Shown here in pieces: positions 1 through 54,113 of a DNA stretch of 54,113 nucleotides. The notes below the pieces were generated by a model. It made no database searches. It worked only from the letters and a program-made list of their open reading frames with translations, and was not told the origin of the DNA. The translations under genes and the position numbers were made by a program. Numbering within the stretch: the stretch's first letter is position 1; each line of letters starts with the position of its first letter. The DNA comes from Pseudomonadota bacterium (GTDB lineage: Bacteria > Pseudomonadota > Alphaproteobacteria > Acetobacterales > Acetobacteraceae): assembly GCA_021818425.1 (NCBI GenBank), contig JAKAEC010000007.1, forward strand, positions 1 through 54,113, in the 5' to 3' direction.

Positions 1-93
1 TTCCGATCTCACGCGCTTGATGGGCGCTACGCACGCGGAGAGATCAGCCGCGATGAATACCTACAAAAGAAACGCGACATCCTAAGAGGATAA
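1..93 (+). CDS. C-terminal end of a SHOCT-domain protein (5' cut by window edge)
   Basis: Frame 1 is open from the first base to TAA at 91-93 and encodes 30 residues with the pattern LDGRYARGEISRDEY, then LQKKRDIL. This is the short C-terminal (SHOCT) domain signature, in which a small helical hairpin ends bacterial proteins that often carry an N-terminal membrane or unknown domain. Nothing of the upstream domain is visible, so the role cannot be named. No other reading of these bases makes sense as protein. It lies 213 bp from the convergent end of the beta-barrel gene; I see no gene in that gap. Confidence 0.7.
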   Translation, partial: FRSHALDGRYARGEISRDEYLQKKRDILRG

Positions 94-306
94 GGAGTGT
101 AATTTCCGCAATTGTAATTTTATCAAAGCAATGAGTTGAGAAGTTCTCAATCGGTTGATTACTGCAATTTTAGACCTGATAAGTTACAGCACCACCGTTT
201 AAATCCACCCGATCTTTTGGCGTCGCCGCGGAGCCTTGAATGGGCTTATACTAATCCGATGACTATCCTTGAACTCGGTGCCAGCTGTGCCTTGGGTGGC
301 GCCTGA

Positions 307-1884
307 TCAGAATGCGGCACCTACAAGTACGAACACCTCATGGCGACTAAAATTTATTGTTGAGTCTTCCGAAATACGCTGCGTATAACGATAATCTGCG
401 CCAATATAGAAACTACTTGTAAAATAATAGCGCGCACCGACAGACATATCCGCTTCATTGTCCCAACGTGTGGATTGGCGGAAGTCGGCACGTGCAAACG
501 CGAGACGAACAATGCCAATAAGATCAGGAATTATAACCTGCTCAACCCGACCACCGACAACGCTGTAAACGTAAGCTGGACTTCCGGCCAGAGTGGTTTC
601 CTCGATCGAACGGTCCAGAAATAAAACCGCCGTCGTGTTCTGTGTCGCGTTCCAGCGCATATTTAGATCGGCGGCGGGAGTTATAACTGGCTTGAATCTA
701 GGGTCGGCATAGTAGCGGCCCATGATGCCGACCGACGCTTCACCAACTACCGCAGGACTAATGCGAAAATGCGCGCCTGCACTGGCGCGATAGCCATCTG
801 AGTTGCGATAGTAGCCGACATTTGTAGGTGGGAGCGCAAAGTCATCAGGCGTATGATCATAGCGACGAATGTCGGCAAGTCCTTCCAAAAACGGACGAAA
901 GGCGGAATTAGCGTTGTCGGTTACAGAAATCCCGGCCGTGTAACGATTGTGATTTCGGTCATGATTATTGATTTCACCATTTAGCCCGATAACGTTGGCA
1001 TACGTAATGCGCTCAAGCGCACCGCCGACGCGGATGTTAAACACGCCAATTCTGTGTACAAGACCGGCGTAACCGTTCACTTCCCAATAACGCGTTGGCG
1101 TCAACCCTTCGACGGCATCCGGCGATGCACGATCTTCATGTTCCATCAGCGCAATTCCGCCGAGAATGATGCGCGTGGCTGGGTCAACATCGATACGTCC
1201 TTCAAGTCGAGTGTGCCAATCGACGGTGTTTTCATTTCCATATTTCAAATATCCGGTGAGGTCCGCGCCTGCTTCGGCATAAAGTGCGTTATGATCCCAA
1301 TTTGAACGGATCGCTATGCTTGGAGAAATAGTGCCCACACCATCCGAAACCGTGGCCGTACGGGTAGCGTATATGTTACTATCATAAAACATTCCTGCCT
1401 GCAGCTGTGGGTAAACGGTGAAGGAGCCGAGTTTAAAACCACGTTCTTCTACTTGCGGCGTTTGGATCGGTACGGTGCCAAAGGTTCGCGGCTGCGGCAC
1501 TGGCATTAGACGGATGTCAGTTGCCATGAATGTTGCGAGTTCAACGATCACCGACTTGCGTACTGCCTCACGGCGTTCTGGTGGCGCCGCTGCAATAATC
1601 TTATCTGCAATTTCCTGATAAACTGGCAAGTTGGCGCCAATAAAGTCAGATACCGGCGTTGCCGCAGCACGGGCGAGTGCCGCAGCCGAACTTGGCGTAG
1701 CAACAAGACCCGGATTAACGATGAGAAGCCGATCAAGGCCATCAAGCAGCGCACGAGGCCCGTTCTGCGCATCACTCAAAAGTAGTTTACTCACGGAGTT
1801 CTGAGCCAACGCATATCTAGCAGGCGTCAAGCAAATGAGCAGCGCCGTAGCCAAAGGCAAGAAAAGACGGGACAATTGAGCCAT
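307..1884 (-). CDS. Outer-membrane beta-barrel protein (BBP2-like)
   Basis: The 525-residue product has a Sec leader at residues 1-28 (LFLPLATALLICLTPARYALAQ, cleavage after AxA). After about 130 residues with a helical, Ala-rich start it becomes alternating aromatic beta strands to the end, closing on VLVGAAF with a terminal Phe, the usual BAM-recognised ending. Repeated strand motifs such as YDSNIYAT and VGARYYF recall the putative beta-barrel porin 2 family of exopolysaccharide and biofilm loci. The ATG at 1884 is preferred over the upstream one at 1989 because it has an AGAGGG site just before it and starts the leader. It diverges from the secreted-protein operon at 2058, with a shared 173-bp promoter region. 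Substrate unknown. Confidence 0.75.
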   Translation of the reverse strand: MAQLSRLFLPLATALLICLTPARYALAQNSVSKLLLSDAQNGPRALLDGLDRLLIVNPGLVATPSSAAALARAAATPVSDFIGANLPVYQEIADKIIAAAPPERREAVRKSVIVELATFMATDIRLMPVPQPRTFGTVPIQTPQVEERGFKLGSFTVYPQLQAGMFYDSNIYATRTATVSDGVGTISPSIAIRSNWDHNALYAEAGADLTGYLKYGNENTVDWHTRLEGRIDVDPATRIILGGIALMEHEDRASPDAVEGLTPTRYWEVNGYAGLVHRIGVFNIRVGGALERITYANVIGLNGEINNHDRNHNRYTAGISVTDNANSAFRPFLEGLADIRRYDHTPDDFALPPTNVGYYRNSDGYRASAGAHFRISPAVVGEASVGIMGRYYADPRFKPVITPAADLNMRWNATQNTTAVLFLDRSIEETTLAGSPAYVYSVVGGRVEQVIIPDLIGIVRLAFARADFRQSTRWDNEADMSVGARYYFTSSFYIGADYRYTQRISEDSTINFSRHEVFVLVGAAF

Positions 1885-2057
1885 AGAGCGCCCTCTTTTG
1901 CGTCGTGCGCAAAACCGGAGTGGCGAAACATAAGTTCGCTGCGAAGAATAGTGAACGAATTTCCTAAGAACCGCTTTGATATTTATCAATGAAATTCCTG
2001 CGTATGGCCTGAAAATAAGAAAATCAGGTCGGAGATGACCAAAGGATGTGGTTGCCT

Positions 2058-2582
2058 ATGAAAACCGATATCAACCATGCCGCAAGATTAGTCGTAGTAT
2101 TCGTCTTAACATTCATGATTACATTTTCCTCGGCATTGGCAACAGAGAATGGTACGCGTCATGATAGGCCGATGGTTGGGCATGACGATCAGATAGCGCC
2201 ACAAGGTCCATGGTGCGCCGGTTATAAACTGGCCCACATGAGCCAGCAGCAGCGTTTGAGCGGCCATAACCTCAACCGGCTTCGGGCCGCGCAGTCAACA
2301 CTGGCACCTAGTTTTGAACCGGAAACGGTAAAGACCGGCTTGTATCTTTTAGCCGACTACCAGGAATTGTTAGAAAAGCGCCGACCTGACGTCGTACTGG
2401 CTGCAAGCTACTTGGCGCTGGCGAGCACCGTGCCCATAACTGCGGTGCGCTATCGCGAAGTTAATGCGCTACTCTGCGTAAGTACGACGAAAAGTGTCGC
2501 CACGTCGATCCAGAAGACGGCCGAAAGCCTCCGACAACAGGACAATATCGCTACGCTTCCGAATGAAGGAGTGCAGCCGTGA
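2058..2582 (+). CDS. Secreted hypothetical protein, first gene of the Gly-rich secreted operon
   Basis: A 174-residue protein with a clear N-terminal export signal (LVVVFVLTFMITFSSALA, cut near residue 29). The mature part is mostly helical and contains WCAGYKLAHMSQQQRLSGHNLNRLRAAQ. It has two Cys, near residues 53 and 147, which could form a disulphide in the periplasm. I do not recognise a family. The start at 2058 is chosen over the ATG at 2046 because AAGGA at 2042-2046 is correctly spaced for 2058 and overlaps the earlier ATG. The stop TGA overlaps the GTG start of the next gene (GTGA), indicating translational coupling and one operon with the Gly-rich gene. Confidence 0.6.
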   Translation: MKTDINHAARLVVVFVLTFMITFSSALATENGTRHDRPMVGHDDQIAPQGPWCAGYKLAHMSQQQRLSGHNLNRLRAAQSTLAPSFEPETVKTGLYLLADYQELLEKRRPDVVLAASYLALASTVPITAVRYREVNALLCVSTTKSVATSIQKTAESLRQQDNIATLPNEGVQP

Positions 2583-3154
2583 AACCGACCGTGGATGCGG
2601 TGTGCGCCGCTGCGGCGCGAAGACGCAACGTGCTGTGCCTGCTTGGCGTTGGCGCTTTAACGCTGGCCTTACCACAGCGGTTAGTGGCTGAGGAGGCCGG
2701 TGGAAGCGGCGGTGGGAGTGGCAGCGGCGGACATGGCGGCGGCGGGAGTGGCAGCGGCGGTCATAGCGGCGGCGGGAGTGGCAGCGGCGGTCATAGCGGC
2801 GGCGGGAGTGGCAGCGGCGGTCATAGCGGCGGCGGGAGTGGCAGCGGGGGACACGAAGGTGGTGGCGAAGGCGGCAGCGGAAATAAAGGGGGCAAGACGC
2901 CAGCGCAACGCGCTGTACAGCATCGGCAGCGCACCGGGCGCACGCTAGGCGGCGGTGAGTCCCACGGCGGCGAAACCGGCGATAACCACGGTGATGGTGG
3001 CGGTGGGAGCGGAGAAGGCGAAAGCACCGAGGCACCACCGATGTCGGAAGGTTCAACGACCGGTCCGGTCGGTGGCGAAAGTGGCGGTGAGCACTTCATT
3101 CACCAAGGGCAAGGCGGTTGGGGCGCCGACACCAAGGTACTACGCGACAATTGA
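2579..3154 (+). CDS. Secreted Gly/Ser/His-rich repeat protein
   Basis: 191 residues from a GTG start that overlaps the previous stop; AAGGAG lies about 7 bases upstream. Residues 15-38 form an export signal with an RRR-N-V-L start and hydrophobic core (LCLLGVGALTLAL), Tat-like but not a strict Tat motif. Residues 44-93 are five tandem decapeptides of the form GGGSGSGGH(G/S/E). The remainder is Gly-, Glu- and His-rich with a short basic stretch (QRAVQHRQRTGR). The body should be disordered and flexible, with a His every ten residues that could bind metal. It resembles fibre or matrix linker proteins, but no family is recognised. Reality as a gene rests on the leader, the coupling and the in-frame repeat. 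Confidence 0.6.
   Translation: MKPTVDAVCAAAARRRNVLCLLGVGALTLALPQRLVAEEAGGSGGGSGSGGHGGGGSGSGGHSGGGSGSGGHSGGGSGSGGHSGGGSGSGGHEGGGEGGSGNKGGKTPAQRAVQHRQRTGRTLGGGESHGGETGDNHGDGGGGSGEGESTEAPPMSEGSTTGPVGGESGGEHFIHQGQGGWGADTKVLRDN
2708..2857 (+). repeat. Five tandem 30-bp repeats inside the Gly-rich gene
   Basis: Five head-to-tail 30-bp units (2708, 2738, 2768, 2798 and 2828), the middle three essentially identical. Each encodes GGGSGSGGH plus one variable residue. The period is a multiple of three, so copy-number change keeps the frame. The near identity of the units points to recent slippage or unequal recombination. Confidence 0.9.
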
Positions 3155-3189
3155 AAGATAAAAAAACCAGGACAAGGAAAGCAGTTACC

Positions 3190-4074
3190 ATGAAATCTTG
3201 CAAACGAATCCGGGCCAGCGTTCGCGTGGCCCTCCTAGGCACCGTGGCAGTGAGCGTTGGCCTTGCTGCGCCTCTTCTGTCGGGCAACACCATCTACTTG
3301 GTTGGCCCGGCGCACGCCCAGACACAAGGTAACGGGGGCGGCAGTATGGGAGCGAGAGGTTCCGGCCACGCTCCGGGCACGTCTGGCCAGTCCATGGGCC
3401 AAGGCGGCTCAACAGGCACACGAGGCCACTACGGCCAGGGCGGCTCAACAGGCACCGAAACCGGAGACGAAGGAACCAGCCCAGACAAGCAGGGACCGCG
3501 CTATGGAGGAGGCGAGAATAGCCAACAACCACCGGCAGGCACGACCGGTGGCAGACCGGCATGGGCAAAGGAAGGAATTCCCGAGGTGGAGCTTGGCCGT
3601 TTGAGCGTGGCGCGCTCGCCTGAACATGTGCTCGATCATGCTTTCTCTGAAGCGGTGAGTAATTGGGCCACAATGAGCACAACGGTGATGGTGTTGACGG
3701 CCGAGGGGAAGGAAACCCTGACCATGACCGTCGAGCAGCTCTATTCTCTACCGGCCGCTGAGTTCGCTTATATTGTGCAGACCTATTACAGTTCGATCGT
3801 TCGGATTGACTCGCCGCTTGAAAATCTGAGCTTGCTCAAGAGTTTTGCACTAACAGATGCTTCCCCCTTAACCGGCGTCATACCCGCCAGCCACGACGAC
3901 ATGATCGCTATTTACCTGGGATCGGCTTCGGATAAGACGCTTCCGGTTACCGTGGATACCGTGACGGCAATAAATACCATTCTAGGCTTGCCAGCGTTGA
4001 CGCCTGAGGAAACCGCCGACATCGCCGCCAAGGCGGAAGACGTGCGGCTCGCTATCTTAAGCGGCCATGGCTGA
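3190..4074 (+). CDS. Secreted protein with Gly-rich N-terminal half and globular C-terminal half
   Basis: 294 residues. The leader (VRVALLGTVAVSVGLAAPLLSG, then GPAHAQ) ends near residue 45. Residues 46-135 are Gly/Ser/Thr-rich, with an imperfect GQGGSTGT duplication. From about residue 140 a globular region starts (VELGRLSVARSPEHVLDHAFSEA) that is Cys-free and mixed alpha/beta. I do not recognise that domain. The ATG at 3190 is chosen over 3118 because AAGGAAA precedes it and it starts the signal peptide; 3118 would overlap the previous gene. Its place 35 bp after the Gly-rich repeat gene suggests both belong to the same extracytoplasmic structure. Confidence 0.65.
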   Translation: MKSCKRIRASVRVALLGTVAVSVGLAAPLLSGNTIYLVGPAHAQTQGNGGGSMGARGSGHAPGTSGQSMGQGGSTGTRGHYGQGGSTGTETGDEGTSPDKQGPRYGGGENSQQPPAGTTGGRPAWAKEGIPEVELGRLSVARSPEHVLDHAFSEAVSNWATMSTTVMVLTAEGKETLTMTVEQLYSLPAAEFAYIVQTYYSSIVRIDSPLENLSLLKSFALTDASPLTGVIPASHDDMIAIYLGSASDKTLPVTVDTVTAINTILGLPALTPEETADIAAKAEDVRLAILSGHG

Positions 4075-4164
4075 GTTTCTAGCGCCTGCCACGTGCCACA
4101 ATGTGCCAGTTGGACACGACAACTGCTGTTCAAATGCAAAACCAAGCTACAAGGAGTTTCGTCG

Positions 4165-4776
4165 ATGATCAAACAACAATGGCCGGCAGGCGCTCTGGCG
4201 CTGCTTTTGCTTTCGTCTTGTGCCGTTGTGCCGCCGAGTAGTCCATCCATTGCCGTGTTGCCCGGCAAAGGCAAGAGCTATACCGCCTTCCAGCGGGATG
4301 ACTATGAATGCCGTAACGTTGCTGCACAAAGCGTTGGCTATTCCAACGCTGAACAGGCGGCCGGCCAAGCCGCTGTTGGCAGCGCCGTGGCCGGTACGCT
4401 GGTAGGGGCTGCCGCCGGAGCGGCACTGGGCGCTGCGGCGGGCAATGCTGGAGTAGGTGCCGCCATTGGCGCGGGTACCGGCCTGGCAGTTGGAAGCGCT
4501 GCCGGCGCATCGAATGCCGCCGCCACAGAGACCTCATTGCAACATCGGTATGATATTACGTATGCGCAATGCATGGCCGCTAAAGGCAATGAAGTTCCGC
4601 CCTTGCCGCCGGCGGCCACCGCCGCTTATCCGCCGCCTGCCGTTGGATATTATCCCTATGTCGCATATCCACCACTTTATGCCTTCTATCCTGGCTATGG
4701 CTATCTCTATCCAAACGTATCGATCATTTATGGTTGGGGCTGGAATGGTTGGCATTCTCATAGACGATTCCGCTGA
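4165..4776 (+). CDS. Glycine-zipper lipoprotein
   Basis: 203 residues. A lipoprotein signal ends at LLLLSSC (Cys about residue 18). Residues 60-120 are an Ala/Gly zipper (GTLVGAAAGAALGAAAG and following GxxxG motifs), as in glycine-zipper outer-membrane lipoproteins. It continues with Q-Y-AQCM, then a Pro/Tyr-rich tail (YPPPAVGYYPY, YPGYGYLYP). Two further Cys flank the zipper (YECRNV and AQCMAA), as in many members of this family. ATG 4165 follows AGGAG and starts the leader; the 4093 start would add an unlikely extension. It is likely anchored in the outer membrane, where the zipper helices could oligomerise. It is the last gene of the plus-strand run, with a hairpin 8 bp downstream. Confidence 0.75.
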   Translation: MIKQQWPAGALALLLLSSCAVVPPSSPSIAVLPGKGKSYTAFQRDDYECRNVAAQSVGYSNAEQAAGQAAVGSAVAGTLVGAAAGAALGAAAGNAGVGAAIGAGTGLAVGSAAGASNAAATETSLQHRYDITYAQCMAAKGNEVPPLPPAATAAYPPPAVGYYPYVAYPPLYAFYPGYGYLYPNVSIIYGWGWNGWHSHRRFR

Positions 4777-4784
4777 GACATAAA

Positions 4785-4817
4785 AAGGAGCGTTCCTCTT
4801 GTAGAGGGACGCTCCTT
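4785..4817 (+). terminator. Hairpin after the glycine-zipper gene
   Basis: A 14-bp inverted repeat (4785-4798 with 4804-4817, one G-T pair) around a 5-base loop lies just after the stop codon. No long T-run follows, so it is a candidate terminator or mRNA 3' stabiliser for the secreted-protein operon. Confidence 0.55.
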
Positions 4818-4905
4818 CATGAGGTTAAAAACGGCCTTAATGCCGTCCACCGCCTCCGCCTCTGCTCATGGTACCATAATGGAGACAAGCGCCAGGATTG
4901 TGCAG

Positions 4906-5283
4906 CTAATCCTGGGTCTTCTGCTTAATGCCGTCTTGTTCACGCAACCAATCTTGATCCCCGGCTCCTGTTCCTGACTGGTTTTGCATACGCTACTGGT
5001 CTTGTATTGGGATCCGCAATCGATCTTGATTTGGTATCTGGCTCTGTTGGGTAGCTTGCGACTGACTTTGCGCGCGCCCCCTGTCGTGAAGTTGGTTCTG
5101 TTGGCTGCCAATTGTCTTCGGTCGCTCGTGCGTCTCAGTCCGGGTTTTGGTCGGCGTTTGAGCAAATGCCGGGATCATAGGAATGCAAGTGACGCTCAAC
5201 ACAAGCGCAGACACACTTATGCTCCGTAGGCACTGACAAAAATGCTCGGCGAGAAACCATAAAATAACAAAATTTCCTTTCAT
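4906..5283 (-). pseudogene. Secreted Gln-rich protein interrupted by an in-frame amber codon
   Basis: From ATG 5283 (AAGGGG upstream) the frame encodes an export signal (SISVSALVLSVTCIPMIPAFAQ) and a Gln/Asn/Arg-rich mature region ending IPIQDQ at a TAG at 4993-4995. The same frame then stays open for 28 codons of identical character (RMQNQSGTGAGDQDWLREQDG ...) to a second TAG at 4906. The simplest reading is one CAG-to-TAG change in a Gln-rich protein of about 125 residues. Without suppression a 96-residue truncated product would still be exported. Function unknown. It is convergent with the glycine-zipper gene. Confidence 0.55.
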
Positions 5284-6281
5284 GGTTCCGAATCCCCTTG
5301 AATTTGTTGATAGTCGAAGTTTATTTTATTTTTTGCGTTTAAAAAACGATTCGGATCAATCATCTTGCTACGAGATCATTAATTTCCATTGCTTTCTAGC
5401 AATGTTATGATCTTTGTTAGTATTTTAAAAAATGCAATTCTCCATGACGATTCACTGATATCATACATTATTTTACGTAAGGCCATCACCATATGGCAAT
5501 ATCGGCGGATCGCTTGCGTACGATTCTGGATAAGACACAGATTTCTTTGTCATATGAGGCATATTTTTTCCTTTCTAATCCAATGAGTCTTTCATGATCT
5601 CTGCGACATTCTCCGCATCGGACCAAATCCCACCCAGATCATGAATGATGTCGCACAGGTGAAATTATACGTTGCCGCCGTTTTTCTAAAAGCATGAAAA
5701 ATGCTAATCGATCCAATGTTTTTAATACGAATAATAATGACAACATCGGTGATGTTCGCCTTAATTCTAAACTTCTTGTCGCATGCCAAGAGGTCGGCAA
5801 GTTAATTTTATCACGCCTCATCTCATGGCCGCTGAATGAACATGATGGGAACCTCCACTGTGCACTTATCCCGCCTACGCAATGCATAGCGAACATTAGA
5901 ACCATACCATGAATCCAGCGACCAAAAAATTTTAATAAAGTGCTTGACCATAATAAATCCATCTACCGGTAGCGCCATAAGATCAAGAACACTCAAGAGC
6001 TGATTCGGTATCGCGTTACGCGGTCCGCCAGTTGGAGGCGCCCGACCATGCGTCAGCATGCGAAAAAGCCTCTTACTTCTTCCACGGCACCACTAATGAG
6101 CCTAAACCCCGCCACTATACGACGTTGAGTACGACAGACTCATTTTAGTCAGGGTTCATTTCTTTCAACCCTGAAAAGTGGAACTTGATGTCGTTAAATA
6201 GACAACAAAATCATCCGGACAGGCAGATCAAATTATTTCTTCGCACGCAAGATCAGGGCATTACACTCAAAAACTAAGATA
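5284..6281. other. AT-rich stretch of about 1 kb with no recognisable gene
   Basis: This interval is clearly richer in A and T than the flanks. The few open frames (for example on the minus strand around 5592-6059) lack ribosome sites, leaders and family resemblance. It holds the promoter region of the amber-interrupted gene at its left end and one hairpin at 6149-6174. I see no transposase fragment, tRNA or repeat array. Confidence 0.5.
6149..6174 (-). terminator. Possible terminator hairpin downstream of the gamma-glutamyltransferase gene
   Basis: A perfect 8-bp inverted repeat, TCAGGGTT ... AACCCTGA, with a 10-base loop lies about 110 bp past the end of the minus-strand gene at 6282. There is no convincing T-run, so the assignment is weak. 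Confidence 0.3.
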
Positions 6282-7865
6282 CTAATAGCCCAAAGCACAA
6301 CCATCCTTGCGGGAATCGGAACCTCCAATCAAAATACCGCGCTCACGGTCAATAACGATCATCTGACCACCTCCAAGCGGCAACTCGGCATCCGAAAGCT
6401 GGTGCCCCTTGCTGGCAAGCAACGATCGGGTCGTGGCGGAAATACCATTCTCCACCTCCACCTTACCTGCAAATGGAAAGATCCGAGGCAGATCCAGCGC
6501 CTCCTGCGGATCCAACCCGTATTGTAGTAAATTAGCCAGGACCCAACTTTGCCCCATCGGCTGGTACTGCCCACCCATTACGCCAAAAACCACGCGCGAC
6601 TTGCCGTTCCCATCCGCCATGGCGGGTATAATGGTATGCATAGGTCGTTTCTTCGGTGCCACTTGATTCGGATGGCCAGGCTTCATGCTAAAACTCAAGC
6701 CACGATTATGCATCACTATTCCCGTATCACCCGCAACAATACCAGAACCGAATCCTTCAAAGATAGAACTTATAAAGCTGCAAGCGTTTCCATCTGAATC
6801 CACGACAGATACATAAACGGTGTCCTGCTGCATGCTGCCAGCAGCCGGCAAGGTTGCCAGCACGTGACCATCGCAGATTAGCCCACGTAATCCACGAATA
6901 TAGGCGTCGCTGAGTAGATGCGCGACAGGTACCTCGGTATATGCCGGATCGGCCAAGAAAGCGTCGCGGTCACGATACACTAGCCGCGCCGCCTCCACAT
7001 GGCGATGCAGGCGCAACGGGCCCAACGGATCAGCATCGGTTGCAAAGCCATCCATAATGCCCATTAGCATCAGCGCGATGATACCAGAACCATTTGGCGG
7101 GCACTCCCACACATTATGGCCAGCAAAGGTGCGGCAGATGGGAGTTACGAATTCCGCAAGTTCCAACCCAGCCGCGAAATCCTCCTCTGTATGGAACCCC
7201 CCGCGTGCCCGCAAATCCGAGGCGATTTTAGCCGCTATGGGGCCGGTATAAAACGCCTTCGCGCCATCCCTGGCTATCGCGCGTAGCGTGGCAGCAAGCT
7301 GCGGGTTGCGCATCAGCGTGCCCGCCTCCGGTGCCGTGCCGTTGGGCAGGAATATATCTGCGCCGTTCTGCTTTAGTTTGCCTTTAAGTCTGGCCCAATC
7401 CACAGCCACGCGCGGGGCAACCACATAGCCATTCTCGGCGAACCCAATCGCAGGTCGCAGCAACTCATCCAGCCCCTTTCGGCCAAATGTCTTCGCCAGG
7501 GTCTCCCAAGCAGAAACGCCGCCGGGCACTGTAACGGCATGTGCTGATGTGCCGTCATAGGACAAAAGCCCCTGCCCCGCCAACGCCTCCAGAGATAAAC
7601 CTGCCGGAGCACGACCGGAGCCGTTGAGCGCGATGGGCTCGCTACTGTCCGCCGGCGCATACAGGCAAAACAGATCACCGCCCACCCCGGTGGATTGCGG
7701 CTCCACCACTGCTAACACGGCGGAAGCTGCTATGGCCGCGTCTAAAGCGTTACCACCAGCCTTCAATATCTCAATCGCTGTCAGCGTCGCCTGCGGCATG
7801 GAGGTGGCCGCCATGCCGTTAGCGGCATAGACCGGACTACGCCCTCCCGAATGAAAATCCCGCAT
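6282..7865 (-). CDS. Gamma-glutamyltransferase family protein, cytosolic (YwrD-like)
   Basis: 527 residues covering the whole Ntn-hydrolase family fold: GGNALDAAIAASAVLAVVEP near 37-56, TGVGGDLF at 59-66, PPNGSGI near 256-262, and the autoprocessing site at QQDTVYVSVVD, where Thr349 should become the N-terminal nucleophile of the small subunit. FEGFGSGIV and HNRGLSFS follow as expected. No signal peptide is present, unlike periplasmic Ggt, and the length matches the cytosolic YwrD-type branch. It probably cleaves or transfers gamma-glutamyl groups (glutathione or related amides), but substrate is not set by sequence. It is transcribed alone; neighbours give no pathway clue. Confidence 0.88.
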   Translation of the reverse strand: MRDFHSGGRSPVYAANGMAATSMPQATLTAIEILKAGGNALDAAIAASAVLAVVEPQSTGVGGDLFCLYAPADSSEPIALNGSGRAPAGLSLEALAGQGLLSYDGTSAHAVTVPGGVSAWETLAKTFGRKGLDELLRPAIGFAENGYVVAPRVAVDWARLKGKLKQNGADIFLPNGTAPEAGTLMRNPQLAATLRAIARDGAKAFYTGPIAAKIASDLRARGGFHTEEDFAAGLELAEFVTPICRTFAGHNVWECPPNGSGIIALMLMGIMDGFATDADPLGPLRLHRHVEAARLVYRDRDAFLADPAYTEVPVAHLLSDAYIRGLRGLICDGHVLATLPAAGSMQQDTVYVSVVDSDGNACSFISSIFEGFGSGIVAGDTGIVMHNRGLSFSMKPGHPNQVAPKKRPMHTIIPAMADGNGKSRVVFGVMGGQYQPMGQSWVLANLLQYGLDPQEALDLPRIFPFAGKVEVENGISATTRSLLASKGHQLSDAELPLGGGQMIVIDRERGILIGGSDSRKDGCALGY

Positions 7866-8325
7866 AATGCCGCCTTCCTGAAGCCTTAACCAAAGGCTAT
7901 TTTAGACTTGAAGCCTGCGTCAATGAGGAGCCGAGGTTCATCGAAGCGTGACGGCAGATTGGATTACTACGCCAAAAAATTCACGCTGGCGATCAGTCCC
8001 CCCTTGCCCCTCCGGGGCATTGCGCGATTTCGGCTCTTGCAAGCTCTTTCAGTCCGATATAAAGATGCATATCGTTTACCTATTATGTGGACGTTTGGCA
8101 TGTGCATCTCAAACAGGTTTAAGGAAGGCATCTCGAAGCCTCAAATCCGCTGCCTCCATGCCACAGCGAGGGTCAGCGTTCTATTTAAATCCTCCTTTAA
8201 CTGCGCCCATATCAGGCGTACCGAACCGAACAAAACATTAGTCTCGTTCCGTTTTAAACGACGCTGATCAGAAAGATGACGAACAAAGCGTCCCAGGCTA
8301 CGTGCATCCGCTGGAGCGAACGCTA
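7866..8325. other. 460-bp intergenic region before the efflux operon
   Basis: It separates the divergent gamma-glutamyltransferase and DUF1656 genes and must hold both promoters. The plus-strand frames at 7908-8267 are Arg-rich, lack a ribosome site and look like chance. In related operons a FUSC permease gene often sits beside the DUF1656 gene; I looked for a trace of one here and found none. Confidence 0.5.
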
Positions 8326-8556
8326 ATGATCGAAGACGTTGACTTAATCGGCGGATTTGTCTCCGTTGCGTTCTTCACAGCTGCCACCGCCGGGCTATTT
8401 TGCTTCATTGCGCGTCCTTTCGTGAAGCGTTTGCCCATCGATCGCGTTTCATGGCAGCCGTTCCTTCTTGATCTGACTCTTTTTCTATCTCTCTGGTGGG
8501 GGCTATCCGTGCTTGCCAATCGGCTTTTACCTTATTTGAACTTGATTGTACGCTGA
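8326..8556 (+). CDS. DUF1656 small inner-membrane protein (AaeX-like)
   Basis: 76 residues with two hydrophobic spans (about 8-28 and 48-70) and the central stretch DRVSWQPFLLDLTLFLSLWW, which matches the layout of DUF1656/AaeX proteins. GGAG lies 10 bases before ATG 8326; the frame could start further up but would lose this spacing. Members sit in operons with a HlyD-type adaptor and a FUSC permease for aromatic-acid or drug efflux. Here the adaptor follows after 2 bp and the outer-membrane factor after that, so the assignment rests mostly on context plus topology. The role of the small protein is not established. Confidence 0.65.
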   Translation: MIEDVDLIGGFVSVAFFTAATAGLFCFIARPFVKRLPIDRVSWQPFLLDLTLFLSLWWGLSVLANRLLPYLNLIVR

Positions 8557-8558
8557 CT

Positions 8559-9455
8559 ATGAACCGTGAACATATAACAAAAGCATTTTTTACGTTACTG
8601 CTACTGCTCATTGCCACCGTCGCGGTTGTGGCGCTCTGGATACGCTATCAAGTGGAACCCGTGACCCGCGACGGAAAAGTTGCGGCAGATATCGTCAAGG
8701 TTGCCCCGGATGTTGGCGGCTGGGTGAGAAACGTTTATGTCCTAGACAACGAAGTCGTCAAAAAGGGCCAGCCCCTTTTAATGATAGATCAATCTCGTTA
8801 TCAACTCGCCCTCGCGCAGGCCCAGGCGAAACTCGACAGTAAGCAGATCGCCCTGGCACAAGCCATTCGCGATGATCGCCGCAACCACGCCTTGTCTACA
8901 CTGGTTGATACAGAGGCCGTTGAAAAAGGGACGGAGCGCGTTGGCCTTTTGCGCAGCGCCGTCGCTAAGGCTCAGGCTGAGCTGAACCTCGCACAATTAA
9001 ACCTCAATCGCACGATCTTGCGGGCGCCCGTCAGCGGCATTGTTTCAAACATGACGCTAGAACCTGGCGATTATCTTACCGCCGGCAAAGGGGCGTTCGC
9101 GTTGATAGATACGGCCACGCTGCGGATCGAGGGCTATTTTGTTGAGACAAAAATTCCTGCCATCAATGTTGGCGACAAGGCCGATGTACGGCTGATGGGC
9201 GTTGCCGGGGTCATACGTGGGCATGTCGTAAGCATCGCCGGCGGCATTTCGGATCGAGAACGTGACAAGAGCGCAAACATGCTCGCGAACATCGAACCAC
9301 AATATACGTACGTGCGCTTGGCCCAGCGCATTCCGGTCCGAATTGCAATTGATCATATTCCTCACGGCATCCGCCTGATCGCGGGTCAAACGGCATCGGT
9401 AAGAATTGTTACCCAGCCCGGCGATATCAAGGAACATAGGAGCTGGCCATGGTAG
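8559..9455 (+). CDS. HlyD/EmrA-family periplasmic adaptor (AaeA-like)
   Basis: 298 residues: a short cytoplasmic start, one membrane span (FFTLLLLLIATVAVVALWI, residues 9-27), a biotinyl-lipoyl half-motif (VAPDVGGWVRNVYVLDNEVVKKG), a coiled-coil hairpin rich in Ala/Gln (about 85-150), the second lipoyl half (ILRAPVSGIVSNM) and a beta-barrel domain. This is the membrane-fusion subunit that links an inner-membrane pump to an outer-membrane channel. The start at 8559, 2 bp after the DUF1656 stop, begins the N-terminal membrane segment; the frame extends upstream to 8496 but overlaps. The 3' end overlaps the next gene by 7 bp. Confidence 0.88.
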   Translation: MNREHITKAFFTLLLLLIATVAVVALWIRYQVEPVTRDGKVAADIVKVAPDVGGWVRNVYVLDNEVVKKGQPLLMIDQSRYQLALAQAQAKLDSKQIALAQAIRDDRRNHALSTLVDTEAVEKGTERVGLLRSAVAKAQAELNLAQLNLNRTILRAPVSGIVSNMTLEPGDYLTAGKGAFALIDTATLRIEGYFVETKIPAINVGDKADVRLMGVAGVIRGHVVSIAGGISDRERDKSANMLANIEPQYTYVRLAQRIPVRIAIDHIPHGIRLIAGQTASVRIVTQPGDIKEHRSWPW

Positions 9456-10927
9456 CCCTCCGTGCGGGACGCTTATCCGCGCCACTTGCCGTGTTGGTCT
9501 TGGCTGGTTGTACCGTGGGGCCGAACTACAAGCTGCCAAAGACTGCGGTCATCAATAATCCGGCCGCACAAGCAAGCTTCATATCAGACGGTAAAGCTAC
9601 TCAAATCACAAACCCGCCAGACAGTTGGTGGAAATTGTATAATGCTCCAATACTCAACGCTTTAATCCAGAAGGCTTTTTCCGCCAATACGAATCTACGG
9701 ATCGCACAGGCTAATCTGGAAAGCGTTGAAGCACTTCTTGCTGAAGCAAAAGCCGGGCGGGAAGCAAGTGTTTCGAGCGATGCAGCCACAAGCTACGTGC
9801 AGCAATCGGCGGAATCCGTTTTGCAGCATGTGCAGCCGCCTCGACGTGAGATTTATCATACGGGCATCACGGTCAGCTACGACGCCGATCTGTTTGGTGC
9901 CATTCGGCGTGGCATCGAAGCCGCCAACGACGACAGTGAAGCAGCGCTTGCCGCGCGTGATCTAGTGTTGGTCAATGTTGCGGCCGAAACTACCCGCGCC
10001 TATGATCAGATTTGCGATGATGGCAATGAGTTAGCCACGCTACGTCATACCGTCGCGTTGCAAAGTCAAGCGTTGACGTTCGCCCGTCTGCTGCACGCAA
10101 ATGGCCGCGCTACAAGTTTCGATGTCGCTGGCGAAAAGGCACAGCTTGAAACCTTGGAATCACAAATTCCCTTGCTAAAAGCCAAACAAATCAACGCCGC
10201 CTACCGCCTTAGCACGTTAATTGGCGAACCGCCTGAAAAATATGATCACGTATGGCTTACCTGCCATAAGCCATTAGTTTTACTCGCGCCTATTCCTGTT
10301 GGTGACGGCAAGAGCCTGCTTAAGCGACGGCCTGATGTACGCGAGGCCGAGCGCCGCTTGGCCGCCGCAACCGCCCGTGTTGGCGAGGAAACTGCAAAGC
10401 TCTATCCCGATGTCAAATTTGAAGGCTCGGTGGGATCAATCGGCGCCGCGGCCAATATATTTTCGCCTTTGACCAATTTTTTTGGCTTCGGGCCATCGGT
10501 CAGTTGGAACCTCAATCAAAGCGTCGTTCGCGCCCGAATCGCGCAGGCCAAAGCCCAAACCCGCGCCCGTTTAGCAGCGTTCGACGGCACAGTGCTGACG
10601 GCGCTGCAGGAAGCCCAAAGCGCGATCAACTCCTACGATTTTGAACTTGATCGTATGACCAGCCTGACAGATGCGCAAAGTCTTGCCGCGCAGGTCGCCT
10701 CAAACATGACCGAACTATATCATGGCGGCAAAGTTAGTGCACTTACAGCGCTTAGTGCAGAACAAAAGTTAGCCCAGGCGGATCAGGCTGTGGCTCATGC
10801 CCAGGCTGACGTCAGCAAAAGCCAAATTGCGGTCTTTTATGCACTGGGCGGAGGCTGGGACACGTCTGGACAAAGCCATGTCAAGAAAATGCAAATATCG
10901 CAAGAATCGCCAAGTTATTCTCCATAA
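9449..10927 (+). CDS. NodT/OprM-type outer-membrane efflux lipoprotein
   Basis: 492 residues. A lipobox LVLAGC places the acylated Cys near residue 21, followed by the family opening TVGPNYKLP. Two OEP repeats follow (about 60-260 and 270-480) with the typical DSWWKLYNAPILNALIQKAF and LLKRRPDVREAERRLAAATARVG motifs. It forms the trimeric channel-tunnel that completes a tripartite pump with the HlyD adaptor. ATG 9449 overlaps the adaptor stop, so the two are translationally coupled. A short Gln/Ser-rich tail ends the protein. No FUSC, MFS, RND or ABC pump gene lies next to it; the inner-membrane partner must be encoded elsewhere or be the small DUF1656 protein. Confidence 0.9.
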   Translation: MVALRAGRLSAPLAVLVLAGCTVGPNYKLPKTAVINNPAAQASFISDGKATQITNPPDSWWKLYNAPILNALIQKAFSANTNLRIAQANLESVEALLAEAKAGREASVSSDAATSYVQQSAESVLQHVQPPRREIYHTGITVSYDADLFGAIRRGIEAANDDSEAALAARDLVLVNVAAETTRAYDQICDDGNELATLRHTVALQSQALTFARLLHANGRATSFDVAGEKAQLETLESQIPLLKAKQINAAYRLSTLIGEPPEKYDHVWLTCHKPLVLLAPIPVGDGKSLLKRRPDVREAERRLAAATARVGEETAKLYPDVKFEGSVGSIGAAANIFSPLTNFFGFGPSVSWNLNQSVVRARIAQAKAQTRARLAAFDGTVLTALQEAQSAINSYDFELDRMTSLTDAQSLAAQVASNMTELYHGGKVSALTALSAEQKLAQADQAVAHAQADVSKSQIAVFYALGGGWDTSGQSHVKKMQISQESPSYSP

Positions 10928-11155
10928 ATGCATGCTTCGCACCTGCAAATCACGTTGTAAACCAAGTGCCGTCTGAACAAACCATCGTCATGAACAATCG
11001 GCTGAGTCGCCTCAATATTCACTGAAGAGTTTATAGATGCCCAAGGTTTTCACTGCATTCCATCCAAACTCTCTTGCCAAGGCCGCTGAGGCCCATCTTT
11101 GCCAACGGCAGTGCGATGGGTATCATGTTCTACTCCAATTGTATTGTGCCCTATA

Positions 11156-12247
11156 ATGTCCAAATTTCGTCTAAAACTGTTTTCCCCAATCCTGGCGGGC
11201 GCCACATTGAATGACCGGCTGATCGCTGGTCTAGGCGGCTTAATCTGTATCGGCTTGACTGGATTAATCGGAGAACTCTCCTTCGGAGGAAACCCTGCCC
11301 TGCCACTGATCGTGGCCCCGCTTGGAGCATCCTCGGTGCTGCTTTTCGCGGTGCCCACCAGTCCGTTGGCACAGCCTTGGGCCATCATCGGCGGCAATAC
11401 AATATCAGCCCTCTGCGGAATCTTGGCCTACCGCCTGGTGCCAGACATGATGCTAGCCGCTGGCTTGGCCGTCGGGCTTGCGATTGTAGTAATGTCCTTT
11501 ACCAAATGCCTGCACCCACCTGGTGGTGCCGCAGCCCTCACGGCTGTCATTGGCGGGCCAACCGTTGTTTCCGCAGGGTTTGCCTTCGCGTTCGTTCCTA
11601 TGGCTCTGAATTGCATTGTTCTTGTTGCAACCGGCTGGATGTATCATAGAATCATGGGGCATACCTATCCGCACGTCGTCCCGCCGAAGGCGGCAAACAC
11701 GCACGCCACAAAAGACCCAGCACCCATCCTTCGCGCCGGGTTCCATGCCGAGGATGTGGACGCGGCGTTGGCGGAGCTTGGTGAAACTTTTGATATCGAC
11801 AGGGGCGACCTCAATCAATTGCTCCAGCGTGTTGAACGGCAGGCGCTCATCCGCACCCATGGCCATCTGACTTGCGCCGATATCATGTCGCGCGACGTGG
11901 TAACGATCGGGCCAGAAGCCGACATCCAAACTGCCCACGCCCTGCTGTTAGAACACGATATCCTTGCTCTGCCTGTCGTAGACGCCTCAGGGCGCGTACT
12001 TGGAACTATAGGAGTACGAGAAGCGATGTCGGGCAGAGGGCAAGTTGCCAATGTGATGGCGCCAGCTTTGACCACAACTACCGACACGCCGGCTTTCAAG
12101 CAAATCGAGCCGTTGACCGATGGTCAAACGCATGCCGTAGTCATCCTGGATGTAAACGGCCAGCTTGCTGGTCTCTTAACCCAAACAGACCTACTTGCGG
12201 CGGCGGCCAGGGTGCTGCCTGCAGCGGAGCCCGTCGCTGCCGCCTAG
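11156..12247 (+). CDS. HPP-family membrane protein fused to a CBS pair
   Basis: 363 residues. The N-terminal half has about five membrane spans and the HPP signature KCLHPPGGAAAL near residue 120. A cytosolic linker (residues 180-230) leads to two CBS repeats from about 240 (DIMSRDVVTIGPEADIQTAHALL, then VANVMAPALTTT) to the end. HPP proteins of cyanobacteria and plants have been linked to nitrite transport; CBS pairs usually bind adenine nucleotides and would gate or regulate the membrane part. The ATG at 11156 starts just before the first hydrophobic region; ATG 11099 is possible but unsupported. It is transcribed in the same direction as the efflux operon but 228 bp away, so probably separately. 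Confidence 0.8.
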   Translation: MSKFRLKLFSPILAGATLNDRLIAGLGGLICIGLTGLIGELSFGGNPALPLIVAPLGASSVLLFAVPTSPLAQPWAIIGGNTISALCGILAYRLVPDMMLAAGLAVGLAIVVMSFTKCLHPPGGAAALTAVIGGPTVVSAGFAFAFVPMALNCIVLVATGWMYHRIMGHTYPHVVPPKAANTHATKDPAPILRAGFHAEDVDAALAELGETFDIDRGDLNQLLQRVERQALIRTHGHLTCADIMSRDVVTIGPEADIQTAHALLLEHDILALPVVDASGRVLGTIGVREAMSGRGQVANVMAPALTTTTDTPAFKQIEPLTDGQTHAVVILDVNGQLAGLLTQTDLLAAAARVLPAAEPVAAA

Positions 12248-12311
12248 GCAACGAGAGAGGGATCCAGGCTCAGCCATGTTGGGGCAAGCGGCCGCACCAT
12301 AGTTTTCGGCT

Positions 12312-12935
12312 CTACCCCTTCTCGGCGTGCTGCGTGAATAACACCGCCTTACCGATGGCGTCCGCTAGTTCTTCTACACCTTCGCCGCTGCGGGCATTAG
12401 TGGCAATAAGCGGCTTGCCTACCCTGGCATCTCGCGCCTCCTCAAGCATTCGCTCCAGACTCACACCAACAAAGGGGGCAAGATCGATTTTGTTCACCAC
12501 CAGCAGGTCGCAGCGCAGTACACCTGGTCCGCGCTTGCGTGGAATGTCGTCACCACCCGCCACGTCAATCACGAAAATCCACCAATCCACGAGATCGAGC
12601 GAAAAGGTCGAGGCTAAGTTATCGCCGCCGGACTCATAGATAATCAGCTCCAGCCCCGGGATTGCGGCCTCCATGCGGTCACCCGCCAGCATGTTCAACG
12701 TTGGGTCCTCACGGATAACGGTATGCGGGCAGGCGCCGGCCTCCACCGCACCAACTCGTATCGGGTCAATCAGCCCGGAACGCCGCAAGCGTTCCGCATC
12801 CTCGGCGGTAACCAAATCGTTGGTGATAACAGCGAAGTTGATGCCCCGACTGTGCAAAACCGGAATCAACGCCTCGATAAGCGCAGTCTTGCCCGAACCA
12901 ACCGGCCCTCCGATACCAATTCGCGCGGCGCTCAT
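12312..12935 (-). CDS. ureG: Urease accessory GTPase UreG
   Basis: 207 residues with the SIMIBI GTPase motifs: P-loop GPVGSGKT at 10-17, [10 protein letters not shown], the metal-binding CPH within [23 protein letters not shown], and the base-recognition motif NKID. UreG binds nickel and GTP and, with UreE/F/H, loads nickel into urease. The second of two ATGs (12935) is preferred since AGAAGGA lies 8 bases before it. No urease structural or other accessory gene occurs within the window on either side, so the gene stands alone, beside an IS607 scar. It may be a remnant, act with a distant urease cluster, or be one of the UreG-like paralogues used for another nickel enzyme. Confidence 0.9.
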
Positions 12936-13178
12936 CGTCATTTTCCTTCTCAGACAGTAAAAACACAATCCGTCGCTCTTGCCGGTTCAGTCAAGAAAGT
13001 ACCTGCTCAATGCCATTGGCTTCCAGAGCCAAGTGCATCGCCCTCTGCCATTAAAGACCGCTACCATGTGGACCGCCCACTTTGAGTGGCCACGCGCATG
13101 CAAGCAAAATAGAATTACAGCCGGCAGGGCAGAGCAGTTTTCTTGAGATCTTATGAAGCGTCATCTGATCTACTCACA

Positions 13179-13661
13179 ATGAATAGATCTATAGGCATTG
13201 GAGAGGCGGCGGAAGTGCTGGGAGTTTCGATCCCAACGCTCCGGCGCTGAGAAGCGGCGGGCAAGATCGAGGTGATCCATACGTCTGGCGGTCATCGCCG
13301 CTATGATCTTACCAAATTGCGGCCTGAATTGTTCAGGGCCGCGCAGGACGCGTGTAAGACAGTGGCCCCTGCCCGTGTATCCAGCCACGATCAGAAGGAT
13401 GATATGGAACGGCAGAAACAGGTTCTTGAATTATACTGTGCCCGGCAAAGCTGGACCTTTGAAGTTGTGGCCGATCTTGGGTCCGGCATGAATTACCATA
13501 AGAAGGGCCTGAAGAAACTGTTCGCTGCGATCATTGACGGTTCCGTAGGTCGGTTGGTGATGACCCATAAAGACCGGCTTTTGCGCTTTCACGCGGGGCT
13601 TGTGCCCCGCGTGAAACGAGCCTCAAAGAAGCAGAACCCGGATAGCAAACTCGCCACGTAG
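13179..13661 (+). pseudogene. IS607-family serine-recombinase (TnpA) remnant
   Basis: Reading from ATG 13179 gives a MerR-like helix-turn-helix (IGEAAEVLGVSIPTLRR) and then, after an in-frame TGA at 13248-13250 where relatives have Trp, EAAGKIEVIHTSGGHRRYDLTKLRPE. The serine-recombinase domain follows with DQKDDMERQKQVLELYC, VADLGSGMNYHKKGLKKLFA and LVMTHKDRLLRF. This is the IS607 TnpA architecture. The C-terminal third is missing: after RLLRF the frame runs into a palindrome and ends at 13661 with unrelated residues. No tnpB or guide-RNA region is left. Two lesions make it inactive. Confidence 0.8.
13587..13616. repeat. Perfect 13-bp hairpin at the broken end of the IS607 remnant
   Basis: TTTCACGCGGGGC at 13587-13599 is exactly complementary to 13604-13616, with loop TTGT. 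It begins right where homology to the recombinase stops, so it may mark the deletion junction, be the element's right-end structure, or be a terminator. No long T-run follows. Confidence 0.7.
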
Positions 13662-13731
13662 CTTTAATCAGCTATGCGTACGTTTACGTAGGTCCCAGAT
13701 AAAGGTTGCCACCTTCATCCTACTGGAAAAA

Positions 13732-14940
13732 TCAACGAGCTGCCTGGCAATATTGCAGAACGTATGGCCGGAAAGCACTCTGCAACGCAGGCACACTAAG
13801 CTTAAAAGTCTCCAACTTGTAGGGCGGATGCCGCCCATAGCCGCCGCGAGGCTTGGCCTCAACCACGCAACGCATTGCCTGGATGGCTGTCTCAGTTAGG
13901 TCTTCATTGAAATGCGCGTAAATGCGTGAAATCGCCGCGAGCGGGTCGGCCGTAAATTCCTCGTACTGCATATGCAGCTTACGTGAGGCAGGCACATCCG
14001 CACGCTGGTCGAATTCCAGCAGCAAATTGGCGCCCTGCGTCCAACGTGCCGCCACCTGGGCGCCAATCTCCCCAGCATCGATATTGCGCAGGAAAGGCCG
14101 CCGCAGCACCTGAGTCAGATGCGCAACCGAGCCGAGTACAGCGATAGGGTCACGGTGCAATATCACAAATCGCGCATCCGGATAAACGCGAAGAATTGCA
14201 TCCAGGGTGAATGTATGGTCCGGGCACTTCAGAACCCAGCGCGCAGGCGCGCCATTTTGCAAAAATTGCAAGAATTTCTTGTGAAAACAAAAGGCATCAT
14301 AATGTCCATGCCGCTCCAACCAATCGAAATAGGTGGGCACGCGGTGGGTAGAATCAAAACGTAGGCTTTGGAACACATGCGAAGTAATTTCACTGCATTC
14401 CTGCGGACTGTCGGCATAAATAGGGTGCATCTCCCGAAACCCTGGAGCCAACCCATTAAACAGGTCGAGCTGCTTATCGACCCGCGCCACACGCTTGTCC
14501 TGTTCTGCATTGAAATCGGCCGGGCGCGGGGCCGGATAGATCATCTGCCAGTTGCGGGGTACTTGGCTACCAGGATCCTCCGCCAGCAAATTATGCAGAA
14601 AGCTAGTGCCTGAACGAGGCAGGCCCAGAATGAACAGCGGTGTCATCACCGGCGCCGCCCCTAGCGCCGGGCTGGCGGCGTGAGCGTCCTCAACCAACTG
14701 GGCATTTCGTAGCAGGCGAATGAAATCCCATTTCAAAGACACACGCCCAAACAAGCTGAGCTCCGATTCAGCATAGATGGAGTCCAGAAGCCGCTCGAGG
14801 CCCTGCTGCGCGTCTATCCCTGGGGTAACGCGCGCGGCACGAATTAGCGCTTTTGCATCCGCAACTCGAAATGCTGCATCAGGCAGCAGTTTATCCGCCA
14901 GATTGAAGCCGCGGCTCAACATCGTTGCCAGGGGCGCCAT
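13732..14940 (-). CDS. Sulfotransferase family protein
   Basis: 402 residues. The PAPS-binding 5'-phosphosulfate loop LGLPRSGTSFLHNLL lies near residues 105-119, and the 3'-phosphate motif RFVILHRDPIAVLGSV in the second half, as in the sulfotransferase superfamily (Sulfotransfer_3 type). Such enzymes move sulfate from PAPS to a hydroxyl or amine on a lipid, sugar or small molecule; the acceptor cannot be told from sequence. ATG 14940 starts immediately after the gloA stop, so they are probably co-transcribed; a TTG seven codons upstream is an alternative start inside gloA. It sits downstream of the lipid A genes, but a link to lipid A modification is only a guess. Confidence 0.82.
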   Translation of the reverse strand: MAPLATMLSRGFNLADKLLPDAAFRVADAKALIRAARVTPGIDAQQGLERLLDSIYAESELSLFGRVSLKWDFIRLLRNAQLVEDAHAASPALGAAPVMTPLFILGLPRSGTSFLHNLLAEDPGSQVPRNWQMIYPAPRPADFNAEQDKRVARVDKQLDLFNGLAPGFREMHPIYADSPQECSEITSHVFQSLRFDSTHRVPTYFDWLERHGHYDAFCFHKKFLQFLQNGAPARWVLKCPDHTFTLDAILRVYPDARFVILHRDPIAVLGSVAHLTQVLRRPFLRNIDAGEIGAQVAARWTQGANLLLEFDQRADVPASRKLHMQYEEFTADPLAAISRIYAHFNEDLTETAIQAMRCVVEAKPRGGYGRHPPYKLETFKLSVPALQSAFRPYVLQYCQAAR

Positions 14941-14941
14941 A

Positions 14942-15340
14942 TCAACGCGGCTTCCGTTCAATCAACTCAATTTTGTAACCATCTGGGTCCTCGATGAAGG
15001 CAATCACCGTGGTACCGAACTTTACTGGGCCGGGCTCGCGCGCGATCTTGGCGCCGGCGGCGCGCAGCTTTTCGCACGCAGCATAAATGTCCGGCACACC
15101 AAGGGCTAAATGTCCAAACGCCGTGCCGACTTCATATGTTTCAATGCCCCAATTATAAGTCAACTCCAGCACCGTGTGGCTATCTTCGTCGCCATAGCCT
15201 ACAAAAGCCAGCGTATATTTACCCTCCGGCACATCGTGGCGGCGCAACTCCTTCATGCCAAGCAGTCCGGTATAGAACCCAATGCTCCGCTCGAGATCGC
15301 CTACCCGCAACATGGTATGAAGATAAGAAAATTCTGTCAT
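14942..15340 (-). CDS. gloA: Lactoylglutathione lyase (glyoxalase I)
   Basis: 132 residues, the normal size of bacterial GloA, with two beta-alpha-beta-beta-beta VOC modules. Metal ligands are visible as His8 (YLHTMLRV), Glu in VLELTYNWG, His in GHLALGV and Glu near the end in KIELIERK. It isomerises the methylglyoxal-glutathione hemithioacetal to S-lactoylglutathione, detoxifying methylglyoxal. [16 protein letters not shown] and the C-terminal GYKIELIE are close to the Ni-dependent class. The gene lies 29 bp after lpxI on the same strand and directly abuts the sulfotransferase gene. Confidence 0.93.
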
Positions 15341-15369
15341 CAGTAGCCCTTCTTGCCGACCATGTTCAT

Positions 15370-16179
15370 TTAGGTACGAATCCCGAGCAAAAAAACACCC
15401 GCTGCATCGGCGATTTCAATCAACTGCATCCTGTTCACCAATATAGTGGTGCCAGATTCGAATGCCACACCCCTTAGCCCCGCATTCACTGCATGGCGTA
15501 CCGTATCCGGCCCCACGGTTGGCAAATCCGTCCGGCGCTCCTGCTGCGGCTTGGCGATTTTGATAAGAACCCCCGCCGGGCCTGGGCGCATTACGGCGGC
15601 AATCCGGGCAAGCATCGCATCCGTTCCTTCTACTGTCTCCAGCGCTAGAACCAGCCCCTGCTGCACTACACAGGCTTGGCCGACATCGGCCGCGCCCGTC
15701 ACTTTCAGTACCTCCACGCCACGCTTTATGTCGGCCATGGCTTGGTTGTCCGGCTGGGCACGTGTCAGAAGCCCCTCCGGGGCCAGCACATCGGTCATGA
15801 TCTCATGCGCGCCAAGCACTCTGAACCCCTCCTCAGACAGCACCCGCACAATTGCCGCCAGCAGTCCGTCATCTCCCAGAAAGGCCGCCTTACCGATTCG
15901 TCCCAGTAGCCTCGCCCCATCGGCATCCGGACGCAGGGAGAAAAAAGATGGGCGCCTTACAGGGCCAATCATCACCAAATCCCGGCAATCGCGGTCGCGG
16001 AACGCCCTGATCATCGCGCCAATGGCGCCCAGACGGTAGAATTTGTGCGGGAACGGGCTCAATACCTCCGGAGCCGCATAGCCTTTCAACCCGGCAATAA
16101 ACACGCCCCGCCCCGCAGCCTGCGCCGCCGCCGCTACCTGACCGGGCAACGGGCCGCCCCCCGCTATGATGCCGAGCAT
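15370..16179 (-). CDS. lpxI: UDP-2,3-diacylglucosamine diphosphatase LpxI
   Basis: 269 residues. The start [15 protein letters not shown] is the LpxI signature. The C-terminal half has [21 protein letters not shown] and [15 protein letters not shown], the conserved catalytic block of the family. It hydrolyses UDP-2,3-diacyl-GlcN to lipid X in lipid A synthesis, replacing LpxH in most alphaproteobacteria. ATG 16179 is used; a TTG at 16188 with AGAGGG seven bases upstream is a real competitor and would add three residues. The upstream neighbour is lpxA, as usual. lpxB, which often follows, is absent here and gloA takes its place. Confidence 0.92.
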
Positions 16180-16270
16180 GCCCGTCAAATGCTTGCCCTC
16201 TTGAAGATGTTTCTGTCCACGCTGGCCGAGCAATCGAATATTGCCTGGCCCGCGTCAACCTGAGGAGGGC

Positions 16271-17086
16271 TTACTCATCCGCGCCGGCCACGTTGGTCAG
16301 GATGCCATGTCTAGAGGGCGTGGCAATGAAGGCCAGCATCTCCCGCACGAAAGCGTTGTTCTTGTATGTCACGCCTGCTGCGGCCACGCGCTCGGCAAAT
16401 ACACCGGGGCCAGAGAATAGAAATTTATAGGCAGCATTCACCTCCGCCAGCCCAGCCTTATCCAGCCCCCGACGCTTTAATCCAATCAGGTTCAGTCCGA
16501 GTAATTCTGCCCTGGTGCCAAACACGCGTGCATAAGGAATCACATCGCGCGTCACCCCTGTCAGCCCACCAATCATGGCGCCGGCGCCAACACGCGTGAA
16601 TTGTAGCAATGCGGCATTGCCGCCGATCACCGCGCGGTCTCCTACCTCTACATGCCCGCCCAGGGCAACATTGTTTGAGATGATCACGCCATCACCCAAC
16701 ACGCAGTCATGCGCTACATGAACGGTGGCCATTAGTAAGCAATCGGCGCCAATGCGTGTGATACCACTTCCGGTAACGGTGCCACGATGGATGGAGGCAT
16801 GCTCGCGAATCTGCGTGCGTGGCCCAATGACCGTCTCCGTCTCCTCGCCTCTGTATTTCAGGTCCTGGGGTTCCAACCCCACGGTGCAGAAGGGAAACAG
16901 CTTCACCCCCGCCTTAAGCTTGGTGCGCCCAGCAATGGTAACATGAGAGACAAGCTCCACCCCTTCTTCCAACACGACATCCTTGCCAACCGTGCAGAAA
17001 GGGCCGATTTTTGCACCAGGGGCAATTGAAGCCCCTGATTCGATGATCGCCGTGGGGTGAATCATGCTCTTAACCGAATCCAGCAT
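16271..17086 (-). CDS. lpxA: Acyl-ACP:UDP-N-acetylglucosamine O-acyltransferase LpxA
   Basis: 271 residues of left-handed beta-helix hexapeptide repeats from about residue 9 (IHPTAIIE, GAKIGPFCTVG) to 190, then the helical C-terminal domain (GLKRRGLDKAGLAEVNAAYKFLF). QDLKYRGEET and IREHASIHRGT are family hallmarks; the catalytic His is in VHVAHDCVLGD. It transfers a 3-hydroxyacyl chain to UDP-GlcNAc, the first step of lipid A synthesis. The ATG at 17086 gives the usual length before IHPTA; ATG 17065 (MIHPTA) is possible. It follows fabZ after about 100 bp. Confidence 0.96.
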   Translation of the reverse strand: MLDSVKSMIHPTAIIESGASIAPGAKIGPFCTVGKDVVLEEGVELVSHVTIAGRTKLKAGVKLFPFCTVGLEPQDLKYRGEETETVIGPRTQIREHASIHRGTVTGSGITRIGADCLLMATVHVAHDCVLGDGVIISNNVALGGHVEVGDRAVIGGNAALLQFTRVGAGAMIGGLTGVTRDVIPYARVFGTRAELLGLNLIGLKRRGLDKAGLAEVNAAYKFLFSGPGVFAERVAAAGVTYKNNAFVREMLAFIATPSRHGILTNVAGADE

Positions 17087-17192
17087 TTTGTATCCGCTTC
17101 ACATCTGCCCTTGCGCTGTACGCGGGGCGCCGGGCTGGGGCCAATCACATTCGGTTACCGCTTATGTCCGCGGCGCGACGTCGACCAGCCCG

Positions 17193-17684
17193 TTAAACCG
17201 GCTTCACCTCGTCCATAATCATGGCAGTAATCGTCGCTTCTGCCACGATCACGTGATCGACCTTTGCCTCGCAAACAAAGCGCCATATCTGCCCACGCCG
17301 CTTTTCTTTAGTCACGGCAATACGGAGTTGGTCCCCCGGCGTAACGGGTTTGCGGAATTTTGCACCATCGATAGACATGAAATACACGATGGGTATGCCA
17401 GCATCGGGCCCCAGCGTGGCTATCACAAGGCCCGCAGCCGTCTGCGCCATGCTCTCTACGATCAGCACGCCCGGCATCACCGGATGGCCAGGAAAATGGC
17501 CCTGGAAAAACGGCTCGTTCACCGAAACATTCTTGATGCCTACAGCCGAATGATCTTTGCGAACCTCCACCAGCCGGTCGACCAGCAAAAAAGGGTAGCG
17601 GTGCGGGATCATCGACAATATCTGCTTGATGTCGATCACCGCCACATCAACGGGCGGAAGATTTTTATCCGGCGCGCTACTCAT
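17193..17684 (-). CDS. fabZ: (3R)-hydroxyacyl-ACP dehydratase FabZ
   Basis: 163 residues with a hot-dog fold. The catalytic His and Glu lie in HFPGHPVMPGVLIVESMAQ, and IPHRYPFLLVDR is the family opening. It dehydrates 3-hydroxyacyl-ACP in fatty acid elongation and so competes with LpxA/LpxD for the same substrate, which explains its conserved place between lpxD and lpxA. Its first codons overlap the lpxD end by 8 bp, showing coupling. Confidence 0.96.
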   Translation of the reverse strand: MSSAPDKNLPPVDVAVIDIKQILSMIPHRYPFLLVDRLVEVRKDHSAVGIKNVSVNEPFFQGHFPGHPVMPGVLIVESMAQTAAGLVIATLGPDAGIPIVYFMSIDGAKFRKPVTPGDQLRIAVTKEKRRGQIWRFVCEAKVDHVIVAEATITAMIMDEVKPV

Positions 17685-18744
17685 TCTCTGTCGGGTCCCT
17701 GTGTTTATGCTTTGCGCCCGGTCGGGCGAGTTTGCGTAAGGTGATTACCTCGCGGAAAAAGGTCTTTGCGTTCTGAGCGGGCGCGCCCAGCACCTCCTCG
17801 CCCGGCTGGACGTCTTGCATCACACCAGACTGCGCGCCGATCCGCGCCTTATCGCCAATGGTCAAATGCCCGGTTAACCCGGCTTGCGCTGCGATCATCA
17901 CGCCTTGGCCAATTCGGGTTGAGCCGGATATGCCGGCCTGGGCAATCACCACCGAATGCGCCCCAATATTCACGTTATGGCCGATCTGCACCAAGTTATC
18001 GATATGCACGCCGGGGCCAATCACCGTATCCTGCGCGGAGCCACGATCGATGGTGGTGTTGGCACCAATCTCCGCGCCGTCACCAATCAGCACCCGGCCA
18101 AGCTGCGGGACGGAGGTGAAGCCATCCTTGGAGATGGCAAAGCCAAACCCATCCTGCCCGATACGCGCGCCCGGGTAAATTACCACCCTATCACCCAAAA
18201 TAGCGTGGCTCAGTGTCACCTGCGCGTGGATCCGGCAGTGTTTGCCAACAACCACGCCAGGCGCCACATATGTCAACGGTCCGATTGAGCTGCCCGCACC
18301 AATCTGTGCGCCGGCGCCAATGACCGCGCCAGGTCCAACCTCAGCAGTGGGGTCAATGCTAGCCGAAGGCTCGATCACCGCAGATGGATGGACACCCGCC
18401 GCCGGAACCGGGAATGGAAAAAACATGGCAGAAACCCGGGCCCACCCGACATAGGGCTCGACAACGGCCAGCGCCACACAGCCTTCCGGCAGCTTTCGCA
18501 CAAAATCAGGATGCAGGATTACCGCCCCAGCCCGTGTTTGCGTCAGCAACTCCGCATAGCGCCGGTTATCAAGAAAGCTCACATCTTCCGGCCCGGCGCT
18601 TTGCAGCGGCGCCACGCCGGAAATCAGCCGCTCCGGCGCCCGCTCCACCTTAATGCCAAGCAAGGCAGCAATGGCCCCGACAGTATATGGGCCAGACCGA
18701 CGAAAAAACCGTTCGTCACCGGGCTTGCCGGACTCCGTCATCAC
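17677..18744 (-). CDS. lpxD: UDP-3-O-(3-hydroxyacyl)glucosamine N-acyltransferase LpxD
   Basis: 355 residues: an N-terminal uridine-binding domain (residues 20-110, with ISGVAPLQSAGPEDVSFLDNRRYAELL), then many hexapeptide repeats (GAVIGAGAQIGAGSSIGPL ...) and a short helical tail rich in Lys/Arg/His. The catalytic His sits in the segment VQIGHNVNIGAHSVV. It adds the N-linked hydroxyacyl chain in lipid A synthesis, the third step. The gene begins directly after the skp stop codon and overlaps fabZ. Confidence 0.96.
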   Translation of the reverse strand: MMTESGKPGDERFFRRSGPYTVGAIAALLGIKVERAPERLISGVAPLQSAGPEDVSFLDNRRYAELLTQTRAGAVILHPDFVRKLPEGCVALAVVEPYVGWARVSAMFFPFPVPAAGVHPSAVIEPSASIDPTAEVGPGAVIGAGAQIGAGSSIGPLTYVAPGVVVGKHCRIHAQVTLSHAILGDRVVIYPGARIGQDGFGFAISKDGFTSVPQLGRVLIGDGAEIGANTTIDRGSAQDTVIGPGVHIDNLVQIGHNVNIGAHSVVIAQAGISGSTRIGQGVMIAAQAGLTGHLTIGDKARIGAQSGVMQDVQPGEEVLGAPAQNAKTFFREVITLRKLARPGAKHKHRDPTENE

Positions 18745-19518
18745 TCACGGACCAACATCGCCGCCCTGGCCTTCGGGCAGATTCACCTTCATGCCTGGTG
18801 TCACCACACTTGGTGGCACTTTCACACTCGGTAGCAGCTTGTTCAGCTCAGCCACGGTCTCATTCGTAAGGTCAAACGCAGAAACATCCAACACCGCCTG
18901 CTCACGATGTAACACCAGGTTCATGCCATGAGCCTGCGCTTCCTGCCGGACGATGCCTGCCATCATCGCCTCAATTTGCTGCAGCGCCTCCTGAGCCGAG
19001 TTCTGGATTGCTTGGTTACGCTCCTGAAACCTTGTTTGGGTCGCGGCGATTTCGTTCTGCAGATTCTGCTCTTTCTTCTCAAGCGCCGCATCGCTCAGCT
19101 TGCCTCGCTCGGCCATAATGGCCTGCTGCTCAGACTGGATTTTGGCACGGGCTACTTGCGCATCCTTAGCCAAGGCCGCCTGGCGCTTCTGAATTTCAGC
19201 CTGCACGGCTTGCGCGGCAGTGGATTTCTGCAGTACCTCCGGCACCGACAGCACACCAATCACGGCAGTGGGCGGCGGGGCCTCAGGGGGCAAAGCGGGT
19301 AAATTCGGTACCTTGAATTTAGCCTCGTTCGGCTGTTTTGCCGTATCGATTACCGGCTGCGCAGGCTTGTGAACAATTTGTGGGGCCTTCTGGTGCTCCG
19401 CGCTGGGCGGCATGAAGAAACCAGCAGACCCAGAGGTGGAGGATTGGGCATGCGCCGCAGGCGCGGCCCCCAATGTCAGCAACGGCAGAATGAGCACATA
19501 GCGTGAAAAAGCGGACAC
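18745..19518 (-). CDS. skp: OmpH/Skp-family periplasmic chaperone
   Basis: 257 residues with a Sec leader (YVLILPLLTLGAAPAAHAQ, cut near 24), then a Pro-rich linker (residues 40-85: LPALPPEAPPPT), and the OmpH domain (about 88-235): IGVLSVPEVLQKSTAAQAVQ followed by a long coiled coil rich in Gln/Lys/Ala, and AQAHGMNLVLHREQAVLDV. Skp trimers hold unfolded outer-membrane proteins in the periplasm before BAM. It is longer than the E. coli protein because of the Pro-rich N-terminal linker. It lies immediately downstream of bamA, as expected. Confidence 0.88.
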   Translation of the reverse strand: MSAFSRYVLILPLLTLGAAPAAHAQSSTSGSAGFFMPPSAEHQKAPQIVHKPAQPVIDTAKQPNEAKFKVPNLPALPPEAPPPTAVIGVLSVPEVLQKSTAAQAVQAEIQKRQAALAKDAQVARAKIQSEQQAIMAERGKLSDAALEKKEQNLQNEIAATQTRFQERNQAIQNSAQEALQQIEAMMAGIVRQEAQAHGMNLVLHREQAVLDVSAFDLTNETVAELNKLLPSVKVPPSVVTPGMKVNLPEGQGGDVGP

Positions 19519-21918
19519 TTAGAACCTCGTACCAAAAGAGACACGGAATTGCTGGACCTGATCTCCCCTCTGCTTGACGACTGGCTGCGCCAACGAGAGG
19601 TTAATCAACCCAAAGGGCGTATCCCAGGAGACACCAACGCCCGCACCGACGCGCGGCGCAGAACTGTCGAGCAAAGTGGCGCCACCAACGGTACTAGCGC
19701 CCCAAAGCGAGCCAACGTCAACAAAGGCGAATCCCGAAACGCCTAAATCAGGAGAAACTGGCAGCGGAAAATGCAGCTCGGTGGATTGCGTCCACATATA
19801 CCGACCGCCGACCTGACCGCCAGAACTCGTGAGCGTGCCGGAACTGTTATAAACTGGTTCAACATATGGGCCGACACCGCCATCGGCAAAGCCGCGCAAG
19901 CTGCCACCACCCAGGAAAAAACGGTCTTCGATTTTATCGTGATATCCGCGCATATCCTGCAAGTAGCCAGCCGTGGCGCTCAACTTCAACACCCAGTTCG
20001 GACTACCGAACACCCGCTCCAACGGGATGTAGTATGATATATCCGGGCTTATTCGGATATATTTCGCATTGCCGCCAAGCCCCGCTAGGTCCGTTGTCAA
20101 ACTCATGAGCAGGCCGGAATGCGGGTTCTGGTCGTTGTCCAGATAATCGAAACTCAAAGTCTGGCTGATCTGTGAAAGTGTGGACCGACCCGCTTCATTC
20201 AAAATATAAATATTCGCGTTGCTGGCCGATGGAATATCATAAATGTCACGCTGGCTGGCCGTATATGTAAACGTTTGGCGCACATTCTCGTTGAAACGAT
20301 AGCCCAGCCGGATATCGGCGCCGATATTGCTCTCGGAAAAGGAATAGTTCTGCGACGTCCCGGTGAACGAGTTAGTGACTGTGCGGAAGATGTCCCAACC
20401 CGCAATCAGGTTACGGTCAAGGAAATAAGGATCGGTCATCCCCAGATCAATCTGCGTACCGCGCTGCGCCAGCATCGTATTGATGGAGGCGTTTATCCCG
20501 GTGCCAAGAAAATTGTTTTGGCTGAGGCCAGTATTCAGCAGGGCCCCAAGCGAGGTTGAATAACCACCGCCGAGCGAGAACTGGCCAGTCGCCTGCTCCG
20601 TCACCGCAGTGTCCAGAACTACCTGCTGCGGTGTGGAGCCCGGCGAAGTGGTAATCTTTTCATTCTTGAAGAATCCCAGATTCCTGATGTTCTTGGTCGA
20701 CTGGTCGATTTTGCTCTGATTGTAGGGGTCGCCTTCGGCCACCGTCATTTCACGGCGGATCACCTTGTCTTCCGTACGGTTATTGCCGGTGATATTGATC
20801 CGCTGGATCCACACGCGTGGGCCATTCACAACGTTCAGAACAATATCAAGCGTATGGGTCTTGGGGTTTGGCGTCACCTCAGGATTAACGGTGGCGAACG
20901 CATAACCAAGGTCAAGGGCACGCTTGTTCAGAGCGTCCACGCCCTCCTGCAAGGCATCACCGTCAAACCAATCCCCCTTGGAGAGCGGGACATATCCACG
21001 TAGTTCTTTCTCCGATAGATTACGGATGTTCGAAATCACCTTGATCGAACCAACCCTATAGCGCGCCCCCTCGCTCACGGTGAACGTCAAGTAGAAGGAT
21101 TTCCGGTCCGGGCTTAGATTCGCATTGGCGCTCAGGATCTGAAAATCCGCATAGCCCTTATGGAAATAGAATTTGTGGAGCAGGTATTCATCATACTGAA
21201 TACGCTCCGGGTCATATATATCGGCACCGGTGAGGAATCGCCACCAAGCGTACTGCCGGCTGGAGATCACATCCCGCAATGTCGATTGCGAGAAATGATG
21301 ATTCCCGACGAAGGTAATGCGACTAATCTTGGTTGTCACACCTTCATGGCACTGAAACACCACATTCACGCGGTTATCGGGCAGTTTGATGATATTGGCT
21401 GTGACCTGGGCGTTATAATAGCCTTTCTTGGCGTAGGCATCGAGCAACGCCCGTCGAGCCGCCTCGGCGACCTCCGGAGTGTAAACGGAGCGCGGTTTCA
21501 GACCAACGGCCGCCTCTGCGTCCTTGTCCTTGAGGTTGTCATTGCCTGAGAAGAGCACCTGGTTGATGACGGGGTTCTCAACCACGGCGACGTTAAGGTT
21601 GCTGCCATCGCGCGTGATGCTCACGTTCTTGAACAACCCCGTCGCGTAGAGCGTCTTCACCGACTGGTTGATCTTCTCGGGGTCGAAGGGGTCGCCCGGC
21701 TGAATCACCATATAGGCGATGATGGTGCTGCTTTCGATGCGTTTATTACCGGTTACATTAATCGCAGCAATCGTGCCGCCAGCCGGTACCGCCGTTTGCT
21801 GTGGGGTGGCGGCAAGCGCCGCAGAGCCCGGGCCAGGGACGGCGAGCATAACCGGCAGCAGGCAGACAGACGCGAGAAGGACGGAGCGCGGCTTTAGCAA
21901 TCGTAATCTCCCAACCAT
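19519..21918 (-). CDS. bamA: Outer-membrane protein assembly factor BamA
   Basis: 799 residues from ATG 21918, which begins a signal peptide (RSVLLASVCLLPVMLAVPG). Five POTRA repeats follow (from about 60, with ITFVGNHHFSQSTLRD, VWIQRINITGNNRTEDKVIRREM), then a 16-strand barrel (about 430-799) with the loop-6 region VGGRYMW and the closing QQFRVSFGTRF. It is the core of the BAM complex that inserts outer-membrane beta-barrels. The frame is open up to 22041, inside rseP, but that extension lacks a leader. rseP precedes and skp follows on the same strand. The beta-barrel protein at 307 and the OMF at 9449 are its likely clients. Confidence 0.96.
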   Translation of the reverse strand: MVGRLRLLKPRSVLLASVCLLPVMLAVPGPGSAALAATPQQTAVPAGGTIAAINVTGNKRIESSTIIAYMVIQPGDPFDPEKINQSVKTLYATGLFKNVSITRDGSNLNVAVVENPVINQVLFSGNDNLKDKDAEAAVGLKPRSVYTPEVAEAARRALLDAYAKKGYYNAQVTANIIKLPDNRVNVVFQCHEGVTTKISRITFVGNHHFSQSTLRDVISSRQYAWWRFLTGADIYDPERIQYDEYLLHKFYFHKGYADFQILSANANLSPDRKSFYLTFTVSEGARYRVGSIKVISNIRNLSEKELRGYVPLSKGDWFDGDALQEGVDALNKRALDLGYAFATVNPEVTPNPKTHTLDIVLNVVNGPRVWIQRINITGNNRTEDKVIRREMTVAEGDPYNQSKIDQSTKNIRNLGFFKNEKITTSPGSTPQQVVLDTAVTEQATGQFSLGGGYSTSLGALLNTGLSQNNFLGTGINASINTMLAQRGTQIDLGMTDPYFLDRNLIAGWDIFRTVTNSFTGTSQNYSFSESNIGADIRLGYRFNENVRQTFTYTASQRDIYDIPSASNANIYILNEAGRSTLSQISQTLSFDYLDNDQNPHSGLLMSLTTDLAGLGGNAKYIRISPDISYYIPLERVFGSPNWVLKLSATAGYLQDMRGYHDKIEDRFFLGGGSLRGFADGGVGPYVEPVYNSSGTLTSSGGQVGGRYMWTQSTELHFPLPVSPDLGVSGFAFVDVGSLWGASTVGGATLLDSSAPRVGAGVGVSWDTPFGLINLSLAQPVVKQRGDQVQQFRVSFGTRF

Positions 21919-22009
21919 GATCCCGATGCTCGGGACTTGCCATCTCGCGGCGTTTGGCACGCGCAAGCCTGCCGGGCAAGGTGCGTGCGCCGAAAGACAC
22001 GGCTTTAAA

Positions 22010-23089
22010 CTAAAGTAAATGCGTGAACCACGCGACGGCACCCAGCCTTGTCAGGTCGTTAAAGGTCACAACCAGAACTAAGGAAAGTATAATCGCCAGC
22101 CCCACACGCAGTCCGGCCTCGCGTGCCTGTTCCGGCAACGGGCGGCGAATTAGGAATTCAAAAGCGTAAAAAAGCAGATGCCCGCCATCCAGGAGGGGGA
22201 TGGGAATAAGATTAACCAGCCCTAAATTGATGGAGAGAAGAGCAATTAGGTTAATCACCGCTACCATACCCAGGGCAGCCGCCTGCCCTGAAACTTGGGC
22301 AATGCCAAGCGGCCCGGCCAACTCCCTTAGGCCACGATGCTGAATAATCAGCATCGACATGTTAGAGGCCCAACTGGCGATCTGCCGGCCTGTCTCATGG
22401 AAACCCGCCATGATGGCCGGCACCGGCGCCAGGCGTTTCAGGGTCGACTCGGTTCCAACAACACCAAGGTGACCAATCTTGGTGCCATCCACCTTCGCCT
22501 GCCCAACCGTTACTGGCAAAGTCAGCTGCTTACCAGCGCGCTCAACGGTAAAATCCAGCACCGAATCGGGGTGCGTGACGACAATCCGCTGCAGATCGGA
22601 AAAGCTACGGATCGGAGAGCTGCCAATGGCCAGAACCTGGTCTCCCGCCAGCAGATGCGAACGCGCCGCCGGCGAACTGGGCTGAATCTGATTTAACACT
22701 GGCTTGGTAAAAATCTGCCCGGCCGTCATGAACAGCCCGGCATAAATGACCACCGCAAGCAACAAGTTGGCAAGCGGGCCGGCCGCAACAATAATCGTCT
22801 TGGCGCCCAAAGACGCCGCCCCGAATGAGCCCGGCCGAGCGGCGCCGGAGCCGTACTCATCGCCCCAGCCGTGCATCTTTACGTAGCCACCAAGCGGGAT
22901 TGCCGAAACCTGCCACACCGTGCCAGACCGCGCCTTGCGCTTCAGCACGGCGGGGCCGAACCCAATGGAGAAGGTTTCAACTACCACATCCTGGCTGCGC
23001 GCGGCCAAGTAGTGTCCCATTTCATGCACGAAGACCAAAACGCCAATTTCGACAATGAAGGCGAGCAGGGTGCGCAGCAGATCCAGCAT
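22010..23089 (-). CDS. rseP: Site-2 intramembrane protease RseP
   Basis: 359 residues with four expected membrane spans. The zinc motif HEMGHYLAAR lies near residues 22-31, with a single PDZ domain in the middle (SSPAARSHLLAGDQVLAIG) and the second metal site NLIPIPLLDGGHLLFY near the C-terminus. It cleaves anti-sigma factors such as RseA and clears remnant signal peptides within the inner membrane. ATG 23089 is two bases after the dxr stop; the longer frame to 23194 would overlap dxr. Alphaproteobacterial members typically have a shorter PDZ region than E. coli, which fits. Confidence 0.94.
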   Translation of the reverse strand: MLDLLRTLLAFIVEIGVLVFVHEMGHYLAARSQDVVVETFSIGFGPAVLKRKARSGTVWQVSAIPLGGYVKMHGWGDEYGSGAARPGSFGAASLGAKTIIVAAGPLANLLLAVVIYAGLFMTAGQIFTKPVLNQIQPSSPAARSHLLAGDQVLAIGSSPIRSFSDLQRIVVTHPDSVLDFTVERAGKQLTLPVTVGQAKVDGTKIGHLGVVGTESTLKRLAPVPAIMAGFHETGRQIASWASNMSMLIIQHRGLRELAGPLGIAQVSGQAAALGMVAVINLIALLSINLGLVNLIPIPLLDGGHLLFYAFEFLIRRPLPEQAREAGLRVGLAIILSLVLVVTFNDLTRLGAVAWFTHLL

Positions 23090-23090
23090 T

Positions 23091-24260
23091 TCAGGCGGCT
23101 TTCGCCTTTGCCAAAACCGTGGTGGCAGCAACCGTTCTGGCAGCTTCATCAACCGCCAGCACGGCGGCCAGATCAGGAATCGGCGGCGCGCCAAGCTCCT
23201 GCATCACCGTCTCAACAATGCCGGCAATGTCTAGGAAGCCAATCTTATGCTCCAGAAAAGCCTGCACAGCCACCTCGTTCGCGGCGTTCAGGACCGCCGG
23301 AGCACCCGCACCCGCCGCCAGCACCTCCCGAGCGAGACGTAGAGCCGGAAATCGCGTTTCATCCGGCGCATGAAATTCCAGGCAGGAAAGCTGGACCAAG
23401 TCCAGACGGGGCGCCTGGGTGGAAAGACGTCGTGGCCAAGCCAGCGCATGAGCGATGGGAATGCGCATATCCGGCGCGCCAAGCTGTGCCAATACCGAAC
23501 CGTCCGCATAGCACACCATACCATGAATCACCGATTGCGGATGTACCAACACCTCAATCCTGTCCGACGGCAAGGAAAATAACCTTGCGGCCTCAATAAC
23601 CTCCAACCCCTTGTTGAACATGGTCGCACTATCGATGGAAATTTTTGCTCCCATCGACCAAACTGGATGGCGCAGCGCCGCTTCACGGGTGATGGAGCGC
23701 ATATCCTCTAGTGCATGATTGCGGAATGGTCCGCCAGAAGCCGTCAGCACAATCTTATCCACGGCTTTCGCGTTGCCATCAGCCATCGCCTGCAAAATGG
23801 CGTTGTGTTCGGAGTCCACCGGCAATAGCCTTGCACCCGCTAGCGCCACTTCACGTAGAAACACATCGCCAGCAGAAACCAGCGATTCCTTGCAGGCAAA
23901 GGCTATCGTGCCCCCCCGACGCACGGCGGCCAATGTCGGTTCCAGCCCCGCAGTGCCTGTAATCGCGCACATCGTCCAATCCGCCTGGCGCCCGGCGGCC
24001 TCTAACACTGCCTCCCGGCCGGCCGCGGCCTCAAGTCCAGCACCGGCGAGTGCCTCACGCAAGGCCGGCAGCAGGGCTTCGTCGGAAATCACGGTAATCT
24101 CAGGGCGGAACCTGCGCGCTTGAGCGGCCAACAGGGCCACGTTGCGCCCACCAATTAGCGCACAAATCTCGTAGGCTGACGGATCTTCCATAACCAGATC
24201 AAGAGTTTGCGTGCCGACGCTACCCGTAGATCCCAGGATTGTCAGCCGCTTCACCCCCAT
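23091..24260 (-). CDS. dxr: 1-deoxy-D-xylulose 5-phosphate reductoisomerase
   Basis: 389 residues: NADPH-binding start RLTILGSTGSVGTQTLDLV, substrate motifs PVDSEHNA and TASGGPFR, and the metal/fosmidomycin loop region HPVWSMGAKISIDSATMFNKGLEVIEA. It converts DXP to MEP, the committed step of non-mevalonate isoprenoid synthesis that feeds UppS next door. ATG 24260 overlaps the cdsA end by 10 bp; the frame extends to 24506 within cdsA but that part is low-complexity and unrelated. Confidence 0.96.
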   Translation of the reverse strand: MGVKRLTILGSTGSVGTQTLDLVMEDPSAYEICALIGGRNVALLAAQARRFRPEITVISDEALLPALREALAGAGLEAAAGREAVLEAAGRQADWTMCAITGTAGLEPTLAAVRRGGTIAFACKESLVSAGDVFLREVALAGARLLPVDSEHNAILQAMADGNAKAVDKIVLTASGGPFRNHALEDMRSITREAALRHPVWSMGAKISIDSATMFNKGLEVIEAARLFSLPSDRIEVLVHPQSVIHGMVCYADGSVLAQLGAPDMRIPIAHALAWPRRLSTQAPRLDLVQLSCLEFHAPDETRFPALRLAREVLAAGAGAPAVLNAANEVAVQAFLEHKIGFLDIAGIVETVMQELGAPPIPDLAAVLAVDEAARTVAATTVLAKAKAA

Positions 24261-25027
24261 AATCCCACGCCTCCGTGCATACTGGCCGCAAGCAGCGCCG
24301 CCATCGGCGCCGCCGTCAGAAATCCATCCAATCTGTCGAACAAACCACCATGGCCAGGAATTGTCCGGCCAGAATCCTTCACGCCCAGTTTGCGCTTGAT
24401 TGCGCTCTCCAGCAAATCCCCCGCCTGAGCAACAAAGCTCAACAACACTCCGGCACCGAAAGCATAAGCTGGCGCCCCATGCGTCGCCGCCAACCCCGCA
24501 CCGCACGCCCCGCCTAACGCCAGCCCACCAAGCGCACCGCTCCAGGTTTTTCCCGGGGAAATCCGTGGCGCCAATTTAACACCGCCGAACAGCCGCCCGA
24601 CGATATAGGCGCCTATATCGGTTCCCCAGACCACCAGAATCAGGAAGGCTGTGTCTTCCAGCCCAACCTCGTGGCGTTGGCGTAGCCAAATCAGGCAAAC
24701 GCCCGCCAACCCCGCATAAGGTACCCCGGCTGCGGCGAAGCGGCCATATACTGGCCAAGCCGCCAACCCTAAAAACACAACCGCTTGCAGGCCGGCGCTA
24801 ATCCCCAGCAACATTGCGGCCGCCCATACCAGCAGCATTATCCCAGAAAGTGGCCAAGTGTAACGAAGCCCCGCCAGCCGAGCCCATTCGTGTCCCAGCC
24901 CGGCCATAGCAACACCAATTAACAAGTCCCAGGCCGTCCCACCCCACCAAAGGCAGAACAAAGCAAGCGGTCCCAGCACCAAAGCAGAGGCCGCCCGGAG
25001 GTAAAGATCCGACCACCGGCCAGACAT
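24251..25027 (-). CDS. cdsA: Phosphatidate cytidylyltransferase CdsA
   Basis: 258 residues with about seven membrane spans. The signature block SPGKTWSGALGGLALGG near 155-171 and, in the last third, DLLESAIKRKLGVKDSGRTIPGHGGLFDRLDG hold the metal-binding acidic and Lys residues. It makes CDP-diacylglycerol from phosphatidate and CTP, the branch point of phospholipid synthesis. The ATG at 25027 is 20 bp after uppS and starts the usual N-terminus; the frame is open further into uppS. Confidence 0.94.
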   Translation of the reverse strand: MSGRWSDLYLRAASALVLGPLALFCLWWGGTAWDLLIGVAMAGLGHEWARLAGLRYTWPLSGIMLLVWAAAMLLGISAGLQAVVFLGLAAWPVYGRFAAAGVPYAGLAGVCLIWLRQRHEVGLEDTAFLILVVWGTDIGAYIVGRLFGGVKLAPRISPGKTWSGALGGLALGGACGAGLAATHGAPAYAFGAGVLLSFVAQAGDLLESAIKRKLGVKDSGRTIPGHGGLFDRLDGFLTAAPMAALLAASMHGGVGLWG

Positions 25028-25046
25028 TCCTGGCTTGTTAAAACGC

Positions 25047-25757
25047 TCAGACAGGGCGGGCACCGAACCTCCGCTCCCTGCTAGCGTAGTCTTCCAGTGC
25101 ATCGGCGAAATCCCGCCCACAGAAATCGGGCCACAGCACCTTCGTGAACCAAATCTCGGCATACGCAAGCTGCCAGAGCAGAAAATTGCTCACGCGTTGC
25201 TCGCCAGAGGTACGAATCAGCAAGTCTGGCTCAGGTATGCCCGCGGTAAACAGGAAATTCGCAAAATTCTGCTCGGTCAACTCGTCGGGCTTCACGCCAG
25301 CCGCAATCGCCCGACGTACCGCCGCCACAATTTCCGCCCGTCCACCATAAGAAAGTGCCAAGACCAGCGTCAGACGCTTATTATTGGCGGTCAGACGTTC
25401 AGCCGCTTCAAGCTCCTGAGCCAAGGCTTCACCGAAACGCTCACGCTCTCCAATGACCTTAAGCTGCACCCCCTCGGCATGTAGCTCCGCCAGCTCAGAG
25501 CGCAGGTAATGCTTCAGCAAAAACGTCAGATCTTGCACCTCACTGACAGGGCGCTGCCAATTTTCGGAGGAGAAGGCAAACAGGGTGAGGTAGCGCACAT
25601 TATGATTCACTGCCGCCTCGATGGCCCGGCGTACCGCCTTCGCGCCCTCGCGGTGGCCGGCCACGCGAGGCAAACCCTTGGCAGCAGCCCAACGACCATT
25701 GCCGTCCATAATGATGGCAACATGCGAGGGCACTGAATGTGAAACGGCGTCTGCCAT
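25047..25757 (-). CDS. uppS: Undecaprenyl diphosphate synthase
   Basis: 236 residues. HVAIIMDGNGRWA (catalytic Asp) and RVAGHREGAKAV near the start, NVRYLTLFAFSSENWQRP in the middle, and DLLIRTSGEQRVSNFLLWQLAYAE near the end are all classical cis-prenyltransferase motifs. It extends farnesyl diphosphate to C55-PP, the lipid carrier for peptidoglycan and glycans. The ATG overlaps the frr stop by one base (TGATG), giving translational coupling. Confidence 0.96.
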   Translation of the reverse strand: MADAVSHSVPSHVAIIMDGNGRWAAAKGLPRVAGHREGAKAVRRAIEAAVNHNVRYLTLFAFSSENWQRPVSEVQDLTFLLKHYLRSELAELHAEGVQLKVIGERERFGEALAQELEAAERLTANNKRLTLVLALSYGGRAEIVAAVRRAIAAGVKPDELTEQNFANFLFTAGIPEPDLLIRTSGEQRVSNFLLWQLAYAEIWFTKVLWPDFCGRDFADALEDYASRERRFGARPV

Positions 25758-26320
25758 CAGACCTGCCGGATATCCTTTTCTTTCTCGGCGAAACTATCAT
25801 CCACACGTTTTATGTAGCCATCGGTGAGCTTCTGCACGTTCTCCGCCCAATCACGTTCTTCGTCTTCAGAGATTTCAGACTTCTTCTGCAACGCCTTGAT
25901 CTGCTCCATACCGTCTCGGCGTACACCGCGCACGGCGATGCGCGCCGCCTCCGCGTATTTATTGGCAGCCTTCACCAGCTCAATACGGCGCTCCTCAGTC
26001 AGTACCGGCAGTGGCACACGAATCATCTGCCCGTCAGGTTGTGGGTTTAACCCCAGCCCGCAATCACGGATCGCGGCCACGGTGGAGTTCACCATCGAAC
26101 GGTCCCAGACCTGCACCGTAATCATCCGCGCCTCCGGCACGGCGATGGTCGCAACCTGGTTCAACGGCATCAGCGAACCATAGGCTTCCACCTTCACCGG
26201 TTCCAGAAGAGCCGGGCTGGCGCGGCCGGTCCGAAGTCCCGAAAATTCCCGCTTCAGCGCCTCCAGCGCGCCGTCCATACGGCGGGTGAGATCGGTTACA
26301 ATGGTGTTAATGTCAGCCAT
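25757..26320 (-). CDS. frr: Ribosome recycling factor
   Basis: 187 residues, the normal length. The family pattern is complete: MDGALEALKREFSGLRTGRASPALLEPVKVEAYG, PLNQVATIAVPEARMITVQVWD, and the C-terminal ISEDEERDWAENVQKLTDGYIKRVDD. It splits post-termination ribosomes together with EF-G. It lies 15 bp after pyrH in the standard order rpsB-tsf-pyrH-frr. Confidence 0.97.
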   Translation of the reverse strand: MADINTIVTDLTRRMDGALEALKREFSGLRTGRASPALLEPVKVEAYGSLMPLNQVATIAVPEARMITVQVWDRSMVNSTVAAIRDCGLGLNPQPDGQMIRVPLPVLTEERRIELVKAANKYAEAARIAVRGVRRDGMEQIKALQKKSEISEDEERDWAENVQKLTDGYIKRVDDSFAEKEKDIRQV

Positions 26321-26335
26321 ATGACAAACCTTCTT

Positions 26336-27058
26336 TCAGCTCTCTATAATCCGGGTGAAGGCGCCTTCGCCGCGCATCACGGAGGCAAAGGCGCCTGGGG
26401 CATGAATGTTGAAGACAAGAATTGGCAACTTGTTCTCTCTGCTGAGCGATATCGCGGCGGCGTCCATGACGTTCAGATCGCGGGCCAAAACATCCAGATA
26501 GGTCAGCTCCTCATAGCGCTTGGCGTTCTGGTCCTTGCGCGGATCGGCGGAATACACCCCATCCACCTGCGTGCCCTTCAGCATCGCGTCGCACTTCATC
26601 TCAGTAGCACGCAGGGCGGCAGCGGTGTCGGTAGTGAAGAAGGGATTACCGGTACCGGCGGCGAAAATCACCACCCGCCCCTTCTCCATATGCCTCTCGG
26701 CACGGCGGCGGATATAGGGCTCGCATACGGACTCCATGGAGATAGCGCTCTGCACGCGGGTGGGTACGTCTATCTTCTCGAGCGCCGACTGTACCCCAAG
26801 CGCGTTCATCACCGTCGCCAACATGCCCATGTAATCAGCCTGAGCGCGATCCATACCTGCCGCGGCACCCGCCACACCTCGAAAGATGTTACCCCCGCCA
26901 ATCACCAAGCAGACCTGCACCCCCATAGTAATCACATCGCGCACATCGGAGGCGATGGCGTTCACAGTCTCCGTATCCAGCCCGTAGTCGCGCTTGCCCA
27001 TCAGGGCCTCTCCGGAAACTTTCAGTAGAACGCGCTTATACTGGGGAGAATTGGTCAT
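26336..27058 (-). CDS. pyrH: UMP kinase
   Basis: 240 residues of the amino-acid-kinase fold. [15 protein letters not shown] starts the protein, followed by [30 protein letters not shown] and [22 protein letters not shown], which are specific for bacterial UMP kinase. It phosphorylates UMP to UDP with ATP and is allosterically controlled by GTP and UTP in known members. About 75 bp separate it from tsf. Confidence 0.97.
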
Positions 27059-27133
27059 GGAACGTCCTTATAGGAAGGGCGGTGCCAGGCAAATGCCCAG
27101 ACCGCCCCATGGGTAGCGCAAAGCAGGAGAGGA

Positions 27134-28039
27134 TTAAACCCCGGCGGCCGCCGCAACTTCCGCCGCAAAATCGGTAGCTTCCTTCTCGATACCCTCACCC
27201 AGTGTGAAGCGGACGAAACGGCTCAGTTGGGCGCCAGCCTTTGCCACCACATCCTTCACCTTGCTCTCGCCGTCATGCACCCAAGTCTGCTCGAGTAGCA
27301 CCACGTCCTCGTAATACTTCTTCACTCGGCCTTCGACCATCTTCTCGATGATGGCTTCGGGCTTGCCGGAAGCACGAGCCTGCTCAGAGAGCACATTCTT
27401 CTCGCGCTCTAGCGCTGCCGGGTCAACGTCAGCGACCGAGAGCGCATCCGGGCGAGTGGCGGCTACATGCATGCCGATCTGGCGACCCAGCGTCTCGAGC
27501 GCCTCACTGGCATTGCCTTCCAGCCCCACGATCACGCCAATCTTGCCCAAGCCCGGCTTCAACGCACCGTGAATATAAGCGGCGGCAGTGCCGCCTGGAA
27601 CCTCGATCACAGCTACGCGGCGGACATTCATATTCTCGCCGATGGTGGCAACCATGTGCACGGTCTCTTCCGCCACACTACGGCCGGTACCAGGATAAGC
27701 GGCGGCCTTCAGCGCCTCCACGTCCTCACCTGTGCTCAGCGCCACTTTGGCGACGGTCTCAACGAAATTCTGGAACGCCTCGTTACGAGCCACGAAATCG
27801 GTCTCCGCGTTGATCTCGACCATGGCGGCCTTGCCGGGCGCCAACGCCACACCGACCAGTCCCTCAGCGGCAACACGACCAGACTTCTTGGCCGCGGCAG
27901 AAAGGCCCTTCTTACGTAGCCAGTCTACGGCGGCTTCCTTGTCGCCATTAGTCTCGGTCAACGCCTTCTTGCAGTCCATCATGCCAGCACCGGTGGTCTC
28001 GCGCAGGTCCTTCACCAGGGCAGCGGTAATTTCGGCCAT
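27134..28039 (-). CDS. tsf: Elongation factor Ts
   Basis: 301 residues from ATG 28039. The N-terminal module [28 protein letters not shown] and the [10 protein letters not shown] core, two subdomains and a C-terminal module ([19 protein letters not shown]) match EF-Ts. It recharges EF-Tu by nucleotide exchange. The frame extends to 28108 but ATG 28039 gives the standard N-terminus. The gene sits 93 bp after rpsB and is presumably co-transcribed. Confidence 0.97.
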
Positions 28040-28132
28040 ATGTTCGCTCCTTATGACATGTTTGCGCGGCACCCGGAGCGGGCACCGCGCGTAGTTCTGG
28101 AAACTCAACCCGCCTTCCGGCGGGGGCTGAAA

Positions 28133-28891
28133 TCAACCCTCTGCCGGAAGCTCGTCCAGCACCGGCTCCGCGGCAGCGCCCAAGTCAACGCCGGCAGCGC
28201 CCAACTCTGCAGAAATACCATCCAACACCGCACCAGCCACCAAGTCGCAGTACAGGGTAATGGCACGAATTGCGTCGTCATTGCCGGGAATTGGGTAGGT
28301 AACGCCCTCAGGGTCGGAGTTCGAATCGAGGATGGCAACAACCGGAATACCCAGCTTGTTGGCTTCCTCAATGGCCAACTTCTCCTTGTTAGTGTCAATC
28401 ACGAACAGAATGTCCGGCAGGCCGCCCATGTCTTTGATGCCACCCAACGCGCGCTCCAGCTTCTCCCGGTCGCGGGTAAAATTCAGGATCTCCTTCTTGG
28501 AATAGCCTTGCGTCTCGCCGCCCAACATCTCGTCCATTTGGCGCAGGCGCTTAATAGAGCCCGTGATGGTCTTCCAGTTGGTAAGCATGCCGCCCAACCA
28601 GCGGTGGTTCACATAATATTGCCCGCAGCGTTGCGCAGCATCGGCAACGTAATCGGCCGCAGCACGCTTGGTGCCCACAAACAGCACGCGTCCACCCGCC
28701 GCGGTTACATCGCGAATTGCCTTCAACGCGCGCTCGGCCAGGGGAACGGTCTGCTGCAGGTCAATGATATGGACTTGGTTGCGCACACCGAAGAGGAACG
28801 GCGCCATGCGGGGGTTCCAGCGGCGGGTGTTGTGGCCAAAATGCACACCAGCCTCAAGCAGCTGGCGTAGAGAAACGTCGGGAAGTGCCAT
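28133..28891 (-). CDS. rpsB: 30S ribosomal protein S2
   Basis: 252 residues. [48 protein letters not shown] and [29 protein letters not shown] are the S2 hallmarks. A short acidic, Ala-rich tail ([21 protein letters not shown]) follows the core. First gene of the long minus-strand block, so its upstream region should hold the main promoter and any autoregulatory leader; a structured element at 28997-29039 is a candidate. Confidence 0.97.
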
Positions 28892-29578
28892 TGGCAGTTC
28901 TCTTTCCTATAACAATCCGGTTCTATCCTCCGCAGGGGAAGCATCCTGCTTCAAACCTTGAAGAGGACACCGGACCTTATGGCTCTCGCCAGGAAAGGCC
29001 CCCGCGTGTGAATTTGCCTACACCATGTAGGCGTGGGCCCTATGGCGCATTTTCAGGTAAAATTCAACCCGATTTGACAGCACATCAGCCTTTGCCAAAC
29101 CTAATCTTATGTTCCAACAATCCGCCAAACTGCGACTTATCTAGTCGGCCCATACGCGGATCGACATGAGTGCACAGTTCAATTCCTAAGTTGTTGGAAT
29201 GTTCCATGATCAATGCTCCGCCTTGCCATGATGTGCATATGACGAGACGCAGGAATAAGTTCAGCCGTCAGATCAAGATGTTCCCTATAGGCGTTGAAGT
29301 TGCACAACGACGCCGCTCCGCCCCTACTTACCAACTGAACCTCTCTACAACCTAACGGTCTTACGCTGGACGTGGCGTGCAACCTGGGCAGCGTGGTGAG
29401 GGCCACAACTGACCGTGCGCCACATGGACTGGATGCAACCCCCTGCTATGCTCGCGGAAGCCACAGCAACGGCCGAAGCCAGCGAGAGCGCCAATATCAG
29501 CTAGCATCTATGCCCTTGGTATCTATGAGACCTATGCGCGGGTGGGTTTAGAGGGCGGGGGTTGCTGATTCTCTGCTG
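28892..29578. other. 687-bp non-coding stretch between rpsB and the IS5 scar
   Basis: The right half has no convincing frame on either strand; the longest minus-strand frame (29179-29406) shows no known family and no ribosome site. The left part should contain the rpsB promoter and leader. I see no tRNA. The right part, next to the transposase remnant, may be further decayed mobile DNA. Confidence 0.45.
28997..29039 (-). promoter_or_regulatory. Structured leader upstream of rpsB (candidate S2 autoregulatory element)
   Basis: On the minus strand, about 105 bases before the rpsB start, GGCCCACGC and GCGGGGGCC pair with one mismatch and enclose a second small hairpin (CTAC / GTAG). A two-stem structure in an rpsB 5' leader suits translational feedback by S2, known for some bacterial rpsB leaders. 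The match to any described leader class is untested. Confidence 0.4.
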
Positions 29579-30083
29579 ATGTTTGGGAACGGAGGGGTTG
29601 GCGGTTCAACTCGGATTGGTCAGGAGCGGTTTGTCATCGCGGACGTATCGCGCGACGCGTCTTCACTGGATGCGTTGTCCGAGTCGATCGATAGGGAGCC
29701 GATCGCTGGCCTGCTCGCGCCGCTCTACCCGGCGTCGAATGGAGAGCCTGCTTGGCCGCCTCTTGCGATGTCCAAGGCATTGCTGCTGGCGGCGTGGCAC
29801 GACCTGCTGGACGTGAGGCTTGCCGAAGCACTTGATGACCGGGCCTCATTTCGCCGGTTCTGTGGCTTTGGCGCGTCATGAATCGCCGCCCGAGCGGACC
29901 GCTTTCGTTCGCTTCCGCCGGTCGCTGGTGGCCCACAGACTCGATAGTAGCTTGTTCGAGGCCGTCGCCGCACAACCCCAGGCACGTGCGATCACGGTGA
30001 AGACCGGCACGCTCGTTGATGCGACGATCATTGCTTCTGCCACCAAGGACGATGACGAAGGACACTTGTCTTATGCGGAATAG
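29579..30083 (+). pseudogene. IS5-family transposase remnant, frameshifted and truncated
   Basis: The first frame (29579-29881) ends in the family motif WPPLAMSKALLLAAWHDLLDVRLAEALDDRASFRRFCGFG. The sequence then continues one frame over from about 29877 with HESPPERTAFVRFRRSLVAHRLDSSLFEAV and VTVKTGTLVDATIIASATKDDDEGH, stopping at 30083. Together these are the N-terminal part of an IS5/IS1031-type transposase. The DDE domain beyond the first Asp is lost. One frameshift and a large 3' deletion make it inactive. No clear terminal inverted repeats or target duplication are visible. It lies in the gap where pal would be expected. Confidence 0.85.
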
Positions 30084-30400
30084 CCGTGATGCGCGCCGCC
30101 CTGCCTGGTCACAGTCAGCAGGGCCTCAACACGGCACAAACCTCGCAGTTCTCAGCACTTCACCCACCCGCACACAGGTATCCTAAAGACAGGCGTACTA
30201 GCCGCCGCGGCAAGTAAAACCGTGGCGGCCAAGCAAAGCTTTTTGTTCACTAAACGAAGTCTCCCGCTGACTTAACGGGATTTGGATTAGGCGCACGATG
30301 CAATATCGTCTTTGATCTGAAACAAAAGCATCGCAGACGCCCCGGCAGTCAAAAAACCATGACATTTACGCAAAGCCACTGAGCGACGCGGCACTGCATT
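30084..30400. other. Non-coding gap between the IS5 scar and tolB
   Basis: About 320 bp with no gene on either strand. It holds one strong hairpin (30201-30229) and the 3' flank of tolB. I searched for the end of pal here and found no OmpA-like C-terminal coding. Confidence 0.5.
30201..30229. terminator. GC-rich hairpin between IS5 scar and tolB
   Basis: GCCGCCGCGG pairs with CCGTGGCGGC (10 bp, one G-T) around a 9-base loop. On the plus strand a TTTTT run follows some 10 bases later. It may end transcription from either side. Confidence 0.4.
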
Positions 30401-31753
30401 TCAGGTCAGGAGCGGCCCCCAAGATGGGTCGGACGCATAGGTGGGAGTATCCACTAGGCGTTCATTGAAGCCATCCACGCCAATCGTCACCAAATTCGAG
30501 CTGTGCCCTGAACCGGTCGGGGTCTGGCGACAGAACATGAGTACGCGGCCATTCGGGCAGAAAGTAGAACATTCCACTAGGAAGCCCTGGGAGAGAATCC
30601 GCTCACCGGTACCATCGGGCGCCATCACGCCGATAGAGAACCCGCCCTCACCCCAAAATGTATACGATATCAAATCACCACGCGGCGACCAGCACGGTTC
30701 GGCATATTGGCCCGGACCAAAGGAGATGCGCTTTACCCCGGAGCCGTCTGCGTTCATCACGAAAAGCTGCTGGTTGCCATCCCGGTCGGAGTTGAACACA
30801 ATCTGCGAGCCGTCCGGCGAATAGCAAGGCGTGACATTGATGGAACTGCTGTCGGTCAGCTCCGTCATGCCGCCGCCGCTCAAATTGGTCTTCACTATCG
30901 CCGCCCCGCCATTGCGGGAGACAGACATCAACAATGAATTGCCATCTGGCGAGAAGCGTGGGCCAATCGTCATTTCACCGAAAGCGCCAACAAGCTGGAT
31001 GGCGCCGGTTTGTAGGTTGAACAGATACACGCGCGGATTTCTGCCATCGCGGTAGCTCACAAAAGCTAGCTGTTGGCGCGTTGGATTATATTGCGGCGAG
31101 AGCGCCATGTTGGCGCCGCTAGTCAGGAACTGTACATTCGCCCCGTCGTAATCCATCACGGCCAAGCGCCGCACGGGGCTGGTCACCGGCCCAGAAACGG
31201 AGATGAAGGCAACCCGGCTGTCGAAATACCCCTTCTCACCGATCATCTGCTGGTAAATCGTATCGGCGATGATATGCGCGATGCGCCGCCAGTTGCTCTG
31301 GGTGGTGGTATAGGCCGTACCCTGCACCTGCGCTTGTTTCTGTACATCCCAAAGACGAAATTCAACGCGCAGTTGGCCACTGCCTGCATCTTTTACATCG
31401 CCCGTCACCAGCCCCTGTGCGCCCAACAGCGACCAGTTCTGCCAGACCGGCACACCATTATTCATCGAATTGGGCACGAAGCTCGAAGGATCTATGGTAC
31501 GGAACAGACCGCAACGGGAAAGGTCATCCGTGATCACCTGGGTAATCTGCGCTCCCACGCCCTGCGTGTCGAACGGCAAAATGGCAATGGGAATCGGCGC
31601 ATTCTGCGCGCCGCTAACCTGAATGGCGGGACCGTTATTGGCGGTTGCCGGAGCGCTCTGGGCAAACGCGGCGGGGCCGGCAAGGGTCGCGGCACCCGCT
31701 ACGCCCAACAGGCGGCGACGGGAAAATGGCGGCAGCAGAAGACGCGTCATCAT
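30401..31753 (-). CDS. tolB: Tol-Pal system beta-propeller protein TolB
   Basis: 450 residues. The leader FSRRRLLGVAGAATLAGPAAFAQ carries twin arginines, so export may be by Tat rather than Sec. After the N-terminal domain (residues 40-165: IPIAILPFDTQGVGAQITQVITDDLSRCGLF) come repeated WD40-like blades with the signatures GPRFSPDGNSLLMS, TPCYSPDGSQIVFNSDRDG and QLFVMNADGSG. TolB works in the periplasm with Pal and the TolQRA motor to keep the outer membrane attached during division. It follows tolA by 8 bp. No pal gene follows; the next feature is the IS5 scar. Confidence 0.95.
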   Translation of the reverse strand: MMTRLLLPPFSRRRLLGVAGAATLAGPAAFAQSAPATANNGPAIQVSGAQNAPIPIAILPFDTQGVGAQITQVITDDLSRCGLFRTIDPSSFVPNSMNNGVPVWQNWSLLGAQGLVTGDVKDAGSGQLRVEFRLWDVQKQAQVQGTAYTTTQSNWRRIAHIIADTIYQQMIGEKGYFDSRVAFISVSGPVTSPVRRLAVMDYDGANVQFLTSGANMALSPQYNPTRQQLAFVSYRDGRNPRVYLFNLQTGAIQLVGAFGEMTIGPRFSPDGNSLLMSVSRNGGAAIVKTNLSGGGMTELTDSSSINVTPCYSPDGSQIVFNSDRDGNQQLFVMNADGSGVKRISFGPGQYAEPCWSPRGDLISYTFWGEGGFSIGVMAPDGTGERILSQGFLVECSTFCPNGRVLMFCRQTPTGSGHSSNLVTIGVDGFNERLVDTPTYASDPSWGPLLT

Positions 31754-31761
31754 CTAACCTC

Positions 31762-32718
31762 TTACGGGGTGAAATTGAACAGGAAGGTATTCACCTTGCC
31801 AAGCATATTGGATGGCAAGGGCAGCGTCGCACATTGATAATTCTCCACGGCCGCGATCGCTCGCTGCGCATACGCCGCATAGATCGGGTTGCTCATGTTG
31901 TCCTGCGAGGCTGGCGCAACTACGGCCTGCCTTACCGTGCCTGTGGCATCGGTCGTCACCAGCAGCTGCACTGCGAAACCTTGCACACCGGGTGCACCGG
32001 CATCAATGCCCCAGCAGGGACGCACATGCGCACCAATGGCGTTGCGGTCGGCTTCCGTAAGCCCAGAATTGGCCGTACTGTTGGGGCTGCCGCCGCCATT
32101 GGGCGCGCCGCCCTGGTCGGGGTTGTACTGCGCCGTCGGCGGCTTCTTCTGCTGCTGGTTCACCCGCAGTTGCGAGAGCGTGTTCAGAACGTTCTTGCTC
32201 AGCGGCAGTGGGCTTTTCACCTCGTGCTGCTGATGCGTGGCCGATTTCTCAGGTGCGGGCGGCTTCTTCGCCTCCACCGGCTTAGGTGGGGGTTTCTGCG
32301 TGCTCGTCTGCTTCTGCGGCGGCGCTTTCGGCGGCGGCGGCGGCGGCTTTGGCGTGTGCACCGGCGTTAGTTTTGGTGGCGGCGGCGGCGGCGGCGGCGT
32401 GGGCGGCGTGGGCTGCGGAGGCTTTTCCTCTGCCTGCGGCGGAGGTGGGGGCGGTGGCGGTGGAGGCTGAATCGGCTGCGGCTTCGGCTTCGTGGGATTC
32501 ACCGGCCCCTTGTGCGGCATCGGCATATCGCTGGCCGCCGCCACCTTGCCTGTATTTTGCGCCGTTTGCGGCTGGGAGGGACCCACAAGTTGCACGTCCA
32601 CGCTCTCATCCGCGGAAGTGCTCAGCGGCTGCATAGGCAACGTCACAATTGCGGCGATAATGACCGCCGCGTGCACGACAAAAGAGACAATCGCGCTACG
32701 GCGCAGATCGCGGTCCAA
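31762..32718 (-). CDS. tolA: TolA-type energy transducer with polyproline linker
   Basis: 318 residues: one N-terminal membrane anchor (AIVSFVVHAAVIIAAIVTL), then a 150-residue Pro/Lys-rich region (blocks such as PPPPPPPPPQAEEKPPQP and KPPPPPPKAPPQ) and a C-terminal domain from about residue 225 (ADRNAIGAHVRPCWGIDAGAPG ... VENYQCATLPLPSNM) with a Cys pair. It spans the periplasm between TolQR and TolB/Pal. In E. coli the middle domain is a long helix; here it is a rigid polyproline stretch more like TonB. The position between tolR and tolB makes TolA the right name. Confidence 0.88.
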   Translation of the reverse strand: MDRDLRRSAIVSFVVHAAVIIAAIVTLPMQPLSTSADESVDVQLVGPSQPQTAQNTGKVAAASDMPMPHKGPVNPTKPKPQPIQPPPPPPPPPPQAEEKPPQPTPPTPPPPPPPPKLTPVHTPKPPPPPPKAPPQKQTSTQKPPPKPVEAKKPPAPEKSATHQQHEVKSPLPLSKNVLNTLSQLRVNQQQKKPPTAQYNPDQGGAPNGGGSPNSTANSGLTEADRNAIGAHVRPCWGIDAGAPGVQGFAVQLLVTTDATGTVRQAVVAPASQDNMSNPIYAAYAQRAIAAVENYQCATLPLPSNMLGKVNTFLFNFTP

Positions 32719-32739
32719 TTGTAACTCCCTGCCCTTGCC

Positions 32740-33171
32740 TTACTGCCCGGGCTGCTGGGCTAGCAGCGACACCTTTGTGAACCCGCCTTGCACAATATCG
32801 GCCATCACCTGCAGCATGATGCCGTAATCCACCTGCTTGTCGCCGCGGACAAAAATGCGCTGGTCAGAATTGTTCTTCGAAGCTTCCTGCAGCGAGCTCA
32901 CCAGATTGCTCAGCTGGATCCGACTATTGTTCAGGAACACATTGCCCTTGCTGTCGACGGTCACGGTAATTGGCTTAGAATCCGCGCTCGCAGGTTTGGC
33001 GTTCGCTTGTGGCAGGTTAACCTGCACCGAGGAAGTGATCATCGGCGCAGTGACCATAAAGATTATCAGCAGCACAAGCATCACGTCTACCAACGGCGTG
33101 ACGTTGATCTCCGCCATCGGGCGATAGCGGCGCCTTCCGTTACCGCCAGAGCCGATCAGCCCACCCGCCAT
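32740..33171 (-). CDS. tolR: TolR (ExbD-type) motor subunit
   Basis: 143 residues. After a Gly/Arg-rich start comes MAEINVTPLVDVMLVLLIIFMVTAPMI with the conserved membrane Asp, then a periplasmic domain (NVFLNNSRIQLSNLVSSLQ, IFVRGDKQVDYGIMLQVMADI). With TolQ it forms the proton channel that powers TolA. Its ATG overlaps the tolQ TAA by one base (TAATG). Confidence 0.95.
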   Translation of the reverse strand: MAGGLIGSGGNGRRRYRPMAEINVTPLVDVMLVLLIIFMVTAPMITSSVQVNLPQANAKPASADSKPITVTVDSKGNVFLNNSRIQLSNLVSSLQEASKNNSDQRIFVRGDKQVDYGIMLQVMADIVQGGFTKVSLLAQQPGQ

Positions 33172-33887
33172 TACTTATGCTCCTCTGACTGGCGGGAAAG
33201 AATGGCGGAGAACTCCGTACCGAACCCTTCCAACCGTGCGGCAAAGCGCGAGAGGTCATTGGAGAGCTTATTATAGGCCAATACCGCCGGAATCGCAGCC
33301 ACCAATCCTATGGCCGTGGCAAACAAGGCTTCCGCGATACCCGGCGCCACGACAGCAAGATCCGTATTATGCATGGCGGCAATGGCCGAGAAGGAGTGCA
33401 TGATGCCCCAGACCGTGCCGAACAGGCCAATGAACGGTGCCGTGGCCCCCACTGAGGCCAGGAAGATCATGAACCGCTCCAGCCGATCCATTTCTCGCAT
33501 GATGGTCACGTTCATCGCGCGATCCACGCGCTCCTTCACGCCGGTTTTGCCAATTTCGCTGCCCGCGATGCGCACGGTGCGCTTCCACTCGCCCATCGCG
33601 GCGCCAAACACAGCGGCCATCGGGCTAGCAGGGTCGGCACCCTCGCGCTCATACAGCTCATCCAAGCTGCCACCGGACCAGAAACTGTCCTCGAACGTAT
33701 TGGCCTCGCGATTCACACGGCGGATGGTCATGATCTTCTCGATGATAATCGTCCACACCCAGATACTCGCGATCAGCAGGATGATCATCACCAGCTTTAC
33801 CACCGCATCCGCTTGCAAAAACAAGCCAAATAGCGAGAGATTTGCCTGCGGCGCGGCCATGGCCGCCTGAGACACCGTTTGGTCCAC
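33171..33887 (-). CDS. tolQ: TolQ (ExbB-type) motor subunit
   Basis: 238 residues with three membrane spans (about 25-48, 135-158, 170-195). FMIFLASVGATAPFIGLFGTVWGIMHSF and GIAEALFATAIGLVAAIPAVLAYNK are the MotA/TolQ/ExbB proton channel signatures. With TolR it drives TolA. The gene follows ybgC by 13 bp, the standard ybgC-tolQRA order. Confidence 0.96.
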   Translation of the reverse strand: MDQTVSQAAMAAPQANLSLFGLFLQADAVVKLVMIILLIASIWVWTIIIEKIMTIRRVNREANTFEDSFWSGGSLDELYEREGADPASPMAAVFGAAMGEWKRTVRIAGSEIGKTGVKERVDRAMNVTIMREMDRLERFMIFLASVGATAPFIGLFGTVWGIMHSFSAIAAMHNTDLAVVAPGIAEALFATAIGLVAAIPAVLAYNKLSNDLSRFAARLEGFGTEFSAILSRQSEEHK

Positions 33888-33900
33888 TATCTTTCCCCGT

Positions 33901-34296
33901 TCAAAATTTCAGGCGCGCAACCCATTCGCGCGGAATGCGCGCCGCCCGGCCGTCGGATACGCGCGCGCAACCCAGCCCAACCTCAAGCACAGCAAGCGAG
34001 TCGTTGTCTCTCAGGAATTCCTGGCGGAGTGTAACGCTGGCCCCTCTCAATTCCGAAAATTCCGTTTCAATCGTTATCAGTTCGTCAATCCTAGCGGGGC
34101 GCTGATAGAGTAAACTCACCCGATGCACCACAAACAACACGCCAAAACGCACTACCATTTCCGCATGCGGTGCCCCCATCTCACGCAGAGCTTCAGTCCG
34201 CGCCCGCTCGGCAATGGAGAGATAGTTCGCATGATAAACCACACCCCCCGCATCGGTGTCCTGGTAATAGATGCGCGTCGTGTAACGATAGATCAA
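33901..34296 (-). CDS. ybgC: Acyl-CoA thioesterase YbgC
   Basis: 131 residues of the hot-dog 4-hydroxybenzoyl-CoA thioesterase family. YQDTDAGGVVYHANYLSIAERARTEALRE near the start contains the catalytic Asp. It is the constant companion of tolQ and is thought to hydrolyse short acyl-CoA or acyl-ACP linked to phospholipid metabolism at the inner membrane. It lies between ruvB (about 100 bp upstream) and tolQ. Confidence 0.93.
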   Translation of the reverse strand: MIYRYTTRIYYQDTDAGGVVYHANYLSIAERARTEALREMGAPHAEMVVRFGVLFVVHRVSLLYQRPARIDELITIETEFSELRGASVTLRQEFLRDNDSLAVLEVGLGCARVSDGRAARIPREWVARLKF

Positions 34297-34394
34297 GTTT
34301 CTACTCCAACCCCATGATTAAGGCCGAAAAAGGTTTTTTTGTGGCAGCGCAGCGACACTATTTCGCCACTCGCCAGCCAGGATTGCAGTCCCGG

Positions 34395-35423
34395 CTACTC
34401 GCCGAGGAGATCCAGCAGATCGGCTCCTCGCTGCGGCGGCACAAGGCCCAAATGCCGCCAGCCGGCATCGCCCAACATGCGCCCGCGCGAAGTACGCAGG
34501 AGCAGCCCCTCCTGGATCAGATAGGGCTCCACCACATCTTCTAGCGTGTCTCTGGCTTCAGCCAAGGCGGCGGCCAGTGTTTCTACGCCCACCGGGCCGC
34601 CGCCATGGTGTTCCGCCAACCGCTTAAGATAGCGCATATCCATCGCGTCCAACCCCTTATGGTCCACATCCAGCCTTGTCAGCGCGACATCCGCAAGTTC
34701 TCGTGAAATTTCCGTAACATTTGCGGCGGTAGCAAAATCGCGCACTCGGCGCGTCAACCTTCCGGCAATGCGCGGCGTACCGCGCGAACGTTGAGCAATC
34801 TCCATCGCGCCATCATAGGAAAGGTTCATCCCGAGCTTTTGCGCTAGGCGGACGACGATCCCGGTTAGCTCGTCCGGCGTGTAGAACACCAGCCGCAGTG
34901 GAATTCCGAACCGGTCGCGTAGCGGTGTGGCCAGCAGGCCAGAACGGGTGGTTGCCCCTACGAGTGTAAAAGGCGGCAGGTCGATCTTCACCGTCCGCGC
35001 ACCAGGCCCCTCACCGATGATGAGGTCGAGCTGGAAATCCTCCATCGCGGGATAAAGAATTTCCTCGATAGCCGGTTGTAGCCGATGGATCTCATCAATA
35101 AACAGTACGTCGTGCGGCTGCAAATTGGTCAGAATGGCGGCGAGGTCACCGGATTTCTGGATCACCGGACCAGAAGTGGCTTTAAACCCCACCCCCATCT
35201 CATGCGCCACGATCTGCGCCAGCGTAGTTTTGCCCAACCCCGGCGGACCGTGCAGCAACACATGGTCAAGCGCCTCGCCGCGGGTTTTTGCTGCGGTCAC
35301 GAAGATTTTCAAATTCTCCCGACTGGTCTTCTGGCCGGTGAAATCGTCAAGGCTTTGCGGCCGCAGCGAGGTTTCACCCACATCGTCGGAAAGTCGCTCG
35401 CCCGAGGTGATGCGCTCGCTCAT
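34395..35423 (-). CDS. ruvB: Holliday junction helicase RuvB
   Basis: 342 residues, a AAA+ motor. [12 protein letters not shown], Walker [13 protein letters not shown], Walker [11 protein letters not shown], sensor 1 [10 protein letters not shown], and the C-terminal winged helix with [10 protein letters not shown] and [13 protein letters not shown] are all intact. It pumps DNA through RuvA at Holliday junctions during recombination repair. The start overlaps the ruvA end by 4 bp. Confidence 0.97.
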
Positions 35424-36013
35424 TTTGCCAACGCTCGCAACCCAGCGCGAATTAACACATCAAACGAGGCATCCTCGCCGTGTTCCGCGACCGCCTTTGC
35501 CAGCACTGCCTCGGCCTCCGCACGGCGGTAACCGAGATTGGTCAGAGCAGAAAAAACTTCCTCTCTCTGGCCTCCTGGCGCCTGAACAGTAGCTCTTCCC
35601 GGTCCGCTCACCGGCAACGCTCCCGCCTTGTCGCGCAATTCCGTCACCAGCCGCATGGCAAGTCTTGCTCCTACCCCTGGCGCGCGGGTCAATGACGCCC
35701 TATCTTGCTCGGAAATGGCGGCGGTGAGCTGCTCCGGCGAAAGAGTCGAAAGAATCCCCAACGCCACCTTCGCCCCAACGCCTTGCACAGTAGTAAGCAG
35801 CCGGAACCAGTCGCGCTCGGCGGCGGTAAAGAAGCCATAGAGACTGATTGCATCCTCGCGCAGCTGGGTTTCGATCAACAGCGTCGTCAACCCATCCGGC
35901 AGCGCGCCCAAAGTACGAGAAGAGCAGAAAACTAGGTAACCGACGCCATTCACGTCCATCACGCAGCGCCCATCCTCAATGGAGTCAATAATGCCCCGCA
36001 GCCGCGCGATCAT
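35420..36013 (-). CDS. ruvA: Holliday junction DNA-binding protein RuvA
   Basis: 197 residues from ATG 36013, which overlaps the ruvC stop (ATGA). The N-terminal OB fold starts [26 protein letters not shown]. Two helix-hairpin-helix motifs ([39 protein letters not shown]) bind DNA, and the C-terminal domain III ([23 protein letters not shown]) contacts RuvB. The upstream ATG at 36061 lies inside ruvC and is not supported. Confidence 0.97.
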
Positions 36014-36528
36014 GAGGTTTGTTTCCAGACATTGGCGGTGGACCGGTGATGGGCATGACAAATTGCGACTGCCAGCGCGTCGGCCGCGTCCGCCCGCTTC
36101 TGCGTCGCCCCGGGCAATAAGCGGTGCACCATCAACCCCACTTGCTGCTTATCAGCCCCGCCAGTGCCAACCACCGCCATCTTCACAGTCTTCGCGCCAT
36201 ATTCAAACACCGAAATTCCCGCTCGCGCCGGGGCCAACAGCGCCACGCCACGGGCATAACCCAGCTTTAGCGTGGCGGTAGCATTGCGGTTCACGTAGGT
36301 TTCTTCCACTGCGGCCTCCGCGGGGGCGTAGTAGCGCAGAATGCCGGCAAGCTGATCATCAAGTGATTTTAGCCGCAACGGCACCGAGTCGTCGCCATAG
36401 GTGGCAATCACGCCGTCCGCCACATGTCGCAAATGGTTGCCCTCTGCCTCCAGCACCCCCCAGCCGGTGAAACGCAGGCCGGGGTCAATACCGATAATTC
36501 TGACCTTGCCCCGGCTCTGCAGCGTCAT
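36010..36528 (-). CDS. ruvC: Holliday junction resolvase RuvC
   Basis: 172 residues. [18 protein letters not shown] carries the first catalytic Asp, [10 protein letters not shown] the Glu, and [18 protein letters not shown] the last two acidic residues of the RNase H-like fold. It cuts Holliday junctions with RuvAB. The start overlaps the yebC end by 4 bp, so yebC-ruvC-ruvA-ruvB are coupled. Confidence 0.97.
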
Positions 36529-37274
36529 GCCGAGAGTTTTGCCAGGACGTCGTCCGGCAGCTCAAAATTAGCATAAACGTTCTGAACGTCATCGTCGTCT
36601 TCAAGCGTATCGATCAACTTTAGCACCGAGGCCGCCTTCTCCTCGTCCAGCGCTACGGTCATATTCGGCTGCCATTCGATGCCGGCTTCCGCCGGGTCGC
36701 CAAATTTATGCGCCAGGGCATCTCGCACGGCAAAAAAATTCTCCACTGCCGCCTGAATTTCGTGGCCGTCCTCTCCGCTTACCACGTCATCGGCGCCAGC
36801 CTCGATGGCCGCTTCCAGCATTGCATCCGCCGAGGCCGTATTGGCCGGGTAGCGGACCACAGCCAAGCGATTGAACATGAAAGAGACCGAGTTAGTCTCG
36901 CCCAGCGCCCCGCCGGATTTGTTGAAAGCCGCGCGCACCATAGAGGCGGTACGATTGCGGTTATCGGTCAACGCCTCGATGATGATCGCAACCCCCGCCG
37001 GGCCGTAGCCCTCGTAACGTACGGACTCATAATTCTCCGTCCCGCCAGTGCCTGAGGCTTTCTTGATTGCGCGATCGATCGCGTCGCGTGTCATGTTCTG
37101 TTTCAACGCCGCGGCGATACCAGCACGTAGGCGCGGATTCGCCACCGGGTCGGGCAAGCCCTCCTTGGCCGCTACAGTGATCTCGCGGATGAGTTTCGCA
37201 TAAATGCGCGCGCGCTTGGCGTCCTGCGCACCTTTGCGGTGCATGATGTTCTTTGCGTGTGAATGTCCTGCCAT
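36525..37274 (-). CDS. yebC: YebC/PmpR-family protein
   Basis: 249 residues. [33 protein letters not shown] is the family start, followed by [30 protein letters not shown] and the C-terminal [22 protein letters not shown]. Members act in transcription control and in relief of ribosome stalling at polyproline. That role is notable because tolA of this organism has long proline runs. It is the first gene of the yebC-ruvCAB run. Confidence 0.95.
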
Positions 37275-37422
37275 AGGCGGGCTTTAGCATTTGCGGCAAG
37301 GTGCCGGAAGCGCCGAAAACGGCGGAAATAAACGCCCGATGGGCAACCTGCGCCGGGATACCGTACTTCTTGAGCGCCGGCGATTGACAGTGCCTCAACG
37401 CCAGCTTATCAGGCCGCCCACC

Positions 37423-37497
37423 GGGCGCGTAGCTCAGCGGTAGAGCATTCGCTTCACACGCGAAGGGTCACAGGTTCAATCCCTGTCGCGCCCACCA
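37423..37497 (+). tRNA. tRNA-Val (anticodon CAC)
   Basis: A cloverleaf reads GGGCGCG acceptor, D arm GCTCAGCGGTAGAGC, anticodon stem TTCGC/GCGAA with loop TTCACAC (anticodon CAC, decoding GTG), T arm with GGTTCAATCC, and the paired CGCGCCC followed by encoded ACCA. A T-rich stretch follows, possibly the terminator. It lies between divergent yebC and the end of acnA. Confidence 0.96.
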
Positions 37498-37561
37498 TTT
37501 TATTAAATATCAGCGCATTTTGGAATAAACTTAAAGGTCCGCAACCTGTTGCAGATGCCCC

Positions 37562-37587
37562 CGTGGCGCAGCAGAGGCCGCGCCACG
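37562..37587 (-). terminator. Hairpin downstream of acnA
   Basis: A perfect 8-bp inverted repeat CGTGGCGC / GCGCCACG with a 10-base loop lies 10 bp past the acnA stop. No T-run follows, so it may be a Rho-dependent end or an mRNA stabiliser. Confidence 0.4.
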
Positions 37588-37596
37588 AAGGACTTT

Positions 37597-40284
37597 TCAG
37601 GCGGCCTGTGCCATACCTCGCAGCACGTACTGCAAGATACCGCCATGCTTATAGTAGTTCACCTCGTCGGCGGTATCGACACGGCAGAGCAACTCGACGT
37701 CCTGCTTTGAGCCATCCGGGCGGGTGATGACCGCCTTAATGTCCATGCGCGGGGAGAGGTTCTCCAGTCCGACAATATCAACGCTTTCCTCTCCAGTGAG
37801 GCCGAGGGATTTACGGGTTTCACCATTCTTGAAAAGCAGCGGCAGTACCCCCATGCCAACCAAGTTGGACCGGTGGATGCGCTCAAAACTCTCGGCGATG
37901 ACAGCCTTTACTCCAAGCAGCATAGTGCCTTTGGCCGCCCAGTCACGCGACGAGCCGGTGCCATATTCCTGTCCGGCGAACACCACCAGGGGTACGCCCT
38001 CGTTCTTATACTTCATCGCCGCATCGTAAATGGAAAGCTCGTTGCCACTCGGGTAGTGCTTGGTATTGCCTCCCTCCGCGCCGCCCATCATCTCATTCTT
38101 GATGCGGATGTTTGCGAAAGTGCCGCGCACCATCACATCGTCATTGCCACGACGCGAACCGTAAGAGTTGAAGTCCTTCTGCTGCACTTGGTGCTGAGAC
38201 AGAAACTCACCCGCAGGGGAAGATTTCTTGATGTTGCCAGCAGGCGAAATGTGGTCTGTGGTGATAGAATCACCCAACAGCGCCAAGATCCGTGCGCCTT
38301 TGATGTCGGGAACAGGCTTGGGCTCTTTGTCCATTCCCTGGAAATAGGGCGGGTTTTTCACATAGGTAGAATCGGCGGGCCAGGCATAGGTGTCGGTGCC
38401 GCCCGAGAATTCAATCGCCTGCCATTCCGCCGGGCCCCTGAACACGTCAGAATAGCGAGCCTGGAACATCTCACGGGTCAGCACTTGGCCAACGATATCG
38501 TGGATTTCCCGATTGGTCGGCCAGATATCTTTCAGGAACACATCCTTGCCATCGTTAGACGTGCCAAGCTTCGCAGTGGTGATGTCCTCACGCATGTTGC
38601 CGAACAGGGCGTAGGCAACTACCAGCGGCGGCGATGCCAGATAATTGGCGCGCACGTTCGGGTGAACGCGCCCCTCGAAATTACGGTTGCCAGAGAGCAC
38701 GGAAACCGCGACCAGCCTGTTACTTTCGATGGCGTCCGTGATCGGCTCCGCCAGCGGACCTGAATTGCCTATGCAGGTGGTGCAGCCATAGCCGACCGTC
38801 TCGAAACCGATGGCGTCGAGATCCGCGGTGAGACCCGATTTGTTCAGATAATCGGTGACAACCTGACTGCCGGGAGCTAGCGAGGTCTTTACCCAGGGCT
38901 TCGGCGCAAGGCCCAACGCACGGGCTTTGCGAGCAACCAAACCCGCGGCGATCATCACGTAAGGATTCGAGGTGTTGGTACAAGAAGTGATGGCAGCGAT
39001 CACCACGTCACCGTGGGTGAGCTCGTAACTGGCACCGGCCACCCTACCCTTGGCGGCAACGGCGTCGGCCGGCACACCAAGGGTCTTGGTGAGCTCGCTC
39101 TTGAAGGCCGGCCCGGCTTCTTTCAGCAGTACGCGGTCCTGCGGGCGCTTCGGGCCCGCGAGCGAAGGCCGCACGGTTGAAAGATCGAGCTCCAGCGTGT
39201 CGGAAAACACCGGCTCCTCGTCGGTGCGCCACAGGCCCTGAGCCTTAGCATAAGCTTCGACCAGCCTGATGCGGTGCTCGTCGCGGCCGGAGAGGCGAAG
39301 ATAATCCAAGGTGACGTCGTCAACCGGAAAGAAACCGCAAGTGGCACCATATTCTGGGGCCATGTTGGCGATGGTGGCACGATCCGGCAGTGCCATCTCG
39401 GCCATACCCTCGCCGTAGAATTCGACGAACTTGCCGACAACTTTCTTGGCGCGCAGCATCTGCGTCACTGTCAGCACGAGGTCAGTTGCAGTCACACCTT
39501 CGGCCAACTTGCCGATCAGCTTGAAGCCGACAACGTCAGGGATGAGCATGGCTATCGGCTGGCCCAGCATCGCGGCCTCGGCCTCAATGCCACCCACTCC
39601 CCAGCCTAGCACGCCCAAGCCGTTGACCATGGTGGTGTGGCTGTCCGTACCGTACAATGTGTCAGGGTAAACATAGGTCTTGCCGCCGTTCTCGGAGGTC
39701 CACGCCACCTGTGCAAGATATTCTAAGTTCACCTGGTGACAGATGCCAGTGCCTGGCGGCACGACGCGGAAATTATTGAACGCCTCCTGCCCCCAACGAA
39801 GGAAACGGTAACGTTCGCCGTTACGCTCAAATTCCAGATCGATGTTCTTTTGCAGGGCGTCATGGGAAGCCGAATAGTCCACCGTCACAGAGTGGTCGAT
39901 AACGAGATCGACCGGGATCAACGGATTCACCTTCTCGGGTGAGGCGCCCAGTTTGATGATGCCGTCGCGCATCGCGGCCAAATCGACCACAGCAGGCACG
40001 CCGGTGAAATCCTGCATCAGGATACGGGCGGGTTTAAAAGACACTTCTTTGGTGGATGTGGCATTTTCGAGCCAAGCTACGATCGCCTTGGCGTCGTCCA
40101 CCGTGTAGCTGCCACCGTTTTCGAAACGCAGTACGTTTTCCAGCAGGATTTTTAGAGTTTTAGGCAGCCTTGCAAGGTCGCCAAGCTTCGCCATTGCCGC
40201 CGCCAACGAAAAATATTCATATGACTTGCCGTCAACTGTCAGGGTTTTCTTGGTCTCCAGACTATCGTGACCGATCGCTGTCAT
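37597..40284 (-). CDS. acnA: Aconitate hydratase AcnA
   Basis: 895 residues, the normal size of the AcnA/IRP type. The [4Fe-4S] ligands are in VIAAITSCTNTSNPYV and YGCTTCIGNSGPL. LYGTDSHTTMVNGLGVLGWGVGGIEAEAAMLGQP is the substrate region, and the swivel domain begins LALLGDSITTDHISPAG with the Arg/Ser motif QEYGTGSSRDWAAKG. It interconverts citrate and isocitrate in the TCA cycle. It is transcribed alone from a 186-bp region shared with the CBS-BON gene end. Oxygen-sensitive clusters make its place next to an FNR-type regulator worth noting, but no FNR box is seen at its own start. Confidence 0.97.
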   Translation of the reverse strand: MTAIGHDSLETKKTLTVDGKSYEYFSLAAAMAKLGDLARLPKTLKILLENVLRFENGGSYTVDDAKAIVAWLENATSTKEVSFKPARILMQDFTGVPAVVDLAAMRDGIIKLGASPEKVNPLIPVDLVIDHSVTVDYSASHDALQKNIDLEFERNGERYRFLRWGQEAFNNFRVVPPGTGICHQVNLEYLAQVAWTSENGGKTYVYPDTLYGTDSHTTMVNGLGVLGWGVGGIEAEAAMLGQPIAMLIPDVVGFKLIGKLAEGVTATDLVLTVTQMLRAKKVVGKFVEFYGEGMAEMALPDRATIANMAPEYGATCGFFPVDDVTLDYLRLSGRDEHRIRLVEAYAKAQGLWRTDEEPVFSDTLELDLSTVRPSLAGPKRPQDRVLLKEAGPAFKSELTKTLGVPADAVAAKGRVAGASYELTHGDVVIAAITSCTNTSNPYVMIAAGLVARKARALGLAPKPWVKTSLAPGSQVVTDYLNKSGLTADLDAIGFETVGYGCTTCIGNSGPLAEPITDAIESNRLVAVSVLSGNRNFEGRVHPNVRANYLASPPLVVAYALFGNMREDITTAKLGTSNDGKDVFLKDIWPTNREIHDIVGQVLTREMFQARYSDVFRGPAEWQAIEFSGGTDTYAWPADSTYVKNPPYFQGMDKEPKPVPDIKGARILALLGDSITTDHISPAGNIKKSSPAGEFLSQHQVQQKDFNSYGSRRGNDDVMVRGTFANIRIKNEMMGGAEGGNTKHYPSGNELSIYDAAMKYKNEGVPLVVFAGQEYGTGSSRDWAAKGTMLLGVKAVIAESFERIHRSNLVGMGVLPLLFKNGETRKSLGLTGEESVDIVGLENLSPRMDIKAVITRPDGSKQDVELLCRVDTADEVNYYKHGGILQYVLRGMAQAA

Positions 40285-40470
40285 GGCGCAAAACCTTTCG
40301 TTTGATGCAGCTTGAGATTTGGCCCGGCTTAAACCATAGCTATACCCCCGTCTATTCCGCCGCCGGCGATCTTACGAGCGAGCTAGGCGGCAAGGTGGGT
40401 CTAGACATGCCGTCATCCGCCCGAGCCAGAATCGGCAGTTGTACGACGCGCGGGGCGGCGGCGAGCCGCC

Positions 40471-41175
40471 CTAGAGCGTCGGGGGAAACGCCAAGCCCGA
40501 GCCTGGGTCAACGAAAACCATTTGGTCCTTTACGTCTTTTACCCCCGGCGCGTTTTCGGCAATTGTAATCACTGCTTGGCGCTCCTCATCTGAAAAGATC
40601 GTGCCGCCCAGTGTAACCACCTTATCTTTCACCGAAACATTTAGACCGGATTTCGGGGCCCAATTCGCCTTTCCAATTTCAGCCTTAATGACGGCCAGGA
40701 TATGATCATCGGTAGTGTCCGTATCGACCTGGATCAGCTTGGAGACCAGCGCCTTCAATAGATCGGCACGGCTGATGACACCGACCAGCCGATTATCCTC
40801 CATCACCGGCAAGCGTTTGATGCGTTTTCGCATCAGAGTTTGTGCCACTTCCTCGAGGGAAGTGTCTGGGGTAACGAATACTGGGCTGTGGGTCATCACT
40901 CCGCTCACATGGCGGGAATGGGTGACGACATAGCCGGCCGCCACGGCAGCCGGCTGCAACAGAACCTTCAGCCAGCCAGCCGCCTCGCCCTGCGTGCCAA
41001 TCTCGGCGCGCCGGAGTAGATCACCCTCGGTCACCATACCCACCAGCACTCCAGTTTCGTTTAGAACTGGTAGACCGCTGACATGATTGGCCAGCATTAT
41101 CCTGGCAGCATCAACGACGGTCGTCCGCGGTTGCACCGATATTGCATTGCGGGTCATAACCTCAGAGACAAGCAC
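40471..41175 (-). CDS. CBS-pair plus BON-domain protein
   Basis: 234 residues from a GTG start with AGGAGG 5 bases upstream. Two CBS repeats occupy residues 1-60 (VMTRNAISVQPRTTVVDAARIML) and 92-150 (VMTHSPVFVTPDTSLEEVAQTLM), and a BON domain 155-225 (VSVKDKVVTLGGTIFSDEERQAVITIAENAPGVKDVKDQMV). No membrane spans or leader: cytosolic. CBS pairs usually bind adenosyl ligands; the BON fold binds phospholipid or other partners. Proteins of this build are common in alphaproteobacterial stress and micro-oxic regulons but the exact function is unknown. An FNR-type box sits 59.5 bp before the start. Confidence 0.85.
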   Translation of the reverse strand: MLVSEVMTRNAISVQPRTTVVDAARIMLANHVSGLPVLNETGVLVGMVTEGDLLRRAEIGTQGEAAGWLKVLLQPAAVAAGYVVTHSRHVSGVMTHSPVFVTPDTSLEEVAQTLMRKRIKRLPVMEDNRLVGVISRADLLKALVSKLIQVDTDTTDDHILAVIKAEIGKANWAPKSGLNVSVKDKVVTLGGTIFSDEERQAVITIAENAPGVKDVKDQMVFVDPGSGLAFPPTL

Positions 41176-41227
41176 GGCGCCCTCCTTCTCTCCTCGCCAG
41201 TTATGCCCGCCCCAATGGTTTTACACC

Positions 41228-41241
41228 TTGATTCTTGTCAA
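41228..41241 (-). promoter_or_regulatory. FNR/FixK-type box upstream of the CBS-BON gene
   Basis: TTGATTCTTGTCAA matches the TTGAT-N4-ATCAA consensus at nine of ten defined bases. Its centre is 41.5 bp from a start site predicted from a CATAAC -10 element at 41200-41205, the position of a class II FNR activator site. It overlaps the 3' end of the regulator gene. Confidence 0.65.
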
Positions 41242-42011
41242 TCGGCGGCTTCGGCGACTTCCGCTAGTGCCTTTGGGCGCAACAAAATGATTTCATGAAT
41301 TTTGGTAATCTCAATCAGCCCGTCTTTCTTCAAGTGGCCCAGAGAGCGGGATACCGTTTCGATCGTCAATCCTAGATAATCGGCTAGATCAGCGCGCGCG
41401 AGCGGCAAGATAAGTTTCGCGTTAGGGCGCGGTAAACCACCATCTCCGCAAGGCTCCTGACGTTGTGCCCAGGACAACAGGAAGCTCGCAGTGCGCTCCA
41501 GGGCGGTTTTGCGGCCCAGAAGCAGCATCTGCTGCTGGCCCAGCGCTAGCTCATGCACGGCGATGTCTAGCAGCTTGCGCTCCAGCGCTGGATAATCCGC
41601 GGCCATAGCGCTGAGCCCCGCGCGGGAAAAGCGGCAGACCTGCACTGGTTCCATCGCCTCGGCAGAAACTACGTTCACTTCCGTTAGCGCCAGGCCGATG
41701 AAATGGCCGGGGCCGGCAAAGCCGATAATCTGGCGACGCCCATCTGGCAGGGCCTTGAATAGCCGTACCATACCGGAATTCACGTTGAAATAGTGCTGGG
41801 CAGGCCCGCCTTCTTCCATCAGCAGCTTGCCTGGTGGAATGCTCATATGTTGAGCGGCACGAAAAAGAAACCCCAGCTCCTCATCGGACAGCGCATCGCA
41901 CAAGCCAATATGGCGCGCCCCACATTCGTCACAGGCCGAAGCCGGGTGCCGCTCCGCCAAGTTGATGGCAATTGGAGACCGCAGGGGGGTAATCTTGCCA
42001 AACGGATTCAT
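41238..42011 (-). CDS. FNR-family oxygen-sensing transcription regulator (FnrL/FnrN-type)
   Basis: 257 residues. Cys27, Cys30 and Cys38 (SACDECGARHIGLC, a CX2CX7C pattern) plus central Cys126 (VQVCRF) are the four ligands expected for an oxygen-labile [4Fe-4S] cluster. A cyclic-nucleotide-like beta roll (40-140), the long dimer helix and a Crp-type helix-turn-helix (LGLTIETVSRSLGHLKKDGLI) follow. ETVSR is the recognition-helix motif that reads TTGAT half sites. It should activate genes when oxygen is low. A perfect FNR box lies just upstream, suggesting autoregulation, and a second one precedes the CBS-BON gene. Confidence 0.92.
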   Translation of the reverse strand: MNPFGKITPLRSPIAINLAERHPASACDECGARHIGLCDALSDEELGFLFRAAQHMSIPPGKLLMEEGGPAQHYFNVNSGMVRLFKALPDGRRQIIGFAGPGHFIGLALTEVNVVSAEAMEPVQVCRFSRAGLSAMAADYPALERKLLDIAVHELALGQQQMLLLGRKTALERTASFLLSWAQRQEPCGDGGLPRPNAKLILPLARADLADYLGLTIETVSRSLGHLKKDGLIEITKIHEIILLRPKALAEVAEAAD

Positions 42012-42026
42012 GGGATCTGCTTACCC

Positions 42027-42926
42027 TTATGTAATACTTTGATCCAGATCAAAAATAGTCATGCGGGACCGCAACAGCAGAAAAACTGCAACAGCGGCCA
42101 GTAGCTCCACGACCAGGCCGAGCGCGCTGCCTTCTGGTCCGGTGACCGCGCCGGAAAGCCAGGCCGGGCCCGTCGGCACGGTATCCAAGAGCGCTCCCGC
42201 GCAGCTCTGACCGCTGTCATGCGCGCCATAAAGGAACGACTCGGAGTAGTCCCAGCCAGCATGAAAGCCAATCGGCCACCAAAGTGATTTGGTGCGCTGC
42301 AATGCGAGGCACAGGATCATCCCGACCCCGAACACATTCAAAATGCCAATGGCGCTTTCATGCGCATTAAAGAGGTGCAATGTCCCAAAGGCCAAGCTCG
42401 TGAGCAAAGCGGCGGGCCAAAACCCCATGCCGCGCGCCAGGGTCTGCTGCAAATAACCACGAAAGGCTAACTCTTCCGTCAGTCCGATCAACAGCGAGGT
42501 GCCCAACCATGCAAGCGCGAACCCCACCCCTGCTGGCACAGGCAGCCCACTCCAATGGAACTGCGCCAGCCCCCCTGCCAAAAGCAGCGCCATAAGAAAC
42601 GACAAGGTCACAACTCCCACGAGAAGCCCCGCGCCAAGAAGCCGCGCTGCGCGCGTGCTGGATAAGCCATAGGAGAGAACCGAACGACCCTCGATGTGGG
42701 CCATAACCCAACTGGCCAAGAGCACGGGGAGCAGAAGCAACAGCTCGTTCAACATCACGAACCCAGCGCCAAGCTGAGCTTGCGGTTGCATCCAGGTCAG
42801 ATTCAGGCGCGCTAGCAGCCAGATTTCGGCACTGACAAAACCTGCGACGAGTACAACATAGCCAAGCGCCCGCCAGCCTGGGGCCAACCCAGCCAGCCAG
42901 CGCCGCGCCCGGATCAACCGCGCCAT
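42027..42926 (-). CDS. CPBP-family intramembrane metalloprotease
   Basis: 299 residues with about eight membrane spans. The family motifs are EELAFRGYLQQ (EExxxR), FGTLHLFN and GFHAGWDYSE, with the catalytic Glu pair and His residues in place. Relatives include eukaryotic CAAX protease Rce1 and bacterial bacteriocin-immunity or maturation proteins; the substrate here is unknown. ATG 42926 is preferred; a TTG start ten codons upstream is possible. The 3' end overlaps the promoter region of the FNR-type gene, 15 bp away. Confidence 0.85.
   Translation of the reverse strand: MARLIRARRWLAGLAPGWRALGYVVLVAGFVSAEIWLLARLNLTWMQPQAQLGAGFVMLNELLLLLPVLLASWVMAHIEGRSVLSYGLSSTRAARLLGAGLLVGVVTLSFLMALLLAGGLAQFHWSGLPVPAGVGFALAWLGTSLLIGLTEELAFRGYLQQTLARGMGFWPAALLTSLAFGTLHLFNAHESAIGILNVFGVGMILCLALQRTKSLWWPIGFHAGWDYSESFLYGAHDSGQSCAGALLDTVPTGPAWLSGAVTGPEGSALGLVVELLAAVAVFLLLRSRMTIFDLDQSIT
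42039..42052 (-). promoter_or_regulatory. Perfect FNR box upstream of the FNR-type gene
   Basis: TTGATCCAGATCAA is an exact match to TTGAT-N4-ATCAA. Its centre is about 34 bp before the ATG of the regulator, too close for class II activation with a normal leader, so a repressing or roadblock role is more likely. It lies within the last codons of the CPBP gene. Confidence 0.75.
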
Positions 42927-43120
42927 CTCCCGAACATTAAGGCCGCACAACCGCAAGACGAAGTCGACAATGGCACCAGATGTCGCGCGGCTGAGCCCGG
43001 GCTACAAAGGAAGAAGTGCCTAAAGGCAGGCCAAGATGGTGGCACGCTTGGATGATGGCACATCGGTTGGTCGCACAAAGGCATGGCCGCGGGCGCCATT
43101 CGTAACATAAGGTGACAAAA

Positions 43121-43198
43121 TGGTCGGAGTGAGAGGATTCGAACCTCCGGCCCCTGCGTTCCGAACACAGTACTCTAACCAGGCTGAGCTACACTCCG
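43121..43198 (-). tRNA. tRNA-Pro (anticodon CGG)
   Basis: On the minus strand: acceptor CGGAGTG, D arm GCTCAGCCTGGTTAGAGT, anticodon stem CTGTG/CGCAG with loop TTCGGAA (anticodon CGG, decoding CCG), T arm GGTTCGAATCC, paired CACTCCG and encoded ACCA. It stands alone between the CPBP gene and the divergent amidase gene. Confidence 0.96.
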
Positions 43199-43495
43199 TT
43201 GCGGCGAGGCTATAGCCCTGCGGAACCGGTTCCGCAAGGCCCGCAGGATGACCCGCAGCCTGCCGACATGACACCGAAAATCAGACATAATCTGGTTACT
43301 AATTTAGCCTACAACCCAATGATATGAGTTGGACTCTGTCTCTTTGCGTAATATGAGGAGTCTGCTGCGATATCGCGACAAATATGCCGTCGCCCATCGC
43401 TGCCGAGACGACTTGGCGATGCCGCCACGTTTTCAAAGAAAAGAATATCGGAAAGACCTGGCCAGAAGCCAAAGCCGCATGTTAGGCAGCGGCTG

Positions 43496-44293
43496 ATGTG
43501 CCTGAATTGCGACGCAACCCGGCGTGGCCTGCTGCGCTTTAGCCTTGGCGCCGCTGGACTTGCCGCCCTGCCCGGTCGCGCCCGCGCGATCAGCCAGAAG
43601 CCGCTGATCATGCTCGACCCAGGCCATGGCGGCCACGACCCCGGCGCCATCGCGCCTGATGGCTATTACGAAAAAACCATTACCCTCGCCACCGGACTTG
43701 AGCTGCACCACGCGCTGCTGGAGACGGGGCGCTACCGAGTGGCAATGACCCGCAAGCGAGATGACTTCATTTCTCTAGAGGAACGGGTGAACATGGCACT
43801 GGAGCACCGTGCAGACTTGTTCTTGTCGTTACATTGTGACCACCTGCCGGAGCAGAATTTACGCGGCGCCTCAATTTTTACCTTGTCTAACAAAGCCTCG
43901 GACAAGCTGGCCGCCGCTGTGGCTCAAGATGAAAATAGCGCGGATGGCCCGCCCCGCGATGCCCCGGTCCGGGTTTCGCCGCAGGTTGCCGACATCCTAG
44001 CCAGCCTTGAAACCCGCGCCACGAAAATCGGTTCCGCGACAATTGCGAATAACATTGCTAACGCCTTTGCGAACAAGATTCCCCTACTGCCCGACCCTGA
44101 GCGCAGCGCCAATTTCGCCGTTCTGCGCGACCCATCGATCCCCTCAACTCTGCTTGAAATGGGCTGCCTCAGCAACGCCGCGGACGAGCAGCGGCTGCGC
44201 GACCCTAGGCAGCGGCAGATGCTGGTGGCGCGCTTGGCCGACGCGATCAATAAATATTTCTCCGATCCGGTACAACTCCGGGTTGTTGGATAA
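43496..44293 (+). CDS. N-acetylmuramoyl-L-alanine amidase (AmiC-type)
   Basis: 265 residues. A twin-Arg leader (TRRGLLRFSLGAAGLAALPGRARA) indicates Tat export. The Amidase_3 domain starts IMLDPGHGGHDPGAI with the first zinc His; Glu in YYEKTITLA, His in LFLSLHCDH and the catalytic Glu in TLLEMGCLSN complete the site. It removes peptide stems from murein, chiefly at division. It is 70 bp upstream of the PBP1A gene, the usual alphaproteobacterial pairing. The start is the most upstream in-frame ATG; its N-terminal Cys pair (MCLNC) is unusual. Confidence 0.92.
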   Translation: MCLNCDATRRGLLRFSLGAAGLAALPGRARAISQKPLIMLDPGHGGHDPGAIAPDGYYEKTITLATGLELHHALLETGRYRVAMTRKRDDFISLEERVNMALEHRADLFLSLHCDHLPEQNLRGASIFTLSNKASDKLAAAVAQDENSADGPPRDAPVRVSPQVADILASLETRATKIGSATIANNIANAFANKIPLLPDPERSANFAVLRDPSIPSTLLEMGCLSNAADEQRLRDPRQRQMLVARLADAINKYFSDPVQLRVVG

Positions 44294-44363
44294 ATTGCAA
44301 GGCCGTCATTTACCTCTCCTCCCTCGTCTCGCCGCCTGGAAAACGAGATGCTAAGAGCCCGAC

Positions 44364-46949
44364 ATGTCTGATCAGAACGACGATTTCTCAGCCGGCGAAC
44401 GGCTAGCCCGCCCCAGGCGCAACGCGCCAGCGCCACGCCAACCGCGCGGGCCACGCCCACCAAAGCGGCGTAGCCTACTTGGCAGGGTCACCAGTTTCTT
44501 CGTCTCAAGCCTGTACCGGCTGGCGTTCCTGGGCGTCATAGCGGGGGTTGTCGTCAGCGCAGGGATATTTTTCTATTTTTCAGCGGGGCTACCCAGCATC
44601 GAAAGCCTGAAAACTTATAAGCCGCCTTTGGAGTCGCGCGTCTACACCTCTAACTTCCAGTTACTGGCGGCAATCGGGCCCAAGCGCAGCATCTATGTGC
44701 CATATGACCAAATTCCGCTTGTGGTACAGAAGGCATTCATCTCAGCCGAGGACCGGATGTTCTGGGTTGAGCCGGGGATCAACCCCCTCGCCATCGTACG
44801 CGCCGGACTGACAGATCTCGGACGAATTGGCTCCGGCCGCCGGCCACTGGGTGCCTCGACCATCACCCAGCAAGTTGTAAAGAACATGCTGCTGGACAAT
44901 CACATCACCTTCGCGACCAAGATTAAGGAAGCGATTCTGGCGGTGCGTGTTTCCCAGGCAATGAGCAAACAGCAGGTGCTGACACTCTATCTAAACGAGG
45001 TCGATCTTGGACAGAATTCTTTTGGCGTAGCGGCCGCCGCCGAAACATATTTTGACGAACCGCTCTCCAAGCTTGATATCGCCCAGGCTGCGACCCTTGC
45101 AGCGCTTCCTAAAGCGCCAACCAGTTACAACCCCTTCCTGCATCCACGCGCTGCTCTGCAGCGCCGCAACTTCGTCATCGGCCGCATGCTCGCCGATGGC
45201 GCGATTAGCGCCGTCCAGGCCAGCGCCGCCCAAGCCGAACCGCTGTTGCCAAAGGCCGCCCAGATCCAGCAAGGCGTGCCTGACGGTGGCTATTTCGCCG
45301 ACGCCGTGCGCGCCGAGCTATTGCAGAAATTCGGCGCGAAAGAGGTGAATACGGGCGGGCTCATCGTCCGCACCAGCCTTAACCCTGCACTGCAGGAGGC
45401 CGCCACTACAGCCGTTCGCAACGGACTGGAAGCATATGACCACGCTTATGCCGGCTGGCATGGCTTGGTGAATCACGTTACCGACCCTAACTTGATCACG
45501 AATTGGCCAGCGTTGCTGGCGAAGCAGACAAGCCCAGCGGGCCTTAGGCATGGCTGGCGGCTTGGTATTGTGCTCTCGGCCTCGCGCGACGCCGCACGCG
45601 TCGGCACGACGGACCCAGAGACCGGCGCGCCGGCAACCGGCACTCTGCCGCTCTCCCACATGCGTTGGGCAAGGCCGCAGGTGAGTGGGCATCCCGGCTC
45701 CCGCCCGACCTCCACGGCACAGGTGCTACACTCTGGTGATGTCATCATTGTCAGCGGCGGATTGAAGGGGCTCTCCCTGGAGCAGGTGCCAAAGGTGGAA
45801 GGTGCGTTGATCTCCATGGATCCACGCACGGGGCGTATCCTGGCCATGGTAGGTGGCTGGAGCCATGAAGTCAGCTCGTTCAACAGGGCCATCCAGGCGC
45901 AGCGCCAACCCGGCTCCTCGGTCAAGCCGCTGGTCTATCTTACCGCCATGGAGCAGGGTATTCAGCCAGATGCTCAGGTACTAGACGGCCCCTTCGTGCA
46001 GACCATGCCAGATGGGAGCGTCTACCGCCCCGGAAATTATGAAAACAACTTCCAGGGCCCTGTGCCGATCTTTCATGCGCTGGAACAATCCCTGAATCTC
46101 GCCACATTACATCTGGCGCGCCAGATTACCCTGCCAGCAATTGCCAAAACCTTCCATGATTTTGGCATCGTGGACAAAATGCCACCCTATTATCCATCCG
46201 CCATCGGCGCCATCGACACGACTTTGTGGAAAATGGTGACTGCCTACGCGACGCTTGACCAATATGGCAGGCTCGTTACTCCGAGTCTGATCGATAGCGT
46301 GACCAACCCCGACGGCATGGTGCTTTACCAGGCGCCAGGCGAGCAGTGCGCGAACTGCGTCAACGGCAATCCGAGTCAGCCTCCGCAACTGATCAATCCG
46401 GGCCAGCAGGTGGCAGATCCGGATTCAGTGTTTCAGGTTATCACCATGATGAAAGGTGTGGCATTGCGGGGCACAGGGATTCCAGCGGTGCGGGGCATCC
46501 CCCAGCCGGTGGCTGGCAAAACCGGCACCACCAATAATTTTAATGATGCCTGGTTCATCGGTTTTACCCCTGGAGTTGTGACCGGCTGCTGGGTGGGATA
46601 CGATACACCAGCCAGCCTCGGCAACAATGAAACCGGCGGCAATGTCTGCGGTCCGATCTGGAACGAGTACATGAAAACTGCGTTGAAAAACCAGCCAGAC
46701 ATTGATTTTGCAGTTCCGCCGGGCATGACCTTACAGAAGGTACCAGAGCCAAACGGCCAGATGGTGACCGAGGCATTCAAGCCAGGCCAGAGCCCAGGTG
46801 CGCAAAGCGCCGACGGTCTGCTCGGCGGCGGCATAGACAGCCTCGGCAATAGCGGCGCCGTCGGCATTCCCGCTGCGCCTCAGAACGGTACCTCCGGCAC
46901 TTCGCCGCCGGCCTCGACAATTGAAAAGTCTCTCGGTGGGCTTTACTGA
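44364..46949 (+). CDS. mrcA: Penicillin-binding protein 1A
   Basis: 861 residues: a basic, Pro-rich cytosolic start, one membrane anchor (FLGVIAGVVVSAGIFFYF), the GT51 transglycosylase domain with FISAEDRMFW and GASTITQQVVKN, an OB-like insert typical of PBP1A, and the transpeptidase domain with the acyl-enzyme Ser in QPGSSVKPLVYL, and KTGTTNNFNDAWFIGF as the third motif. It polymerises and cross-links peptidoglycan. The C-terminal tail is Gly/Ser/Pro-rich and probably disordered. A strong bidirectional terminator follows; prfB, its usual neighbour, is 5 kb further on. Confidence 0.95.
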   Translation: MSDQNDDFSAGERLARPRRNAPAPRQPRGPRPPKRRSLLGRVTSFFVSSLYRLAFLGVIAGVVVSAGIFFYFSAGLPSIESLKTYKPPLESRVYTSNFQLLAAIGPKRSIYVPYDQIPLVVQKAFISAEDRMFWVEPGINPLAIVRAGLTDLGRIGSGRRPLGASTITQQVVKNMLLDNHITFATKIKEAILAVRVSQAMSKQQVLTLYLNEVDLGQNSFGVAAAAETYFDEPLSKLDIAQAATLAALPKAPTSYNPFLHPRAALQRRNFVIGRMLADGAISAVQASAAQAEPLLPKAAQIQQGVPDGGYFADAVRAELLQKFGAKEVNTGGLIVRTSLNPALQEAATTAVRNGLEAYDHAYAGWHGLVNHVTDPNLITNWPALLAKQTSPAGLRHGWRLGIVLSASRDAARVGTTDPETGAPATGTLPLSHMRWARPQVSGHPGSRPTSTAQVLHSGDVIIVSGGLKGLSLEQVPKVEGALISMDPRTGRILAMVGGWSHEVSSFNRAIQAQRQPGSSVKPLVYLTAMEQGIQPDAQVLDGPFVQTMPDGSVYRPGNYENNFQGPVPIFHALEQSLNLATLHLARQITLPAIAKTFHDFGIVDKMPPYYPSAIGAIDTTLWKMVTAYATLDQYGRLVTPSLIDSVTNPDGMVLYQAPGEQCANCVNGNPSQPPQLINPGQQVADPDSVFQVITMMKGVALRGTGIPAVRGIPQPVAGKTGTTNNFNDAWFIGFTPGVVTGCWVGYDTPASLGNNETGGNVCGPIWNEYMKTALKNQPDIDFAVPPGMTLQKVPEPNGQMVTEAFKPGQSPGAQSADGLLGGGIDSLGNSGAVGIPAAPQNGTSGTSPPASTIEKSLGGLY

Positions 46950-46951
46950 AT

Positions 46952-46989
46952 CCAAAAAGGGTTGAGCTTGGGGACTCAACCCTTTTTGG
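46952..46989. terminator. Strong bidirectional terminator between mrcA and the molybdoenzyme gene
   Basis: A perfect 15-bp stem (46952-46966 with 46975-46989) whose arms carry AAAAA and TTTTT, with an 8-base loop, sits 2 bp after the mrcA stop and 25 bp before the end of the convergent gene. It can serve both strands. Confidence 0.9.
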
Positions 46990-47014
46990 CATAGCACCAC
47001 CAGATTCTTAAATG

Positions 47015-47725
47015 TTACGAGCCGCTGAACCAGTTGTAGCCCTGATCTTCCCAATAGCCGCCCGGATAGATGTTTGTGACGGCAAGCTGAACTATGGACT
47101 TAGGATTCTTGAACCCGAGTTTCGTGGGAATGCGTAGCCTCACCGGCGCCCCGAAGGGCGGGGTGAGTGGGTGGCCTAGGAAATCCAATGCCAGGATGGT
47201 CTGCGGATGCAGAGCGGAAGGCATATCAATGGAGGTGTAGTAACCATCAGCGCATTTGAAACTGACATATTTGCAAGTTGTATCTGCTCCCACGCGGCGC
47301 AGGAAATTACTCAGCTTCACGCCAGACCATTGACCGATGACCCGCCATCCCTCCACGCAGACAAAGCGCGTGATCTGGCTTTCCTGAGGCAATGCGCGGA
47401 GTTGTCGCAGGCTCCAGGGTGACTTGTTCTGGATCTGGCCACCGAGCTCAAGCTTGTAACGTGATTCGTCGACCACGGTGACCTGGTTGATGCTATAGAA
47501 GGCGTTGAACCGCGGTGGACGAGTGATCTGGTCCGGCCGGAAGGTGGGTGCCAACGTGTGCGGGTCGAACAGCGCGGCCTGCACGCGGTCGTTCCAAGCA
47601 GACATAGCGTGCAGGAATTTGTCGGCCAGGTCCGGATGGGCCGGATCGTCATAATTGCACCCCCCCAAAGGGGCTGCTGCCCCCAGTGCCATCGCTCGCA
47701 GTAGCATTGAACGGCGGTTAATCAT
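47015..47725 (-). CDS. Exported sulfite-oxidase-fold molybdopterin oxidoreductase (YedY/MsrP-related)
   Basis: 236 residues. The leader NRRSMLLRAMALGAAAPLGGC has twin arginines and also ends in a lipobox-like Cys23, so the enzyme is likely folded and carries its cofactor before Tat export. The core (about 85-225) is the oxidoreductase molybdopterin domain; Cys123 in RFVCVEGWRVIGQWSGVKL is the Mo ligand position. GGYWEDQGYNWF ends the protein. ATG 47725 overlaps the cytochrome stop (ATGA), so electrons very likely come from or go to that b-type cytochrome, as for YedY/YedZ pairs. Methionine sulfoxide reduction is a family-based inference supported by the Met-rich neighbour. Confidence 0.82.
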   Translation of the reverse strand: MINRRSMLLRAMALGAAAPLGGCNYDDPAHPDLADKFLHAMSAWNDRVQAALFDPHTLAPTFRPDQITRPPRFNAFYSINQVTVVDESRYKLELGGQIQNKSPWSLRQLRALPQESQITRFVCVEGWRVIGQWSGVKLSNFLRRVGADTTCKYVSFKCADGYYTSIDMPSALHPQTILALDFLGHPLTPPFGAPVRLRIPTKLGFKNPKSIVQLAVTNIYPGGYWEDQGYNWFSGS

Positions 47726-48318
47726 GGCAGTCGCCCCCCCGTGATCATGGGCGGCAATACCTTGGGCACTAATGCTACCAGCAGCACATGCACGAGGACG
47801 AACACGCAGATGCCGGTCATTGCAAAAAAATGAACATAGCGCGCAGCGACATAGCCGCCGAATAGATCGCACAGAAACCAAAGCTGCACCGGCTTCCAGA
47901 TGGATAGCCCCGAGAGCACCGCAACAATACCGGCCAGCAGCACACCAACGTAAAGCAACTTCTGCACTGCATTGTAGAGGCCGGTCTCATGCTTCAAATC
48001 GAACCGAAGCGCCGCGCGCAGATCTACCCACACCTCCCTCGGGCGCACGGGCAGAAGCTTCCGGTAATGACCGCTGACCAGGCTCCAGATGAGATAGATG
48101 AGGCCATTGCACACCAGCAGCCACATTGCGGCCAGATGCCAGGCAATTGCCGCTCCAAGCCATTGGCCGATGGTAAAGGGAAAGCGAAAATTGAAAAGCG
48201 GCGACGCATTATAGATCTGCCAGCCGCTGCCGATCATCACCACCATGGCGATGACATTGAGCCAATGCGTTAGCCGCACTGGCCATGGATGGATTACTCG
48301 CCTGCTCATAAGCCGCAC
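47722..48318 (-). CDS. Cytochrome b561-type membrane protein, partner of the molybdoenzyme
   Basis: 198 residues with four main membrane spans. His10 (VIHPWPVRLTHW, with His18), His in IAWHLAAMWLL, and two late His in ARYVHFFAMTGICVFVLVHVLLV are candidate haem b ligands, fitting the prokaryotic cytochrome b561 family. It would pass electrons between the quinone pool and the periplasmic molybdoenzyme encoded immediately downstream with a 4-bp overlap. It is not the eight-span YedZ of E. coli, but YedZ1 of the Azospira system is also a b-type cytochrome. ATG 48309 is an alternative start. It diverges from the Met-rich gene. Confidence 0.85.
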   Translation of the reverse strand: MRLMSRRVIHPWPVRLTHWLNVIAMVVMIGSGWQIYNASPLFNFRFPFTIGQWLGAAIAWHLAAMWLLVCNGLIYLIWSLVSGHYRKLLPVRPREVWVDLRAALRFDLKHETGLYNAVQKLLYVGVLLAGIVAVLSGLSIWKPVQLWFLCDLFGGYVAARYVHFFAMTGICVFVLVHVLLVALVPKVLPPMITGGRLP

Positions 48319-48450
48319 TCCTCATTTTCCGATACAGGACTATGCCTGACATGCGTGCAGGGTGAAGTTTTGACCGCGCTAATCGCAAGGCATGGATTCG
48401 ATGCCCAAACGGCATTGGCCCCCGGCTGCGATGCGCGCCATATCTGCGTT

Positions 48451-48468
48451 ATCCGGAATGTCCCGGAT
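48451..48468. promoter_or_regulatory. Inverted repeat before the Met-rich gene
   Basis: ATCCGG-N6-CCGGAT at 48451-48468 lies 21 bp before the ATG and just upstream of the AGGAG site, inside the divergent promoter region. A regulator binding here could block or control the Met-rich gene. No match to a named operator is known to me. Confidence 0.35.
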
Positions 48469-48489
48469 CTTATCACAGGAGTTCGTCAC

Positions 48490-48810
48490 ATGTCCCGTAT
48501 TCTTGCCGTTGCCGCGTGCGTTCTGTCCCTGGCCAGCGCCAGCGCCGCCCTCGCACAAACCACCAACAATATGAGCCCTAATAATATGGGCAACGGCTCG
48601 GCCATGAGCGCCAGCTCCATGAGCAACGGCTCGGCCATGAGCGCCAGCTCCATGAGCAACGGCTCGGCCATGAGCCATGATTCCATGGGTAACGGCTCGG
48701 CCACGAGCGCCAGCTCCATGGGCAGTGACTCGGCCATGAGCCATGATTCCATGGGCAACGGCTCGGCCATGAGTGCCGGCTCCATGGGGCATTCTGGCAC
48801 CGCGCAGTGA
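48490..48810 (+). CDS. Exported Met-rich repeat protein (MXKDX-like, MrpX-like)
   Basis: 106 residues. A Sec leader (ILAVAACVLSLASASAALA) is cut at about residue 22. The mature 84 residues hold 13 Met, no Cys, Trp, Tyr, Phe or Lys, and consist of six 11-residue repeats of the form NGSAMSxxSMx (residues 35-100) with occasional SHD. It resembles pentapeptide MXKDX repeat proteins and the Met-rich peptide MrpX that soaks up hypochlorite in Azospira. AGGAG lies 8 bases before ATG 48490; the frame is open further upstream but without a leader. The diverging molybdoenzyme/cytochrome pair suggests a reductase for its oxidised Met. Function is inferred. Confidence 0.75.
   Translation: MSRILAVAACVLSLASASAALAQTTNNMSPNNMGNGSAMSASSMSNGSAMSASSMSNGSAMSHDSMGNGSATSASSMGSDSAMSHDSMGNGSAMSAGSMGHSGTAQ
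48592..48789 (+). repeat. Six tandem 33-bp repeats in the Met-rich gene
   Basis: Units start at 48592, 48625, 48658, 48691, 48724 and 48757. Units 1 and 2 are nearly identical; 3, 5 and 4, 6 share variants (SHD or SAS). The multiple-of-three period keeps the frame when copies change. Confidence 0.9.
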
Positions 48811-48909
48811 TTGTCAGGGGGCGCCACGCTGCTTAAGCTCTGAGCGCGCGGAGCCCCTGCCCGCCTCAAGGAGGATGAAATCGGCCAACTGACCGAAAAA
48901 CTTTCCGCG

Positions 48910-49524
48910 TTGCGGACCAGCCGGCGCGAGAATGCCGGATGGGACGAGGCGTATTTGCAGATCATCCGCACGCTGGAACGGGATGGATTCCACGAGGGCA
49001 TCATGCACGAAGGAGAAGCCTTTCCGGATTTCATGCTGCCGAACGCCGAGGGGCGGCTGGTAAGCCTAGAGGAGCGGCTGGCCCAAGGCGCTGTAGTGCT
49101 TGGGTTTTTTCGGGGCACGTGGTGCCCCTTCTGCAATCTGATGCTGGAGGCTCTGGCCGCCGCCATGCCACGCATCAAGGCCAAGGGCGCCGCACTACTA
49201 GCACTGACGCCCGAGACCGGCGCCCTGCCCGCCGCCTTGCAGGCTCGGTATGAAAACCGCTTTGAAGTGCTGTGCGATGCAGATTTCGGCGTTGGGTTGC
49301 AAGCAGGGGTGGTTCATAAAATCCCACCACTCTACCGGGCCAACCTTGCTGCGGCCCAGTTGGATCTTTCCATCCGCCACGGCAATGCGGCTTGGTGCCT
49401 ACCCGTGCCCGCCATCTTTCTCATTCGGTCGGACGGCATCATTGCCCGACGTTTCGTGGACGTGGATTTCACCAAATGGCCGGAGCCTGATGAAATCATC
49501 GACGCGCTGGAGGGGCAGCGCTGA
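48910..49524 (+). CDS. AhpC/TSA-like peroxiredoxin
   Basis: 204 residues from TTG 48910. A thioredoxin-like fold with FFRGTWCPFCNLML places Cys72 and Cys75 in a CXXC arrangement typical of the AhpC/TSA-like (FRGxWCPxC) group. PETGALPAALQARYENRFEVLCDADFGVGLQAGV and VPAIFLIRSDGII continue the fold. It is expected to reduce peroxides in the cytosol. The start is uncertain: the frame is open back to 48844 with protein-like sequence (LKEDEIGQLTEKLSAL) but no ATG or GTG. The one good ribosome site (AAGGAGG) precedes an ATG at 48875 in another frame that stops after five codons. Its stop overlaps the LysR start (TGATG). Confidence 0.78.
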   Translation: MRTSRRENAGWDEAYLQIIRTLERDGFHEGIMHEGEAFPDFMLPNAEGRLVSLEERLAQGAVVLGFFRGTWCPFCNLMLEALAAAMPRIKAKGAALLALTPETGALPAALQARYENRFEVLCDADFGVGLQAGVVHKIPPLYRANLAAAQLDLSIRHGNAAWCLPVPAIFLIRSDGIIARRFVDVDFTKWPEPDEIIDALEGQR

Positions 49525-50393
49525 TGGAGCTGACGCAAGTCCGGTATTTTCTTACACTTTGCCGCACGCTGAATTTTTCACGTGCGGCGGAGGATTGCAA
49601 CGTGACCCAGCCAGCATTCTCCCGCGCCGTCCAAAGACTTGAGGAAGAGCTAGGCGGTGAGTTGATCTTCCGCGAACGCAACCTGACCCGGCTGACCGAG
49701 CTGGGGCGTGAGATGCAGCCACATTTCGAAACCATGGTGGAAGCCGCCGAGACGGCGCGCGCTCTGGCCGCCGCACGGCAGAAGGCGGCGCCGCGTTCCT
49801 TGCGGATTGGGCTTGGCCCTGGCATCCCCGCAACCCCTTTTACCAGCGCAGTAGCGGAAATTTTGCGTGTGCTGCCGGGCACGGAAATTCATTTCACCGA
49901 GGCGCAGCCCGGTACACTGGTGGACAACATGCTGGCAGACGGGCTGGATTGCGCGCTGGTGCCTGATGACTCCCCCCTGCCCGAACGGTTGAACCGTTGG
50001 CCAATTTTTTCCGACTGCGCTATGCTTATCTGCCCAGATACGCACAAACTCGCCCGACACAACCAATGCGCATTGCAGGACCTTGACGGTGAGATCTTGC
50101 TGCTGGGTGATGCCTGTGGCGGCTTCGGCGAGAAGCTGGCAGGCATGGCGCAAGCCAGGTTGCGAACGCAACGTATTAGGGCAAGCGCAGCGCAGATGCA
50201 GGAGTTGGTTCGCGCCGGACTGGGCCTAGCACTGCTCTCAAGCCGCACCAGCATTTCCCCACCGCTCGCCGCACGGACCTTCGTGGAGCCAATGCTCGAG
50301 CGGCAGATTCTGCTCACCGCCGTCGCGGGACGCCCCCTAAACCAAGCTGCTGTTGGATTTATGCGCCTTTGTCGGGCGCAAGCTTTTAGCTGA
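49524..50393 (+). CDS. LysR-family regulator, Cys-rich
   Basis: 289 residues. The N-terminal winged helix-turn-helix is standard (LNFSRAAEDCNVTQPAFSRAVQRLEEELGGELIFRE). The effector domain has eight Cys across the protein. Cys198 in LLLGDACGGFGEK aligns by eye with the peroxidatic Cys199 of OxyR, though the second OxyR Cys motif is not evident. Coupling to the peroxiredoxin gene (one-base overlap) suggests control by oxidants of this small cluster. It is convergent with, and touches, the glycosyltransferase gene. Specific ligand unknown. Confidence 0.88.
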   Translation: MELTQVRYFLTLCRTLNFSRAAEDCNVTQPAFSRAVQRLEEELGGELIFRERNLTRLTELGREMQPHFETMVEAAETARALAAARQKAAPRSLRIGLGPGIPATPFTSAVAEILRVLPGTEIHFTEAQPGTLVDNMLADGLDCALVPDDSPLPERLNRWPIFSDCAMLICPDTHKLARHNQCALQDLDGEILLLGDACGGFGEKLAGMAQARLRTQRIRASAAQMQELVRAGLGLALLSSRTSISPPLAARTFVEPMLERQILLTAVAGRPLNQAAVGFMRLCRAQAFS

Positions 50394-51857
50394 TCAAGGC
50401 ACGCGCCGCAGGTCTGTGCCGATGAAGGTTGGGATTAGCAACAGAATATGGCCATGATCCAGCACCGGTAGAACTGGGCCGGGTTTGAAGTTGGCGAAGT
50501 CTGGCGCGAAGCGATTCCAGGTTACGGTAGTGCTGCCGGGCATGGCGATGATAAGAATGTTTTTGCCAAGCAGACTCTCCGCCGGCGTGGTGAAAGCGAA
50601 TTGATGCGGTTTGGCCCCAAAGACTGTTACTGGCGTGGCTATGCCGCTCCGCAGCAAGGCGTAGCCGATTTTGCCGGCGTCGAACCAGCGCTGCGCAGCC
50701 ACGGCGTCTATACCGGGCGGCATGGTTTTGACGATGCTGACCCAATCCACGGCTTGCAGCATGGGGGATTTACCAGGCTTGAAGGCATTGGCCAGCACCG
50801 GCGGCAGACCAAACTGCACTAGACCAACGATGAGCAGTGCTGCAAAGGCCAGCAAGACGCCGGAGATAGCGGCGACGCTGCCCATGAGGCGAGGAGAGCG
50901 ACGGGTTGCCCAATCCCCCAATAGCGGGAACAGCATCAGATAGCCAGGAGCGGCCCAATGAAACAGGATATGCGTGCGCGACCACACGGCCACGACGGCG
51001 AAGAGCAGCACTGGTATGATCGCGGCCCAGGCCAGCAGCCAGGAGGAGCGCTTAACGGGCCCGGCGGAAAAGCCACGCGCCAACAGCCAGACCATTGGCG
51101 CCCACAGCCAGGGCAACACATAAAGTGCCTCGCCCCCCCAGACGGAAAGCAGCATTAAGGGTCGCAACCGCAGGCCGACTGCACGCCCGCCCTGGTAGTC
51201 AAAGCTTGCCCAATGATGTTGGGCATTCCAGATGATCACGGGTGAAAACAGCGCCAGCGCCAGCAGTACGCCCGCCCAGGGCCAGGGGTGCCGCAATTCG
51301 CGGCGCGATACCGGGTCCAGCAGCACGCCGATAGCGGCCCCAACCAGCACCAGAGCGCCATTATATTTGGAAAGCATGGCCAGGCCGGCGAACAGCCCAG
51401 CAGCCAGCCACCAGTACGGTGCGGGGCGAGCATCCGGCAAACCCAGAGCGCGGACGAGTGCGTAGGCAAATGCAAGCAAAGCCGTGTTCAAGGGGCCATC
51501 CGGCAGCACCCAACTGCCAAAGGCCAGGGAAAATACCGGTGCAATGGAATACGCCACGACCGCCCAAAATCCGGCCTGCTGCCCAAACAGCCGCCGGGTT
51601 ACGAGGTAGAGCAGCCAGGAGGACACACCCGAAAGAAGAACAAAAGGTAGCCTCACCACGAGGGGCGAAGCCCCGCCGAACAAATGGCGGGAGGCCAGTT
51701 CCAGCCACCAGGATGCGAGCGGATGGTCGAAATAGGAGGCGGCGAAATGCCGCGTGGCCGCCACCATATAGCTCTCGTCAATACCGAGACCAGAACCGCC
51801 GGCCAAGATGAACCGGAAACAAAGTGCCGTGAGCACAACCAGAAGCGTGGCGTTCAT
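50394..51857 (-). CDS. GT39/ArnT-like membrane glycosyltransferase
   Basis: 487 residues with about eleven membrane spans. The first loop holds GIDESYMVAATRHFAASYFDHPLASWW, with the acidic DE pair needed for catalysis in dolichyl/undecaprenyl-phosphate-sugar transferases (PMT_2), and LVTRRLFGQQAGFWAVVAYSIAP follows. A short C-terminal periplasmic domain follows the last span. Such enzymes attach a sugar from a lipid carrier to lipid A or to proteins. ATG 51857 is chosen over the frame start at 51896; its ribosome site is weak. It stands between LysR and prfB and has no sugar-synthesis neighbours, so the acceptor is open. Confidence 0.82.
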   Translation of the reverse strand: MNATLLVVLTALCFRFILAGGSGLGIDESYMVAATRHFAASYFDHPLASWWLELASRHLFGGASPLVVRLPFVLLSGVSSWLLYLVTRRLFGQQAGFWAVVAYSIAPVFSLAFGSWVLPDGPLNTALLAFAYALVRALGLPDARPAPYWWLAAGLFAGLAMLSKYNGALVLVGAAIGVLLDPVSRRELRHPWPWAGVLLALALFSPVIIWNAQHHWASFDYQGGRAVGLRLRPLMLLSVWGGEALYVLPWLWAPMVWLLARGFSAGPVKRSSWLLAWAAIIPVLLFAVVAVWSRTHILFHWAAPGYLMLFPLLGDWATRRSPRLMGSVAAISGVLLAFAALLIVGLVQFGLPPVLANAFKPGKSPMLQAVDWVSIVKTMPPGIDAVAAQRWFDAGKIGYALLRSGIATPVTVFGAKPHQFAFTTPAESLLGKNILIIAMPGSTTVTWNRFAPDFANFKPGPVLPVLDHGHILLLIPTFIGTDLRRVP

Positions 51858-51935
51858 ACGCCTGCATCGCAACCCCGCTTTGGCTTGGCAAGCCAACCCC
51901 TACCAATTCCCCTCTGCCGGGCGTATATCGCGCCT

Positions 51936-53067
51936 ATGTCCGCTGAATCAGACCAATTAAATGAGCAGATCGGCCGCTCGGTCGCCCTGCTAAGGAGGCA
52001 TCTTTGACTGGGATGCCGCTGTCCTCAAACTCGCCGAGTTAAACCACCGGGCCGAGGACCCGAATCTTTGGAACGATGCTGAAGCCGCTCAGGCTGTAAT
52101 GCGCGAACGCAACCGACTGTCCTCAATGGTTGATGGCGTTAACGCCATCGAGACAGAAGCCAAAGACACACTTGAGCTAATCGGGTTGGCCGAGGCGGAA
52201 AATGACGAGGCTATGGTAAAGGACGGCTTGGCCACGCTCGAACGCCTGGCGGGATCGGCCAAGGAGAAGGAGATCGAATCGCTCCTCTCCGGCGAAGCAG
52301 ACAGCCGCGACGCCTTCGTGGAAATCAATGCCGGTGCGGGCGGCACCGAGGCGCAGGATTGGGCACAGATGCTGGCCCGCATGTATCTGCGATGGGCCGA
52401 ACGCAGAGGATTCAAAACAGAGATCATGGAAGAATCCGAGGGTGAGCAGGCCGGGATCAAATCGATGACCATCCAGATTTCCGGCACTAACGCCTATGGC
52501 TGGCTGAAGACTGAAGCAGGCGTGCACCGCCTCGTGCGCATCTCGCCGTTCGACGCCAATGCGCGGCGTCAGACAAGCTTTGCCAGCGTTTGGGTTTACC
52601 CGGTGGTAGATGACACGATCGAGATCGAGATCAACCCTGCGGATTTGAAAGTGGATACGTTCCGCGCCTCAGGCGCTGGCGGCCAGCACGTGAACAAAAC
52701 CGAATCGGCAATCCGTATCACCCACGTGCCTTCTGGCATAATCGTCGCCTGCCAGACCGACCGCTCCCAGCACCGCAACCGCGCCACCGCCATGAACATG
52801 CTAAAAGCCCGGCTCTATGAGCAGGAATTGCAGAAGCGCGAGGCCAAGGCGGCGGCCACCGAAGCGGCAAAAACCGATATTGGCTGGGGACACCAAATCC
52901 GTTCTTATGTGCTCGCTCCCTACCAGTTGGTGAAGGATTTGCGCAGCAATTATGAGTCTGGCAACCCTGCCGCAGTGCTGGACGGCGCATTGGACCCGTT
53001 CCTAGCCTCATCGCTGGCAGCTCGGGTAGGTGCCACGCGCTCAGAAGCGTCTGCGATGGCGGAATAA
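51936..53067 (+). CDS. prfB: Peptide chain release factor 2, with programmed +1 frameshift
   Basis: Translation from ATG 51936 gives MSAESDQLNEQIGRSVALLRRHL and meets TGA at 52005-52007. A +1 slip at CTT continues in the next frame (DWDAAVLKLAEL ...) to 53067, making 376 residues. The downstream part has the codon-recognition tripeptide SPF (RISPFDANARRQTSF) and the catalytic GGQ (SGAGGQHVNKTESAIRITH). RF2 ends translation at UGA and UAA and controls its own level through this frameshift. A single-frame call would miss the first 23 residues. In relatives it follows mrcA directly. Confidence 0.96.
51993..52008 (+). other. prfB programmed frameshift site
   Basis: AGGAGG (internal Shine-Dalgarno) at 51993-51998, three bases of spacing, then CTT-TGA-C at 52002-52008. 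This is the canonical RF2 recoding signal: low RF2 delays reading of UGA and lets the ribosome slip to GAC. Confidence 0.97.
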
Positions 53068-53102
53068 AAGAGGGGGCCTTACCAGCCCCCTACAATTTGC
53101 GG

Positions 53103-53561
53103 TCATGCCGCGTGCGAAAGCTGCGGTGCGTCGATCGTTTGGTTAGCGGTCTTGGGCACCGTGATTTCGATCCGGCGCGGTTTGGCGCTTTCGGGCACCA
53201 CGTGGCGGACGCTTATATTCAGCAGGCCGTTCACGAGCTCTGCCCCTTCTACAACCATATGCTCGGCCAGGACGAAACGGCGCTGGAATGCTCGAGCAGC
53301 GATACCACGATGCAGAAATTCTCCCTTGGCCTCCTCGGCCAGATTGCCCGAGACCAGCAGCGCATTATCCTTCACCGTAAGCTCAATATTTTCTGGTCCG
53401 AATCCCGCTACAGCCAAACTGACCCGGTAAGAATCTTCACCGATTTTTTCGATATTATAGGGCGGATAGCTCGCCACCTCCTGCGGTAATGTGTCTACAA
53501 GCCGGGCTAAACGGTCAAAGCCAACAGCGGTACGGAAAAGCGGTGCAAAATCGTACGTCAT
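53103..53561 (-). CDS. Small heat shock protein Hsp20 (IbpA-type)
   Basis: 152 residues. The N-terminal FAPLFRTAVGFDRLARLVDTL matches IbpA/HspA proteins, and the alpha-crystallin domain (about 35-130) includes YRVSLAVAGFGPENIELTVKDNALLVSG and GLLNISVRHVVPESAKPRRIEI, with IxI-like ending. It binds unfolding proteins as an ATP-independent holdase. ATG 53561 has AAGGGGG upstream; the longer frame would start inside the leader RNA. The 110-base leader folds into hairpins and has a good promoter, see separate entries. It is convergent with prfB. Confidence 0.94.
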   Translation of the reverse strand: MTYDFAPLFRTAVGFDRLARLVDTLPQEVASYPPYNIEKIGEDSYRVSLAVAGFGPENIELTVKDNALLVSGNLAEEAKGEFLHRGIAARAFQRRFVLAEHMVVEGAELVNGLLNISVRHVVPESAKPRRIEITVPKTANQTIDAPQLSHAA

Positions 53562-53570
53562 GATACAAAA

Positions 53571-53672
53571 CCCCCTTTGAAAGCAAGGCATTTTAACGTG
53601 TTGTAAAAGCCCTCGCGGTTCCCGTTCTGGCAAACCGGACGAGCGCCCAACCCCTCATTGAGGCGGCTGGGC
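53571..53672 (-). promoter_or_regulatory. Structured 5' leader of hsp20, candidate ROSE-like RNA thermometer
   Basis: The leader begins with a hairpin (12 bp with one bulge, arms GCCCAGCC and GGTTGGGC at its base, loop AAU). Near the start codon CCUU-GCUUUCA-AAGG pairs with the ribosome site (53571-53589) and contains the UUGCU motif seen in ROSE elements. An alternative stem, AGGGCUUUUA with UUAAAAUGCCUU, would free that site. ROSE elements are common before alphaproteobacterial hsp20 genes. Confidence 0.5.
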
Positions 53673-53679
53673 AAAGGAT

Positions 53680-53708
53680 ATTATAGGGATTTTAAAAACA
53701 GCTTCAAG
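53680..53708 (-). promoter_or_regulatory. hsp20 promoter
   Basis: On the minus strand a -35 CTTGAA (53703-53708) and a -10 TATAAT (53680-53685) are suitably spaced, preceded by CCC before TATAAT. The pattern suits both the housekeeping sigma factor and an RpoH-type consensus (CTTG-N17-CCTAT). The predicted start near 53673 gives a leader of about 110 bases. Confidence 0.6.
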
Positions 53709-53788
53709 AAAAAATGAATGGCAAAAAACTTGCTGCCTGGTAGCAGGCGACTTTTTATGCCAAGCCAACAACAAAAGGCTGCGGCGCC

Positions 53789-54113
53789 ATGCTCAGCATT
53801 TTTATCGCCATTCTCCCTGCGTTATTGATTTGGGAAATCGCCGCGATCATTGTGAATGTGCGGCTGCCACGCGAAACACGAAAGCGGCTATTTAGGCTTG
53901 GGGGGCGCTTCGCGCTGCTGGCACTGACCATCGAACTCCTAGAGTCTCTGGCGCCCGAGACCGGACTGTCACCCATTGCACATGCCAGCATGCGTGCACT
54001 CCTGCTGGCTGCCGTGCCTGAAGAGTTGGTGAAGTTCGCGGCCGTAAGCCGATTTGGCAAGCGCGAACTCAACGAAATCGGCCCAGGCATCGCGATTCTT
54101 ATCGCGGTGGGTT
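53789..54113 (+). CDS. PrsW-like intramembrane protease (3' end cut by window)
   Basis: The first 108 codons are present: a hydrophobic start (LSIFIAILPALLIWEIAAIIVNV), a second helix and the motif VPEELVKFAAV, the EExxK signature of the PrsW protease family, followed by a third span that runs off the window. PrsW proteins cleave anti-sigma factors in the membrane in Bacillus; the target here is unknown. AAAGGCT precedes the ATG. It lies downstream and opposite to hsp20, so both may share the 53562-53788 region. Confidence 0.72.
   Translation, partial: MLSIFIAILPALLIWEIAAIIVNVRLPRETRKRLFRLGGRFALLALTIELLESLAPETGLSPIAHASMRALLLAAVPEELVKFAAVSRFGKRELNEIGPGIAILIAVG

Follow-up and report, generated by a model that had tools for sequence, protein, structure and literature searches.

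Gene content of the locus

The window, as we call the whole 54,113-nucleotide stretch of DNA that was analysed, derives from an Acidocella MAG, and at 47015..50393 it contains five intact genes with two overlapping gene pairs. A molybdoenzyme (Mo enzyme) and a cytochrome b561-type partner are encoded divergently from an exported Met-rich repeat protein, a peroxiredoxin-like (Prx) protein and a LysR-type regulator, the last three here called the trio (Table 1). The TGA of the b561 gene overlaps with the ATG of the Mo gene as ATGA, and the Prx stop codon shares one base with the ATG of the LysR gene as TGATG. The sequence agreed with the original prediction as regards both overlaps and the count of 13 Met in 84 residues.

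Table 1. Coordinates of the genes and sequence features of the five-gene block
Feature	Position	Strand	Properties
SUOX-fold molybdoenzyme (YedY/MsrP-like)	47015..47725	-	PF00174 95.8 bits; RR motif; lipobox LGGC
Cytochrome b561-type membrane partner	47722..48309	-	PF01292 74.3 bits; ATG 48309, GTG 48318 also possible
Operator-like motif GGCAT-N7-ATGCC-N5-GGCATTGG	48389..48418	unstranded	conserved among trio loci
Exported Met-rich repeat protein	48490..48810	+	106 aa; 13 of 84 residues Met in the mature part
Shine-Dalgarno AAGGAGG (48868-48874) and inferred AUC start of Prx (48880-48882)	48868..48882	+	
Prx-like protein with CPFC (FFRGTWCPFC)	48880..49524	+	PF00578 65.7 bits
LysR-type regulator	49524..50393	+	PF00126, PF03466; start overlaps Prx stop

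Judged by motif, the Mo enzyme would be a Tat lipoprotein because it has both an RR motif and a lipobox, in keeping with the Tat export that had been proposed for it. Its membership of the SUOX family with a Cys ligand was indicated by a PF00174 score over the cut-off together with Cys123, which lies at the expected Mo-ligand place and was invariant in 40/40 aligned rows. The MsrP equivalog model gave 87.1 bits, far under its cut-off of 207. The sole match in a PDB sequence search was 1xdq, and the predicted fold had 1xdy as its top match, tied with a sulfite dehydrogenase; both 1xdq and 1xdy we take to be the bacterial oxidoreductase named YedY/MsrP. In the Pfam analysis of the b561 protein PF01292 was the sole family matched, MsrQ presumably belonging to a different one.

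The Prx protein has the predicted CXXC motif in the form of CPFC, together with the PF00578 match. It is probably cytoplasmic, since a signal peptide was not visible by eye; apparent selenoproteins occur in a related family.

The Met-rich repeat protein

In the window copy, the Met residues are spaced by 5 or 6 residues with one exception, a gap of 11. Having 13 Met in a mature part of 84 residues (AxA cleavage site placed by eye) corresponds to a binomial P of 7.3e-8, uncorrected and with a background Met content of 2.3% taken from seven window proteins. A level of 12% Met was reached by none of the 286 window ORFs of at least 60 aa when counting began at the first start codon; in the case of the Met-rich ORF itself, this codon lies 67 codons too early. 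When ten Met-rich proteins were scanned with TIGR02953 (penta_MxKDx), five passed (L039, L067, L071, L146, L168), among them the syntenic A. facilis orthologue L039 with 43.6 bits against a cut-off of 41, three were below the cut-off (L041, L112, L128), and the window copy and L156 gave no match. An RNA switch was discarded as a candidate, the one Rfam match being a twister-sister antisense to the Met repeats at 24.4 against a cut-off of 34, which we took as chance.

Exported proteins rich in Met are capable of soft-metal binding, and the protein could thus be a Cu(I)/Ag(I) sponge in a metal-stress response, with His near Met in some copies and CopL/CopI-type matches to some relatives, these far below the cut-off. 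We nonetheless find this improbable, as 17 copies besides that of the window (L052, L055 and L060 excluded) had 9-17 Met with only 0-6 His and no Cys, no copper gene was found among ten window proteins scanned, and relatives carry Msr and SigF/NrsF genes.

Conservation and loss across Acidocella

Orthologues of the Mo enzyme were found in 30/38 Acidocella genomes and full-length Prx orthologues in 22/38, the latter always adjoining the Mo gene (one pair being split by contig ends). The Mo gene was present in all 22 Prx genomes, while none of the eight genomes lacking an intact Mo orthologue had a Prx orthologue (Fisher 2.6e-4 for the 38 genus genomes, uncorrected for kinship); LysR orthologues (E <= 1e-60) were found in 21/38, every one a Prx genome. 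In 19 of the 22 Prx genomes an exported Met-rich protein is encoded between the Mo and Prx arms, a tally based upon the 20 loci with measured Prx distance, minus L052, L055 and L060, plus the window and G033. The five-gene synteny recurs across Acidocella, as well as in the sister MAG L112, and the arrangement is therefore beyond chance; the co-occurrence in relatives by which the original prediction was to be checked was hence found within the genus. For Mo loci in total, 51 places were taken (29 genus orthologues and 22 others), with weaker or partial matches left out.

In the tree of Mo enzymes, seven Mo genomes without the trio nest inside trio clades, and the trio has therefore been lost repeatedly; the contig of G004 (L038) stops at b561, placing it outside the evaluable set. 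Joint loss is in part expected merely from gene adjacency. G005 and G017 lack the Met-rich gene and G003 has a Met-poor version, though all three keep Prx and LysR, so that the link of this gene to the block is strong but not strict. G028, counted as trio-less, also has, at a distance of about 5 kb from a second Mo paralogue, a Prx-like sequence that matches in part (56% across residues 4-97). Genes for MsrA and MsrB were each found in 37/38 genus genomes, their mere presence thus being uninformative, and NrsF was above cut-off in 17/38, never inside the block; the sole NrsF match in G000 was sub-threshold and interrupted by a stop.

Relatives outside Acidocella

In three other Acetobacteraceae genera (G045, G046, G059), the homologues of the b561, Mo and Met-rich genes are arranged facing genes for MsrB, MsrA, an ECF sigma factor and NrsF, with Pfam support at locus L071, and in G028 a comparable set adjoins the second Mo paralogue. 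This context supports a rewired methionine sink of the MrpX/YedY1 type and fits the prediction that LysR and Prx have replaced a sigma/anti-sigma pair, although a strict linkage of the Met-rich gene did not hold.

Among the best matches listed, b561 adjoins Mo in 80/80 loci; these include four second Acidocella paralogues (L075, L076, L079, L080) and L112, and exclude L121 and L122, which are the places of L062 and L063. Of these 80 other loci, 14 have an exported Met-rich repeat ORF next to the pair, as picked by eye and with the Met-dense frames L138, L141, L170 and L171 uncounted. In the remaining 66 of these best-match loci none was counted, and the pair must therefore have other work too. 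This number, the pair being kept in the seven evaluable trio-less genomes, and the fold tie with sulfite dehydrogenase would all suit a separate respiratory S-/N-oxide (or sulfite-type) oxidoreductase to which the trio is merely adjacent. Such an explanation is unlikely in our view, because Met-rich neighbours recur in differing gene orders and lineages (including Pandoraea, Cupriavidus and Rhodopila), msrA and/or msrB lie near the pair in 6/80 of the best-match loci, a separate SorA-like protein is encoded at another place in the genome (L001, 547 bits against a cut-off of 600), and a dyad lies between the arms in 22/22 trio loci, as described below.

Operator-like dyad and LysR regulator

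Within the operator-like motif, ATGCC-N5-GGCAT (48401-48415) has the T-N11-A geometry of a LysR-like dyad. The window and 20/20 other trio loci contain its 18-mer with 0-2 mismatches, and the 22nd trio genome, G033, has it exactly; in the genome to which the window belongs, the exact 18-mer occurs once. We regard it as a candidate LysR operator. The regulator itself has eight Cys, as implied by its earlier description as Cys-rich, of which C13, C25, C143, C198 and C283 were conserved in all but one or two of the 22 aligned rows. The best solved relative was OxyR (4x6g, E 1.5e-18), in the alignment to which C198 falls one residue before the place of Cys199, which we take to be the peroxidatic Cys position of OxyR.

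Prx and LysR might instead form an independent peroxide/thiol module regulating only itself, the dyad being bound by some other factor. Related Prx genes of the class have a LysR gene tail to tail in 7/29 loci (30 minus our own), with no Mo or b561 match in about 1.5 kb of flanks at those seven, and the dyad persists in four of the seven trio-less loci (exact in G032 and G016, one mismatch in G014 and G020), so that another regulator could bind there. Against this stand the absence of the dyad in trio-less G035, the finding of only 2-mismatch matches, also obtained by chance, in G019 and G028 (other strand), the T-N11-A geometry, and the lack of a LysR orthologue (E <= 1e-60) in any genus genome without a Mo gene. 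We hold an independent module to be rather doubtful.

A non-canonical start codon of the Prx gene

The start of the Prx gene, called by program 10 codons further 3', is probably ATC 48880 rather than TTG 48910. At this place the 22 loci have ATC in 19, ATT in two and AAC after GTG in one, with no conserved ATG, GTG or TTG start across them, and a Shine-Dalgarno sequence mostly precedes the ATC/ATT (weak in L055 and L059-L061); a conserved codon of this kind after a Shine-Dalgarno sequence is the pattern of an IF3-type non-canonical start. When the aligned starts of Mo and LysR served as a control, the outcome was clean, a canonical codon lying no more than 4 codons away in 21/21 loci for each gene; for b561 this was so in only 13/21, the remaining eight loci having differing N-terminal lengths.

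Could the gene start at an ordinary codon, at TTG 48910 or with a longer or shorter N-terminus, ATC being just a conserved Ile? TTG is found at the 48910 place in 6/21 loci, a canonical codon between that place and ATC in 5/21, and one upstream of ATC before an in-frame stop in 9/21. Six loci, however, have none of these codons and elsewhere the positions differ; moreover, all three ATC bases are conserved, coding periodicity begins directly after them, little but the Shine-Dalgarno sequence is conserved before them, and sister MAG L108 has ATG there. We thus deem an ordinary start highly improbable.

For infC in Acidocella the apparent start is ATA, seen together with the lack of a canonical start in 29/29 evaluable loci; this would be in line with control of such starts by IF3 in the genus. 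We know of no earlier case of an AUC start outside infC in a gene of this kind, nor was one for such a Prx-like gene found in the open-licence literature. Oxidation of IF3 as a switch was rejected for this genus, since the counterpart of Cys65, placed by the PPVx motif that we presume to mark it, was Ala in 25, Thr in 4 and Cys in 1 of 30 genus infC loci. That sole Cys is in L236 of G023, which happens to be the only genome where GTG precedes the place of the Prx start, a single case from which nothing is drawn. Oxidation of Cys65 in E. coli IF3 under HOCl is reported in excerpts of PMC5472188.

Proposed mechanism

We slightly favour reading the block as a methionine-cycling defence of the MrpX/YedY1 type that has been wired to LysR, an analogy resting on gene context. 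Periplasmic oxidants (hypochlorite or other strong two-electron oxidants) would oxidise the evenly spaced Met of the repeat protein, whereupon the exported, lipid-anchored Mo enzyme would reduce the Met sulfoxides using quinol electrons received via b561. LysR may sense cytoplasmic oxidation, bind the dyad and activate both divergent arms, while the Prx-like protein would clear peroxide or thiol oxidation in the cytoplasm and may reset LysR. Prx would be translated from AUC, a codon that IF3 should repress, and one polycistronic message, from the inferred co-transcription, would therefore yield much sink protein and little Prx; LysR, via its start overlapping the Prx stop, would likewise be made in small amounts. 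More tentatively, and with somewhat less than even confidence, we propose a two-layer oxidant switch, in which a LysR-driven divergent sink and repair enzyme is combined with a genus-wide AUC start that puts Prx and LysR under IF3. If true, sacrificial-methionine defence would be modular, with the same sink/repair pair wired to either ECF sigma/NrsF or LysR/Prx. A conserved AUC start in a stress gene is also a clean testable case, which start prediction misses.

Comparison with known systems

Newly seen here are the LysR-like dyad between the arms and, as read from the aligned sequences, the Prx ATC/ATT start; a methionine sink with a Mo repair pair is already known in kind, the LysR/Prx wiring being a variant supported by context that was not found in the open-licence literature. 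In work of 2015 ascribed to Melnyk, Azospira is said to possess MrpX with YedY1/YedZ1 and SigF/NrsF. The Acidocella block resembles that system in that a Met-rich peptide is combined with a pair that is a putative methionine sulfoxide reductase, and in the proposed periplasmic methionine cycling, but it has repeats rich in Ser/Asn/Gly and divergent arms with a dyad between them, and LysR and Prx in the place of the ECF sigma/NrsF pair, which is absent from the block. A further likeness lies in the exported MsrA/MsrB of some perchlorate islands, where excerpts of PMC4623255 describe mrpX/yedYZ/sigF/nrsF, in some with exported msrAB.

BcrXQP of Brucella (BcrS/AbcS) similarly combines a Met-rich protein with MXKDX repeats and a putative Met sulfoxide reductase pair, being induced by HOCl and proposed as a sacrificial sink in the available text of PMC8315932, but as a single operon under an ECF sigma factor, whereas in the window and the genus trio loci the Met-rich and reductase genes form two divergent units with LysR. 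With MsrPQ of E. coli the block shares a SUOX-fold Mo enzyme, differing in that its own is far below the MsrP cut-off and in having a PF01292 partner rather than one of MsrQ type. For the Prx start, the closest precedent besides infC is Streptomyces sigR, where an oxidative-stress gene likewise has a Shine-Dalgarno sequence followed by a conserved non-canonical start, namely a GTC that IF3 represses; the class of genes with such starts has very few characterised members (both from excerpts of PMC5472188). The Acidocella case would differ in using AUC/AUU instead of GUC and in being a Prx-like gene upstream of its own regulator and, if true, it would be a second oxidative-stress gene besides sigR having a conserved non-canonical start.

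Gene content of the block

The window, contig C112, belongs to a genome of 2.13 Mb that is 86% complete and is placed in Acidocella by its named relatives A. facilis (L095) and A. aquatica (L096). All five genes of the original prediction could be read as described in the window sequence, with an ATGA overlap shared by the b561 and Mo genes and a one-base overlap joining the genes for the peroxiredoxin-like protein (Prx) and LysR.

Features of the divergent block
Feature	Coordinates	Strand	Family match
Cytochrome b561	47722-48309	minus	PF01292
Mo enzyme	47015-47725	minus	PF00174
Met-rich gene	48490-48810	plus	none in Pfam or NCBIfam
Prx	after Met-rich gene	plus	PF00578
LysR	after Prx	plus	PF00126/PF03466

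Among 40 aligned Mo proteins, Cys123 at the Mo-ligand place was present in all 40 and the lipobox Cys in 39. The closest flanking genes encoded a penicillin-binding protein and a PMT-type glycosyltransferase, with prfB beyond. Elsewhere the genome holds a SorA-like sulfite dehydrogenase (L001 on G000:C13; 547 bits, cut-off 600) and a second MsrB-like stretch adjoining MsrA, having one in-frame TAG (G000:C80:69289-69630).

Start codon of Prx

The mechanically assigned start of Prx, TTG at 48910, was found in just 6 of 21 loci. Ten codons upstream of that place, 22 genomes carried ATC (19), ATT (2) or AAC preceded by GTG (1, locus L057), with a Shine-Dalgarno (SD) sequence, AGGAGG or close to it, about 5-8 bases further upstream in most loci and weak in L055 and L059-L061. 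In 21 aligned loci this codon was conserved, base by base, at 1.00/0.95/0.90; downstream of it bases 1 and 2 were overall more conserved than base 3, and upstream conservation was scant except for the SD. In six loci the stretch between the upstream stop and the TTG place held no ATG, GTG or TTG at all; nine had a canonical codon upstream of ATC and five had one between the ATC and TTG places. A MAG sister to Acidocella (L108) had ATG exactly at the ATC place. As controls, Mo and LysR each had a canonical codon at most four codons from the aligned start (21/21 loci); b561, the N-terminus of which varies in length, had one in 13/21. The infC gene, known for non-canonical starts and used as positive control, had ATA with no canonical codon in all 29 evaluable genus loci. 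At the place taken as IF3 Cys65, genus infC encoded Ala in 25 and Thr in 4 of 30 loci (L236-L265). The conserved AUC start codon of Prx, as predicted from these alignments, is unexpected and directly testable.

Prx and LysR proteins

The motif FFRGTWCPFC, together with no signal sequence seen by eye, points to Prx being a cytoplasmic thioredoxin-fold peroxiredoxin-like protein; NCBIfam gave sub-cut-off matches only (ResA, BCP-type, SelL-related). Nine of 29 Prx relatives in the class (L175, L185, L187, L189, L193, L194, L197, L198, L200) had TGA in frame at the first Cys of CxxC, pointing to selenoproteins. In seven of the 29 a LysR gene stood tail to tail with the Prx relative, and the Prx-LysR partnership therefore occurs beyond this locus. 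OxyR was the best solved relative of the LysR protein.

Distribution and age of the genes

Among 38 Acidocella genomes, the Mo gene was found in 30 (at least 73% identity; a fragment carrying a stop in G002), full-length Prx in 22 (at least 53% identity), always with the Mo gene (22/22), and a LysR orthologue (E <= 1e-60) in 21, the LysR of the 22nd Prx genome, G023, being cut by a contig end. The b561 and Prx matches lay 330-728 bases apart in 20/20 measured loci, with the block of G033 split by contig ends. An exported Met-rich ORF lay between b561 and Prx in 19 of the 22 Prx genomes; in G003 the ORF there was Met-poor (4 Met in 91), and in G005 and G017 a Met-rich ORF was absent from that interval. 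Some genomes hold weaker Prx relatives at other places, and G028, having the Mo gene without the Met-rich/Prx/LysR trio (trio-less), had a partial Prx-like match (56%, spanning residues 4-97) some 5 kb from its second Mo paralogue. This second Mo/b561 paralogue, L080 (G028:C114), also comes with msrB, msrA, an ECF sigma and NrsF, so that such a set exists in Acidocella too.

In a midpoint-rooted tree of 39 Mo proteins, three MAGs were sister to the Acidocella rows: L112 with matches to Met-rich, Prx and LysR, L108 with Met-rich and Prx, and L109 with Prx, a frame resembling LysR and a protein having 8 Met in 88. Trio-less G020, G014, G032, G016, G035 and the pair G028/G019 nested among trio genomes, the forks of G020 and G014 with good support and those of G016 and G032 with weaker. 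Because sister MAGs carry trio genes and trio-less genomes are nested in this way, the trio looks ancestral, with several losses since; as its genes sit side by side, one deletion would also take out all three at once. The seven trio-less genomes showed no Met-rich ORF within 2.5 kb of b561 (less at contig ends), and G028 and G019 had a Met-poor exported-looking protein at the Met-rich place (L056 1660-2226, L058 1278-1658).

A dyad between the divergent arms

Alignment of the b561/Met-rich intergenic region from 21 loci gave a single strongly conserved island, the dyad GGCAT-N7-ATGCC-N5-GGCATTGG. Its 18-base part had 0-2 mismatches in 20/20 loci and its outer half-site 0-2 in 21/21; the exact 18-mer, at 48401-48418, occurs once in the genome of the window and is also carried by G033. 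The T-N11-A form typical of LysR protein sites is present in ATGCC-N5-GGCAT. Genus-wide, 26 of the 38 genomes carried the exact 18-mer, with 39 matches between them, and some had further copies at other places. The exact 18-mer, ATGCCGTGCAGGCATTGG, was seen elsewhere in seven genomes (G003:C114, G016:C71, G007:C65, G022:C11, G012:C100, G014:C23, G013:C36).

With LysR as sole binder of the dyad, recent trio loss and decay of the dyad would explain the mixed pattern in trio-less genomes. The 18-mer was not found at the trio-less G035 locus, and G019 and (on the other strand) G028 had only two-mismatch matches, which are common by chance. However, its being kept in trio-less G032 and G016 (exact) and in G014 and G020 (one mismatch) counts against LysR as sole binder, and another regulator binding the dyad would also account for the trio-less pattern.

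Comparison with known systems

We infer that the block works like the MrpX/YedY1 methionine sink, as a variant of it. The MrpX/YedY1 system has sigma/NrsF control and a single operon for the Met-rich and reductase genes; neither was found at the Acidocella block, which is therefore not classed as a member. For the Prx start, the nearest precedent is sigR, described in the cited text as having a GTC start repressed by IF3 (PMC5472188), the codon being GTC there and AUC here.
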